A program made the translations under genes and the position numbers. Below are positions 1 through 64,000 of a stretch of DNA of 64,000 nt, piece by piece (the first letter of the stretch is position 1; each line of letters begins with the position of its first letter). Below the pieces are notes generated by a model, which was not told where the DNA came from, searched no databases, and saw only the letters and a list, made by a program, of their open reading frames with translations. Source of the DNA: Fragilaria crotonensis (Eukaryota > Bacillariophyta > Fragilariophyceae > Fragilariales > Fragilariaceae); contig JAKSYS010000116.1 of NCBI GenBank assembly GCA_022925895.1, positions 1 to 64,000 on the forward strand. Direction: 5' to 3'.

Positions 1-531
1 CGAATTTGATCACCAAATAGTCGCCATTGTACTGTACTGGTGATACTGCACTGTGACGACTATTTGAAGATCAAATTTCGATCACCAAATAGTCGCCATT
101 GTACTGTACTGGTGATACTGTAGTTGTGACGACTATTTGAAGATCGAATTTGATCACCAAATAGTCGCCATTGTACTGTACTGGTGATACTGCATGACGA
201 CTATTTGAAGATCGAATTTCGATCACCAATAGTCGCCATTGTACTGTACTGGGTGATATTTTCAGATAGACGACTATTTGAAGATCAATTTTCGATCACC
301 AAATAGTCGCCATTGTACTGTACTGGTGTTACTGTATTGTGACGACTATTTGAAGATCGAATTTTGATCACCAAATAGTCGCCATTGTACTGGTACTGGT
401 GTTATCACTGTGATGACTATTTGAAGATCGAATTTCGATCACCAAATAGTCGCCATTGTACTGTACTAGTGTTACTCAGTATTGTGACGACTATTTGAAG
501 ATCGATTTTGATCACCAGGCAAATAGTCCCC
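1..531. repeat. Minisatellite, about 7.5 units of 70-75 bp, each with an inverted repeat
   Basis: The window opens inside a tandem array. Each unit carries the arm CAAATAGTCG, a central stretch containing TTGTACTGTACTGGTG, and the matching arm CGACTATTTG followed by GAAGATC. Every unit could therefore fold into a hairpin with 10-bp arms. Units differ by small indels and substitutions in the central stretch (for example at 196-200, 251-262 and 400-408), and the last unit decays at about 515-531. The array probably continues left of the window. No open frame runs through it. Confidence 0.9.
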
Positions 532-687
532 ATCCTACTCATGATGTCGAACAAGAACGAAAGTCTAAGTCAACATTGTTATTAATTCTAAATGTACTAC
601 TTTTAAAAACTCCATGATGAGACATATGTTTTGCACACCTTGCCAACAGGACACCCTGAAACTAGGGACCCTTTGGGTGGTGGTTTC

Positions 688-1050
688 TCAGAAGCCATGT
701 TGGCTTTCTCGTGAAGATAATCTTGTCGAGTGCCTCGTCCTCAACAAGAAGACTCTCTCTTGTGGGCTTTTTGAGGCATCAACAAGACTAACTAGTTCCT
801 TTGCTCTTGGCATAATGCTGTCATATGCATTGTAACGTTCCAATTTGGGTATGTCTTCATGGTGAAGAGCACGCGATCCAAAATCAATGCAGACAGTTTC
901 TAAACTTTTAGATTCCATGAGGATGTTGTCATTGTCGTCATTATGAGTATTCGTGTGCTGTACATCAACAAAATTATCAGAAACATCAGTTTCATGTCCA
1001 GAACAGAGGTCGTTGAGTGGTGCCTCAGGCAAGTGGATCTCTTGCGACAT
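688..1050 (-). CDS. Hypothetical protein, 120 aa, uncertain
   Basis: An ATG-started minus-strand frame of 120 codons. An in-frame TAA lies two codons upstream of the ATG, so the start is well defined if the gene is real. The protein is fairly acidic in its first half, with an Asn/Asp stretch (HNDDND), and more basic at the end. I recognise no domain. A second short minus-strand frame (1058-1252) lies directly upstream and could be an exon or unrelated. No splice sites were convincing. It is also possible that nothing here is coding. Confidence 0.25.
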   Translation of the reverse strand: MSQEIHLPEAPLNDLCSGHETDVSDNFVDVQHTNTHNDDNDNILMESKSLETVCIDFGSRALHHEDIPKLERYNAYDSIMPRAKELVSLVDASKSPQERVFLLRTRHSTRLSSRESQHGF

Positions 1051-1052
1051 TG

Positions 1053-2500
1053 ATTAGCTAGGACCGAATAATGTGCTTGGAACCTTTGTACATAGAAGTA
1101 GTGTACTGAAAGAGGTCATACTTGGTTTCCAATGATGCATTGAAATCATCGGTTGCATGACAAAAATGACCTTTGAAAGGCAAAGAAGCAGTCCATGACA
1201 TAGCCTTGAGAGCAGATAGAGTCTGATCCACTGGATGTGGATCCTGCATCAATGGTCCTTCTTGCTTGTTGTGGATGATCCTAAAGAGAACAAAACAGGG
1301 GGTTGGTTACAGAATAATCGGTAGGTGGGTGCTGTAGTAACGCAAAATGGCAACAGACAGAGAGCAAACAAGAGCAAAAACAGAACAACAGCAACAAGAG
1401 AAACAAAAGCAGCAAGGAGAGCAAGAACAACAAGAGAAACAAGAATGACAGGGAGACAAAGTGCCGTACCATCGTGGTTGTGAAATATCAAAATTATGAG
1501 TTTTGTGTGAGTAAACTTGAATCCACTACTGGTACCCTGTTATATACACATCTAGACACGATCATTTTTATTTCTATTCAAACAAATGTGGCGCTGATTT
1601 ATGTTCCTTATCTAGAACGTAGTTTTGCACAAGAGGTGGTTTGAAAAGTGGGCGCTGAGAAAATCAAAGATAAAGATTCCGTACAAGTTAAATTCCGCAA
1701 CAAAAGTGCTGAAAAGTGCTGACGTCAAATTGGTGAAACCTAATCGGACCCAGGACCGATGTACTGAGTATACATGCTCTACTATGGTCATAGTGTAGAG
1801 TTGTACTGGCTTCTACGATGTGACCCAATTTTCTATTGAGCTGTTCTATTTTATCGGAGGTACACTTGCAACCCGTTTGAGCTAGTAGGTCAATGTACAG
1901 TAGTTAGTTTTGACAAATGAATGATCTCAAACCAAAAATTAAACTCGAACTTGAGTTCGCTTAGACCTACTACCGGTAGAGTACTTGTACTAGTACCAGG
2001 TACAGCTGTATGCATTATGCATACACAGGTGTACTCTGATCATACATACAGTACGAACGCATAGTCCTACAGTACTGTAGTACTCCGTAGTTCAAAAAAT
2101 ACCGGTAGAAGTTTTATTGCCGCGTGTTTTTAGTACAGTCGTATACAGGACGCTGCTGCAAGAGGCCCCGAAATTGAGACGAACAAATGAGAGTACTTGT
2201 AGTCCGGGGTCCAAGTTGGTCTACTGTCCGTCTCGTTTCACCTTCGTGCGATTGGATGAGTCCGTATGCCCTGTGCCCTGTATCGACGCCGCATTGCTGA
2301 GGCTTGGTTCCGCACTTAACTTCGTGCATTGCGGCGTTTTCCGTGCTGCAATTGAGCAGCCTTTGTTGTTTGACTTTCATCTAGCGTGTTCTACGAAGAG
2401 CGCAAATCGGGCAAATTCTTGAACACACCGTTCAGAGCAGCGTGCCACACGGTTTTTTTTCTCGTGATTGGTTGATACCACACCCGTTCACGCATTAACC
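1053..2500. other. Intergenic stretch with low-complexity and GTAC-rich DNA
   Basis: I see no supported gene. Positions about 1360-1450 are a purine-rich AAC/CAA/AGA low-complexity tract, whose reverse strand gives a leucine/serine-rich frame that I regard as an artefact. Positions about 1960-2110 are dense in GTAC-containing words (TACTAGTAC, GGTACAG, CAGTACTGTAGTACT) and include the palindrome TGTATGCATTATGCATACA. This stretch would hold the promoter of the antiporter gene starting at 2501. Confidence 0.5.
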
Positions 2501-4940
2501 ATGACGCTCGGATATGGCAATTGGATAGTCATTCTGATGGCGTCTCGTGTTGGCCTCACCGGAGCAAACAACGACACGTTAATCGTCGCAATTGACCACA
2601 GCAATGACACACTCGCATCGTCATCGTTATCGTTGTTGACTGCGATTCACCCAGACTGGGATTCCCACATTATGGACTTGGAACGCTTGCTGGAAGTCGA
2701 TCTTGCGCAGATGGAACGTGATGCGAGCAGCTGTTGACTCTCAACGGCAACCAAACGGAACTCTTGCAGAAGATTTGATGCAAATACGAATCGACATTGA
2801 TCGTCTCGTCACCTCAAAAAGATGTTGAAGAAGAACTTGGGAAAACAAAACACAAGATCGAGGAGGAGGAGCAAAATGTTCAGCAAATGAATGCACAGAT
2901 GGAGACTGAACGATTTTTGGACGGACTGCATCGAGGAAAGTTGGCGGTCAAGGTAGATTATGTGACGGGGCAGCTTGTTTCCAAGCCAACGCGGTCGAAC
3001 CTGAGGAGCAAAGCCTGCACTTTTGAACGCGACAACGACTTCCGAATCGGTCAAAACTAACCCCGCATCCTTGATTATGCCGTTAGGTAACGTTGTTGGT
3101 TCAGTGTTGTCGACCACGGATGAAGTTGACGAAGAACGAACGCAGACAAACAACAACGACGACGATCAGTTTATACTACAAAGTAAACTAACTTCGGAGA
3201 CGGTTCGGCAACACATCGCTAGCCACCCCATATCAAGTCCAGAATCAAGGAAGAGATGGAGTTCCTCAAGTCGGGACATGATCCAGCCGTTCTCAACTTC
3301 GACGCACACTTGATGTTGAACATCGTCAAATTAGCCATGACCGCATCACTGTTTGGATTGGCGGCAGTGTTCTTGAAGCTTCCCTACGGCTGGATTTCTG
3401 TTAGGTGGTATGTTGATTGGACCAAGTTGTCTCGACCTCTTAGGCGAAATTCACCAGGTGCAGACTCTAGCTCAGTTTGGGGCCATTTTCTGCTGTTTGA
3501 GCAAGGATTGTTGTATGCTCAAACCTATTCCGATGAGCCCATACCTTTAGAAACGACGCTGGACGACGTGGACGCTTCCTTACTGGTTTCACCGGTTATC
3601 CCTGCGCATAGAAACGATCTCAAAATTCATTCTCGTTTCTCACCGAATCAAGCGAAGGGAAGTTTTGCGCGAACGCATGCCTTGCAGGACAGTCCCAGCT
3701 TTCTTGACGCTGATGATGGTCACGATCCAACTGCAGTCGGCTTCATTATTCTGACGCTACTTGTGTTCGTCGGTCTCTGTTGTTTTCTTCACCAACGTTG
3801 CTGAGTCTGTAATAGAAGCAATAATGGTTTCATGTACCATTGCTGTTTGCTCTACGACTATTGTCTCCGAAACCTCCAAGCAGCGCATATTGCTGATACT
3901 TTGTGGGGTGTTGGTGTATTGAAAATGATTGTAAGTAGAACGCGACCATTCCCTTACTTTGCATACTTGCATTGCTCACACTCCTGTCTATGCAGTCGAC
4001 TCATGATCTATTCATGGTCCCACTACTGGCGTTGCCAGAGCTCCTATCATCTTTGAACGAGTCAGTGAATTCCACCGACGACGGTGCCTTTGACTCGCTT
4101 GCAGTATGGGGTGTTGGCAGTATTATCGGGAAGCTGGTGCTTGTTGCAGTCTTCTTGAAGGGATCTACTTTTGTTGCAACCCACATTATCCGCGCTGCCA
4201 TTATTGCAGATGGGCATTTAACAAGTGTCAAGGGAGAACTCTTCACTTTAAGCGTCGTTGCGTACGCCTTGATGATTGCAACCATGTCAGAGGAATTAAG
4301 CATGTCAATCGAAGCCGGAGCTGTCTTGGCTGGAATTGCCTTATTCAAGTCACCTCACGTTCCAAAAGTGATCTTGTCGATTCAGCCCATTACCAGTGTC
4401 TTTGGTGGCATGTACTTGACGTCGTTGGGAATGATAATCTCACCGGCGTTTGTCCTTGACGAAGCTGGCTCTATCATTCAGTTGGTTTTCTTGATTGGGT
4501 TCTTCAAGTTTGCGCTGGTATCGACATGCCTTAATCGTGTTTTCGGCTATGCGATGACGCCGTCCATCGCTGTCGGCAGTGCCATGGCACAGATTTCTGA
4601 AGTTAGCCTCCTTGCGCTTGCAAAAAGTCAGCGTATGGGACTGATTCGCCGCAAGACGTACCTCTTGCTAATTCCAACCACTTGTATCATGCTCACCTTG
4701 GCACCGCTGTCGGCGTCAATGTTACGACGATTGCCCAAGGTACACGATCACGAATTAGTGGAAGAGATCCCACTCTATCACTGCATCGTCAAGTATGTGC
4801 GAGTCTTTCGTCGGAGCGCCAGCAAGAAACGTCGGACACCTACTTCCTCTTCATCCGTCAACAAGTCGGATGGGGCTGAAGAAGGAGCTGCGAGACGCTC
4901 GACTGTAAATACACCTCGAAATTCAACAGCGCACTCCTGA
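2501..4940 (+). CDS. TMCO3/KEA-like monovalent cation:H+ antiporter (CPA2), frameshifted in the 5' half
   Basis: The likely product is a K+(Na+)/H+ exchanger of an endomembrane. The order of parts matches TMCO3: an N-terminal hydrophobic signal (from ATG 2501), a charged coiled coil (about 2690-2990, rich in Glu/Lys/Gln), then a CPA2 exchanger domain. Conserved exchanger text such as GFLLGGMLIGPS (about 3387-3425) and LAQFGAIF (about 3470-3492) is present but in shifted frames. The second half (3996-4940) is one clean frame with several membrane segments and a basic, serine-rich tail. An intron is likely at 3931-3995 (GTAAGT...GCAG). Between about 2730 and 3890 the coding frame changes roughly eight or nine times by single bases, yet the conserved motifs survive. 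That fits either recent inactivation or one-base assembly deletions. The family call is firm; whether the gene is functional is not. Confidence 0.8.
3931..3995 (+). other. Intron in the antiporter gene
   Basis: GTAAGT follows the sequence coding for ...GVLKMI, and a pyrimidine-rich tract ends in TGCAG at 3991-3995. Removing 65 bp joins the upstream exchanger helix to the clean downstream frame beginning STHDLFMVP. Confidence 0.75.
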
Positions 4941-6672
4941 GGGCGCCTCGCTGACCTTTCCCACGTGGCTTGACAGGCGTGATGAAGAGTCCCAACTATC
5001 ATGCGCAGTTGGGGTAGATCCATATTACGAGGGGATGGGCAGAGTACATTTACTGCAACTTTCAGGCGAGGGCAATCGTGTTCAGCTTGCAATGGACACT
5101 GTCAATAATGGCAGTTCATGCTCAGATTCCTTTTAGTTCAGACAGTGAATTGATCATTTCCAAAAGAAGGCTCACCACTTGGAGAAGAGTTTAGTTAAAA
5201 TTGTCCTATTATATGATGTTCATCGAAATGATGGAACCTACTAATAGGAGTATTTCCTTGGATTGCTCATGAGTAAGGAGTAGCTACTACTATAGCCAGT
5301 TCTGATAGTACAATCCTTTGGCTCCTCGTATGGAATACAAGACCAGCAGTTAAGTGCCCTCAATGAAGCTAAATGCATAAGGCGGCGAGTATTGTAAGCA
5401 AGGAGATGATCATCGGTTTCCTCGTTAAAACACTAGGATAGGAATCAGTACATTTGGATATTTTGCACTCAACTATGAGCAAACGAGAGTGAAACACTTT
5501 GATTCAGTTGTCGCTATGGCACCAAAACCAATACACAAGAGTACAAAATAGTTTGCTTCCTCCACATGGATGGCCATTGTCATGTTGCAAATCTCACACT
5601 CTCAAAAACCAGAACAACAACCAGACCGCTCGGCGTATGAGGTCTATACATACATGGATTTCAATGCCGCACATTTTGATCATCATTTCAGGAAGTTGTC
5701 AATATATTGAGCAACACCATGCATCTAAAAACCATTTATCACTCTGTAATAGAGACTGGTTTACGTATGCCAATGAATGCTGATATTGCAATGGCCAAAA
5801 ATCAATCTGTGTTCAATTGTCTGCTGCCCAGAGTTCAACTGGTCTCTAGTAGTGGTGTGAACTTAGGATAATCTGGAAGGCCTGACTGGAGTGCATGCCA
5901 TCCATTAAGCTTTGGAATCAGATGACCACAAGTTCCAAGTGATGAGGATACTAACTCTTCATTGTGACCCAACCACTGCTTGGGACTGGTGTGATACCTG
6001 AAACAACCAGCTGCAGCAAAGGAGCATTTGCATTCAGGATTGGTGCAGCATTCTATTGACCACTCTCCTGTAGCACATTTATGTCATGTCAGCAAACACC
6101 AAATGTGGTGACGTGTTCATCGCAGAAGAAGTGCAATTACTTCCAACTGCCGGGAACCACATCACAAGGTGGGTTTTTGTGAGTTGATATACATGTAGTC
6201 ATTAATGACGGTTTATGTTTCCTGAAGTGGTTACTTTTAGACTTAAATAGTCAATAGTTGTATATAGTTGGTTTTTTTCTACGTGTTATAATGATATAAT
6301 ACTAAAATATATTAATTATCAAATTTTATCAGTGAATTCTCGAATTATAATCAATCTATATGGTTTGATATCAACAAAAAAATATAAACTATAACTATAT
6401 TTCTGATTGAATCAACAAAGTGATGGATATAACGAATTGATTTTCACTGCTGCAACCATTTTTCCAAAATTTGACTTGGTGTTTTCTAAATTCACTGATA
6501 TTGAGGCATACTTGCCAGTTAGGTTTCCGAGGCACAGTGAATGGCGTTGTCTAAAACTTTTACCGTATTTCTGGCATTTAATGGCTGTTGTTCAACAGGT
6601 CCAGTGATCTTTGAGTTCATTGTTGAATCTTCGACAATTCTGTGCATTGCTTCTCTCTTTACAAGGATTCAC
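4941..6672. other. Gene-poor stretch ending in AT-rich DNA
   Basis: No supported coding region. Frames here are short and of unusual composition. Positions about 6230-6420 are very AT-rich, and I could not find inverted repeats there. This may be the left edge of the Plavaka-like transposon, whose transposase begins at 6673, but no terminus is visible. Confidence 0.4.
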
Positions 6673-8072
6673 ATGCCGAAACGCACATCCTCTACTACGT
6701 TGTGCGACGGATGTCACAAACCCTTCAAGCGAATCCAGGTACACTTGAATCACAATCTTGTTTGCAACAGCATTTATGCTTCTCGGAAGAGCACAATTGA
6801 TCCGTCTGCTGGTATTGGTGGTACTTTGATTAACAGGAGTGCTGCCAAGGCCGCGCAAAACCACGCTTCGTTGTCCCCACATATCCTCACAGGACAAGTA
6901 ACTACTGGACACCAGGAGGGTCACAGTCGTCAACGATTTTCTGCACCATTCGAATTCAGTTCTGTTCAGGATGCTGGTCGTGCTGCTTCTGTTGAAGCAC
7001 TAGATGGTGACGATGACCCTGATGAGCATGAATTGGACGACGACGATGACGTCAATCCTTTTGGTGAGGAAGAGTCGTTGACGACGCCACCTGATTTGGT
7101 TGAGAACGGAGCGACAGACCCTGACGAAGGAGTCCTTGAATTGTACGAGGAACTCCTCCGCCTTCAGTCAAATCCATTATCCTCGCTGGCCAAATTCTCT
7201 TGTGAAGAGAAGGTTCATATTGAGTTGCTTCAACTCTAAAAGACTTGAAGGCGCCACTTTCTGCGTTTAAGCACATACTGAACTGGGCCAAAAGCAAATG
7301 AAAATGGCCACCAATTTCAGACCAGTTGCCAGCCATCACGTGAGACGGTTACAAAGATGTTGTTCAGTCGTTATAACATGCATGGTTTGGTTCCCAAAGA
7401 GAAGAAGTTGTATCTGCCCTATTCAAAGCGTATTGTTACGATGGTATATTTCGATGCACGCCAAGTGTTTGCGTCATTGCTGTCATGCCGTTCCCTCAAG
7501 GACGAGTGTTTATGTTTCATGAACAGGGGATCCATTTGCTGTGCCTGATGCGAGGACATCAGTAATTGGTGACATCAACAGTGGTCGGTGTTATCGAGAA
7601 ACCTATAAGAAATTGGTAAAGAATCCGCAGTCTGACATGATACTACCTTGTGTGCTTGCAATGGACAAGACGCACATTGACCTTCCGAGACTCCAGATGG
7701 AGCCAATCACAATTTCTCACGGGTTATTGAAGCATGAGTTTCGCCGTTTACCCATTGCAATGCGAATTTTGGGTTACATCTATCACGGAGTGCATCACGT
7801 AAGGCTCAGAAGGTTGACCTCAACGTTGATTACAATGAGGCACCCAATGACCTTCCTCCTGGTGTTGCGACTGTGAGCAACGTTCTAAAACCTAAAAAGG
7901 CGTCACCTGGCCTACATACATGTTGAATGAGTATCACATGCAGATTGCATTTATTCTTTCGGCATCAGGTTTTTTAAGCTTGCAGGACAAAGGCTTCAAG
8001 TGGAAGCTTCAATACAAGAAGACTGTCCACGACGTCATATTTCACCCCTTTGTCCCTTTCATAATTGGTGAC
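6673..8072 (+). pseudogene. Plavaka-like transposase, 5' part (interrupted)
   Basis: The first part of a DNA transposase gene. The start at 6673 precedes a C2HC finger-like motif (CDGCHKPF...HLNHNLVC). An Asp-rich stretch follows at about 7000-7060, then conserved transposase blocks. The block at about 7660-7790 (MDKTHIDL..., ITISHGLLKHEFRRLP, RILGYI) matches the layout of Plavaka-family transposases, where an SSDKT-type motif is followed by a KEIRRKPS-type motif and a LLGYLP-type motif. The frame shifts at about 7240, 7340, 7515-7545, 7800 and 7880. The frame ending at 8072 (…PFIIGD) continues in phase at 15017, across the inserted element. The family assignment rests on remembered motif order; no search was run. 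Confidence 0.6.
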
Positions 8073-8223
8073 TGGCATGTCCGAAGTTCGGGAAAGGGAG
8101 AGCAGTCGCCGTCAGACAGACGAACACGAGACACAGACAGACGAACACCCGGACACAACACAAGATGCGAATTGCTCACAATCCGGACGAACTCGAATCA
8201 ACAAAGACACTACTCTAGTTAAT
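8073..8223 (+). repeat. Split direct repeat A1
   Basis: A 151-bp segment from TGGCATGTCCG to CTAGTTAAT. It matches A2 except for two small insertions: AAG after TGGCATGTCCG, and CA within the GCTCACAATCC stretch. It forms the left end of the retrotransposon. Confidence 0.9.
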
Positions 8224-8287
8224 TTAATCTGGCCTCTTCCCTCAAACCACCAACCGACCGACGACTCGAACGACGAACGCAGATAGG

Positions 8288-10535
8288 ATGGCCGACATGT
8301 CGTCCCCTATGACGATGACGTCTACGTGGGAAGACGTCTTCCGTGCCCTTGACCAGTGGGAAGTGGTCCCGAAGCTCAACAGATTACACACGAAATCGAA
8401 TTCGATTAATACGGAGTCTACAGGGTTTGTACACCTGTGTTCGCCGGACATCGCACACCTGATGGTAAACACGCACGGGACGATCCGTCTGTTCCACCAC
8501 TTTCACCACGACGCCGACGACGGACTAAACGACGGAACGAACGCCCTATGGGCACTTCTCGGCGGCGGTGGATTCGCAGCCGCCATGGCGGTCGACACGA
8601 AACAGATCGTCAGAAGCCACGTTGGAACGCCTTACGATTGGTCCAAAATGCTCACGTGGAATTCTACGTCCGACGTACGAAGAGCGATTGAAGAATTGGT
8701 GACGACGAGATCTTCGGTGTCAGGCGTCAGCGAGAGCGCCGGACAGGCATCGGCGCCGGCGCGGGAGCCACCTCCTGTGGCAGCGACGAGAGGACGCCCC
8801 AAGAAAGGCAGTGCCCCAAGAGGCAGATCCAAGTCGAGCAAACATACTAACGAGACTAACGACCAAGACAAGACGAACGACGCGGACGCGGACGACACAG
8901 AAGACGTCACGGTCGTCGGTTTCACCATGAAACCGACAGTACCAGTTCCGGCGTTCATCGCAGCAGCCATCATGGAATCATACGTCACCGACCCTGAGGA
9001 ATTGGCCCTGATGATAGTCAGGACCATCAAACAGAGGGCGAGTGAGGACCCGGACCCCGACCGGGCGTCGAGGTTGGCCGAAGCAGCGTCCTACGTACTC
9101 GATGGGTTCTCTGCGTTGCAGCGAGCACCAGAACCACTCACGGTCCAACAAAGTGGGGAGTGGCGGCTTCGTCAGCTTACTCTAGGCGAGCGGACGACTG
9201 GGCGAAAGTCCTACACATGAAGTACCTGGCCGTGAAGGCTAAAAGCCTCATCCAATCGGACGATCAGTCAGAAACGCCAGGACGAGAGAACGACGCCATC
9301 AGAAACTTGTCGAGCCTCCTCGAAAGACAGGTCGCTAGCGCAGTCGCGTCATCTCCTCAAATCCCGAAGACAGGATTCGACTCGTTCCCCGTCGACAAAG
9401 CGGATGATCCTGTTCGTTTCGGAGAAGGACGCCTTGGGAGGACCCCAACTCGCCCCGTCCAGACCTTCGCAGACATCCTAGCGCTCAGCAACGTGGCGTA
9501 CGTCCAAAACCACATACACCATTTCTTGCGCAACACGAAAGGGAGGGATGCATTCATCCCAATGGGTTTCTGCGCAGCCATTCGACCGCATCCTTCCTAG
9601 CCGACGCTTCGGACAGACCAGGAGCCTTCAGCCTTTTTGCTGCGGGCCCCAGACGCTCGCACGATCGAACGCGACGGGCAGGGATGCTCTCGACCACGCA
9701 AGCACCCTTGTTCAAATGCAACTTAAGACGACAGACACGACAACTGGATTCTCGGACAAAGACATCAAGAGCATGACGAAGCTCAATTTCACTATCCCGC
9801 GTGATTTTCACGAGCTCGCGCGACTACTCGAGAACATGGCGGGGTGGCCGAGCTCCTCTTCGGCCCGCGGTCCCCGTTGACGCATATGTTGGACGAGTGG
9901 TGTCGTTTCCTGACGCGAGCAGTCGGATCGACCTTAGCGACGTTACGACAGCTAGCTCACGAAGACAACTCGGCCGCCTGTCGCCTCGGTTGGTTCATCG
10001 AGAAACGCACGCAACAATACTTGGTGTTGTGCGCAGGAGTGGAACACGAGGACGATATCAACCTGAATCTGCTAGACTTCCGTTCGACGCGTCAGCAACT
10101 GGAGGACGGAGCCTTCGTCTTCCCGCCTGCGACTTCTTGAAAGACAGGATGGGGTCCGGGGGCGCTGCCGCGAAGGCGGAAGCCCCAGCGCATCAGGAGG
10201 AGGCGGCGCACGATCTGGACGAAAGGGACAACCAGCAGACGCTGTCACGAACCCGCAGCAGGACCTGTTCACGAAGGACGCCAACGACGTCTGGCAGGTC
10301 TTCCTCGATCACGTGCGGAGCGGGCCGCTCGAACATGTGCTGCCGCTGGCACTTGAACGGCAAGTGTGTCCGGAGCTGCTTCCTGAGCGCTTCGCACGTC
10401 GCCCTTACGACCGAACAAACCGCGAGCGTTAGGGCATGGATCGAACAATGCAGGGCGCGCATGCGCCGACCCTCGTCCGACTCGACGCCGCCCAGCAAGA
10501 AAACGAAATTAGGACCTCTGCATCTGCTTACACTA
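8288..10535 (+). CDS. Gag-like region of the Ngaro-like element (frameshifted)
   Basis: The first open frame (8288-9220) starts at an ATG 64 bp after repeat A1 and encodes 310 residues. A central low-complexity stretch rich in Ala/Pro, Arg/Lys/Ser and then Asp lies at about 8740-8910. The reading then passes through other frames: about 9200-9600, 9610-9840, 9845-10140, and the region to about 10530. Near 10330-10400 there is a cysteine/histidine cluster (CCRWHLNGKCVRSC...H) that resembles the CCCH-type finger near the end of Gag in DIRS-order elements. The likely role is RNA packaging in the retrotransposon particle. Assignment is by position and the finger; the rest has no motif I recognise. 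Frameshifts prevent a single product. Confidence 0.6.
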
Positions 10536-13065
10536 CAACTTTTTTCGTCGCTCAGCCTTCCCGGTGGTCCTTTGATCACGAGGCAGCCCATCGCGAATTT
10601 CACAATCGACGAACGACAGGGGACGCACCGCCTTTCCGCGACTCGCGCCAGCCGACCGATGGACCCATAGCGGGTCCGTCCATAGCAATCCCGGCTGCAC
10701 AACCACGCCCGACGGCAACGATCGCCACGCATGAGACATCGCTCGCGGCCGCGACACCGCCTCGCCCCGCCCGACCGCCCACGACCGTCCGCCGCGGAGC
10801 TGACCGCCCCGGCACTGCGAACGAGGACGTTCGTCTCACGTCACGACTCCTGGACACCCCCTCTGGGGGTCCTAGGACCAACGGTAAGTCACTCGCCCTG
10901 GTTCCACTTCCGACGATACCGCTTCCGAATGTCGACTCGCCTTTCCCGCGCCTTCCCGAACCTCGACTCGCCGATGCTCTGGCCAGCATCCTCGACGCCC
11001 CCCAGCCGACGACGCACCCGACCGAATTCCGCTTCGAATGGACTCACGAGGCGGCCGCTCACAACCTGGCAGTCCTCCGGCGCTACGCGCTGGACCTCGG
11101 GGCAGCCGTGGACGCCCAACCGTTCAGCGCGGTGACACCCGGATCCGAATTTCGATCCGCCGCGCTCCTGGCGCCGCTCCTCTCCGCACACCCGCTCTGG
11201 TCGCGCTTCCAAGAGCGCATTTCAGACGGCGCGGATTTTCCTCCGCGAGATTTCCGACGCCGACCGCCTCGCCGACGTCCGCGACAACCTCGCCCGTGGC
11301 AATCACAAATCGGCCCGAGGCCACGAAGCGAAGTTGATATCAATGCTAAAAGAAGAAGTGGAAAGGGGCTGGCAACTGCCCCTACCGAGGAGGCCGCTCT
11401 GGAATTAGAAGGCTGCGAGGTGGCGCCTTTGGGCATGGTGGCACAGACATCGATCGACGAGAAGGGACAGACCATCGAGAAGCTAAGGCTCACACGACCA
11501 GTCATTCAACCCCAGCGGGATCCCAGGACGAAGCGTAAACGACAGAGTGGACACGTCACAACTGACGACCGCACGATTTGGCAGGGCTTTCAGTCGACTG
11601 ATGTACCACATCTCGTACCTCAGACAATTGTGGCCGAAAGAACCCATCCTCCTCACAAAGGTGGACTGCAAATCCGCCTACAGACGAATACACTTAAAGG
11701 CACGAACCGCCCTGAAGTCTTGCACTAGCATTGACGACCTGCTCCTCGTGGCACTCAGGATGACTTTCGGAGGAGCACCAAACCCGTCCCAGTGGAGCGA
11801 CGTGTCCGAAGTAATCACGGACCTTGCGAATGACCTCGTCAGGAGATCAGACTGGGACCCGAAGGTATTCCACTCGCCGCATCAACACTTGCTTGATTCT
11901 GACGAAGCCGTAGATAACGACGATGGAATGATCGACGGGTCGAGCGAATTCGGAGAAGCCGATTTCTTCGCTGTGAACTACCCGATCGCAAACGACGACG
12001 ATCTACCCAGATTCGACTGTTACCTGGACGACATTTTTGGGGCTTTCAACCCAAGAGACGCAGAAAAGAGCTCGGCAGCGATTCCCTTGCATTGCACATA
12101 GTGGGAAGACCCCACAACGCAGAGGGAAACGAATCCTTTCCCAGAGACGACATCCTTGCCATCCCGAAGTTCCTGGCCGAGGCGAAACCATCTGAGCGGA
12201 AGATGATCTTGGGATGGCTGGTAGACACACGCCGCTTCACGGTCGCTCTGCCTGAGGACAAATACCACGCATGGACGAAAGTGATCGACAAGATCCTAGC
12301 GAACAGGCATGCGCACGTAACGACGAACGATCTGGAGAAGACCCTCGGACGACTCAGCCACGCCGCATACGTCGTCCCGTACTCCAGGCATTTCATGGGG
12401 CGACTCTACAAGGCATGCGAGAGATCGAAACGAAGTGGAAAGACGAGACTGACGAATCCCCAACGCGATGACCTGAGCCTTTGGAGGAGCTTCCTGCGAA
12501 GAGCGGCGCAAGGGATCTCCATCAACAGATTGGTCTGCAGGTGGCCGACGCGAATCGTTCGGGTGGACGCTTGCCCGCAAGGGATAGGAGGATATGGTCT
12601 CCAAAGCGGGATTGCTTGGCGATACCAACTGCCCGAAGATCTAGCGGGACGAGCGACACTTAATACGTTGGAGTTTCTAGCAGCCTTCGTGGGAATGGTA
12701 GTCGAATTCCGCGAAGGAAAAAGTGGTCGCCAGTCTCGGACGTCCTGCTAAGCCAAGGGATAGCACCTCGGCCGCAGGGTGGCTGGCAAAGTCCAGCTTC
12801 GACGACAACTGTCCGCTTCACCTCACCATCGCGAGGAGTTTCGCTGATTTCTGTCTGACGCACGAGATCGACCACTACACTCAATGGTTCCCGGGGCGAG
12901 AGAACAAGGTGGCGGACATTTTATCGCGAGACTTCGCGCTCGACGACGACGAGGTCACCTCGCTCATCAGGAAACATGGCTCACCCTTTGTCCCACAGAA
13001 CTTCAGGATCATCCCCTTGCAGCCAGCCCTCATTTCGCAGATTGGAGACTGGCTGCGTCTGCTGC
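10436..13065 (+). CDS. Reverse transcriptase-RNase H of the Ngaro-like element (frameshifted)
   Basis: A long frame (10436-11728) begins with a Pro/Ala/Arg-rich linker and then enters RT. The NHKSA stretch, K-R-x(3)-D and SVN-type blocks (about 11300-11540, in shifted frames) are typical of DIRS-order RTs. Motif A is KVDCKSAYRRIHL (about 11660-11700). Motif B is around FGGAPNPSQWSD (about 11770-11800). The catalytic YLDD motif is at about 12020-12035. The RNase H region follows (about 12545-12930), with VRVDACPQGIGGYG, an E in the TLNTLEF block, a degraded middle, and the FPGRENKVADILSRD block near 12890-12935. Frames change at about 11240, 11490, 11550, 12080 and 12730. The enzyme copies element RNA to DNA. 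The motifs leave little doubt about identity. Confidence 0.85.
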
Positions 13066-14127
13066 CCAAAACGCAGCTCTTGCCGACTCAACCCGCGCCA
13101 AGCGCAGCAGCAGCTGGAACTGCTACGCACGATTCCTCGAGCGAGTCGGAGTCGACCTCGACCCTTTCTCCGCCGGTTCGGACGAAACGAAAGGACGGAA
13201 ATCTTCGCGTGTTTCGCTGCCGCCCTTCGGGACGGACGGCTTCGCTCCAGACAGCCTGCGACAGATGGCAATGGAGCCATGTCCGGTACCATTCGTGCCA
13301 CCCTCGACGGTGTGGCTCAGACCTTCAGGCTTAACAAACTTGAGAGCCCAATCCACGACTCCGCCGGACGCCTCGACCCCCTTCTGGCTTTACAATTGAA
13401 GAAGTACGCGGACGACGACCCGGGAGTCGCACAACAACAAGCCATTCCTCTTGAAGTGATCAGGAAGGTGAGATCCTGGTCCAGGAACGAGTTGGACGTG
13501 GCAGTCGGACAACTGGTGGTCACGGCCTTTTTCTTCGCCATGAGGTCTTGCGAATACTCCGACGTGGGAGGCGGCAGACGAACATCGGTAGTCAGAGTAG
13601 ACGACGTTCGATTCAGGAAACAGGACGAAACGCTGACGACTTTCTCCTACGAACAAACCCGAAATGCAGACGCCGTAACGATCACCTATCGACAACAAAA
13701 GAACGGAGACAAAGGAGCGAAGGTGACGCAGCACAGGAACAACAACCCCGGTCAGGCAGACATATGTCCGGTACGGACACTTGCGGAATTGATTCACAGA
13801 ATTAGAGGCTACGAACGACTTGGTCGGACGAACCCGAAGATAAACGCTTTCGTATCGACAACATCGAACGAGCTCGAACACGTCTCTTCGAAAACGATCC
13901 TCGAACAGCTGAGGGCCGCGACAATACTATCGGGAGAGGAGAGGCTGGGACTCCAGGCCGATCGAATCGGTACGCACTCGATTAGGTCGGGCGCGGCCAT
14001 GGCAATGCACTTGGCAGGTGTGCCAAGCGAAACGATACAGATGGTGGGCCGTTGGCGGAGCAGGACGTTCATGAGATACCTACGCATCCAAGTGCCAGAC
14101 ACCACGATCGGGTCGCCACGCGCATGA
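13066..14127 (+). CDS. Tyrosine recombinase of the Ngaro-like element
   Basis: An integrase of the lambda/Cre fold. An N-terminal core-binding part begins at about 13085 (STRAKRSSSWNCYARFL). After one frame change near 13175-13190, a clean frame runs to the stop at 14127. The catalytic residues can be seen: an Arg in FFFAMRSCEYS (about 13530-13560), the H-x-x-R box in THSIRSG (about 13975), the Trp in GRW (about 14050) and the nucleophile Tyr in MRYLR (about 14075). This is the full R-H-R-W-Y set. The protein would join a circular DNA copy to the target without duplicating target bases, which agrees with the insertion site seen here. It ends 62 bp before repeat B1. Confidence 0.9.
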   Translation, partial: PKRSSCRLNPRQAQQQLELLRTIPRASRSRPRPFLRRFGRNERTEIFACFAAALRDGRLRSRQPATDGNGAMSGTIRATLDGVAQTFRLNKLESPIHDSAGRLDPLLALQLKKYADDDPGVAQQQAIPLEVIRKVRSWSRNELDVAVGQLVVTAFFFAMRSCEYSDVGGGRRTSVVRVDDVRFRKQDETLTTFSYEQTRNADAVTITYRQQKNGDKGAKVTQHRNNNPGQADICPVRTLAELIHRIRGYERLGRTNPKINAFVSTTSNELEHVSSKTILEQLRAATILSGEERLGLQADRIGTHSIRSGAAMAMHLAGVPSETIQMVGRWRSRTFMRYLRIQVPDTTIGSPRA

Positions 14128-14189
14128 CGAATCGACAAACTTTCTTCACAGTCGCCCATGATCCTGCGGACGAACGACAACCGGAAAAT

Positions 14190-14486
14190 GGCGGAAACCA
14201 GGTCGACTCACAACGACGCGACGGACCCCGCTAGATGAATATCACGGGACCGACCCCGCGAGACGAACCAGGAGAGAGAGACAAAACTATTAGGACCAGA
14301 TTCCGATGCCATCTATTTAGTTCCACTAGCCTCGTGAACATGAAGGAGAATCCAGAAACCACACACAGCAACACACGAATCGACGCGACAGTACGCGAGA
14401 CAGCGGTACGACGAAACCACTAGGCGGCCGACTCATCCGACTAAACGGACTTAGAGAAATGCGGACAAGACTCGGAATTTATTTCG
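14190..14486 (+). repeat. Split direct repeat B1
   Basis: A 297-bp segment from GGCGGAAACCAGG to ATTTATTTCG, directly abutting A2. It matches B2 except for one missing C in a C-run near 14229 and one extra G near the GAGAGAGA stretch. Confidence 0.9.
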
Positions 14487-14632
14487 TGGCATGTCCGTTC
14501 GGGAAAGGGAGAGCAGTCGCCGTCAGACAGACGAACACGAGACACAGACAGACGAACACCCGGACACAACACAAGATGCGAATTGCTCAATCCGGACGAA
14601 CTCGAATCAACAAAGACACTACTCTAGTTAAT
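14487..14632 (+). repeat. Split direct repeat A2
   Basis: A 146-bp segment that begins immediately after B1 and matches A1 at the left end of the element, apart from two small gaps. The B1/A2 junction would correspond to the joined ends of a circular intermediate. Confidence 0.9.
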
Positions 14633-14719
14633 CCCACCCACCCACACCTCCTCTCCTGGCCCGATGCCTAGGTTCATGAGCGCCCGGCGCCGGTTACCTC
14701 CTGGCCATGCACTGCATGG
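14633..14719. other. Spacer between A2 and B2 with an inverted repeat
   Basis: An 87-bp unique segment: CCCACC repeats, then a GC-rich GCGCCCGGCGCCGG stretch, then the 7-bp inverted repeat CCATGCA-C-TGCATGG ending at 14719 against the start of B2. It may help fold the element RNA during replication; that is inference. Confidence 0.6.
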
Positions 14720-15016
14720 GGCGGAAACCAGGTCGACTCACAACGACGCGACGGACCCCCGCTAGATGAATATCACGGGACCGACCCCGCGAGACGAACC
14801 AGAGAGAGAGACAAAACTATTAGGACCAGATTCCGATGCCATCTATTTAGTTCCACTAGCCTCGTGAACATGAAGGAGAATCCAGAAACCACACACAGCA
14901 ACACACGAATCGACGCGACAGTACGCGAGACAGCGGTACGACGAAACCACTAGGCGGCCGACTCATCCGACTAAACGGACTTAGAGAAATGCGGACAAGA
15001 CTCGGAATTTATTTCG
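14720..15016 (+). repeat. Split direct repeat B2, right end of element
   Basis: A 297-bp segment matching B1. It ends in ATTTATTTCG at 15016, after which the interrupted transposase gene resumes with ACGGAG. Confidence 0.9.
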
Positions 15017-17203
15017 ACGGAGGGTCACGATCGTCTTTGCGGGCACTACACCGCACGATTTGCAAAAATCAAACAACTATGCCGTGCATGCGAATGTCCC
15101 ACAGAGATGACTGGTTACTCAAAATCTGTGTACCGCCACAGGAAGCCAAGTCATGTTGGAGGTTTGGTGAGAGAGGGAGATGTTGAATCCTTACGCGCAC
15201 TATCACAAAATTATGTCGTTAACGGCTTTAACAAAGTTCGGTTTGGCCAGCACAACGCGAGAGGAATTTTTGGAGCTTGTCCTGGTGAAATCCTCCACTT
15301 GATCACACTTGGGTGGTTCAAGTACTGCCTTGAATCCTTTGCACACCAAGCTGGCGCAAAGAAAGGGAAGAAATCGGCTGCGCTTGAACATTATGACGCT
15401 CTTTGCGCAGACATTGGAAGTGCCATGGTACGGAAAAGTGACCGCGACCTACCACGTACAAATTTTCCGAAGGGTTTTCCACGGGATCTAATCTGATGGG
15501 TCATGAGATACCAGGATGTCTCCTAGTCAAACTCTTCGCATTGCACACTAGTAGTTTCCGACAAATCTTTCCCTCCTAAAGAGTCAAAGAACAAGGCTGC
15601 GAATGGAAAGGGATGGAAGAAGAACGAGAACGGAAAGCCTGCAGAAAGAAAGGACAACAGAAACGGCCGTCGGCAACTGTGGAAGCAGGGAATGATGCTG
15701 CGATGCACGATGCGAAGCAGGAGGAAGTGAAGTATGTACCACCCCACTGCCTAAACTAGGGTGTCCCAAGCACACCGCAGATTGATTCACATCATTTCTT
15801 GTCTGCTGCAATGGCATCAATGGATGAAGCAACCGACAATAAGGCGTAGTCATGTGATAAGGTTGGCCACTGGTGTTCGATGGCTAATCCGCAATGTTGC
15901 CAATATTTGCCCACGGATGTCGGGAATGAGGAACAATACAATCAAGATGCACCTTGCGCTTCACATCAGTGAGGATATACTTGATCATGGTGTCCCCGAC
16001 GTGGTAAACTCATCATATGCAGAATCTGCACACATTCCACTTGCAAAGAATACATCTCGCAATACTCAGAAGCGTGTTGCATCCTTTACAAGACAAGCAG
16101 CACACCGGTACCATGAGGATTTGGCAATCTTGGTTGCCAATAATGATGTGGACGAGTTTGAGGCCAAGAAGCCTCCAATCCCTTTAACTTCCTCGGGTGC
16201 TGCTGGTCGTCGGTTTGTTCTATCGCAGAAACCCTCCTCAGCTGGTGATGACATCATGTTTGCGTGGAACTCTCCCCGCGCGACAGATGATTCGCCTAAA
16301 AACAGGCTTCCATCTCGTATCTCCAAATTTATTATGAAATATTGTTGCCCAGATGTCCCCAGGGGTTTGGCAAAGTCTGTGCAATGCTTCACGGAGTTTA
16401 TCTCTGAGGAAGGAGATCGGTACAGAGGCCATCCAAACTATCATGGGAAACGTTGGTGCGATCATGCAATGATTAATTGGAATCTTGATTTCCCCTTGCC
16501 AGGACTCATTCACACCTTTGTGGACCTTCGTCATCTCCCAGATAATACTCGTATTCGCACGAAACTACAAAAGAATCTCAAACCTGGAATGTATGCGGTT
16601 TTGGAATCCTACGATGCAGAAGATGCAGATCCGGCTGTTCCGAATAATATGATCGGCCTGTACACACTTCATAGGGAACCAGAAGAGGGTCGTGGCAATA
16701 TGCTGGTATCTATTTACCTCATCGAGGTTGGGAGCATCTTTGCTCCCACAGTTGGGATTCCGGACTTCGGGAACAGAGACTCAGACAAGTATTTGTTCCT
16801 ATTCCGAAGAAGAGAGGAATGGCCATCAGCATGGGATCATTTTGTACAGTACTGTTGCAAGAATAACGAGGAGGAAAGCTTAGAGTCTGAATACGAGGAG
16901 GAGGATGACAAAGACAACGAAGAAGTCAACGAGGACGACGAGCAGGATGATGACGACGACGATGAGCAGGAGGATGACAATGATGACGATGACGACAAGA
17001 ATGACGATGATGACGATGATGACGATGACGATGACGATGACGACAATGACAATGACAATGACAATGACAAAGAGGATGACAATGATGACAAGGACGACGA
17101 CGATGATGATGATGAGGACAATGACGACGATGACAACAACTCGGATGATAACGATGATGACAACGAGAACGAGGATGATAACGACGATGACGACGACGAG
17201 TGA
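15017..17203 (+). pseudogene. Plavaka-like transposase, 3' part with poly-Asp tail
   Basis: This continues the gene from 8072 in the same phase. Residues TEGHDRLCGHYTA follow directly on …IIGD, and the combined block with LCRACECP resembles the GD...CP.C block of Plavaka transposases. Further blocks include FGQHNARGIFGACPGEILHL (about 15240-15300) and a long clean frame from about 15880 to 17203. Short frame breaks occur between about 15490 and 15880. The last 110 residues or so are almost only Asp, Glu and Asn. The stop at 17203 faces the convergent gene ending at 17378. The gene would make a DDE-type transposase if intact; here it is split by a 6.9-kb insertion. Confidence 0.6.
16885..17203 (+). 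repeat. GAC/GAT trinucleotide-rich tract coding poly-acidic tail
   Basis: A run of GAC, GAT, GAG, AAC and AAT codons forms the end of the transposase frame. The opposite strand gives an all-serine frame (16837-17220) that I treat as a shadow. Such tracts are prone to length change. Confidence 0.85.
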
Positions 17204-17377
17204 ATACTCAACAAGTACAATGGTAGGTTACATACGGCAAGCTAAATTCTAAACTTTAGTACTCCTTTCTTCTCCTTTTTTTTCTTCCATTGTTGTAAAG
17301 GTGCACCAACGCCTACTAATTCCATCCCCAGATTGAGCTCATCATCAAAAGGTGTGGTCACTCCTCCAATCGTACTA

Positions 17378-19117
17378 TCATCCTTGCACGTCGGACGATG
17401 ATACGATGGCAGCACATGCATTGACCCTGCCCGCCCGAACAACCTTCTCTTTGCATGCCGTGAACGTTCCGTAAAGGTGATTGTCAAACCTTGACCGCCA
17501 CCCGAAAACTTCGGCGTTGTCCTCGCCGTCGGGTTTGGAAACCGAAGTGCAGTGCCGAAGCACTCGCCCATCCCAGCTGATGGCAACTCCGTGATAGAGG
17601 CGCACAGCCAACCCAGAGAAAGGTTTGCCATCTGCTCGTGTGCCAAACACATTTGGCATTATGAAGTACCAATTAGAGGCTTTGCCGGGCATCTCTTCCG
17701 TCCACACAGCAAAGCCCTGCGAACAATCATTGACATCAAAGTGTGAAGAGTTGCCGAGGTTGACACTCATGTCAATAGTGCGCCCAACCCAATCCCCATC
17801 CTTTCCGTCCATAGGAGACATCATCGGAACACCAGAGTCGCTTTCCAAAGTCTTGATCAAGTGCATCAAGTCAGGGTAACACAGACGGCCAAGGCAACAA
17901 AGAGCAGCAACCATGTCTCGCAGGACAAGTTCGTCAACCTTTTCGTTTGCAGCGTAAGGAATCATGGTAGCCCCATCTCCTCCACACGCATGCCAATGGC
18001 GTACATGTTACCAACATCACCCCCGTATTCCTGACCCCACTAGTTGTTCGCATGCCCCGGCGAATCGCAGTGTTACACCGCGTAGTGCCGACCGCCGAGT
18101 CGGGCAGACTTAGATCCCGCAAGAATAGAGTTGAATTCCAGTGCCAGTACCTCCTTGGCCATGCCATGGAGAAATTCTGTCCTGAGATAACATCTGGGGC
18201 AACATGGGGCCGTCTTGATCAGCGCACTGATTGGCACGAATGATCACACGTTTGTCGCAAAGAATATTGTACGTCATGCGCCACACCGAAACTGGAAGGC
18301 CATCAGAACCGCCACCACAATGAAGTCGCTTAACATAACCGCCATCACCAATGGTGTACATAGGAACACGACGTTGTTGAGAGTCCAAAACTTCACTGCG
18401 ATGTAGGCGAAGCCAACTCATGTCGTGAGGAACAAGCGTCTTTTCAACACCTGCGTCAGCACGTCGTCGATCACATGAGCAGTAGAAGACACCAGCATTG
18501 GGGATGAAAGCTATCAACGCACGGAACTGATAGTCCACAGAGTCATCAAGATCATCCGGTTTGAAGCATCTCATCACCCGAACATCATTGCCATTGTTAA
18601 TCTCGCTTGTAGTGGGAACAATTGCACGATTCAGCACAACATCCATGAAAAACACTTCACAGACAGATTCCCCAAGGAGATGCTTCACATGCGACTCGTG
18701 GAACATATCTGATAGCTTATTGATGCGATAGAAGTCGCAGATGCGATATCCCACAGAATCCAAGGCCGCTCGAAAGAATGAGACAGGAGTGCCGCAGATA
18801 TCGTCATCAACGCCGCCAATTGGAGGAAGAGGAGGATTCAGCACGGCATCTCTGAAGGCTGTCGCAACCCGCTCGCGATAATCCTCCTGATCAAAAAACA
18901 GTACCTGCATCAACAGTGAAAGTACACGCTCCTTTGACGGAAGGAATCCTTCAGCAGTCCGATTTAAAGGCAGAGAACTGCCAGCAATGTCATGGCCTGC
19001 AGCACCAACCCCAACCGCACGCGGATTGCGTCCCATGGCTGAAACAGAGCTCTGCGCCGGAAGCGTACGCCGCGCGCTAGCTATCCTGGCGCGATCTCGT
19101 GAAGGATCTGCAAACAT
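17378..19117 (-). pseudogene. Damaged copy of a transposon-linked family with a possible 2OG-Fe(II) oxygenase signature
   Basis: Related along its length to the intact 690-aa gene at 22710-24782. The N-terminal part reads from ATG 19117 down to about 18180 and includes DICGTPVSFFRAALDSVGYR, PDDLDDSVDYQFRALIAFIPNAGVFYC and NQCADQDGPMLPQ-type blocks shared with the other copy. Around 18000-18190 the frame shifts, and a segment of roughly 85 residues present in the other copy (after its GGRHYAPG) is missing. The C-terminal part (17965-17378) is clean. It has HFDVND, about 60 residues, then SWDGRVLRHCTSVSK. An HxD...H pair followed by a basic residue is the metal and 2-oxoglutarate pattern of double-stranded beta-helix oxygenases. 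That function is inference; the family itself I do not recognise. Confidence 0.55.
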
Positions 19118-19128
19118 GATGATACCGA

Positions 19129-19360
19129 CGATAAGGCGGCAACGCGATCACTAACGACAAGTTGTTCACCCCTGTCTGGGGGGAAACAACCAATCCTGAG
19201 TTCGCACGCGCCAGAAAAACAAGCAATTCCCCCTCTTCACGTTGAGTGATAAGGCAGCACGTCGTCACAAAGGACAGATTTGCAAATCCCTGTCTGGGGA
19301 GAAGGCAATTGTACCAGAGTTCCAACACGCCAGAAAAGCAAGCAGTTCCCCCTCTTCAGA
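19129..19360. repeat. Two diverged direct repeats of about 112 bp upstream of the damaged oxygenase-like gene
   Basis: Unit 1 (about 19129-19240) and unit 2 (about 19247-19360) both start near ATAAGGC, share CCCTGTCTGGGG in the middle and share CGCCAGAAAA...CAAGCA...TTCCCCCTCTTCA at the end. They lie just upstream of the minus-strand gene start at 19117, so they may be duplicated promoter or transposase-binding modules. Confidence 0.7.
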
Positions 19361-20222
19361 CGACAACAAGCATGAATGTGGTATACCTCACGTATGTGCT
19401 GGGCACAAAGAGTGCAACAGCAGTGTGGATGTCCATAAATTGTTGTGAAAGCAACTCGTGCAAAATAGTGCATTTCACGTCGATTCCAGTATAACCAATA
19501 CTACGTGCAAGGCACGCGTTGCCCATGTGGGACTTCAGGCCAAAAATTTCCTTCCCCCCTCAAAACTGTCTAAGTACAAAAACAAATAAACATGTGATAG
19601 TCATTTATTTTTTCATCTTCTTCATTTTGCCATGGCAACAAGACCCTAACTTACGTAGCCATAGATGTGCTAAATCCTTATGTATTCAGGCACACATTCT
19701 TGTCACATACAGAAATTCCAAGTCGAATGCATCACCAGCCAGCCAGTACTTAAGATGATAACGGTAATTTACCTTAGTACTGAGAACTGACGCATCGCAG
19801 CACCTAAAAAAAACTCGCAGCACTTAGTAACAAATCATATATACCAAGCACATGCGCATCTTCATCGTACCGAGTGAGTGTACATGATACGCAAACATCG
19901 GAGTATTCCCACGAAGTAATCGTGGCGGTTACAAAAACGAATAGCGGCAAAATATTGCCATATAAACGTATACACATCATGATATATTGCAGGAATATAA
20001 CTAGTAAGCCTTCAATCCCCGACACAGCAATATTTATTTACAACGGTAGCTTGCCACAAACAATTGTACAGTGCCTTTAGTAATAATTTCTGTCGACACA
20101 CCCATTCAAATTGACTCTGTGTCAAGCATACAAACAACATGTGTGCCCAACTCTTCAAATTTAAATGGGAGTTGTGAACAAAAGTGCTTCGCGCTCAAAA
20201 CTTTTCTTGTGTGCCGCAAGCG
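19361..20222. other. Intergenic stretch, no feature seen
   Basis: AT-leaning DNA between the minus-strand oxygenase-like gene and the plus-strand fragmented gene. No supported frame, RNA gene or clear repeat was found. Confidence 0.4.
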
Positions 20223-21585
20223 ATGAAACTTGTTCCCACAATTGTATACTTCTACAACAGAGTAACTGAAGCCATGAACAACGGAACTGTATCTGACAAA
20301 TCAGACTCCGAATCTTTATATGAGGATGAAGACAGCGGCAGTGGCGAAGACGAAATTGCCGAACCGTCAAAAGGAGGAAAGCGGCAAAGAGAACATATCG
20401 AAGAAGAGGACCATGACAACGAGGAGGCTACGGCACGGTCTAGTAGCCCGGACCACACATATAACACAAGTGACGGAGAAGAAAATAGTGACCAAGAACG
20501 AGAGTGGGATAGGGAGTTGGACAAAATGCTTCCCTGCCGGGGTGCCGAGGAATTACTTTCGTCCGATGATGACGATGATGATGACGACTATGTTGTTCCT
20601 GCAAAACGTGGAAGAACATCGTCAGCAGGAGCTGCGCAGAATTTGGAGGGTTGATACGAGTAAGAGGTATGTCAGCAAAAGAATCGTCCATGTCGGAAAA
20701 ACACCAGGAGAACATTGCAGATAGGGTCACAACTTACGTCAGAAAACATATGTTTCGAGTCGTCAAGTTTATCAGCAATGAACACATGTTTGGTAAGGCT
20801 TTCAAGGAGGTGATGGACCACGAGTGTGTGGCAAACCGAGATCGTGTGAAATTCCAGATGTTATATGAAAGTGTTTTTAACCATGCGTTGAACAGCAAGA
20901 GGAGCACATGCGAGCAGGCGGGGAAGAACATCATGATGAGAGAACTAAAACAATTCAAGGAAGATAGAATGGATGTGTTCTCAATTGATGAATTACAAAA
21001 ATGAGGAGAGCAAGTACGGAAAGGGAGAAAAAGCATTCCTCTGGTTCTATGGAACATTTCTTGAGTGCGTTTGTGGCCTGAAGCACTGGGGTGTACAAAG
21101 AGTAAGCAATTGGTGTCGCAGGCGACGAGCTCGGCCACAAAACACGGCAAGTTGGTGACCATCAGCGACGAGGCTTTCGCTCTCCTTCTCTACGACAACT
21201 ATATTGAGAAGTGGCTCAAGGCATTTCAGCGAGAGGAACAACTGCGGCACGAGACCCCACCAGCAGAACCACAACCAAGGAGCGGCGCCGGCAGCAGGAA
21301 AAGTCCAAGAGGGAAAGGGAGAAAGGCAAGTATACTGCGCAAAAAACAGGCCACTGCAAGTATGGTGGATGGAGCCGCGAAGGAATGGCAAGGTACAACG
21401 AATTCTATCACTTGGTGAAGGCTGATCGCACGTGTGAACAAGCCATGGATATGGAGCGTGAACTGCTCAATCACTGCATTGCACTGAAAAGGAGAGGAAC
21501 AAATGGTGAAGGAAGTCGAGACACCTCCGATGGAGAGCAGGCAGAAGCATTAGAACCAGTGGAAGCATGTTGGGATTTGGAATAA
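20223..21585 (+). pseudogene. Unrecognised gene, acidic N-terminus, broken into four frames
   Basis: The first frame (ATG 20223 or 20274, to 20654) is strongly acidic, with Asp/Glu/Ser runs and an eight-Asp stretch, and ends in a basic PAKRGR patch. Reading then seems to continue at 20660-21004 (YVRKHMFRVVKFI..., DVFSIDELQ), 21005-21105 (FLWFYGTFLECVCGLKHWG), 21108-21270 (VTISDEAFALLLYDNYIEKWL) and 21270-21585 (CKYGGWSREGMARYNEFY..., ending at 21585). The sequence is protein-like through each join, so I take it as one gene with frameshifts. I recognise no family. Its place downstream of two transposon genes suggests it may belong to the same mobile unit; that is inference. Confidence 0.45.
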
Positions 21586-22096
21586 CAACGCAATTTATTG
21601 AGGTGCACAATTATTATGATCATCACCATAACATTCTGAAACGAAACCGCAACGAGTGATTACTCCACTTTTGAATGTGGAGATCTCGACATGCAGCGTC
21701 ATTGTTAAACATAGAAACTTAAACTATACACATATGGTTGTCAAGCAATCAATATTTCAAGCCAGTAAGCAACGTTTAACAACGACTCTGCACAATTTAA
21801 AGAATTTCATTTCACCAGATAAAGAAGTTATAGCATTTATCTTTTATTGTTATAAATGACTATGATATGGTGACAGATACCCATTAAAATTGATTCATTT
21901 AATTTACATTGTGATTCAAATTTACTGCATAACGTTGCTTAAAACTAAAAAAAGCCATGTAAACCAATTTAAAAGTTTAAAACACAAAGAAAATTGTAAT
22001 TGCAATCGACAAATCTTGTTTTATTTTGTTTTTTGTTTTGATGTTTGTTGAGTATTTGCTTAAAGGTGTAGTATGATACTAAACTGTGAAATATAA
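21586..22096. other. AT-rich stretch, no gene
   Basis: Strongly AT-rich DNA with T-runs (about 22015-22045) and no supported frame. The Mutator-like element inserted at its right edge. Confidence 0.5.
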
Positions 22097-22105
22097 CTTT
22101 AAAAT
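22097..22105. repeat. Target site duplication of the MULE, left
   Basis: The 9-bp word CTTTAAAAT directly precedes the GGGGAAATTAC terminus and recurs at 29173-29181. A 9-bp duplication is the hallmark of Mutator-like elements. Confidence 0.9.
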
Positions 22106-22730
22106 GGGGAAATTACAAAATCACGTATTTTTCAGCCACTTTTCAATATAGTACAATGACCCTCTATATACAACTTTACATCTTACTATATCACCGATTT
22201 GCTTTTGACGTTTACAATATCACGCATACATTTGTTCATATATTACTATATCACGCAAACGTGATATAGTAACACATTTTGTCGCCAGCCACATCTTCTC
22301 TCCACAGATAACATGGTACACCGTATTGTAGCCAATGTCATAAATGAAGAATGGCCAACCTTGCACCACAACCTCTTTCTCCGTCGTTTTGTTTCAATCA
22401 CTTGTAGCTCCCAGTTTGATTGCGCTAATGTGGTAGTTGTTATCACTCTTGTAGTGTGGTCATTATTTGCGTTGTGCTTCTTCTGTGTTGAACGTTCAAA
22501 TTCAAATTGACCATTGTGGGCGATGCATTTGAATCAACTGAACCTGATACAGTAGTCTACGCACCTTTTGGTATACAGTACCATAATGTTCATCTGAGAA
22601 GTACATGAACCTAAATCCAGCCCCTTGTTGTCACCCTCATCGAATGCAACATGACGCATATAGTTGTTATGCACACTTGAACTACCTGCCTATTAGAGAC
22701 TATTAGAGACTAGCTGGGGCAACTTCGTTT
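22106..22730 (+). repeat. Left terminal inverted repeat of the MULE
   Basis: The outer end GGGGAAATTACAA mirrors the right end. Similarity continues inward past the CTCTAATAG and TTGCCCCAG words to about 22730, with scattered substitutions and small indels. It contains repeated ACTATATCAC(G) words and a hairpin at 22243-22272 (13-bp arms, 4-bp loop CAAA). Confidence 0.88.
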
Positions 22731-24782
22731 GTCGTGGCCGGCCGGAGCCACTTCTAGGCACGGACTTTCAGATGCATGAGCACGGCCAGCGGCTACAATC
22801 TTCTCCTTTGCCGCAGTGAAAGTGCCAAATAAGTGATTTGCACCTTTCCAACCAGTTCCTACGGGCGCAGCACCTTCACCGTCTGGCCTAGACACAGATG
22901 TGCAGTGCCTCAGTGCACGGCCATCCCAGCTGATGGCAGTTGCATGAGAAAGCTTTATGGCGATGCCGTTGTAATCCGTACCACATTTCCTCTTGCCGTA
23001 CAAATTTGGAATCAGAAAGTACCAGTTTGATCCACAACCCGGCTTCTCCTCTGTCCATAGACTAAAACCCTGTGAAGCGTCATTCACATCGAAGTGTGAC
23101 GCGTTTCCCAGGTCAACGCTTACATCAATTGTGTACCCAACCCGGAGGCCCTTACCATTTCCATCCATCGGAGCTATTGGCACAAGGGACGAATCGGCTT
23201 CCACGTTCTGAACAACAGAAAGGACATCCGGAAAACAGTAGAGGCCAACAGTGGCAAAGGCCTCGACAAAGCTCCTCAGTAACGGTTGAGGCACCTTATC
23301 GTTTGCAGCGAACCCGACAGTTGTCATTCCATCCAACAGGACACGGGTCCCAATAGCGTGCATTGTACCAACATCCCCGGTATTCTGCCTCGCCGTGCCC
23401 ACCGCTGCTTCTCTCCGAAGGCGAGAATTGTGTTCACTGATCACCTCGATGGAAGCAAGTAGGTCATGCCTGCCCATATGGCAATACCTTGACTCGTGGG
23501 AACCATCAAGAATACTCCTCACCATGATAATTGACTTCCTCCCAACTGCACCAGAACCACTGGGGGCGATGTCGACAATGATATCAACGAATGGGTGTTC
23601 CAACGGGTCAATCGTCCAACAAGTGTCGGGGATTTTCAGGTGCAAGCACCCCGGGGCGTAATGTCGACCACCCACCCTTGCTGAATTCGAGTTGACAAGG
23701 CGGCGATTGTATTCTTGCGCACGGTCAGCAACTGGCCACGCACCCACATCGTGTCCAGCAATAATGTCTGGTGGCATCCGAGGGCCATCATGATCCGCAC
23801 ATTGCGTTGACACGAACACTTCGCGCAGTAACCTTGGTGCTGCTGGATAGTACAAAACTCTCCAGGCAGAGACCCCAGCACTTGTAACGGAAGCAAACCT
23901 CTTCACGTATCCATCCTCTCCAAATTGTAAACGGAAGTCCGACCCCGGTGGAACCTGCACCGACATGTTCGTCCTTAGTCGAAACCAACTCATGTCGAGA
24001 GCAATGCGTGAACCTTCAACACCCTCAGTCTTCCTGCGCCAGTCCCTTGCGCAGTAGAACACTCCCGGCCCCGGCAGGAAAGCAAGGAGAGTCCTGTACT
24101 TGTAGTCGTTGGCATCGTCAAGATCCTCAGGTCCGCTTGCAGGCGCCATAATTACATCATCAGGTCCCAATGCAACAATGTCCGCGTCACCAGTTTTAAA
24201 AGCACTACTTATATTTAAGGTCGCAGCGGCCGTCGGAGTAATCTTTCGGTTACATATCACATCCATGAGAATGAACTCCGAAAGGTACTTCGAAGTGGTG
24301 GCATGTTTCATGAAGACCTCATCCAGTGAGCGCAATTGCGTGATGGCACTGCAATTATCACTAACTTTATAACCGGCTTTCACCTGCTCCGCGTCAGCAA
24401 GCCGAAGGTCCTTGCAGATCGAACAATTAAGCGCATACGATATCCATCTTAAGGGCGTGCCGCATACCTCGACCTCGCCACCAATAGTTCCAGTCAAAGC
24501 TGCAGAACGAAACGCAATCGTAAAATCGGAAGGGGAAAAAATATCCCTCCCATCCAGGGGGAAGCACTTCAGTAGCAGTGCCAACACTTTCGGACCTGAA
24601 GGGAAGTAATTCCTTCTCGCCCGCTTTCGTGGCATCTTGTTACTGAGCCGCTTCCTCGAGGCGGGCACCGCCACCACCCTTGGATTATCCTTCCCGAGGT
24701 TTAGTACAGTAGTGCGACAAATCGACGTCCGACCTCGCATCTTCAACGCATCATTGTCTTCATTCCGAACCAATCCTGACAT
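22710..24782 (-). CDS. 690-aa transposon-borne protein with a possible 2OG-Fe(II) oxygenase domain (intact copy)
   Basis: An uninterrupted 690-codon frame. The first 60 residues or so are basic (KRLSNKMPRKRARR), like a nuclear localisation signal. The middle contains blocks shared with the damaged copy at 17378-19117: CGTPLRWISYAL, EDLDDANDYKYRTLLAFLPGPGVFYC, GEDGYVKRF and TQCADHDGPRMPP. A segment with VDIIVDIAPSGSGAVGRKSIIMV is absent from that copy. Near the C-terminus lies HFDVNDASQGFSLWTEE, then about 45 residues, then ISWDGRALRHCTSVSR. The HxD...H...R arrangement and spacing suggest a 2-oxoglutarate/Fe(II) double-stranded beta-helix enzyme, perhaps acting on nucleic acid or chromatin. 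That is inference from motif spacing only. The gene lies inside the MULE, transcribed away from the protease and transposase. Confidence 0.8.
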   Translation of the reverse strand: MSGLVRNEDNDALKMRGRTSICRTTVLNLGKDNPRVVAVPASRKRLSNKMPRKRARRNYFPSGPKVLALLLKCFPLDGRDIFSPSDFTIAFRSAALTGTIGGEVEVCGTPLRWISYALNCSICKDLRLADAEQVKAGYKVSDNCSAITQLRSLDEVFMKHATTSKYLSEFILMDVICNRKITPTAAATLNISSAFKTGDADIVALGPDDVIMAPASGPEDLDDANDYKYRTLLAFLPGPGVFYCARDWRRKTEGVEGSRIALDMSWFRLRTNMSVQVPPGSDFRLQFGEDGYVKRFASVTSAGVSAWRVLYYPAAPRLLREVFVSTQCADHDGPRMPPDIIAGHDVGAWPVADRAQEYNRRLVNSNSARVGGRHYAPGCLHLKIPDTCWTIDPLEHPFVDIIVDIAPSGSGAVGRKSIIMVRSILDGSHESRYCHMGRHDLLASIEVISEHNSRLRREAAVGTARQNTGDVGTMHAIGTRVLLDGMTTVGFAANDKVPQPLLRSFVEAFATVGLYCFPDVLSVVQNVEADSSLVPIAPMDGNGKGLRVGYTIDVSVDLGNASHFDVNDASQGFSLWTEEKPGCGSNWYFLIPNLYGKRKCGTDYNGIAIKLSHATAISWDGRALRHCTSVSRPDGEGAAPVGTGWKGANHLFGTFTAAKEKIVAAGRAHASESPCLEVAPAGHDKRSCPS

Positions 24783-24795
24783 ACTACCGTGAACT

Positions 24796-24980
24796 CCCAG
24801 CTAGATGGCAGGCAGAGACAGCGTATCGTCAGTCAGCAGCACAACAAACACGCCCGGCTAGATGGCAGGGAACTGATGATGTGCTTCCAAGCGGATCGAA
24901 TAAATGATGAGCAACGAGCGTCCATGCGCGTCGTCCGTAAGCAGCGCAACAAACACCCCCGGCTAGATGGCAGGGAAATG
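24796..24980. repeat. Three copies of CTAGATGGCAGG upstream of the 690-aa gene
   Basis: The word CTAGATGGCAGG occurs at 24801, 24858 and 24963. The second and third copies share a longer context: CAGC(A/G)CAACAAACAC before them and a GAA...TGATGATG stretch after. They sit 20-200 bp upstream of the minus-strand start at 24782, a natural place for operators or transposase-binding sites. Confidence 0.8.
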
Positions 24981-25201
24981 ATGATGCGCTCCTCAACAAC
25001 AGACGCAATGCTGATCAGCAAGAAGTCAATGTGTGTGAGAGGCAGCGAAGTGTGATCAAGGAAATGCATTTTCGCGCAATTTTGCATTTGGTTGACACCC
25101 TGATGTACTGGCGTACACGTATGTATGCATACGTGGTGTAGTATGACGTTGTCATTGCGCGCGTGCAAGACGTCAAAAAATTCATACATGCCACAGTTCA
25201 T

Positions 25202-25237
25202 TAAGTGTCTATTCTTGCGCGCAAGAATAGACACTTA
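25202..25237. repeat. Perfect 36-bp palindrome between the divergent MULE genes
   Basis: Two 18-bp arms meet without a loop, the left arm beginning TAAGTGTCTA and the centre being GCGCGC. It lies between the minus-strand gene (start 24782) and the protease gene (start about 25459). It could bind a dimeric protein or form a cruciform. Confidence 0.95.
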
Positions 25238-25458
25238 GGGAGTATCTGAACAGATTTGTACCATACCGGTAGTAATACAACAGCAATGCGGTTTCCAATA
25301 TACAGTAAAGTATTTCATAAGGATGCAGTGCCGTTTATAACAGTTTTTAAGGAGTGATGCCAATGTAGTACAAATACAGCATAGCTACTACTTCTTCATC
25401 GTCTTCTCAAAGCATTGTTTCCTTTTGTCGTCAAATACTGATCAGAACACGATAAACC

Positions 25459-26584
25459 ATGGCAAAGAAGGCAAAGAAATGCTTTCAGGCGATCCCGCTT
25501 TTCGGGATGGATATCTCCAAGTAGCGAGGATATTTCTGCACTACCGCGTAATGCTTGGTTGAGCACGTTGCTGTTGGACTGCATACTGCAGCGATCTGCG
25601 CCGCCGGTGGATGTGACATCCACTGACACTTTTCATATTGGGAGTCTTGGCACCCGAACTTACATCCAGTCATGTAACGATCTGATCACGTATGTACCCA
25701 ATGGACCCGACGCGGTTCAAGTGGGGAGGGCAAACCGACGAAAAGTTTCACGCATTCGTGCATCTTTGCAATCTTGTTTCCGATCCCGTCCCGTCAGCAG
25801 GCTCCTTATACCGATTGTCTTGGTACACCACTTTTTTGTGCTTTGCTTGGATTGTTCGTTCTCTAGTCGAGAATTTATTACCAATTTGACAATTTACGAT
25901 TCCCTGCAACGCCGCACTCGTCAAATTAATCCCGACGTCGCAACCATCGTAAAGGAAGTCAACTACTTCGTGCGATTCTACATTCTTCAAGAGGAGGAAC
26001 ATGAGCACCTTCGACTGACGGATGAGGCCTTGTTTAAGCGAGTGGAGTATGGAGAATGTCCACGTCAGTTCAACGGATTTGATTGCGGTTTATTTGCAGT
26101 TGGCATCGTTTTGCACCTTGTCGAGGGTAAGGTGATCACGATGGAAACGTTTACTCAACAAGACATCACCGGTTTGCGGGCTAAACTGACGGCCGTGTTT
26201 GGGGGAGAGGGCACCGGATTAGGGACGACAAGTCAGGTTGTCCGCGCCTGCTTCCCAAAACTGAATGGAAGTAGCATCCTTGATACTTTTGGTGTGGAGG
26301 TACTGGACGTGCCTGCCGCGGAAGTACACCAAGTCAGGTCGGCGGGCGGCAGTTCGATTACGGAGGAGGTGGAAACTGCTGTGAACAAGGAAAACACGAT
26401 GGATACTGCTGGCCATTCGGGAAGTGACGAAGACATGGAAACCGCTGTGGAAAAGTGCGCATCGCTACTTGCTGCTACTGACGATGATTCGGCGAATGGC
26501 AACGAGGATGCGCTTAGTTATCACACTTGCGAGGACAGCGAGAGCAGTAGTGAGCTTAAGGATGATAATGTTACAGATTTTTGA
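25459..26584 (+). CDS. ULP1-like (C48) cysteine protease of the MULE, frameshifted near the start
   Basis: A de-SUMOylating-type protease fold. The catalytic His lies in VHHFFVL (about 25825-25845), the Asp in TIYDSLQ (about 25890-25908), and the Gln and Cys in QFNGFDCGLFAVG (about 26067-26105). This order is that of the Ulp1/SENP family, with the usual HW replaced by HF. The likely start is ATG 25459. One frame change near 25510 joins it to the SPSSEDISALPRNAWLSTLLLDC block, and another double change spans about 25690-25800. The last 100 residues are acidic and serine-rich. Similar proteases occur in ULP-bearing plant MULEs. The role in the element is unknown. Confidence 0.78.
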
Positions 26585-26659
26585 ACAGGAAATGAAGGGA
26601 GCAATCTGGCAAAGCCAGTGCCCGTCAACAAGTCTCCTGACGTATTGTTCTATGACATA

Positions 26660-28584
26660 ATGAGGGACGCGAAGGTGGATTGCTTTGCGACGTTGGAAGA
26701 GGTGATGCCATTAATTGAAACGTATGAGATTCGGTCAGAAATCACTTGCGGGTGCAACGCTCACTCGAAATCAATTTAAGCAGTTCCAATGTCGGGAGCA
26801 TGTCAAATGTCCATTCCAAATTTTAATATCGAGGCGGCGATCTGACGGCAGGTTTGGCGTGTCGAAGATTAAGGGTTTGCATGGCGACGTGCGACGAGCT
26901 CCGCTCGCGGCTGATGGGCGGCATTGGAAGAAGCGACATCCGAACCTGCATGGAATTATTGGTCAGGTGGTTCAAACAAAGGAAGGAACACCGACACCGG
27001 CAGACGTTCAGAAGACGGCTGCGACACGTTCTGGTCTGATTGTGCCGTACATGACTGCGTACCGAGCACTGACCCATGAAACAAGCGCTCAAAAGGCTGC
27101 AACGTTGAAAAACTTCGAGATGATTGTCCCTTTTTTGGAAGCGTTGAAGAGCTGTAACCCTGATTCCATTATTGGATGCGAGAGGGATAAGGACATGAGG
27201 GTCGTTGAGCTGCATGTTTTCCCCGGGATCATGAACCGAGCGCTGAAGTTTGTGCGCCCGGTACTGTCTTTGGATGCCGCCCACCTGAAGAGTGTGTTCA
27301 AAGGCACTCTGTACGTTGCATCAGTTCTGACGGGTAGCAATGATATCTTCCCAATTGGATTCATGATCTCGGCAGGCAATGAGGATGGTGCTTCGTGGCG
27401 AAAGATGCTTCGTTATCTGAAGAAAGCGTGCCCAATCATTGGAGAGCAGGTGTACGGGAATGTTGACGTGGATGGGGTCGCGAGGCCCCCATTTCTGTTC
27501 ATTTCTGACCGAGACAAGGGTCTGAAACCGGCGTTGAAAGCAGTGTTCCCTGATAATTTTGAGATGAGCTGCGCAAAACACATCGAGGGCAACGTGGCGC
27601 AGAAGTTTGGCAAGCAGTGTTCCAAATATGTATTGGCAATTGCAAAAACATTTTCGACAAGAAATTCTAGTCGCTTATTTGAGGAGGTACGCAGGATTAA
27701 GCCGGAAGCTGCAACGTATCTGGATGAAATCACGGACAAGGATCGTGTTCTGTGGCGGACCACTCAGTGGTACTCATCTTCTACCGCCGTTGTCATTCCA
27801 CCAAGGTATGGAATTGTGACGTCGAACACAAGTGAGGCAGTGAACAATATGTTCTCTGAAGCTAGAGACCTGGGGTGGTTAGAGTGTGTGAACAAACTCA
27901 TCGACATCATGTCGACAAGGATATACGTGTGCAGAAAGAAGTACAGTGAACGTGAGGGGTCCGAAGTGGTGCCTAGAGTTGCGCAGATAATGAAGGTTAG
28001 GTGGGATGCAGCTGCTAGCATGACGGTTGTCGAGTTGGAAAGTGGATGCGGTGACTTTAAGGTCGTAGAACCATCATCACTTGCGGAGGATGACCTTGCT
28101 GAGAATACAGTACGATCGTCAGCAGGATACCTGGACCAAAACCGCATCAACATAGTAAAGCCAGACCTTCAATGGTGCAGCTGCGGTGTCTGGCAAGACT
28201 TCTTGTACCCCTGTCGACATGCGTGTGCAGTCTTCAGGAAATGGAAAGAAAAGACTTCACCTATGTCATCGGCAATTTGGTGCATCCCTACTACAGTTTC
28301 GAGTTTGTACAAAACACGTTCAGGAGCAACGTCTTCCCGTCTGCTTGGAAACACTCGAATATGATGGCGTGACGAAGGAACCAGCATTGCCAAAGCGACA
28401 GGCGGGACGCCCGAAGACAAAACGAATTCGCAGACGAAGTAAATTTGTCGAATTGAAGCAGTCGCCTGTAACATGTTCCATCTGTGGGAAAAGGGTCACA
28501 ACCGACGAAGTTGTGTTCCGTCTGTGCAGAAAGGTGCCAAGTCCAACGAAATTGCCCCAGTCTCTAATAGTGTCTAAAAGATAA
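26660..28584 (+). CDS. MULE transposase with SWIM zinc finger (frameshifted at both ends)
   Basis: The main frame (26715-28364) holds a Mutator-type DDE domain. The first Asp is in LSLDAAHLKS (about 27270), the second in FISDRDKG (about 27505), and the Glu in SNTSEAVNN (about 27830). A SWIM finger follows: CSCGVWQDFLYPCRH (about 28178-28222). The N-terminal 25 residues or so read from ATG 26660 and join the main frame after a shift near 26735. The C-terminal part (about 28250-28584) lies in other frames and has KRQAGRPKTKRIRRRSKF followed by CSICGKR, as in many MULE and FAR1-type proteins. The stop at 28584 falls inside the right inverted repeat. The enzyme cuts and joins the element ends. 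Confidence 0.9.
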
Positions 28585-29172
28585 TAGGTAATGACAATTT
28601 TAGTGTGCGTAACAACTATATGCGTCATGTTGCATTCGATGAGGGTGACGACAAGCGGCTGGATTTAGGTTCATGTACTTCTCAGATGAACATTATGGTA
28701 CTGTATACCAAAGGTGCGTAGACTACTGTATCAGGTTCAGTTGATTCAAATGCATCGCCCACAATGGTCAATTTGAATTTGAACGTTCAACACAGACGAA
28801 GCACAACGCAAATAATGACCACACTACAAGAGTGATAACAACTACCACATTAGCGCAATCAAACTGAGAGGTACAAGAGATTGAAACAAAATGACAGAGA
28901 AAGAGGTTGTGGTGCAAGGTTGGCCATTCTTCATTTATGACATTGGCTACAATACGGTGTACCATGTTATCTGTGGAGAGAAGATGTGGCTGGCGACAAA
29001 ATGTGTTACTATATCACGTTTGCGTGATATAGTAATATATGAACAAATGTATGCGTGATATTGTAAACGTCAAAAACAAATCGGTGATATAGTAAGATGT
29101 AAAGTTGTATATAGAGGGTCATTGTACTATATTGAAAAGTGGCTGAAAAATACGCGATATTGTAATTTCCCC
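28544..29172 (-). repeat. Right terminal inverted repeat of the MULE
   Basis: Mirror copy of the left repeat, ending AATTTCCCC at 29172. It includes the same hairpin and ACTATATCAC words. A 65-residue hydrophobic frame (28768-28965, minus) is the mirror of 22313-22510 on the left. Confidence 0.88.
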
Positions 29173-29181
29173 CTTTAAAAT
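29173..29181. repeat. Target site duplication of the MULE, right
   Basis: CTTTAAAAT, identical to 22097-22105. Confidence 0.9.
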
Positions 29182-30802
29182 GTGAGTGCTAAATATTTTA
29201 CAATCATTAATCCCCGTCCACTAACCATATGTATTGAATCCATTTTATTTTTTAAAAGTCACCATATACCACCTTGTGATGCATTCTTGAAGCCTCGTCC
29301 ATTCTGTCACTCAGTGGTATACCAAGTTCCAGAGCCTAGTGGCCTTGATGATGTGCATACAGCAATGGACTGGAGTCAGTCAATCTATCAAGTGGACCTG
29401 ATGTTCTATGAATTGACCCACCATCAATGCAACAGGACAAAGCAGATGACGTTGATTTGAATCCAGATCCATTTGTCAGAAGTTGCTTGGTATTCATTTT
29501 TATGAGCTTGTCAGGAAATATTGCCCCAACTTCCTGATAACTTGATCATCCCTGAGGAGTATGCTGGTTGTGACCAAAGCTTGTAGTGCTTGTTATCCCT
29601 GGGAGATACACAAGTGGTGATGCACAGTTTTTGATTTGCCGAACCTCAAGATCATGGCACTACGCTCCGGGTCTTTTTCATGTATATGAATTGCAATGAT
29701 GACGATAGCACTCTTGTCCCTAGATTCTCAAACTTTTTGTCTCGTGGAAAGATGATACGATGGCATCAGCATGAAAGATTGTGATAGAACCAGGTGGTAC
29801 AGTGTTCTTCAATTCATCAACTTACGAATCCCGTCGCGGTACTTTCAGTAACTGTAGATTTCGTGCCAACAGCTCATTGAGGAAAAAATACTTGGAAAAC
29901 CGACCGACGGATGGGCAATTGAGCGTATGCAGGAACTCATTTCATACGCACCTATGACATATATATATATATGACTAGTGGGTGCCTCACATTTGATCGG
30001 AGTGTCTACTACAGGAAACTGGAAACTGGACGTACAGTACCCCCAACCTGGTCGTACTCCGTACCACTACTTTTTTCCCCTACAGTATGCAGTACCATGG
30101 TACCAACGTAGGAAACTTCATGAAGTACAGTACCAGGTACATGGTACTTATCATGCCCCAGTATTGCAGTTCATCGCACGGTATATTTTACAGTAGCATT
30201 TGTCAAGCAACCTGTTCACAGCAAATTCAATGAGTATTCCATCCAGTAACTTTGAATTCGTACAGTATTGTAGTTCAGTAACGTAACACACTGTCGTTTC
30301 AACATAAATTACCGTCCGTTTATGTACTGTAGACCTGTAGTACATGTAATCCACGTAACAGTGCAACATTTGATCCAGTACCCCAGAGTGGTCATACTCC
30401 GTAACAGACGCACGCACACACACACACACACACACAATTAATTTATAATATAGTAGGATAGGATATACTCGTACATACACAAATTATGTGAAAATAGGTA
30501 GGTGCGAATGAATACCCGCAGTTTTCGTTCAACCGCTGCGCTCGCGAACAGTACACGCATATATTACTGGTAGTACTCGGACCTCGGACTACTTGCGTAC
30601 TCATAGTACGGTAATCTATGATAGTTATCCATGTAAAAATGTACACTACCTGTAGCTGTTCTGTAAGAAAACTACTGTACCCGTAAAACACACTCCATTC
30701 TCATATATGTGTTCACTTTGTGCGAATGCCTGCGATTTACATACATGTACTTGTTGGAAAGAGAGTCCGGCATTGCGTGCAAGCACACCTTAACAAACGA
30801 AC
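29182..30802. other. Gene-free stretch with microsatellites and GTAC-rich DNA
   Basis: No supported coding region. A (TA)n run lies at about 29957-29971 and a (CA)n run at about 30411-30436. Positions about 30030-30190 are dense in GTAC-containing words (GGTACC, CAGTACC, GGTACATGGTAC). The last 150 bp would contain the promoter of the gene at 30803. Confidence 0.5.
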
Positions 30803-33800
30803 ATGGCAGCAACGCATCGCCGTGGCCTTCAAGGTCGCAATAACAATCCATTTACAAAAGACGAAGGCCGCAGACTTCATTACAAGGGAGATTCCCGCCA
30901 TGGACCACAAACGACCAAGTTCCCAACCAATCATCGCCCAATGCATATGGCAGCGTTGGCTTGCTGCGGACTTTTCCTGTTGATCATCTTCGTCCCGTGG
31001 AGTACCACTCCATCGTCTGACAATAGCATATCTCCTCGACTACAAGATTTCATGTCAAAGCAATCTAGTATTCTTCCAACGTCGCAACCGACACCTGACC
31101 CTGGTTACAAACCTAAATTGAAAGACGACGAACCCAAACGAAACCCCTACGATCGACCAGCAGAGCATACGGAGGAGGTTGAGGAGGTGCGCGAAGGACA
31201 AGAAAGATGACTCCGAGGACAATGCTCATGCCAACTACGACCAACCCGATCCCGTCGACGCAGGAGTGCGCGTCCAGGACGTAGGAGAAGGTAAGGCCGA
31301 AGATGAGGCTCACGAGGATACAGGCGATGAGGCTGACAAGGAGACAGGAGATGAGGCTGACAAGGAGACAGGAGATGAGGCTGACAAGGAGACAGGAGAA
31401 GAGACTGACAAGGAGACAGGAGATGAGACTGACGAGGAGACAGGAGATAATATTGGAGATGAGGAAGGAGATAAGGCAGGAGATGAGGCAGTTGTGAAGA
31501 CAGGAGATAAGGTAGGAGATGAGGCAGCAGAGGAGGCAGGAGCTGATGCAGAAGAAGAGGCAGAAGATAAGGAAGAAGCCGAGACAGGAGGAGAGACAGG
31601 AGATAAGGAAGGAGAAAACGCAGGAGATAAAATGGGAGATGAGGCAGAAGGGGAGACAGGTGATAAGGTAGAAGATGCAGAAGAAGAGACCGGAGAGAAG
31701 GTAGGAGGTGCGACAGACGAGGAGACAGGAGAAAAGGTGGGAGATGAGGCCGAAGAGGAGACTGGTGACAAGGTAGGAGATGAGGCCGACGAGGAGACTG
31801 GTGACAAGGTAGGAGATGAGGCCGACGAGGAGACTGGTGACAAGGTAGGAGATGAGGCCGACGAGGAGACTGGTGACAAGGTAGGAGATGAGGCCGACGA
31901 AGAGACTGGTGACAAGGTAGGAGATGAGGCCGACGAAGAGACTGGTGACAAGGTAGGAGATGAGGCCGACGAGGAGACTGGTGACAAGGTAGGAGATGAG
32001 GCCGACGAGGAGACTGGTGACAAGGTAGGAGATGAGGCCGACGAGGAGACAGGTGACAAGGTAGGAGATGAGGCCGACGAGGCGACTGGTGACACGCTAG
32101 GAGATGAGGCCGACGAGGAGACTGGTGACAAGGTAGGAGATGAGGCCGACGAAGAGACTGGTGACAAGGTAGGAGATGAGGCCGACGAGGAGACTGGTGA
32201 CAAGGTAGGAGATGAGGCCGAAGAGGAGACTGGTGACAAGGTAGGTGATGAGGCAGCTTCAGTAGATGAGGCTGGAGGTGAGATTGAAGAAGGGGGAGAA
32301 GGCACAAGCGCGGAAAGGAATTACGCATTGACCGTAGCTGCAGAAGAGGATGCCGACGAAGGAGACGAATCGGCCATGTCGACGGACGGTGGGAATGGCG
32401 TTCTTAAAAACTCAACAAATTCGACCTGGGTCGATTCCAATAGCACCATGGGTGGTGATTCGGAGGATGAACGAGTAGACGAAGTTAACTATCTCGGTTC
32501 TTCCGCCGATGACGCTGATGCTGGCGAAGTTGAAGATGAGGACGCCAGCGCAACTGGCAAGAAGCCAGACAAGGTTGGTATCGCCCCTGCGAAGAAGCCA
32601 TCTACAAGGTCCTTCGCCAATGAGACGCAGCATGCTGACGAGGAAGGGCCAGACGTGTCAGATGGTGAGAATACGGCTGAACCAGACGTTGAGGAAACAA
32701 GCGGCAACGAGATTGCCGATGAGGGAGAGACTGGTGGCGAAGTTGGCGGTATCCCCGGTAGTGACTCAGATCCAGTCACATTCGAGTCAGGAGCTATTGA
32801 GAATCAAAATGCAAGTGTGTCATGGTCTTATGTTACGACAAAGATGGCTGATGAGAGGGATGAAAACTCCCCTGACCGTGACGAAAGTGTTATATCCCTG
32901 CACGAGCGGAATTACATCGAATCCGAACTTCCAGAAGCGGACTCAGAATTCTCAGGAAACGTATCGGAAGCGCTAGCTTCGAGTGGAAATAGGACAGGGA
33001 TTGTCGACGCAGCGGATGTGCAATCCGGCGAGGTTGGTAGCCTCATGGAAGACGATAATATAACCCGATCGTCTAGTATCGATTTTGAGACAATGATAAG
33101 CGGGCAAGCCAGCGAAACGACCCCAACAGATGGTGATATCGATGACGTGTCTGATGTTGATGCGGAGCCAATCCTCGATCGCCTCGCCAACAACACTGTC
33201 GATGAGGACTGAACACGACGAAAACTGGATTGAAGGGGACGAAGACTGGTGGCGGAGAGATAAAGAGTATGGACACAGCACCATCAACAAGAAGGGGTTC
33301 GCAGAGCCGTCCAGGTCCCCCGACCAAGACTGGTATTCATTAAACGTGACGTCAGGCGAAAATGAGCTGGGAAACAGTAGCTCTTTTGATGGTAGCTTGG
33401 TGGAGGCGAAGATGGTGCCGAAATCGCCAGATGATGAGTCTGGCGTACTTGAGGAGGATTCAGCGCCGGGAGATGCAACAGTCAATAAAACCTTCAAAGT
33501 TAGTGGATCAGAGATGAACGAAGATGAAGCAGGGGTACTAAGCAATAATTTAATGCTTTCGGACGCAACAGGCCTGACTGTGGACTCCATCGAGCACACA
33601 CCTCCAGGGAATGAAGACGTCGACACCACCAATTCTACGATGCACACTCCTGGTTTATTAACCATGGATTCGAAAGGGGTCTACGAGGTGGATGCCAATG
33701 TGGCTGTGCCCGATGACGTTGATAGTGACAAGTCAATGGTAGGGGTTGAAGGAACTGCGGAGGAATCTCAGCGAGAAGAATTGTCGGAGGACAAGGAACC

Positions 33801-33885
33801 AAAAGGGAACACAGTCGCCGCGAGAGTCGCCCGCCCAAATTTGCGTGGTGCGTCTAAGGACGACGTCGATGCAAGGGCGAACTGA
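30803..33885 (+). CDS. Single-pass membrane protein with a long acidic, repeat-rich tail (about 1,030 aa, two frameshifts)
   Basis: From ATG 30803 the first 47 residues or so are basic, then one membrane segment follows (MAALACCGLFLLIIFVPW). This suggests a type II membrane protein with the rest in the lumen or outside the cell. At about 31190 one base change joins this to a 677-codon frame that is mostly Asp/Glu/Gly/Ala/Thr. Its centre is about 14 copies of a 12-residue unit (GDKVGDEADEET). At about 33205 a second one-base change joins a last frame ending at 33885, so the chain reads through in protein-like sequence. The C-terminal third has several N-x-S/T sites (NVTS, NKTF, NSTM). No enzyme motif is visible. 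A cell-wall or silica-associated role would fit an acidic glycoprotein but is only a guess. Confidence 0.65.
31737..32260 (+). repeat. 36-bp coding minisatellite, about 14 units
   Basis: Near-identical units of 36 bp, each containing GATGAGGCCGACGAGGAGAC. A few units vary (GCGACT and ACGCTA near 32077-32100; GAAGAG variants). A less regular 24-bp version (GATGAGGCTGACAAGGAGACAG) lies upstream at about 31325-31440. The opposite strand is also open throughout because of the repeat; I treat those frames as shadows. Confidence 0.9.
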
Positions 33886-33965
33886 GGTATCCGAGATTTT
33901 CAAACACCCTGGTGGCGAGTCGCTTTGCTGTTGCAAGCATGGCCTCTCATTATACTTACATAACT

Positions 33966-35552
33966 TCACAATGGTTGCCTATAGTCTACTTGTTCAGCTG
34001 CCTTCCCTCGACGTTGCATCGCGTCAAAGCAAAAGCCAATCTCCACAAGTTGCAGCGCCCTCTCTGCGGTAAGGACGGACTTCTTGCCCTTCTGCATCAA
34101 TTTGTATTCCACTCTTTGCGTGTGTACCCACTCTCCTAACCCAGGCGTCGCCTGAGGAACAACGCTGTGCCCGTGCTGTCGAATGAAATCCTTCAAATCT
34201 TCGAACCTCTCGTTCCAAGTCTTCCTCGGGGCTTGTGTTGTACCAGAAGCGAAGCCTGTCACCCAAACCATACCCAATTCGTTGAGCTGGTCAATCTTTT
34301 CCTGTGTCAGTAGGGACTGTTGACCTTCCTGATATGCTTGGTACTCTTTCCGGATGCGTATAATCCAAGATCGCATGGCTTGTTCAGATTTCGGATAGCG
34401 TAGGTGTCCATCTAGATCAAACTTTTCCCTGAGCATGGCTAGTCGTTCTTCCCACGATGGGCACTTCCCCTTGGGACAAAAGACAAAGCCAATTTCGGTC
34501 AAGCGAGCCATACGCTGGGCCGTCAATTGTGACGACTTTCCGTCTTTCAGTTTTCTATACTGTACACGCTGCTTGTTGACCCAGCTGGCCAAGCGGGCGT
34601 TGGCTTTGTCTAGAGTTGATACATTGCAGTGGCCGTGCGCTTTCTTGTGAAGAATGAGTTCTTGAAACATTTCTTCGAATTCGTCATCCATCTTTGGAGT
34701 AATTTCCGAAAATCCCAATCGTTGGAGTTGGTGAACCTGCGATGATGTGAGCTTTGAGGGTCTGCCCGAACAGTGAGTTTTATAATGACTCTGTTGCTGT
34801 TTCCACCAACGGTGCAGGTCTCGATCGAATTCCAATAAAAGCTCCTCAACATTTGACGATCTAACGTCAGGCGCTGATTGAAAGGCCTCTAGCTGCCGGA
34901 AACGACATTCCCAGGAGACGTACATAAAATCGAATCCGAGATCCAAGAGTCGTCTGATTTTCTCATCAGCAAAATCATCGACACTTGTGCCACAGGACTT
35001 GAGTGCCCGGTAGGCCTTACGCTGATTTGCAATCCATCGATGAAGATCCTTAAAACGATCATCGTCCGCCGGAACATTCAAGTCACCATGTTGATCATTG
35101 TACGTTTTCAAGCGAGCAAACATTGTCTCCCAAGTTTTGGACGGTTTCTTGTCAGATCCGCCGATCGAATCTTTGATAGACCGTTTCCGTTTTTTGGCTG
35201 GAGACTTTTCCATCTGGTTGACAGAAGAAGGAGCCGACGAATGACTCGCGGAAGCAGTGGCTGTCAATGGAACTCCTGCAACTGATTCCCTCGTCGAATT
35301 CTCACCGTCAAGATCATTGGTTGCGGGAGGAGTCCCAACATAAGGGTGATCATGCACGTTTGCAGTCGACGATGTAATATAGGCGATAGCATCTTCAATG
35401 TTTTCGAAGACAGAGAACTCGACTTCACCTGGAAGGTCGCTCGAAAGAAAGGAAGAGCAATCAGCCCAGTTCAGGAAGATGCAGTTCCTGACGAAGCCTG
35501 TTCCACGTCGGATTGCCACAAAGCGAAGAGCTTGGTTGGCTGGATCTAACAT
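33966..35552 (-). CDS. Helicase-associated (HA) repeat protein with an RNase H1-like N-terminal domain
   Basis: A clean 528-codon frame. Residues about 9-60 (FVAIRRGTGFVRN..., NWADCSSFL, a VF...AIAYI end) resemble the small nucleic-acid-binding domain found at the start of RNase H1 and in viroplasmin-like proteins. A low-complexity linker with KKRKRS (a likely nuclear signal) follows at about 115-125. From about residue 135 to 515 there are about five HA-type modules of 65-75 residues, each with a W near the start (W..MF.RL, WEERLAML, WNERFEDL), a HG....P step, and a W...QR..Y....G..S.LT..R...L...GF pattern. Such HA-repeat proteins are numerous in diatoms; most have no known function and may bind nucleic acid. 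Confidence 0.85.
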   Translation of the reverse strand: MLDPANQALRFVAIRRGTGFVRNCIFLNWADCSSFLSSDLPGEVEFSVFENIEDAIAYITSSTANVHDHPYVGTPPATNDLDGENSTRESVAGVPLTATASASHSSAPSSVNQMEKSPAKKRKRSIKDSIGGSDKKPSKTWETMFARLKTYNDQHGDLNVPADDDRFKDLHRWIANQRKAYRALKSCGTSVDDFADEKIRRLLDLGFDFMYVSWECRFRQLEAFQSAPDVRSSNVEELLLEFDRDLHRWWKQQQSHYKTHCSGRPSKLTSSQVHQLQRLGFSEITPKMDDEFEEMFQELILHKKAHGHCNVSTLDKANARLASWVNKQRVQYRKLKDGKSSQLTAQRMARLTEIGFVFCPKGKCPSWEERLAMLREKFDLDGHLRYPKSEQAMRSWIIRIRKEYQAYQEGQQSLLTQEKIDQLNELGMVWVTGFASGTTQAPRKTWNERFEDLKDFIRQHGHSVVPQATPGLGEWVHTQRVEYKLMQKGKKSVLTAERALQLVEIGFCFDAMQRRGKAAEQVDYRQPL

Positions 35553-37413
35553 TCAAAAATGGAGAACTCTTCCTCGAGAAGAAGAGACAGGGAACAAGTG
35601 ATTGAACAATAAACTGGACGATGGTTGTCAACAACTGTCGTCTGGGAATCGGGGTTGATCGATCATCTATCAATGTAACGGCGAATTGTGAGAAGGGGAA
35701 ATTGTTTCGTTCTCCAGTATGAGAACCGTACACTAGCTAGCGACAGTACTGGTATTCACAGTGCAACTACTGTGCACTGGGGTACTGTAGTCGTTTGTAC
35801 AACCTGAATTTTTCGAATCAGAACTTTTTCAAACGACGATGAGTAAGAATGCTGGTATGATACCACTATTCCGCAATACATACGTACAATACGTGGACGT
35901 GCCAAAGAGAGCGTGATGGTACAGTGCGACTCAACCCTTGAGGAACTCAGAACAGACGACGATTATAGCTTCGAAACGCAATGAATACTCTGTTTGCTGC
36001 AGTGTTTGAAGACATCATGCCTCCATCTTCACCACCAAATTGGGAGGAACCTGCCGAGGTTGGCTCCGTACCATCATGCTGTAGAGATCAGTAGTGCTCA
36101 ACTAGACATAAAGGGAGCCATCTTGACCCAATCTTAGTGAGGTTGTCCATACTGGTAATTCTAGTGACGCTATGTTGGCAACTTTCAACGTCAACAAAAC
36201 AAGCGTTTGGCCAAAACTGGCGTAGAGGTTGCTTTCTTGATCAACCACAATAGGTCCAGGAACAGTTGCTCATGCATCCTCAGTGTGCCATTCGAACACA
36301 ACTTCGTACCGACTGTCCCACAGAAGTTCGTCGCCATCATCGTGAAGAAGCCCTTGAATTGGCCTACAAACATTTACCAAAGGATTGAGACCTTTCCAGT
36401 TGAAATCCAACTGAAGCCACAGTCGCCGTCAACCCTGGCGAGCTGTAAAGAATGGAATGTCATGATACTGTTTGGTATTTCATTCGCGAGCTCTCCAGGA
36501 TTCCCACGTGGATTCCGGTGGCGGGATCGCCGTGGCATTGTCCAAGTAGTACAAAGTACAAAGGCCTCTGGCTGACAATCGACGAATTTGATTTGATAAA
36601 TTCGACGATGCAACGTCTGAGTTTCATCTTTGGGGCATGAGCGGCGTCCGACCACCGGATTCCTCTGTACGAACAATACGTTCTTCTCCCCATTCCGCCA
36701 GAACGTGTCTGCCCTCCGCAATCGTTTGTTTGGATCCCATGGCCACTCCTCCGAATCCTAAATGGAGTTCGGTGGAGCAGTTGCGATATGGATGATGCTT
36801 CGATCGACATCCTCTATGGGATGCTTGGAGAGACTCATTCTCATGGTGCAAGTGATACACCCATGTCCTCTCCACACACTATCATGGGCGCTGAGAGGAC
36901 AGTAGACTGTTGACACGAAATCAGAGACTTGCTGTTGTGTTAAAAAAAAATGGAAGTTGAATAATCAAGAACAGTAAACAGTACAGTAGAACATACCAGA
37001 TGCTTCGTACAAGTACCATCACTGGTACAACGTACTCAATACCAGGTACTATGACACACGCATATCAAGCACAAACCTGGAGTACTACCGTAGTGCAAGT
37101 ATGCACTACCGTTCCTACGGAAATCAGATACCTGAAGTAAACGTAGGCATAAATCTGTACGCAGTCCATGTGGGCTTTTCGAATTTTTGACGGACGATGC
37201 AGGTTGCAGGTTGCTGGTGCTTGCGAGTTGCGATTTTGCGACTCGGACTTGGTCCGAGCTCCAAGGGGGTAGGGTTCTTGTTTGCGTACTCTTGCTTCTC
37301 GACTGCCAGAAGGTCACAGCCACAGCGTCAGAAACCTGCAGTCCTACATCCCCCAATGGATTAGGACCCCCATCCCAGCAATAACTTAAGCGTTCCTCAA
37401 CACTCTCGATTTC
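35553..37413. other. Intergenic stretch with a decayed coding remnant at about 36190-36900
   Basis: Protein-like stretches occur in changing plus-strand frames (for example PSSTKYKGLWLTIDEFDLINSTMQ at about 36550-36615, and ILYGMLGETHSHGASDTP near 36810-36860). No continuous gene can be drawn and I recognise no family, so I treat this as an old pseudogene or transposon remnant. Positions 36965-37090 are again GTAC-rich. A T-run and A-run near 36940-36950 are unremarkable. Confidence 0.4.
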
Positions 37414-38387
37414 ATGCTTCGCAGCTCTCTGGCTGCCTCTACCATAATGTCCAGCACTACCGCACAAGCACGCACTGGAAATGGCATTGGTAACGCAAAT
37501 GTTTCGACCACTAAAGTCCGACTTGCAGTTCCAACCGGGGCTGATTTCTCAACTCCCCGTCGATCTCCTCAATACCTCTCGCGTCTGACGGACGTCTCTC
37601 AAATGGACATACAATCTGCCCTAGATCAAATGCGATCCCTCCTCAGTGGCAGACCTCAAGTCGTTTACAAGACTGCCTACTATCGAAAACAAACCAAGAA
37701 TCATTGGGCTCGCGATGATCCCGCCTTTGGTGCGCTGCAGGCAGCTTTCTTGACAATTTCAAGCGTCGCCTATTCGATTGCGTTTCGAACAACACTCATG
37801 AGTGGTCTAGCATTCCTCCTGTATTCTCTGTTGTGGAATTGGTTGGTCCCTGGTGTCATTTTGGCAACACTAGGCCGAGAGTTGGCGAATCGACATATGG
37901 TCACCACGCAGTCGTCGAGTCATGTCAAACAATCGGTGGAATGGTTGTATGCATTCGATATTCATTGCAATGCGTTCTTTCCACTCTTCTGTTTATTGTG
38001 TAAGTTTTTGTTGTTGTTTATTTCAATTGAGGGTTTTCCTCGTTTCAGTCGCGCGTATGTGCTTCTCGTTGCGTCTATGCTCAACTCACACTATGGCGTG
38101 CTATCCTAATACAACAAGACGTTGCTCAATTCTTCCTACTACCCCTAGTCCTCGGTCAAACTCTCTTTGCCTTATTGCTCAGCAACACCTTGTACGCTGC
38201 GGCGTTCAGTTGGTACTGGTACATTACACATTTGGGATATCGAAGTTTGCCATTCTTGTCCAATACGGAGATCTTTTTATTTCCCATTGCGGCCATTGTC
38301 ATGGTATATGTCCTCAATATTATTGGATATCCCTTCTCCATGGGATGGAATGCTTCTCGACTTTTGGCTCAAGTTTACTTTTATTGA
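37414..38387 (+). CDS. UNC50: UNC-50 family Golgi membrane protein
   Basis: A Golgi/endomembrane protein of the UNC-50/Gmh1 family, linked in other eukaryotes to Arf-GEF binding and to receptor and vesicle traffic. Exon 1 (37414-37999) holds the family signature YYRKQTKNHWARDDPAF, two membrane segments and VEWLYAFDIHCNAFFPL. An intron (38000-38118, GTAAGT...CTAATACAACAAG) splits a Tyr codon. Exon 2 (38119-38387) gives YVAQFFLLPLVLG, then ITHLGYRSLPFLSNTEIFLFP and the end LNIIGYPFSMGWNASR...VYFY. The protein is about 284 residues, near the usual family length. The start could be 37414 or the ATG at 37447; a serine/threonine-rich N-terminus precedes the conserved part. Confidence 0.93.
38000..38118 (+). 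other. Intron in UNC50
   Basis: A GTAAGT donor at 38000, CTAATAC as a branch-like word, and AG at 38117-38118. Splicing restores a Tyr codon (T + AC) and the conserved continuation. Confidence 0.8.
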
Positions 38388-38922
38388 AACACAAATCGGA
38401 GGAGGAACTGGTAACCCAATTGCGGTATCGTAGTAGGCACGGCGAGAATGAACGCGATGCGCTTTGGAACACTCGAATAATTTGCGAAACTAAATAGGAT
38501 GGATGCACACCAATAACATTGGCAATAACTCTAAAGTAGGTTCAAAAATAAAGCGAATGATGCACACTGAGAAATTATTTCAGGTGCGTTCAAGAAAAGA
38601 AATGTTCGGCAAAGGTCCACCAGTTTTCCATACTACTAGTAGTATAACACTTTAACTATCAAGTCACGACAACGGGGAACCGGCAATCCAGTCTGCCACA
38701 TCTGGTCGATGGTCTGTTACAGTGACTAGAGTCTTCGTCCACTGGAATGGTCGTGGCCGACTTCATGGAACAAAATCACAACGAAAAAAAGGCGATGGAC
38801 ATTAATGTTTGTCGTTCGTGCACATTGGAGTTGTAGGACATCAATTGACAGTTTTGAACACACGCAAACAAACACATGTGCGGGAGCGAGGCTCCATGGC
38901 ATGAATGCGGCTGCACGAATTT
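38388..38922. other. Intergenic stretch between UNC50 and the FN3-like gene
   Basis: The 3' regions of two convergent genes. No supported frame, repeat or RNA gene. Confidence 0.4.
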
Positions 38923-39834
38923 CTACAACATTACACAACATGACTTCTTATCCGTCGGCGTGCATCCAACTTGTTCCGTGTCGCAAATCAACTCCTTGCT
39001 CGGTTCACCCACGGCTACACCATCTTTTTGACACAAAAGTCGTACACAATACGTACTTCCTGGCTCCAACGGAGTTGCGACGGCTTGTGTCGTAGCCGTT
39101 GTCGAGACGGAGACCTGGGATGATTTCGAATAGCTGTTCTCGTGAACATGTTTCCATTCCAATACATACGTCACAGAAGTGTCACTGAGGGGTTTGAATT
39201 GGACTGTTATGTCCACCTAGCAGTATCGAGAGTCGAGAGAGAAGAGGTTGGTAATTAGAGCAATCAAATAGCAGAAAAAAAGTCCCGAGACCGAAACAAT
39301 GAAAACTCTCCGCCGTACACACACAAGTACTCCGCAAGAGAATGGGCGTTTCTGTTCCTCAGATACTATCTAGCAAAAACGAATTGTCGTCCTGTGGAAC
39401 CTATCCGGTCCCAATACGTCCAAGGAGTCTAATCCAGTTGGTTTGTGTCTAATCATTGGAATGGTACGCCGCGTCCTTGTTCTCCCACTTGCAGTGTTGA
39501 TACGGTTGTGTGTTTGTGTGTGTACGGCAAATGTGCTCGCTCGAATGTCATACAAAACAATCCTCTGCAGTAAATATATAATATCTTCAAACAAATGTTC
39601 TCAGAACACTGTCGGCAATCTCATGTAGAAAATGGTCCCATCACCGAATTGTTGTGTGTCTTTGTCTACTGTCGTATCCCACCATACGTATACTACAAGA
39701 ACTCTCACCATTGCAGACTATAAATGCTGTGCCCTCGTTTCCAATTCCGTACATTGATCGCAAAATATAAACGACGGAAACTATCTTACCTCTGTAGTTT
39801 CAAGGAGTTCAAGACTGGGAGTCTGGATAGACAT
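38923..39834 (-). CDS. Small fibronectin type III-like protein with a CaaX-type C-terminus (112 aa, two exons)
   Basis: Exon 1 (39834-39790) codes MSIQTPSLELLETTE and ends at a GTAAGA donor. Exon 2 (39216-38923) starts after a CTAG acceptor and codes VDITVQFKPL..., giving one FN3-like beta-sandwich: YVLEWKH, then LEPGSTYCVRLLCQKDG and the end strand KELICDTE. The splice joins strands A and B of the fold, which supports the model. The last residues are KKSCCVML. A Cys four from the end with aliphatic neighbours and a final Leu is a prenylation motif, so the protein may be geranylgeranylated and held on a membrane. The intron is about 573 bp, long for this window, so a missed internal exon is possible. 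Confidence 0.6.
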
Positions 39835-40372
39835 GGTTATGTGGCAATGATGTTACTCAAATGACAATTCAACTGCGAAGCCAAGAAGAGGAGTGAGACG
39901 GAAGGATTTGCTGCCGCGCTCCCCACTCCCCACTCCCCACCGATCGAAAAAATCCAATTGATCCCCAATGCGTTTTATTGGTTGGTTGGGCACAGGCGGC
40001 AGTTGCCGATCCGTTATTTCATAAGGAATACGGAATCTGATAAATGTTGCAGAAATTAAGATTGTGGCGAACAAGTGGCAAGTGTCAAGGTTGGACACCT
40101 CACATCTATCACAAATGTGCGAGACGTGAGACCGTGACGATTTTGCAAATTTCTACTCACACACTTTGCAGTTGCATCAACCGTGTCAGAGTCGTGTGTC
40201 TGGACGTCTCAACTGCCTTCCAACGTTTCTAACCACTGTGAACGGGACGCATAGAGTTACAATTGCATTCTCATTCACCCTCTTGCTCCGTACTGCACAC
40301 TCCTTACTGATTTATCTCAACAAAAGCAATTCGATAGGGACTCCGAGTACCGAGTACTACCCTACTCAAACA
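39835..40372. other. Divergent promoter region
   Basis: Lies between the minus-strand FN3-like gene and the plus-strand DUF1990 gene. The plus-strand frame is open from about 40166 but uses non-ATG codons, so I treat this as 5' leader. No clear motif. Confidence 0.4.
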
Positions 40373-41497
40373 ATGATGATGCCGATACGGATAGTTTTGC
40401 TGCTAATACTTTTGGTCTCGCCTTTGGCTACCGCATTGCCATCGCGTCGAGTAGCGACTCGACGGACCCTCTTTCGGTCGAAACAAAGAAACAAATGCCA
40501 TGGAACGCACCTTTCATTTCGCAAACCCGCGAGAGATGCTTGTTCCCAATGGTTTAACGATGATTCGTCACTTCAAACGTGCTTCAACCACGCGACCGCC
40601 GGTATGACAAATCCATCCTTGCACATTGCAGTTGACAACACTGTCGTCCTGCAAATTTCGGCGACTAGCAAGACAGCTGCCAATCCCAAACGTCAAGGTA
40701 ATGGTGGTGGTTGGTGGTGGCCAGAATCGTCTCCTCTCCGAGGAGCACCGGAGCGTCAGGGTTGGCGAATCTGTAACTACGAACGCCATGTAGGGCAGGG
40801 TCGAGCTTGTTATGAGGCTGTCCGTGATCAAGTATTGTCGTGGGAGTTTCAGACTCCCCTCGTGGGTATTGTGGCCGTAGAACATCGACCGCGACACCGT
40901 CGTCCAGCTTGGACTCTGCGACAAGAAACCAATCCCAGAGGCGGATTCGATATTGTTCACACCGGAAGTTCGAATGGCGATGATGATACCGATCCACATG
41001 CATGGCGATCGACGGCATCTGCAATACGGATGGGAGGAGATCCACAACGATTGGCCACATACAGTCGATGTCTCCCGTTGTGGTGGGGTGGTAGGGCTGC
41101 ACTTTGGTGCACCAATCCAGTTCAAGTCGTTTACGACATTGTTGATCAACGAGGACCGTCCACCACATACACCTCCAGTGCATACGCAACGACAACGGGT
41201 CACTGGTTGGCGGGAGAAGAGCGACTCACGGTTGCCCTTCGGGATGAAGACGGTCAAGTCCAAGTGCAACTTGTATCGTATTCGAAACCTAAATCGATTC
41301 TGACGGCACTGACGTGGCCTCTCGTGCAAAGGATGCAAGAGCGATTCTTCGAATCTCAACTACAATGGCTTCAAAATGTCGCGAAATCTGCGGCGAGTGT
41401 TGCGTCACCTCATGACAATCACTTGACCCAACCGCTGACATACAATCCCATGCCGCAAGCTATGCCACTCCCGAAGGTGTCCTCGGAGTCAATATGA
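40373..41497 (+). CDS. DUF1990 (UPF0548) family protein with signal peptide
   Basis: A 374-codon frame from the first of three tandem ATGs (40373, 40376, 40379). Residues about 1-22 form a signal peptide (PIRIVLLLILLVSPLATA). The DUF1990 domain follows with its usual marks: the VGQGRACYEAVRDQVLSWEF block (about residues 142-165), then CTNPVQVVYDIVDQ, YATTTGHWLAGEERLTVALRDEDGQV and SYSKP...LVQRMQERF near the end. The family occurs in plants and bacteria and has no established reaction. The domain is interrupted in its middle by an insert of about 80 residues rich in Arg, Asp and Gly. The signal peptide suggests the secretory path or an organelle. Confidence 0.82.
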   Translation: MMMPIRIVLLLILLVSPLATALPSRRVATRRTLFRSKQRNKCHGTHLSFRKPARDACSQWFNDDSSLQTCFNHATAGMTNPSLHIAVDNTVVLQISATSKTAANPKRQGNGGGWWWPESSPLRGAPERQGWRICNYERHVGQGRACYEAVRDQVLSWEFQTPLVGIVAVEHRPRHRRPAWTLRQETNPRGGFDIVHTGSSNGDDDTDPHAWRSTASAIRMGGDPQRLATYSRCLPLWWGGRAALWCTNPVQVVYDIVDQRGPSTTYTSSAYATTTGHWLAGEERLTVALRDEDGQVQVQLVSYSKPKSILTALTWPLVQRMQERFFESQLQWLQNVAKSAASVASPHDNHLTQPLTYNPMPQAMPLPKVSSESI

Positions 41498-41753
41498 TAT
41501 GCTAATACTAACACAAATCCAAGCTGTGTATGCTTTATGCAGAGCTATCAATACGTCAAGCACAGCACAAAAGTCTTTAAATCACATGCAATTCGCTTGG
41601 GTTTTCAATAATTTCGTACTGCGTTCTACATCACGGCACTGTTGCCTTTCACGCACGGTTCATATCAACTTGGCCACCATCCCAGAAGTAGCCAATAGAT
41701 CTAACAATTAGTCTCTCCGTCATTGCAGAACGCGGATGCATCTCATAAACTGC

Positions 41754-43430
41754 TCAAACAACATTTAATGTGTAATGTTTCCCTGTTCCTGGCGAGCGTG
41801 ACGACCTTCTCACAACGGAGGGCATTGTTGTCAAAGGGGGAGCTGCGAATGGGACTGGTTCTGACCCGGGAGGAAACAAATCACCCTTGTAGGCGGCGCT
41901 CCTTGTTCTGGGAACACCATCCGTTGCTGGCATGGGATCCTCTTGATAGCTGATCCATCCGTCTTGTTCCATCAGCTTATCCTTTTCCTCCTTGTCCCTT
42001 TCAGCTTTAGCCCCCACGATGGCGCTCCAGCGTGGTCGACAACAATATTCATAAACAAGGACAGAAATAATCCAAATGAAGCAAATGTTAATGGCGACTG
42101 AGAGAAAGAGGATGGCGTTGTCTTCATCAGTTACTTGAATCGTGGCCTTGTGAACGGGCCTTTGGTTTTCTTGCGAGGGCGCAAAGGTCGCGGATGCAAC
42201 GTCGTCGGGAACTTGCACACTGTTGTTACCCGAACCAGAAACAGTCGTCATGCCAGGCGACTCGTCTGCCTGGGTGTCTAATTGGATGTCAAACTTGTCG
42301 TCATTCCATTCCTTAAGTAAGGAAAAATCAAACGCTGTTTCAGTTGTAACCAATAGTTCTTGGACCTTGTCTTGCCACGGCGCAAAGTACTTATCCAGAC
42401 CTCTTAAAAGCGTTGTTGGGTGTTTCTTGAGTATGGTGATAATAATGTCATGCACATAGGGTTCGCTGGCGTACGATGCAAATTCGACAGCCCCACCCTG
42501 GGAGCCTTGCTTTGAGTCAAAAATCGTGTTCGAAATGGCCTTCACATTACTGTCCCCCCAGTAAACGTTCTCACCAACGTCAGAAGACTCCATTCCAGCG
42601 TAGACTACATTGAATTCCGTGTTGTTGATAAAATTGACCTTGTCCAAAGTTGACAACTTTGTAGAACAGTAGATACCGACTTGATTCTCCACAACCGACA
42701 CGGACAACATGCTCGCATGATTTGCAGTCGAGGGAAGAACAGCGCGACGATTGCGGTAGAACAAACAATCCTCCAAGAACGGACTTGGACTCCCACGTGG
42801 GTCCTGGACCGCGCGTTCATTCTCAATAAAAAGAGTGCGTACGAACTTTGTGTTCACAGCATTCGATCCTCTCATGTTTCGAAGAAAGACACAGTCCTCC
42901 ATGATCCAGTTCGAACCGCTCAGTGCAAGATCGTTGCCAACAAAGAGAGAGGCCTTGACAGTTTCAACCCGACCATCGCCAGTAAAGGCTACGGTATTGT
43001 TAAAAAACGTAGAGTCCTTCACAATGACTTGGTTTCCATCACAACAGAAACGCTGAATGCACGATGTCATGTGCTCGCAACGAACCCTGCTCATGCTGAC
43101 AAACCCACCAGTATTAAGAACAAAACTGACAGCGAATATATCAACATCGAAGCCCTCGGAACGAGTTAAAATGACATTCTCAAGGATTAGGGATCCGGTC
43201 TCTCGGATCTTGAAGCCACCACCTACGTTCTCAATATCACTCAAGTGAATCACGATCGGGTTCTGTGCGTCTTCACCTTTGATAGTGAGAGTTACGTTAT
43301 CTTCGATAACGACTTGCTCATTCAAGCTACGACTTGCAGTCCAGGTAGTGCTCTCAGCTATGCTGATGCGAGCATCGCAACCGTACACCCCGAGGAGCAA
43401 CACGAGAAAGACCAACAACATGGCTTTCAA
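41754..43430 (-). CDS. Secreted right-handed beta-helix protein with one C-terminal membrane segment
   Basis: A clean 558-codon frame. Residues 1-20 are a signal peptide (MKAMLLVFLVLLLGVYGCDA). Residues about 40-310 show the short periodic pattern of parallel beta-helix (pectin lyase-like) folds, with repeated hydrophobic-x-N/D-x-hydrophobic steps and V.D..F..N turns (IVKDSTFFNN, IMEDCVFLRN, FLEDCLFYRN). One membrane segment lies at about residues 445-468 (ILFLSVAINICFIWIISVLVYEY), then a cytoplasmic tail with many Lys, Pro and Ser. Several N-glycosylation sites are present. This is a type I surface or endomembrane protein; no catalytic residues were identified. Confidence 0.72.
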   Translation of the reverse strand: MKAMLLVFLVLLLGVYGCDARISIAESTTWTASRSLNEQVVIEDNVTLTIKGEDAQNPIVIHLSDIENVGGGFKIRETGSLILENVILTRSEGFDVDIFAVSFVLNTGGFVSMSRVRCEHMTSCIQRFCCDGNQVIVKDSTFFNNTVAFTGDGRVETVKASLFVGNDLALSGSNWIMEDCVFLRNMRGSNAVNTKFVRTLFIENERAVQDPRGSPSPFLEDCLFYRNRRAVLPSTANHASMLSVSVVENQVGIYCSTKLSTLDKVNFINNTEFNVVYAGMESSDVGENVYWGDSNVKAISNTIFDSKQGSQGGAVEFASYASEPYVHDIIITILKKHPTTLLRGLDKYFAPWQDKVQELLVTTETAFDFSLLKEWNDDKFDIQLDTQADESPGMTTVSGSGNNSVQVPDDVASATFAPSQENQRPVHKATIQVTDEDNAILFLSVAINICFIWIISVLVYEYCCRPRWSAIVGAKAERDKEEKDKLMEQDGWISYQEDPMPATDGVPRTRSAAYKGDLFPPGSEPVPFAAPPLTTMPSVVRRSSRSPGTGKHYTLNVV

Positions 43431-44032
43431 TCTGTGACCGCAACAATTTATTAAACGAAAATTTCAGACACTCGTGAATGCCAAAACAGGGCATACTTTC
43501 GTGAACTGTCTACTGTACGTAGTCGACCATTTCTCTATCATTCACATTCGACTACTGTAGTAGACCTATCATACCATCATACTTGTACCTTTGCATATAT
43601 AACATGCATTTTATGTATTGCTTTATGTCTATTATGTCATACTGGGCGAGTATCGTACTTATATTAGAGTTCTATGAACATATGATACAAGTACAGACGG
43701 CTACTGTATACATGGGAAGAGACTCCGAGGTTGGGGTAAGCGTGATATACGTAGAGGATCTGCCCTGCGGCCTGCCGGCGCTGAACAAGCTTATACCCCG
43801 GAATCCTGCCGCCTCTGGAACTTAACCACGAAAAATATACATTTCTCAGACATCAGACTACAGAAGGAGTGATAGCATAGCTTTAACAATGTTGCTTCAA
43901 TGATCCATCTTGATGCATAAGGAATCCCAGAGGACGATGATCCAGGCGAAGTCTCGATCGTGTCGGTGAGCCCGCCGGTGGTTCTCACCGTTTCCACGTC
44001 CGAGATATTCCGGCGAATAACGAGGCAGCCGG
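43431..44032. other. Intergenic stretch
   Basis: Upstream of the beta-helix gene and downstream of RRP40. No supported frame or repeat. Confidence 0.4.
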
Positions 44033-44857
44033 TTACTCCTCTTCTTCCTGTATCTCATCCTCCTCATCATCGTCTTCATCACTTTTTTCGTCATCTTGCA
44101 TCTGTTGTTGTACGGTTTCCATCAAACTCCGCACCATAGCTCGCGTCTGTTCGGGAGTCAAGACCTGACTGTTCAAAATTGCATTGCGAACCAATATGGT
44201 ATAGTCAATCCTCGCAGCGTGTATCCACAGATACCCGTTGACACCAATCGCAACCTCAAATGGTAATTTCGACAATTCGTCCAGTACGACCGATTGTGGC
44301 GAGAGCAACTCTCTAGCCAGTCCGAGAGGTATCTTTTGCAGGGTGCCACCCTTCAATTCGCCGTAAGCTGCTTCTTCAGTCATCCAATCCTTACGAGCGA
44401 TCCCCTGGTCCTTAGGCCCCAACTGGCAACTAAGTATTGGATCAGTCACTTGACTCCCACTAACGACTCGTGCATAGACGAGAGTTCCCGCTGAAAACTG
44501 CGGCCGATTCCGTTTTGTCGCCCCTTCAAATTGCAAACTGGACAGAGAGCAGGTATGTGGAGCACCAACGTCAACCCGATAGACGTCGGCACCTCCATCG
44601 CTCCCCATTCGATCTTGGACGATCCCGACAACTCGATCTTCTGGATGAGCCTGATATCTCTTGGAATTGGTCCAAACGAACCATGTATCGCGATGGTGAT
44701 GGAGTCGTCCCGCCAATGTCGCGACAGTTTGGGACTCGGATATTTGCTTCAAGCCCATTCCGAGACGGAATTTCTTGTCTATGGGAAGGTGGGATGAAAC
44801 GTCATCACCGGGAAGGACGACGGTGATATTGGGGCAAGGCTTGGCCATGTGGAACAC
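44033..44857 (-). CDS. RRP40: Exosome complex component RRP40
   Basis: An RNA-binding cap subunit of the RNA exosome (EXOSC3 in animals). The 274-codon frame starts at 44857; a second Met lies three codons in. An N-terminal LPGDDV step opens the protein and RLGMGL follows. The S1 domain includes TLAGRLHHHRDTWFVWTNSKRYQAHPEDRVVGIV, YRVDVGAPHTCSLSSLQFEGATKRNRPQ and GTLVYARVV. The KH-like domain carries the family GxNG motif as IGVNGYLWI near residue 205. The C-terminus ends in an acidic Glu/Asp tail, an extension beyond the usual end. No intron is needed. It is divergent from the DP gene at 45351. Confidence 0.93.
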   Translation of the reverse strand: MFHMAKPCPNITVVLPGDDVSSHLPIDKKFRLGMGLKQISESQTVATLAGRLHHHRDTWFVWTNSKRYQAHPEDRVVGIVQDRMGSDGGADVYRVDVGAPHTCSLSSLQFEGATKRNRPQFSAGTLVYARVVSGSQVTDPILSCQLGPKDQGIARKDWMTEEAAYGELKGGTLQKIPLGLARELLSPQSVVLDELSKLPFEVAIGVNGYLWIHAARIDYTILVRNAILNSQVLTPEQTRAMVRSLMETVQQQMQDDEKSDEDDDEEDEIQEEEE

Positions 44858-45350
44858 AGTCGATGTCTATATTGATCAGTTTTTTTCAGATTTTTTTCTT
44901 TCGTCCTTCAGCAGTGGATGCAGGACGTGTAGCATGAGAGTGTCAGTGACTGTGGTTGACGGACAGGATCCTTCTACGAACAGATAAAATACGACGTAGG
45001 TCATGTGTCCGGTGTCGGAGGTTTCGGAATTCTGTTCACCGAGTCATAAAATCACTTTAAATCTACTGAGACATGAGTTAAAGTTCCGGAACCCCCCTGT
45101 CCCCGTATCTTCGCTTCTCATGTGGAATCCCATGTCGTTACATAGCGGTTAACTCAAGCACAAAGTTGTCCCGAACGGAAACCAAAAATTCAGGATTTTT
45201 TCCACAAGCGTTTCCTCCCTCCAACCTACTTTCTCTTTCTACAGACACTCACTGGACTTATTTGTAGACCCGCCGCCAAATACAATCGGCGTGGCAGAGT
45301 GGGATAAGCATTGTATTTTCGTCGACCTTTCCATCAAACCATATACAACA
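44858..45350. promoter_or_regulatory. Shared divergent promoter of RRP40 and DP
   Basis: 493 bp separate the two starts. T-rich and pyrimidine-rich tracts occur (44878-44910, 45195-45240) but no motif I can name with confidence. Divergent placement suggests a bidirectional promoter. Confidence 0.4.
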
Positions 45351-46239
45351 ATGGTGAATCCTCCTCGCAAACGCAGCTCTCCACCCCCATCCGGAGAAAG
45401 TTGTGGTGGTAAGAAACCGAAACGCTCATCGAGTCCGACGGGAAAGACATCACCAGATACGAAAGCAAGCAAGGGACTTCGTCATTTCAGTATGAAGGTT
45501 TGCCGGAAAGTAGAAGAGAAGGGCAAGACAACTTACAATGAGGTGGCCGATGAATTAGTACGGGAAGTCATGTCGGAACGCTCTGCGGATGAACCCAGGG
45601 GAAAGTACGATGAAAAGAATATCCGCAGACGTGTTTACGATGCTCTGAATGTCCTCATGGCGATGGATATTATTAGCAAAGAGAAGAAGGAAATTCTTTG
45701 GAAGGGATTACCAAGCAATGCTCATCATGATCTGGGCATGCTGAAACGGGAAGGGCAAACTCTGGAAAAGGAAGTCGAACGCAAGCGAGAATCCTTGCGG
45801 GAGCTGCTTGTCCAGCAGGTTTGTTTTCGGAACTTGGTGGCGCACAATCGCAAGTCGGAGCAAAGGGACGATGAAAAGATTCCCCTTCCCTTTATTGTGG
45901 TCAATACGCATTCCACTGCCGTCATACAGTGCGAAATGAGCAGTGACCGCACAGATGTTATGTTCGATTTCAGTATGCCCTTTGAAATCAATGATGACAA
46001 TACCATTCTCAAGCGACTCGGAATGTAAGTGACTATGTTTGATTTGTCGCGTGTTTACTTGTTGAATACCTTTCTAACTCATTACTTTTTGTGGCAGGAA
46101 CAAAGCAACCATGCCAGCCTTGCAAGAAATGCTTCCTCCGGATATGCTGGAGTACTGCAAGGGGCATGGCTTGTTGGAATCGATATTGGTGTCCCCTGAA
46201 CCAGCTGGCCGAATGCTGGCGTCTGCTAATGAGTTTTGA
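45351..46239 (+). CDS. DP-type transcription factor (E2F dimerisation partner)
   Basis: The partner of E2F in control of S-phase genes. Start at ATG 45351, after a leader that is open but lacks an ATG. A basic, Ser/Pro-rich start leads to the winged-helix DNA-binding domain: KGLRHFSMKVCRKVEEKGKTTYNEVADELV, then DEKNIRRRVYDALNVLMAMDIISKEKKEI..KGLP, which is close to the DP family signature including its DEF box and RRRVYD. A coiled-coil dimerisation segment follows (EGQTLEKEVERKRESLRELLVQQ), then the marked-box-like part LPFIVVNTHSTAVIQCEMS. An intron (46025-46097) splits the codon after LGM. The last exon ends at 46239. The total is about 271 residues. Identity is firm. Confidence 0.93.
46025..46097 (+). 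other. Intron in the DP gene
   Basis: A GTAAGT donor at 46025 and a TTTTTGTGGCAG acceptor ending at 46097. Splicing rebuilds an ATG codon (AT + G) and continues NKATMPALQEM. Confidence 0.85.
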
Positions 46240-47719
46240 ACCACTGAGAGTGATCCTCTTTTGGTAATAGCTTCCTAATGTACCCGCTTTTCCTCATTGA
46301 GCAGAATCGTCGTCCGTCTCTTTTCTCTCATGGCTCATAAGGTCGGATTGCTCCGACTACAAGCTAGTTGTAGTACCGCAGCTGATTGCTGATCTTGAAG
46401 GAGTATAGTACTTGTACCTGTAATCGAGTATTGGGGTTAGGACGGCAGGACACATCCTCAGAACCCCGACTCAGAGGATTACTATACTCCGTACTCCTTT
46501 TTTACTCCTTACTCTTCTGTTGTATGCTCTCCATTGGAACAACGAACAATCATATTAAATCATACAAATGTCATGAACAACGCAAGTACTGTCCACTGTC
46601 CACATGTAACGGTACAACTGGACAAAAACTGACCGCGCAGTCGCGAGCACATTGAAGTGTGAATGAATTCAAGATTCAACCGACACTCGACTCATTTGGT
46701 CACATCTCGTGTACATCGTCGATGCAACTCTACTCCAGTATATTGGAAGTTACTAGTACCCTTGAGACGGGAATGTTATGGAGTTAGCTCAACCAAGACA
46801 TCTGGTGCACATCATTACTCTTTTCAAATCATGCATTCCATCTTCCCATTGCCGATGGACGGCTTGCATCGTTGGACAAGGCAATCGAGCAATTCGATCT
46901 CACTCACCGTTCCACGAGAGCTGCTTCCAAGGCATCTGACGCTCATCACTTCTCTTTTCCCGATCAATCCATGGCATGTTCCCCATCAGAGATGGACAAG
47001 TTCGATCATTGGACAACGAAATCGAGCAAATCGATCTACATAGTTCCAGCATGGGAGTCACATCGACTTTGGGTCTTCATCGCTGGAGCATTGGAGTCCC
47101 TCAATATCGTTATAATTTCTCTGTGTCTTTCTACCCGTAGCTTCCGGTTTGCGTTCACGCTTATTCACGAATTAAGCCTTTCCAAGGAACAGTCATCTAT
47201 CTGAACAATGTGTCCAGTTGTACTCCTATCAATATCATAGGCAAGTCACCCTTTCCTGTCTCTGCTCTAATGGTTGAGATTCTGGAATGTGGAAACCTGT
47301 TCGTACGTCCAATTATGGGTTGGTGTTCATGTTAGTTCGTGTGCGGAACCGAGGATCACTGTGAACGGTGCACCGTGCTACTGGTACTTGTACATATTTG
47401 TACGGAGAAGCAACTTGCAATGCTAACTGTGACAACGAAAAAGTAGTACCAGTACTGTAATACCAGTACTCTATATTTTACAGTAATGATCTACAGAGAG
47501 AGAGGGATATGGTCGAACGGCGCATCTCAGTGAAACGTCGAGTTTTCGAGAGCAAGAGATCTCAGACCGCTCGTTGTGGGCGATTAGAGTTAGTCTGCTA
47601 GCCTTCTGTATCTTCTCACCTCAATCATTGCCGACGCCCGTCAATTGCATCTCAAGCAATCTCATCGTTTACCAGCATAGCGTCGAAAGCAGCTAGACAT
47701 ACTGAATTTCCTAACAATA
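46240..47719. other. Intergenic stretch with a degenerate direct repeat
   Basis: No supported gene. Two diverged units of about 100-130 bp lie at about 46798-46905 and 46935-47035. Both run from an ATCTG(G/A)(T/C)GC(A/T)CATCA start to a TGGACAA(G/C)(G/A)(C/A)AATCGAGCAA(T/A)TCGATCT end. Short frames covering them (46663-47204) are protein-like only by chance as far as I can tell. GTAC-rich words recur at 47375-47475, and a short GA repeat lies near 47496-47506. Confidence 0.5.
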
Positions 47720-48289
47720 ATGGCCATGCGGTTATCTATGCAACGACTGCCATCGAGGGCAGTGATTCGGCGACCAACGAACCACGTTCGGTCCTTTTCT
47801 GCCGCACCCTCTGAGGCCACCTCGGATGCTGTACCTGACGCTGCAGAGTGGGTGCCACCACCCCATCCTTCGCACTTTTCATCGCCCAAAGTGGAAGAGC
47901 TTTACTTTAAGCTGATCCATCTCCCGCGACCAGAATTGAAGCTTGTGTCTAAAGTTGCCTTGGGAAGAGTTGGAATTGACTTGGATAAGGAGAATGAAGC
48001 CAGAGCAGCCTTCTTGGCCTCAGGAGGTGCAGCGCAAAACGACGCTGCGGTTGAGGAGGCACCTGTCGAAGTAAAGACATCGTTTGACCTCAAGCTGCTG
48101 GGATTTGATGCCAAGTCCAAAATCAAGGTCATTAAGGAGGTTCGTGCCATTGCGAACTTAGGATTGAAGGAAGCAAAAGAGTTGGTGGAAGGCGCTCCAA
48201 AGCTTATCAGGAAAGGAATGAAGCAAGATGAAGCCGAGGAGCTCATGAAGAAGCTGGTCGAGGCAGGAGCTGAAGTAGAGATTGTTTAG
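47720..48289 (+). CDS. Mitochondrial ribosomal protein bL12m (L7/L12)
   Basis: The stalk protein of the mitochondrial large ribosomal subunit, which recruits translation factors. The 189-codon frame starts at 47720. The first 30 residues or so are basic with Ser and Arg and end near RSFSAAP, a typical mitochondrial targeting sequence. A short helical dimerisation part follows ([26 protein letters not shown]), then an Ala-rich hinge. The C-terminal domain (about residues 118-189) is the L12 fold, with [45 protein letters not shown] and the [11 protein letters not shown] end. No intron. Confidence 0.93.
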
Positions 48290-49014
48290 TAGATCTGATT
48301 GTGCGTTACCACCAATCGATGACAAGCCTGCCTCTCAGGCTAGTCGATACTTTACGCTGCCTCATAAGGCCGTACCGGAGCATCGCTAAGCGACTCTAGC
48401 CGTCTGCATGTAGGAGGCTCACAAATGTGTTTTCCGTAATCCATGGAAGTGCTTGATTGGTTTCTTAATACATGACCCCGGCACATGTCACCCAATTATC
48501 GCGCGTCTCTTTGAAAGAACGTGATTGAGACCCAATAAAAAGGATACGTTTCCCTCGAATGTGGAGTTAGTGTTAGAAGCAGATCGACGGCGCCCACTAA
48601 ACACGCGCTAGTAGGGACAGTGCAATCTACCGTTCACCTCGAACAAACAAAGAGACTGAATGTTAACTATTGTTGACTATTTCAAGGACATGGTGATCGA
48701 CGACAAAGCAGCTAGCGTGATAACATGATAGGGTGACACGTTGAAGATCGATCGCGAGTTTGATTACTAGAGCACTAGAAGTCAAACCAGGAGCCCTCGC
48801 AATTGATCTTCGATGCCATCGAATTCGTGAGAACCATAATGCACCACGCGGAGGGCAGGACTCGCCAGAGTGCTGGCTTCCTTCGGATGTACATACTCGT
48901 AGTCAGGTTTCGAAATCCTAAAGGATATCAGCTTCACTCTCTCCGTGGAGGCTATGGATTAATTGTCGAATCGCAAGATCATTTTCGAGTCAAGGCAGTC
49001 CGACGGACTGAATG
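48290..49014. other. Intergenic stretch
   Basis: Lies between the 3' ends of bL12m and the minus-strand double-USP gene. Short frames only; nothing supported. Confidence 0.4.
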
Positions 49015-51890
49015 TCAGTCGACTTCTCGGCGAGAATCATCGAGCGAGGATTCAGAGCACATATAGAAGAGGACATAAGGCGACGGCGATGACGCAAATG
49101 TTGTAACAGGGTCGATTTCTCGGAACTTTTTATCGTCAAACTCGTACCATCGCTTACTGAAACGATTTTGGGCGTAGGCTGTATAGTGACCTGAGTCGAT
49201 GCTCCCCACATGATTCGACGACGCATACAAATCATATCGAGCGTCGCCACTACTTTTGCTTCGAACTAAGTAGGAAAGATCCCAACCGTCAACGGGAAAC
49301 GTTAGCGCTGTATCCACCTTCCTGATACCTTCCTCGCAGTCATCGACTTTAAATCGATTCAGATGAACAATAAGGATAGGAGGCAACACAAAAATTTCAG
49401 ACTTCTTTGTTGCGTCAACCAGCATTTGGCAACTCGAGCAAAACCATTGGTTCGCGCCTATGAGGGCTTCCTCTGCCACATAGGCAGCCATGCAATCATC
49501 AAGGGTACCATTGTCGCCGTCAATCGGCAACGATAGGTACATGAATGCTTCAAAACGAACGCTGAAATAGCCGCACGTTCGACATTCGCATTTGCTCCTT
49601 AGCTGACCTTGAAATAAGTCAACGATAAATGAATCATGCCTTTGTGAATAACTTTCCCAATAATTCATTGCATCACACTCGTCATTAACCCCGGTATATG
49701 CCCTCTCTTCCATTTGCGTCTGCCCTCCGGCACGGTTTAGATCCTCATGAATGCCATCCAACAACGTGACGAGCAGCTCATGTGAATCGTGCATTTGAGT
49801 ACCCCTAAACATTGGAGCAAAGTTTGCGAGCTTCTTCGTGAATCCTTTTGTCACAATCACGCGGCGCTTCCCACTCGTCTTTAACCATATTTTATTTATC
49901 AAATCAGCGTATGCTGTTACGAGCTCGCCCTTGGCACTGCCGCAAACATTGTCGCTGCAAATCTCACTTTGATAGTCAAATCTAAAGGGACAATGACGTT
50001 AGGACATGGCAAAATCTCGACCAATGCATCAAGGCTTGGACCTACCCCAAGAAGTAGTCAGTGAGCGGAACTGTGTTACTGAGGCACTGCAGAGCACTGT
50101 TTAAAAACGACGCATTTCCCAGGTTTCGCAAGCCTACTACGCCAGGGGGAGCATACGATTCCCCCTTCAGGCATCCAGCGACTTCAAAGTTATGCAACAC
50201 CACTGACTCAATTCTTTCGTAGATCGTTGTTCGCTGGGGGGTATCGCTTATTTCATTGGGAGCATCGCTGCGTCTGTCAGATGCAGCGTCTGCAACGTCG
50301 TCTATTGTCGTCGTGATTGTTCCGTTTGGTGTCTCCTTGCCGCTCTGTGACTCTTCATTCAGTACCTCAAGCTGACTTAATAGCATCTCCCGATTAAAGA
50401 CTTCGCTCTCCCTCCTCTTTGAGACTCGACGCTCTTGCAAGTGGGGCCACAGCTGAGGACGCGATATTGATTGGCGATTGATGGACGGCAAAATATTGGA
50501 TTGTGTTGTCGCTGTTCGATTGAAAAAGAGAATGTATGGACTTGAAGACGAACGAAACGTGCTTGCAGGGTTGATTACTCGATGCTCATTGTCATCGAAT
50601 TCATACCATTCTTTGTCGAATTGATTCAAGATACAAGCTGTGTAGTGACCAACGTCAAGATCGCCAAAATGGTTAGTTGATGCATATAGATCATAAGTGG
50701 TGGCAGCACCTCCCCCACTTTTCACAACATGGCTCAGATCCCAGCCGACGACTGGATACTTCAGCTTGGTGTCAACCTTCACACACTTATCCGCTTTTTG
50801 TGTGTGCTTAAAACGTTTGAGCTGGATGATGAGCACTGGAGGAACTACCCACAAATCAGTCTGTTTAGTCGCGTCAACAAGTTTCTTGCATTCCCGGCAA
50901 TACCATTGATTTCCATCAGTCATGTCCTCTTCCTTGAGGTAATCTGCCAGGCAGTGGTCGAGAGATTTCGACTTGTCGTTTACAGGCAGCGATAAGTACA
51001 TGAAGGCGTCGAAACGGACATTCTGATACCCACAATCGCAACATTTGATCGAAGATCGAAGTTGACCTTGAAACATATCCACAATGACACTCTTATCTCG
51101 CAAGAGGTGTCGCTGCCAGGCAGCAACTGCTGCTTTTTCATGATCGTCTGTCCCACTTATATCATTTTCCTCAATGTACGGTTTGACGCCTTCGACTCGA
51201 TTAAGATCCTCGTGGATTTTGTCGAGTAGTACTGCCAAGAACTCGTGAGCATCGTGTTGCTCATCTCCTTCAAACTGAGGGAGGTACCTCTGAATCTTTG
51301 ATCGAAAGCCTTTCAGGTTGATAACACGCGTGTCATTGATACTCTTTGCTGGTTTAAGCCAAATCTTCTTCTGCAGCTTTGCATAGGCTGTCGCGAGCTC
51401 TCCGCGCGATCCGAGCGTGTTATTTGAGTTGATTTCCTTGCGATAGTCATATCTAAGGAAAGCGCATCGCTGAGTATTTGATCGATAGCTACAGTAGCAA
51501 TTGCTTGCAGCCCAGATGCACAACTTACCCTAGAAAGTATTCCGTGAGTGGTACCGTGTTGCTCAGGCACTGCAATGCACTATTCATATAACAGGTGTTC
51601 CCTAGATTTCGAAAGCCTACTACACCAGGAACTCCGCTGTTTGGATCTAAGCCACCCACGTGATGCAAATTATACATTGCAGCTCGACGAACATGATCAT
51701 AATTGTCGGCTCGTATTGTTGCAGCCGTTGTACCGTTTCCAGTCTCTTCCCCATGATCCAAGGGACTAAATATTTGAGAGCCTACGCGAACAATCGATTC
51801 CCCATTGCTTCGTAGTCGTTGCTTCGACCTCTGTTGAAGCAGAGCACCCCTCTGCTCCTCGTTGTCGTCGCCTGTTTGGGTGTTTCCCAT
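49015..51890 (-). CDS. Double ubiquitin-specific protease: active-looking USP domain followed by a Cys-less USP domain (911 aa)
   Basis: Three exons (51890-51529, 51452-50046, 49981-49015) join to exactly 912 codons. USP domain 1 has the Cys box [15 protein letters not shown], a QHDAHEF box, zinc pairs CCDCG and CRECKK, and the His box [15 protein letters not shown] linker with Arg/Ser/Asp follows. USP domain 2 begins [19 protein letters not shown], in which the catalytic Cys of the GNTCF box is Ser (TCG). It keeps CECRTCG and CSSCQ zinc pairs and the His box [14 protein letters not shown]. Both introns sit at the same codon position and phase, after YFLG and before (Y/F)DY, so the second domain arose by tandem duplication. 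Domain 1 should remove ubiquitin. Domain 2 is probably inactive and may bind ubiquitin or regulate domain 1. Confidence 0.9.
49982..50045 (-). other. Intron 2 of the double-USP gene
   Basis: A GTAGGT donor after the TTCTTGGG stretch and a CCCTTTAG acceptor. Splicing gives LG-FDYQSEI and completes the second USP domain. The two flanking frames only join in phase when it is removed. Confidence 0.82.
51453..51528 (-). other. Intron 1 of the double-USP gene
   Basis: A GTAAGT donor after the TTTCTAGG stretch and a CCTTAG acceptor. Splicing gives LG-YDYRKEI in frame. Confidence 0.85.
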
Positions 51891-52195
51891 CGCCGGCTCG
51901 CATTCAATGCATCAGCAGAGCGTTTTCTGCTCAACCTCATTTGTTTTCGCGCGTACAGTGAATAAAAAAAGAACGCGACATGCCTACAGCCTACTGACTA
52001 CAGACTAACAGTAACTGTATTTCATGTACAGTACTACTGCATTCTTTACCTCTCAATCACTGAAAATGCTTGGTAGTCTCATGCTTTGCCGATCTACACC
52101 CGTATCGAGATGCATTCGAAGAATACCAGGTACCATCCATTTGCTAGTCAGAAGCATTGTCTCCGTTTCTCGACACCCTGGTAGCAAATATTGAC
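51891..52195. other. Short spacer between the two USP genes
   Basis: About 300 bp with GTAC words near 52020-52035 and no supported frame. It would contain the promoter of the double-USP gene. Confidence 0.4.
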
Positions 52196-54076
52196 CTATT
52201 TACAGCTTTCTAAATCCTGGCTTCGCAATCTCTCAGCTATTCGGTTGCTTTGTCTCGTCGGATAATTCGAATTGGTGCCATTGCTGCCATTTTTCGACTG
52301 CTTCGTTTTCTTGGCGGCAGGCTTTTTCTGTCCTTCTTCGTCGGTGCTACTGCTGCTGGCCTTGATCGACGGCGACTGGTGACTAAGTCCTTCCTCTTGT
52401 AATGAATCTAGGCGATCTCGGTTCGTGGAAATGCTGGCCGCAGTTGAGCGCTGGAAGTCGCGAAAGTGGCCTTCTCGAACTTGTGCATGCGGCCACAGCT
52501 CAGGTCGAGAGACTGACTGCCTCCGAATCAAAATACCCCTAGGGTTTGATGGGTGAGATTCATCGACCAAAGCTGGTACTCGATTGTAAAAAAGAAGGTA
52601 CGGAGATGACGACGTTTCAAAGGTGGTGTGCGGATCAATGGTGCGGTAGCGGGAATCGTTGAATTCATACCACTGGTCGTCGAAGCGATTCAAGGCATAG
52701 GCTGTATAGTGACCTCCACTGAGTCCACCCAAGTGGTTGGAAACAGCGTAGAGATCATAGACAGGAGTGCCACCTCCTCGGCTCCGTATCGAAGTGGAAA
52801 GATCCCACCCTGAAATGGGATACTTCAAAGCAGCTTCGTTCTTGCGTCCTGCTCGACCATACTCATCGTACTTGAAGCGTTTCAGGTGAATGATGAGAAT
52901 GGGTGGTAAGACCCAAAGATCAGTTTTCTTCGTCGCGTCCGTGTGCTTCTTGCATTTTTCACAATACCATTGATTGTCACCGGTTAGATTGTCCTCTTCA
53001 AGATAAAGGTTAAGACAGTCTTCCAAGGTTCTGTGCAACAAGTAGAGCATTGAATTGAGAACACAAGCAGTCGCTTTAACAAATGATTTCCATTCTGCTC
53101 ACCTGCACGAATCGGTAATGGGGAGTGACAGGTACATGCTTGGCTCGAATCGAATGTTCTTGTGCTTGCAAACCTTACACACGCAGGTGTTGCGAAACTG
53201 TCCCTGAAATAGGTCGACTACCAGGGATTTGTTTCTCCTGAGATAGTTGGCCCAGGCGTTTTGGGCATCGATCTCATCGTTGCTCCCGTCACAATCCTTG
53301 TCTTCAATGTAGGGTCGTTTCTTGACTCTATTCAAATCTTCATGAATTCCATCCAAGAGATAGGACAACAATTCTTGCGCGTCGTGCTGTCGATTGCCAC
53401 CAAACTGCGGGGCGAATGTTGAGAGAGATCGCTTAAAGGCGGATGGCTGAACTATTCTGCGGTTGGTGTTGGCTTGCTTAAGCCACATGTCTTTCATGAG
53501 CTCCGCATACGCCATAACAAGCTTCCCGCCTGTGCCAAGAAAATTGTCCTTATTGATTTCTTTACGATAATCGTAGCTACAGAGACAAGGTATGAGTTGC
53601 CACGAAGAAAAGATGAAACCTGGTTTGAAGGGTGAAAGTCGCATGGAAGATATGGATACAGATACGTACCCCAAGAAATAGTCTGTCAACGGAATAGTGT
53701 TGCTCAGACATTGCAGCGAGCTGTTGATGAAGCACGTATTTCCTAAATTCCTGAGACCAACAATACCGGCAGGCAGTTCACTCTGCAAGACTCCCGCTTC
53801 GTTAAGATTGTGCATGACGGCGTCGTGAACATGCGCGTAGTTGGATGCACGTTTGTTTGGCGTTTCGTTCCCGTTTTTGCCCCTCTGAGTTCCTGACAAT
53901 CGTCGTCCGCTTGCCATTATGAGAGAACCCACTCGTAACAAACTATTCTCATTTTTGGAGCGAAGTCTCTTGCTCGGCGATCGTTCCATATTGGATATTG
54001 GTTCGACAAGGACGTCGTCTGTGCTCCCTTGTGCGATTAGTTCATTCTCCATTGGTTTATTGCAGATAGCGCCCAT
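52196..54076 (-). CDS. Ubiquitin-specific protease (USP), 571 aa, three exons
   Basis: Exons 54076-53670, 53576-53103 and 53030-52196 join to exactly 572 codons. The protein starts MGAICNK; a Gly at position 2 makes N-myristoylation possible. The Cys box is GLRNLGNTCFINSSLQCLSN, with [21 protein letters not shown] next. Zinc-binding pairs are CKVCKH and CEKCKK. The His box is GGLSGGHYTAYALNRF with YEFND following, so the catalytic Cys and His are in place. The C-terminus is basic and Ser-rich with KKTKQSKNG. The first intron is at the same place as both introns of the neighbouring double-USP gene, so all three USP units are tandem duplicates. It likely removes ubiquitin from substrates; the target is unknown. 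Confidence 0.93.
53031..53102 (-). other. Intron 2 of the USP gene
   Basis: A GTGAGC donor after TCGTGCAG and a TTGCACAG acceptor. Splicing gives SCRTLEDCLNLYL, the normal link into the zinc-finger region. Confidence 0.85.
53577..53669 (-). other. Intron 1 of the USP gene
   Basis: A GTACGT donor after TTCTTGGG and a CTCTGTAG acceptor. Splicing gives LG-YDYRKEI, as in the neighbouring gene. Confidence 0.85.
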
Positions 54077-54794
54077 TCTTCAAGCAAAAAATCTTCAGCT
54101 GAGAGGGGAATCAACCCAATGTGGAGAGACCAAAAACAGAAACAAACAGCTGATGTACTCGTAACTCAACGAAAAGAAATAGAATGTTGGCAAAGGAGAA
54201 AGCCGCACTGAAAAGCGCCATGGGGAAATGGAATGCCAGAAGATGTGGCACGTCACAATGCTGTACAACGAATACGAGTACTCCAGTACAACCTACAAAT
54301 ACCGCATACCTGGGACCTACAGGTATGGTACATGTAGGACATTTGACAATTTATGATGCTATATGCATATATAAAACATATAACCGCTCTGATGTGATGA
54401 GTCCGGTTTCCCGTGTAGTACAAGTACTCCAGTAGAATGTAAATCCTTGGTAGTACGGTAGAGTACAACGGAGCCGCGGGGTATCTACTATTGGAATGTC
54501 GTGCGCGGTCTACTGTGGTATGATACACTTGTACCTTGTACAGTACCCCCTCTAGAGTCTGAAACCGTTAATTGCAGGACCTTCCTGCGATCATATTCTC
54601 GCTCTTGTGGTACCTGGTACTAGTATGCATACTTGTACTAGTAGTACAAGTACCTGGTACTGCGGTATGTCATACAATATTGTGTTCTCTGGGGTTCGTG
54701 GTAGGCGATACAATACATGTACAAGTACCCGGTAACAATAGTAGTACACTATCATAGTAACGAGTACTCCAGTAGAACCACAACTCACAACCGC
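54077..54794. other. GTAC-rich intergenic stretch
   Basis: No supported gene. From about 54240 to 54790 the DNA is full of GTAC words (GAGTACTCC, TACTAGTACAAGTACC, GGTACC). It is the upstream flank of the copia insertion and was, before that insertion, part of the spacer between the USP and fucosyltransferase genes. Confidence 0.5.
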
Positions 54795-54800
54795 CAAGAC
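54795..54800. repeat. Copia target site duplication, left
   Basis: CAAGAC directly before the 5' LTR, repeated at 60074-60079. The true duplication may be 5 bp (AAGAC) with a shared C at the border. Confidence 0.85.
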
Positions 54801-55261
54801 TGTCGAGAGCTACTGTGCTACTGCCACATTGTCGAGTGCTACTGTACCATCCGGACAGTACGCGAACTACAACGGTAGCAGTTCCCAAGCTATCTGTTCT
54901 GTCGATGCCAACCTTGCTGACCAAATTGGAGATGGTTGGACAACCATTATTGGGAAACATAAAAGGAAGGACCAGGAAAGCAAAGAAGATAAAGTTCCCA
55001 CGGCAGGAATGAAAGTGCAGCGTGGGATTGATTAGTTGTTCTTGGAATGAACAAGACTGCAACTGAGGAAAAACTTAAGAAGACTATTCTATGAATGGGA
55101 ATGAAACTACATAATGTGAACAAGGAAAATATGGAAAGAGAATAACAACAACAATAAGCTCACAATTTGAAAACCTACTATATTAGTACTGTTGTCTATT
55201 TTACTGTCTACAGGGATTATTGTACGAGATATCTCGAAAAGGAACTCGGAATTATTTAACA
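54801..55261 (+). repeat. 5' LTR of copia element
   Basis: 461 bp, TG...CA ends, one mismatch to the 3' LTR. Confidence 0.95.
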
Positions 55262-55295
55262 CGTTTATAAACGGTCAGTTTATATCCAAGGCAAG

Positions 55296-56197
55296 ATGGT
55301 GGACGAAACGGCTGAATCCGGGAGTGGGTTTGGAACTACGGTCCGCGCATTTGCGTTCGACGGCGACGAAGCTAGATACCGCCATGGGAGGGTAAGACAC
55401 TTGCGCTCGCCAGCTCGAAGGATTTTGCTCGCACTAACCAGAGTACCGGAACGGCACTAACGGTTGAACAGTTTGAGTATGGAGAGGTCGAAGTCACGCC
55501 AGCGACGGCGGCTACTACGGGCGGCACGGCTGCCGCTGCAGTCATGCGTCCGACAACAACGGCAGAGAACCGGAAGTACCTGGCAAAGGCAGCAGCGTGG
55601 ACATATTTGGTTGCGAGCTGCACCGACAAGGCCTATGCACTTATTGAACGGTGCGAAGGGGATCCGTACAGGGCATGGTCTATACTACAAAACAAATACT
55701 GTGCAACGGATGCGGAAGAAAATTACCCCGAACTGGATCAGGCATTCAGCGAGTGCAAACTTGCTGGGACGCAGAAGGACCCAGAACTTTGGTTCAATGA
55801 CTTGGACCATTTAAACATGCGGCTGGCAAGAATCAACTTGAAGTATCAGAAGGACGAACTCCAGATGAAGAGCCACATGATGACAGCAATGTCCAATGAC
55901 TACGAGAGTGTCATCGTCAAGTTCAGAGGCGACCTAAATGATACTACGCTGGTTAAGTTGCGTAAGGAAGTTGTACTTCAATATAAGTCCCTAATCAAGG
56001 CAGGTGGCGGCAAAACCACATCGGAATCAGTATTGGCCACATCAACCTCTAAGACACCTTGGAAGAAGTTCAAGGGAACTTGCAGGAACTGCGGCAAGAT
56101 TGGGCATAAGGCACATGAGTGTCGATCCAACAAGGTCGAATCAACGGATGAAACCACGAAGAACTCTGGTACGTCGGGGGCGATAAGTCACATGTGA
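55296..56197 (+). CDS. Copia Gag (one frameshift)
   Basis: The likely start is ATG 55296 (MVDETAESGSGFG). Near 55383 a one- or two-base change moves reading to the frame that carries WEGKTLALASSKDFA and then runs cleanly from about 55385 to 56197. The C-terminal half has the UBN2-type Gag shape (YLVASCTDKAYALIERC, then AWSILQNKY, then MKSHMMTAMSNDYE) and a zinc knuckle CRNCGKIGHKAHEC. Past the stop, at about 56198-56250, a second, damaged knuckle (CQQKGHFANKC) continues in another frame. Gag forms the particle that packages element RNA. Confidence 0.85.
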
Positions 56198-59100
56198 CAT
56201 ATACAACTGCCAGCAGAAGGGCCACTTCGCGAACAAGTGTCCAAACCCTAAAAGGCAAAATCAGATGCCACGGAGAATATGAATATGTTTGTCAGCGTTA
56301 CGGTCTCGGATGATATGTCGGTTCTGTATCCAAGGTGGACACTCTGAGGAATGGCTCCTCGATTCGGGTGCTACGTGTGGGTTACCTGAGTAAAACCTAT
56401 ATGACAGATATGAAACCATCGAATCTTCAAATCACTATCGAAATGGTGATAAAGTTTCCACGCAAGGCCAAGGCACGGTCATGCTAACGGACAAGCTTGG
56501 GCAAACAATTGTTGACGGATGTCTACTACGTCTGACATTTACGAAACATATCGTCAGTATGAGAAAACTGATCGATGATAACTGGGCGTTCCACGTCGCG
56601 GATAAGACGGCGTTTGTCTTCTGATTCTACGAAGGGCACGGTCAAGTTGGACGAAACGACAAAGACATGTGTACTACTTCACTGGTACTCGAAAGGTAGA
56701 TAATGCCAATAATCCGCTCGCGCTCAGCTTGACAACTGCCCCAGTCACTTTGACATCAACATCGCGCACAGCCTCCTGGGCATCCAGACATGAAGACGGT
56801 TACTGCTATGGCTAAAGAACATGGTTGGACCTCACGGGATCAGTGCAACCATGTGGTTCTTGCGCTGGCCAAGGCTCGAGCGAGGCGACCCGAGTACTAA
56901 GACAAGGCCAAGCCAGGAAAGACTCTTCTGATGTTTCGGGACCATATTCGACTCCTAAATCAAAACAAATACTGGCTCAAGATCGTGGATGACTATACGC
57001 GATACAGTTGGTTCACTTCTTACCTCGCAAGAGTGGCATTCAAGATTCCATTGTTGAAGTTGATTCAAATGAACAAAGCCGCTGGAAAACCAGCTGATAT
57101 CTCCGTTGCATGCCGGAAACGATCTATGTGCAACAGTTATGTGCGGAGAACGACATTCAGTTGGAAATGACTGCTCCCAATACTCCCCAGATGAATGGGG
57201 TCGTGGAAAGAAGCTTTGCCACATGTCGAAATCGTGCTTTCGCCACTATGTACTGTGCGCGCTTTTCATTGGCTACTCAGGGTCTTCTATGGCCGGAAGC
57301 CGTGAATACTATCACCAAGATTGGGAACAGCCTTCCAAGACCGGGACTGGCGTTGGACCCACACAGGGCTTGGTACGGAAAGGACGCGGTGACGAATCGA
57401 ATCATCGGTCATCTTCAACCTTTTGGCAGGATTGCCTACGTCACGAACAGAGAGAAGCTCAGGGCCAAGCTGGATGCCCGCTCAAAGAAATGTGTCTTCG
57501 TCGGCTATGCTCAAGACCATTCGGGCGATACTTACAAGTTCTACGACCCAGCAACTAAGCAAACTATCATGTCTCGTGACGTACATCAGTGGATGGAATG
57601 GCACGGACGCATCACAGCAACCGATGACATGGATTTGTTTACCGAACTCGAGAAACTCAAGACGGATTCGATTATACTGCCAGCGACGGCAGACAGTACG
57701 ATTTTGTCAGACGAGGACTTTCCGGACGATAGTGCCATGCCGGATCTCACATCACGTTCTTCGATCGCGGAGGACAACCCAGAAGTACCTGTCCCCACCG
57801 ATGTCGCCGCTTCTGCGCGGAGGAATTTGACATCAGTCTTTAATGAAGGGGCAGTAACTCGCTCACGTCCTCGCCAAGATGTCAGTCACAGAAACGACGA
57901 CACAGTGGAGGAAAGTAAAAGTAACTTGGAGGAATCTGTCGACTACCTCCTCGTACTGAATGCGTCACTGGAATCTGATCCAAAACCGGGTGTCCCTAAG
58001 AATTATAAAGAACTTATCAAGTCAAAGGACATACAGTGGTTGAAGTCGATGCAAAACGAATTGGGAAACTTCCTAAAAAGAGGCGCTTGGGAATATGTCC
58101 CTAGAAATAAGATACCCAATACACGCAAGCCACTCAGATGCCGATGGTTGTTTAAAGAAAAGCACGATGGTACGAAGAAGTCACGCTTGGTAGTACGCGG
58201 GTACGAGCAAGAGCCTGGTGTGGACTATGTGGAATCTTACTCCCCACTCGCTACAAATACTACGGTAAAGGTGGTACTGGCTATGGCCCTATACTATATG
58301 GGATACTTCGACGATTGGGTCACGGACATGATCGATGTTGAAGCTGCCTTTTTAAATGCATTATTGGACACGGATGTCTTCATTGAAATGCCTGAGGGCT
58401 TAAGGGAACTGCTTTTAAGTCAAGGAGTAACCCTCGGAGATGTCATTATCAAGCTACTACGCGCCCAGTACGGGCTGGTACAAAGTCCAAGACTCTGGAT
58501 GGAATTGTTCTCCAAGATCCTTGTGTCTATCGGGCTTAAACAATGCAAAACTGACCCATGTCTGTTCTGTCTATTCGACAAGAATGGGAAACTACTGGCT
58601 ATCGTGGTTGTGTACTGCGATGACTGCCTAATTACCGGACGCGCTAAGTCAGTGGCAGAAATCAAGGCCGGAATCTCTAAACAAGTCAAGATAGAAGATC
58701 TTGGAAAACTGTCGCGCCATCTCGGCGTCGACTACAAGTTTGGTCGTGACGAACATGGGCCCTATATTCTGTCCTCCATGAATGAGTATCACGAATCAAT
58801 GATCAGAGACTTCGAGAAGGACATTGGAAGTTCTCTCAAGACGTTCTCGACCCCGGGCGCAGCTGTCACACCGCCATTGCGTTCCACCCCAGAAGACGAG
58901 ATCATCCTAAACGAAGAGTACCGCTCCTACGTTGGAAGGATTATGTTTGCGTGCGGTAAGACGGAGCCGACGCTATCGAATGCGTGCAGGGAATTGACCT
59001 CGCATCTAACTGCACCAAACAAGGAACACTGGACAGCCCTCGGACACTTGATGGGCTATATTAAGCAAGGAACGAACCTCGGTATCAAGATGCGAGCGCC

Positions 59101-59847
59101 TAAGGATACACGTGTGGTTGCGTTTGTCGATTCGGATTATGCGTCGGATCGAAACGACCGGAAAAGCATCTCGGGACACTTGGTGACAATTGGCGGATGC
59201 CTGTCTCGTGGCAGTCCAAGAAACAGACAGGTGTGACATTGTCCTCGACGGAAGCCGAATTTGTCGCAATGAGTATGGCTGCTACGGAGATCAAATTCAT
59301 CGTGTCCCTCTTGACGGAAATTGGCAATGGCCCTCCGGTAATGCCAAGTATTCTACGAGAGGATAATACCGGCGCTATCTTTATGGCGAAGAACACGGCT
59401 ATCGGTCAACGCACCAAGCACGTGGACATCCGGTACCGATTTGTTAACGACATGATTCTGTCGAAAGAACTTTGGGTCCAACATATCAGGAGTGAGGAAA
59501 ACCCAAGCGATACGATGACGAAGAATCTACCATTGTCTCTATTTGGAAAACATGCTGCTCAGATCACGGAAGGTCTATTGGGCAATTTGTACGATCCACA
59601 GAACACGGAGGATGTCGAGAGCTACTGTGCTACTGCCACATTGTCGAGTGCTACTGTACCATCCGGACAGTACGCGAACTACAACGGTAGCAGTTCCCAA
59701 GCTATCTGTTCTGTCGATGCCAACCTTGCTGACCAAATTGGAGATGGTTGGACAACCATTATTGGGAAACATAAAAGGAAGGACCAGGAAAGCAAAGAAG
59801 ATAAAGTTCCCAAGGCAGGAATGAAAGTGCAGCGTGGGATTGATTAG
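56198..59847 (+). pseudogene. Copia Pol: protease, integrase, RT, RNase H (several frameshifts)
   Basis: The protease Asp motif is LLDSGAT (about 56353-56375), followed by a stop. The GAG-pre-integrase HP...C..C block is near 56785-56870. The integrase core begins near 56925 (KIVDDYTRYSWF) and continues in the next frame (NDIQLEMTAPNTPQMNGVVERSFAT, with the catalytic Glu). A long clean frame (57110-59236) covers the rest of integrase and RT, with WLFKEKHDG, DVEAAFLNALL (motif A) and YCDDCLITG (the YxDD active site). RNase H starts FVDSDYASDRNDRKSISG, shifts at about 59200, and continues VSWQSKKQTGVTLSSTEAEFVAM...LREDNTGAI...KHVDIRY. The final frame runs about 235 bp into the 3' LTR before stopping at 59847. 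Confidence 0.9.
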
Positions 59848-60073
59848 TTGTTCTTGGAATGAACAAGACTGCAACTGAGGAAAAACTTAAGAAGACTATT
59901 CTATGAATGGGAATGAAACTACATAATGTGAACAAGGAAAATATGGAAAGAGAATAACAACAACAATAAGCTCACAATTTGAAAACCTACTATATTAGTA
60001 CTGTTGTCTATTTTACTGTCTACAGGGATTATTGTACGAGATATCTCGAAAAGGAACTCGGAATTATTTAACA
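59613..60073 (+). repeat. 3' LTR of copia element
   Basis: 461 bp. A short purine stretch (ACGGAGGA) directly precedes it and may serve as the polypurine tract. Its first half is read by the end of pol. Confidence 0.95.
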
Positions 60074-60079
60074 CAAGAC
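60074..60079. repeat. Copia target site duplication, right
   Basis: CAAGAC, identical to 54795-54800. Confidence 0.85.
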
Positions 60080-60242
60080 ATCCACCAAAACAACACCGGT
60101 GCATGCACTCGAATACGCTTAGCGGCAAGCAAGGGAGAAGGGAGTGCATAGCTGCAACATTTCCGACTTCGGCCAAATACTTTTCACCCAGGAACAGGAC
60201 ACACGCTCGCAAGAGACCACGTTTAAATTCGTCGGCATTGTC

Positions 60243-62266
60243 ATGGTCCAATCCCAGGCCCACCCAACGCTGTCGAAGCGAAACTGGAGTAAAAACGCGA
60301 ACAAGTACTCTATCCCCATGTGTCAATTTTGCGTGCTGGTTTTGATCCTTCAAATTGGATCAATTGCATTCATAAGTGTGAAAGGAACGCGGAAATCAAT
60401 GCGAATAGGGCGCAAGCTATACGATCTTAGAACAACGACCCCCTTGCGTTCAAAGGTTTTAACAGGCCCAGACCCTTTTCTCCCAAAGAATGTGAAACTG
60501 GCATCCTTAGAAAATCAGATACATGCCGAATCCCACAAGAAAGTCAAATCCTGTCGATGGTACCAACGCAATGTGCATGGAAAAGTGAGAATTGTTCGTG
60601 ATGATGACTGTGAACGACCCAATCAAGAATTCATTGTCTACAATCCACTCGACCACGTTCGGTTCATCTGCAATGGCACTGTGACCGTCCAAGCCGAAGG
60701 CTTCGCTGTGGTCAGTAACAAGGACTGTAATGAGGAAATGACAAAATCACGTCTCTTTTCTGTCACGCCAACATTGGAGAACGCCAAAAAGATGCCACCC
60801 ATCACAATAGGCATTGCGGGTGCTGAGGATTCACCGGACATGGAAGACTTTCCATGCGAGATGGGCTGTCGCAAACATACGTCAAATGAGAACCTTAATG
60901 GATTCTCCATTCTGGATACACCTTGGACCTTGCAGCACAGCATGGAAAGTGCAGCACATTATCCACAACTTAAAGTCGATACGACGGCTCACCGATACAA
61001 TCTGTTCTATGCAACAACGTCGCTCGCTTCAGAGATACCACTGCCCTATTTTTCATGGGCTGAATATTCCATCCAGTCACCATCCGTTGAGTTCGATAAA
61101 GTTATCAAGGGAGCATCATTCATTGCTTCGAACTGCAATTCCTTAAGTAACCGTGAACTTGTCGTAGGGGAGCTCATGAAACTAATGCGAGTGGATTCTT
61201 TGGGCTCGTGTCTCCAAAATGCGCAGCCGCCTCCCGGGGCTGTATTGAGTAACAACGCATCACTTAAGCGACAATACCTTTTCCATTTGGCTTTTGAAAA
61301 TTCGATTGAAGATGATTGTGAGTGGCATCCGAGCTTTTTCGTCAACACATGCTGTGATACGCAACTCACGATTTTCTATCACTTTGCTCGTCAGATGTCA
61401 CAGAAAAGCTTTGGGACACTCTCCGGTCTGGTACGCTCCCCGTCTACATGGGCGCTCCTAACATTTGGGATCATGCACCACCAAAATCAATCATTTCATG
61501 GCACGACTTTGGATCTACCCAGCAGTTAGCAAACCACCTCATAACTGTGGCCAACAATCGAACATTGTATGAGTCTTATCATGCATGGCGTAAGGAGCCC
61601 CTACCGACCTCCTTCCGCGAAAAGTACAACTTTACTCATGTACATTCAGCATGCCGCATCTGCCGATGGGCCTATGCCCGAAAGTACGGTCACACGTTTG
61701 ATCACGCAAGCCAAACGATGAGGCCGCCTATTATACCTCGCGAGCCATGTTGGGATGTCGCGACACAGCTATTGTCGTATCCTATACGAGAATTGTGGTT
61801 GCAGGCATCAACAGTGTTACTTGCCGCGAGTGAGAACTACAGGGCATGCCAGAAGAGTGAAGGGGCACAATCAACGACCAAAGTTGGAACCTGGACAAGA
61901 TCTGTGACCAGCTCGGACTCTGTGTTGGATATCGACATTGAGGGTCGCGGCGAAGACGGGTTGTATCAACTTGGATTACCCGTTCATGGACCAGCGTATG
62001 AAGTCAGCCCCAGGCACTGGCTGGTACAAGGAATCTCATCAAGAATCATCCTTTTGACCAGCTGGGACGCTCACCTCCAAACAGAGACCTTATCACAAGG
62101 AGTGGCCAACATTGAGATGCGAGGGCACACACACATGAAATTGCGCATTATTATTGAGAACATCGATAGCTTTTATCCCGGTGGTGAGGAAGAGTCAAGC
62201 TACTTTGGAAACCTTATGGTGAAGGACTTCGAGAATCCAGTTGAGAAGTTCCTGATTTTGGACTAG
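60243..62266 (+). CDS. GT10 alpha-1,3-fucosyltransferase-like enzyme (648 aa, two exons)
   Basis: Transfers fucose from GDP-fucose to glycans in the Golgi. Exons 60243-61317 and 61395-62266 join to exactly 649 codons. A type II signal anchor lies at about residues 26-46 (MCQFCVLVLILQIGSIAFISV). The catalytic region has LFYATTSLASEIPLPYFSW and, across the splice, the GT10 donor motif [33 protein letters not shown]. The intron falls inside the Tyr codon of that motif. A Cys-containing stretch HSACRICRWAYARKYG follows, as in core-type fucosyltransferases. About 190 residues beyond the usual end form an extra domain of unknown role. The ATG lies about 170 bp downstream of the copia element, which may now supply or disturb its promoter. 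Confidence 0.9.
61318..61394 (+). other. Intron in the fucosyltransferase gene
   Basis: A GTGAGT donor after GATGATT and an acceptor GCTCGTCAG. Splicing rebuilds the GT10 motif [10 protein letters not shown]; without it the frame ends at 61529. Confidence 0.92.
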
Positions 62267-62481
62267 CAATCTCGTACTCCGAGTACATCCTCAAGAAGTT
62301 CGCTTTCGTGTGGTTCCCGCCGCGATGAGAGATTAGGACGCCAGAAGCAACTATCGCTACAACGCGACGGCGAGACGACAGTGCTGTGGTAGAAAATCGT
62401 GATTTCTGAAGTCATGGGAAGGCTCATTGCTAGTTTCCGCCTGGAAAGGTTTCATGAAGCATCGTACGGAAAATAGTACAC

Positions 62482-63990
62482 TTATTGATGATACAGATGA
62501 TTGAATTCTTCGAAACCGGGTGGAGGTGTACCGGTCTCGCACCATCCCGTATATGTAATTTCCTTAGTTGTCGCATTGATTCCAACAAACTGGAGGTACG
62601 TTTGTAATGGTCTAGCAGTCCCCATTCCATACTGTTCAACAGCTGTGAGCAAATTCTTTGGTTTCATCATATCCTTGGTAGCCTCAGGGTATCCAAGCTG
62701 GTACTTGACTCGATTCAAAACAAGTGCCTGCAATGGGTTGTGTACACCAGGGGTGAAAGTGCGGTGCACAGACTCCCAGAATTTAGGTTTGTGCCTTCTC
62801 ACATAAATATGTCCAACCACGTTCTGAACTGGAGAGAAGATATCGTACCCTGCTGTCCAAAGGCGCGTGCTCATAATGATTTCCTCACCCATAAAAATCC
62901 ATGGTAAGAAAGGATCAAAAGGTACTTCCTTAAGGAAATCGGCATGAGCAACAAAGTATCCAGCAGCAGTAAAGGGCGCAAAGCGAGGGGTTTCGACTTG
63001 CACACGGTCATACTGACTGGCACCCTCGAGACGGATTATTTGACTCTCCAAATCACTGTTAGCAAAGACTGGACCGCAAAGTCGAGCCGCAGGCTTCTTG
63101 GCCATTGCTGCCAAATCTGCCAGATGCGAAGGAGGGTAGTGACTCAAGACTGGCTTCTTAGATGGAGCCTTCTTGAGCATGTCGATGGATATGGCATCCC
63201 AGTCCTGCAAGAAGGTCATGTGCTAGTAGACAGAGCAACAGCAGTGAGAAGTGGAGAATGCCAAAGAATGAAAGAAGTAATGCATACTTACAGCATCAGT
63301 CTGCATGAACCAATTCTCGCCATACCAAAGTTTAGATGCGAAATAACGAGCTGCATAAGGGCCCAACGATTCGGGTTCGTCAATATCAAGCGATCGGACA
63401 TGTCCCTTTGCACACAGCTCCCTTCCCTCTTCAGATTCACAAAATGACTTCTTACAATCGTCATCAGGTGGAACATCCTCCATCCCTCCGCCCGTCAAAA
63501 CACCACTCTTGCAATCTGAGTGGCAATTCTGTTGAACAATCCCTATGTAGAGTTTCTCTGGATTCTTGGCTTTGCTAAACGCCCACTTCACGGTGTTTAA
63601 GCAATTTTCATCGCGATAGGTGGCAAGACTCAAGAAGATACTACCATCATCGCGACGCGTTGGCATTCTCTCGAGGTAATCCCGATCCCACAAATACAAG
63701 GTCTTGACTGTTAAATCGTGGTATGCATTCCAAATACCAACATGGGATTCATGCTTGACAACCGCCAGCGCCTCGTGCAGGGTATGAATCCAGTTACTCA
63801 GATAGTCCACAATCTCCTCTAGCGTCATGGGCGGTTTGTCCGATCCGCCGCCGTGGCCGAACACACCAGTATTCCCTTGGACGCCCCCATGAAGCAATTC
63901 CTCCACCGTTTCGGTTCCGGCGCGAATTTCGCCCAAACGCTCCCCAACAATTTCACCACTCTCGCGCAACTTTGACAATCGAGCCGGCAT
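62482..63990 (-). CDS. GT60-like GlcNAc transferase (Skp1-type), two exons, start near window edge
   Basis: Resembles UDP-GlcNAc:polypeptide alpha-GlcNAc transferases of the Skp1-GnT family. Exons 63990-63292 and 63222-62482 join to 480 codons. Conserved marks: IFLSLATYRDENCLNTVKWAF, NPEKLYIGIVQQN...C, then ARYFASKLWYGENWFMQTDA-HM across the splice (the QxDxH-type metal site), KPVLSHYPP, FTAAGYFVAHADFLKEVPFDPFLPWIFMGEE and SPVQNVVGHIYVRRHKPKFW. The ATG at 63990 is the first seen, but only ten bases remain upstream and they are open, so the true start and any signal anchor may lie outside the window. Known members act on cytosolic Skp1; other members may act elsewhere. Convergent with the fucosyltransferase gene. 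Confidence 0.85.
63223..63291 (-). other. Intron in the GT60-like gene
   Basis: A GTAAGT donor after GACTGATGCT and a CTACTAG acceptor. Splicing gives QTDA-HMTFLQDWD, the expected active-site block. Confidence 0.9.
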
Positions 63991-64000
63991 GTGATTGGAT

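Follow-up and report, generated by a model that had tools for sequence, protein, structure and literature searches.

What kind of element occupies positions 8073 to 15016 of this Fragilaria crotonensis DNA, and how does it copy and insert itself? The window, the whole stretch of 64,000 nucleotides that was analysed, carries there a set of long repeats around gag-like, reverse transcriptase (RT), RNase H and tyrosine recombinase (YR) regions. We consider this element likely to be a diatom's Ngaro-like retrotransposon with a tyrosine recombinase; it would cycle via RNA ends inside its outer repeats, recopying from the B1/A2 unit and a circle. The host genome matched the Pfam silicon transporter model 19 times (18 above the cut-off, best 646 bits); one of 14 control genomes had a match, and none of the 14 had one above the cut-off. 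As silicon transporters typify diatoms and seldom occur in other organisms, these matches make a diatom host very probable. Three silicon-transporter domains were found in one 1456-aa open frame (G000:C97:29749-33762).

Layout, coding regions and classification of the element

Alignment of the repeats gave exactly the A1-B1-A2-spacer-B2 positions, including the 87-bp spacer, that a sequence-only reading had reported earlier (Table 1). A1 and A2 aligned with 0 substitutions and two gaps (5 gap bases), and B1 and B2 with 0 substitutions and two single-base gaps; repeats of such length and identity are far beyond chance. They were direct, forming split direct repeats with the inner pair downstream of the YR, and the only inverted pairs in the element were two of 20 nt each with 75-85% identity. 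A short imperfect inverted repeat, CGGAATTTATTTCG, was observed at the B end (14473-14486), directly at the B/A junction; its counterpart in the related elements L051 and L052 was CGAAGTTCACTTCG. This B-end repeat is possibly a recombinase binding arm.

The domain order by motif location was gag-RT-RNase H-YR, all on the + strand, and the gag-like, RT-RNase H (YLDD) and YR (R, HxxR, W, Y) regions were located between the repeats, as claimed before. The gag-like region seems to carry on in other frames to about 10490; its ORF had no Pfam match that counts (STPRs, E 0.25). The RT, RNase H and YR motifs bear the names that we take to be theirs; the order assumed for RT was TKVDCKSAYRRI, FGG..P, YLDD and LGW.., and that for RNase H was D, E, D and AD.LSRD. 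No RT or RNase H Pfam model matched, even when the intact relative L051 was used; the Pfam scan of this region gave only unrelated PGDH_C (E 0.07-0.23), and the PDB search for RT only an unrelated reductase (E 0.07 and 1.7). Both domains are putative, assigned from motifs and from alignment with L051 in the same genome, whose intact 727-aa ORF carries RT and RNase H motifs in canonical order. The one relevant Pfam match in the element was Phage_integrase on the YR, with E 5.8e-5 for the whole ORF and E 1.8e-5 for the C-terminal part, the latter scoring 25.0 bits, below the cut-off of 27.1. The YR catalytic residues aligned among relatives, and a profile of these relatives matched Cre recombinases best in the PDB (E 0.34). 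The frames of the window copy were broken by several small indels, mostly absent from other copies. A scan of positions 7900-15200 gave neither tRNAs nor matches to known RNA families (E up to 1).

Table 1. Positions of the element and its parts in the window
Feature	Position	Strand	Basis or remark
Complete element	8073..15016	+	TGGCATG...TTTATTTCG; same left terminus in 15/17 copies read, same right terminus in 11/17
Repeat A1 (left outer)	8073..8223	+	repeat alignment
Putative RNA 5' end zone in A1	8158..8179	+	restart points in L008, L015 and C281 and end-to-end joint of L014, nt about 86-107
Start of gag-like ORF	8288..9220	+	310 aa; assigned by position
Cysteine/histidine (CCCH-like) motif, end of gag-like region	10341..10397	+	motif location only
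Putative RT motifs A, B, C (YLDD), D	11655..12238	+	motifs; aligned with intact 727-aa ORF of L051
RT motif A	11655-11690	+	
RT FGG..P motif	11763-11810	+	
RT CYLDD	12018-12032	+	
Putative RNase H motifs (D, E, D, ADILSRDF)	12557..12935	+	
YR ORF (R, K, HxxR, W, Y)	12976..14127	+	motifs and sub-threshold Phage_integrase match
Overlap of RT-RNase H and YR frames	13007..13387	+	tblastn of both L051 ORFs against window
YR R motif	13534-13557	+	
YR K motif	13696-13710	+	
YR HSIRSG	13975-13992	+	
YR GRW motif	14044-14061	+	
YR Y motif	14071-14091	+	
Repeat B1 (inner)	14190..14486	+	repeat alignment
Repeat A2 (inner)	14487..14632	+	B1/A2 junction at 14486/14487
Spacer	14633..14719	+	87 bp; C-rich tract CCCACCCACCC, then GC-rich region
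Repeat B2 (right outer)	14720..15016	+	repeat alignment
Putative RNA 3' end zone in B2	14830..14840	+	ends or joints at nt 6758-6768 in L009, L012, L014

In the scanned ORF pieces, no methyltransferase family appeared among matches with E up to 1, and the overlap of the RNase H and YR frames leaves no room for one between them. The assignment of the element as Ngaro-like is based on its anatomy (layout, domain order, co-oriented YR, no methyltransferase). These features agree with the published definition of Ngaro, which in PMC4157794 and PMC3266345 comprises split direct repeats, a co-oriented YR and no methyltransferase; the earlier preference for Ngaro, based on the missing methyltransferase, was upheld. 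Like Ngaro in those texts, the element reads A1-(gag, RT-RNase H, YR)-B1A2-B2, with the inner repeats downstream of the co-oriented YR. It differs from Ngaro in the conserved A2-B2 spacer, which is 87 bp long here and 89 in other copies, in an RT below Pfam detection and in the overlap of its RT-RNase H and YR frames, which was found in the window and in L051, where the open frames overlap by 427 nt. According to PMC3266345, such overlap is unusual for Ngaro, non-overlap being a usual but not absolute trait.

This long overlap, together with the split direct repeats and YR that PAT and Toc3 have in common with the element (PMC4157794), would also suit a PAT (Toc3-like) element whose methyltransferase was lost, with the same mechanism. 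We regard such an origin as improbable, since a methyltransferase is expected in PAT according to that text, and here the ORF pieces scanned gave no matching family and the frame overlap leaves no room for one between RNase H and YR. Even less credible is a YR element outside DIRS/Ngaro, such as a stramenopile lineage with a recombinase nearer Cryptons. It would account for an RT too divergent for Pfam and for a weak match to DUF3504 (E 0.09 to 0.22), a domain reported as absent from DIRS/Ngaro YRs in PMC3212892, but the DUF3504 score was far under the cut-off (12-13 of 29.7 bits) and the match was absent in L051. Moreover, Cryptons share a tyrosine recombinase with the element but are described in the same text as DNA transposons without long direct repeats; they have no RT, and RT motifs are present here. 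DIRS1-like elements resemble the element in circle-junction integration without target duplication, which is the published model for them, and in the long ORF overlap that is common among them (PMC3266345), but they have a methyltransferase and inverted terminal repeats with internal complementary regions, whereas the repeats here were direct and split. VIPER likewise combines RT and YR with split repeats and no methyltransferase, but is known from kinetoplastids.

In earlier reports, Ngaro is recorded from other stramenopiles, with 15 families in Ectocarpus and 80 elements in Cafeteria (Cafeteria burkhardae); for Phaeodactylum a 'DIRS' class of 14 copies is tabulated, and the diatom reports consulted give only 'DIRS' categories. 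No description of Ngaro in a diatom was found in a literature search that covered few subscription journals. The earlier remark that such elements are not well described in diatoms overstated the novelty, given the other stramenopiles and the Phaeodactylum 'DIRS' class.

Copies in the genome and the A2-B2 spacer

A search of the same genome (62.1 Mb, 881 contigs) for full-length copies, the check proposed in the sequence-only reading, yielded 17 near-identical copies at 16 sites, namely the 16 loci L001-L016, each carrying most of the element, and one copy split between L017 and L018. These 17 made up the copy set read; partial matches (C654, C840, C153, C92 and others) lay outside it. L001, the window copy, and L002 have common flanks, which may reflect either two haplotypes or duplication of a contig. 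Thirteen of the 16 other copies showed no more than 7 substitutions relative to the window copy over the aligned part (range 1-30), with 28-83 indel events per copy. Because L001 and L002 too differed mainly by indels, most indels, and hence most frame breaks of the window copy, look like sequencing error. The few substitutions, with most indels apparently error, argue that the element family is very young.

A second subfamily was about 79% identical in the body. Exact-match mapping located 111 starts of A and 92 ends of B; reversed control patterns gave 0. More distant relatives were abundant, with 126 matches for YR and 76 for RT (one copy often accounting for several matches), and several had open frames; the YRs of L051 and L052 were about 51% identical to the window YR. 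RT relatives with 35-38% identity and open frames of 1115-1292 aa (C114, C117, C423, C492 and C542) are probably further YR-retrotransposon families. No relatives were found in scans of viral contigs and other genome contigs. A PIF1 helicase ORF (L051:594-2402, E 2e-52) adjoined the 5'-truncated relative of the element at L051 and possibly belongs to a Helitron. At L052, a Copia-like RT with YVDD (by eye; L052:2777-3868) lay beside a truncated YR element and is probably a nested insertion.

An assembly duplication was rejected as the source of the repeats, as all 40 scored A2-spacer-B2 units (144 candidates) adjoin B1. The two copies read without a TGGCATG start, L007 and L012, run off their contigs, and the common right terminus was the end of a full B2. 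L015 and L016 ended at B1, with the same terminal sequence, in an A-body-B form without A2-spacer-B2. They may be products of recombination of B1 with B2, or body-circle integrations resolved at two B/A junctions. The exact-match map suggested up to four more such forms (C7, C53, C125 and C314), and the genome search for copies another (C654). Assembly errors with a collapsed A2-spacer-B2 could also produce single-B copies, as near-identical repeats can collapse in assembly and the copies differ mostly by single-base indels, typical of long-read error. We think this rather unlikely for L015 and L016, because the empty-site match of L015 points to clean ends and L015 bears an A1 scar of its own (both described below). 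No isolated A-spacer-B unit was shown in the exact-match map, in which 100 of the 111 A starts and all 92 B ends were listed and copies with sequence errors would be missed; C164 and C570 were rejected as such units, B1 adjoining both. By contrast, isolated AB repeats are reported for the Cafeteria Ngaro. In the copy split between L017 and L018 (G000:C722:74640-81104), a 6.5-kb insertion sits at element nt about 2154-2157; it has TG...CA ends, is accompanied by a GGAC repeat of 4 bp and is probably an LTR retrotransposon.

The spacer begins with CCCACCC, a tract common to all four families compared. Pattern capture gave 79-86 nt among the variants listed, the last bases lying outside the capture. 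Between L002 and L020, which represent the two subfamilies, the spacer had 3 substitutions in 89 nt and no gap, compared with 10 in 151 in the A repeat and 27 in 296 in the B repeat. At the substitution rate of the body, 3 or fewer would occur with a probability of 2e-6, and at that of B with 0.04. The spacer is thus a conserved part, and at a guess it may serve as a packaging or cDNA-synthesis signal. A predicted GC-rich hairpin was the same in the two commonest spacer classes, and the window version and some others were predicted to fold differently. No compensatory changes were seen in this hairpin, the differences between the two main classes falling in the loop and at a single site farther 3'; pairs are disrupted in a few variants. 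In the two sister families represented by L051 and L052, only about 15-16 nt separate A2 from B2, if A2 ends where CCCACCC begins. The 87-bp spacer, which had been called unusual, is not confined to this copy and is conserved in two subfamilies.

Break points in the outer repeats and insertion sites

Six faulty copies broke, restarted or ended at element nt 86-107 (in A1) or 6758-6768 (in B2), in the outer repeats only; the inner A2 and B1 were unbroken wherever present in the copies read. Three had an A1 scar, i.e., nearly the whole of A followed by a restart inside A1, at nt about 93 in L008, about 98-100 in L015 and about 86 in C281 of the second subfamily. The pattern search for these scars gave 0 with the reversed-pattern control, and two of its three matches were previously known copies. 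The probability of three A1 scars and none in A2 by chance was 1/8, and these scars could be replication slippage. In L012, B2 extended to nt 6761 and was joined there to the final 7 nt of B; L009 and L014 ended in B2 at nt 6766 and 6768, respectively. The left end of L014 consisted of A, then spacer and partial B2, with a joint between nt about 6758-6763 of B2 and nt about 105-107 of A1; this was the only such end-to-end joint found by pattern. Further B2 scars did not turn up in a pattern search, which missed that of L012 too, as it required TTTATTTCG and L012 has TCTATTTCG. The right end of L013 lay in the spacer (nt 6592), outside both break zones. The B2 zone fell in the block TAGGxCCAGAxxCCGAxxCCA, conserved in L051 and L052. 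In the window, the A1 zone coincides with GCTCACAAT or directly precedes it; the A2 of L051 and L052 carries CTCACAATT (by eye, the alignment not placing GCTCACAAT and CTCACAATT in one column).

These clusters suggest RNA ends. Deletions after insertion and slippage at microhomology might be considered instead, as the L014 joint lay on a partly shared 9-nt stretch and L008 had a 1 nt overlap. However, seven break points fell in two zones of the outer repeats only, and one A1 scar sat in another subfamily. Furthermore, 0 of 200000 random sets of seven points fell in two 15-nt clusters, in a test run without the C281 point (with which the A1 zone widened to 22 nt), the L013 end and the jump landing points (A nt about 142-151, B nt 6938). 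We therefore judge the microhomology explanation to be quite unlikely, and prefer to read the clusters as traces of RNA ends.

The joined flanks of 12 insertions were searched against the genome, and 40 of 191 candidates were scored. Empty sites with a contiguous match were obtained for 7 of the 12. No net gain or loss was seen for the window (220/220 bp, 99%), L005 (220/220, 100%), L006 (221/221, 99%), L010 (221/221, 100%) and L015 (223/223, 100%), so that five of the seven lacked a target duplication. For L008, 182 query bases matched 185 (98%), within a 3-bp gap. For L009, 220 query bases matched 219, one copy of a duplicated stretch being left out of the query; its target duplication was 30 bp when exact and 35 with one mismatch, so the clean route was not followed by every insertion. 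No empty-site match was found for L003, L004, L011, L013 and L014 among the candidates scored. Rather than the other allele, the empty sites could be other repeats present as paralogous copies. Of 29 distinct insertions, 18 had a right flank starting with T (background 0.27, P 8e-5) and 9 had one starting with TG (background 0.073, P 1.5e-4). A one- or two-base crossover core is plausible because the element itself begins with TG. An LTR retrotransposon was rejected given the split repeats, the YR, the absence of a DDE (rve) integrase family in the ORF scans and the five sites without target duplication.

The element interrupts another multi-copy repeat (window 6541-8072 and 15017-17203), and neighboring ORFs had no Pfam match; the 220-bp joined flank of the window insertion had eight contiguous genome matches (97-99%) among those scored. 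Elsewhere in the window, a MULE transposase ORF (26715-28364) and a Copia-type (RVT_2) RT ORF (57110-59236) were present.

A putative replication and integration cycle

To our knowledge, the rebuilding of ends missing from the RNA in split-direct-repeat retrotransposons is mostly a paper model. Read against the repeat layout, the exact termini, the duplication-free empty sites, the T/TG preference and the clusters in the outer repeats, the break points would mark the RNA ends of a cycle completed by strand transfers, a circle and catalysis by the YR. The RNA would start about 86-107 nt inside A1 and end about 111-121 nt inside B2, without the outer tips of both terminal repeats. With ends near nt 86-107 and 6758-6768, the sequence missing from the RNA is contiguous in B1/A2. 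The RT-RNase H would make the cDNA, and the cDNA strand ends, with the remaining A1 and B2 stubs, would pair with the internal A2 and B1, so that the missing tips could be recopied from the contiguous B1/A2 unit. If the outer repeats are rebuilt in this way, breaks would be expected in these repeats only, as found. The product would be a closed circle with the B/A junction restored. The YR would then recombine the junction TTTCG/TGGCATG with a target needing little identity (T, often TG, being favored), and the element would enter without target duplication.

Tentatively, and with some doubt on our part, the faulty copies may record intermediates of the split-repeat cycle, among them RNA ends within A1 and B2, jumps of the template into B1A2 and a one-ended joining by the recombinase at the left B/A junction only, the unfinished right cDNA end being sealed by repair together with a target duplication (L009). 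If this is true, Ngaro-like cDNA would also enter the genome by a second, non-circle way, and the conserved hairpin of the spacer would play an active role in the cycle.

The copies document a recent and abundant expansion of Ngaro-like elements in a diatom. The break points predict the RNA ends within about 20 nt, as well as which repeat copies would be rebuilt, and the split-repeat model would thereby become testable by end mapping in a young family of near-identical elements.
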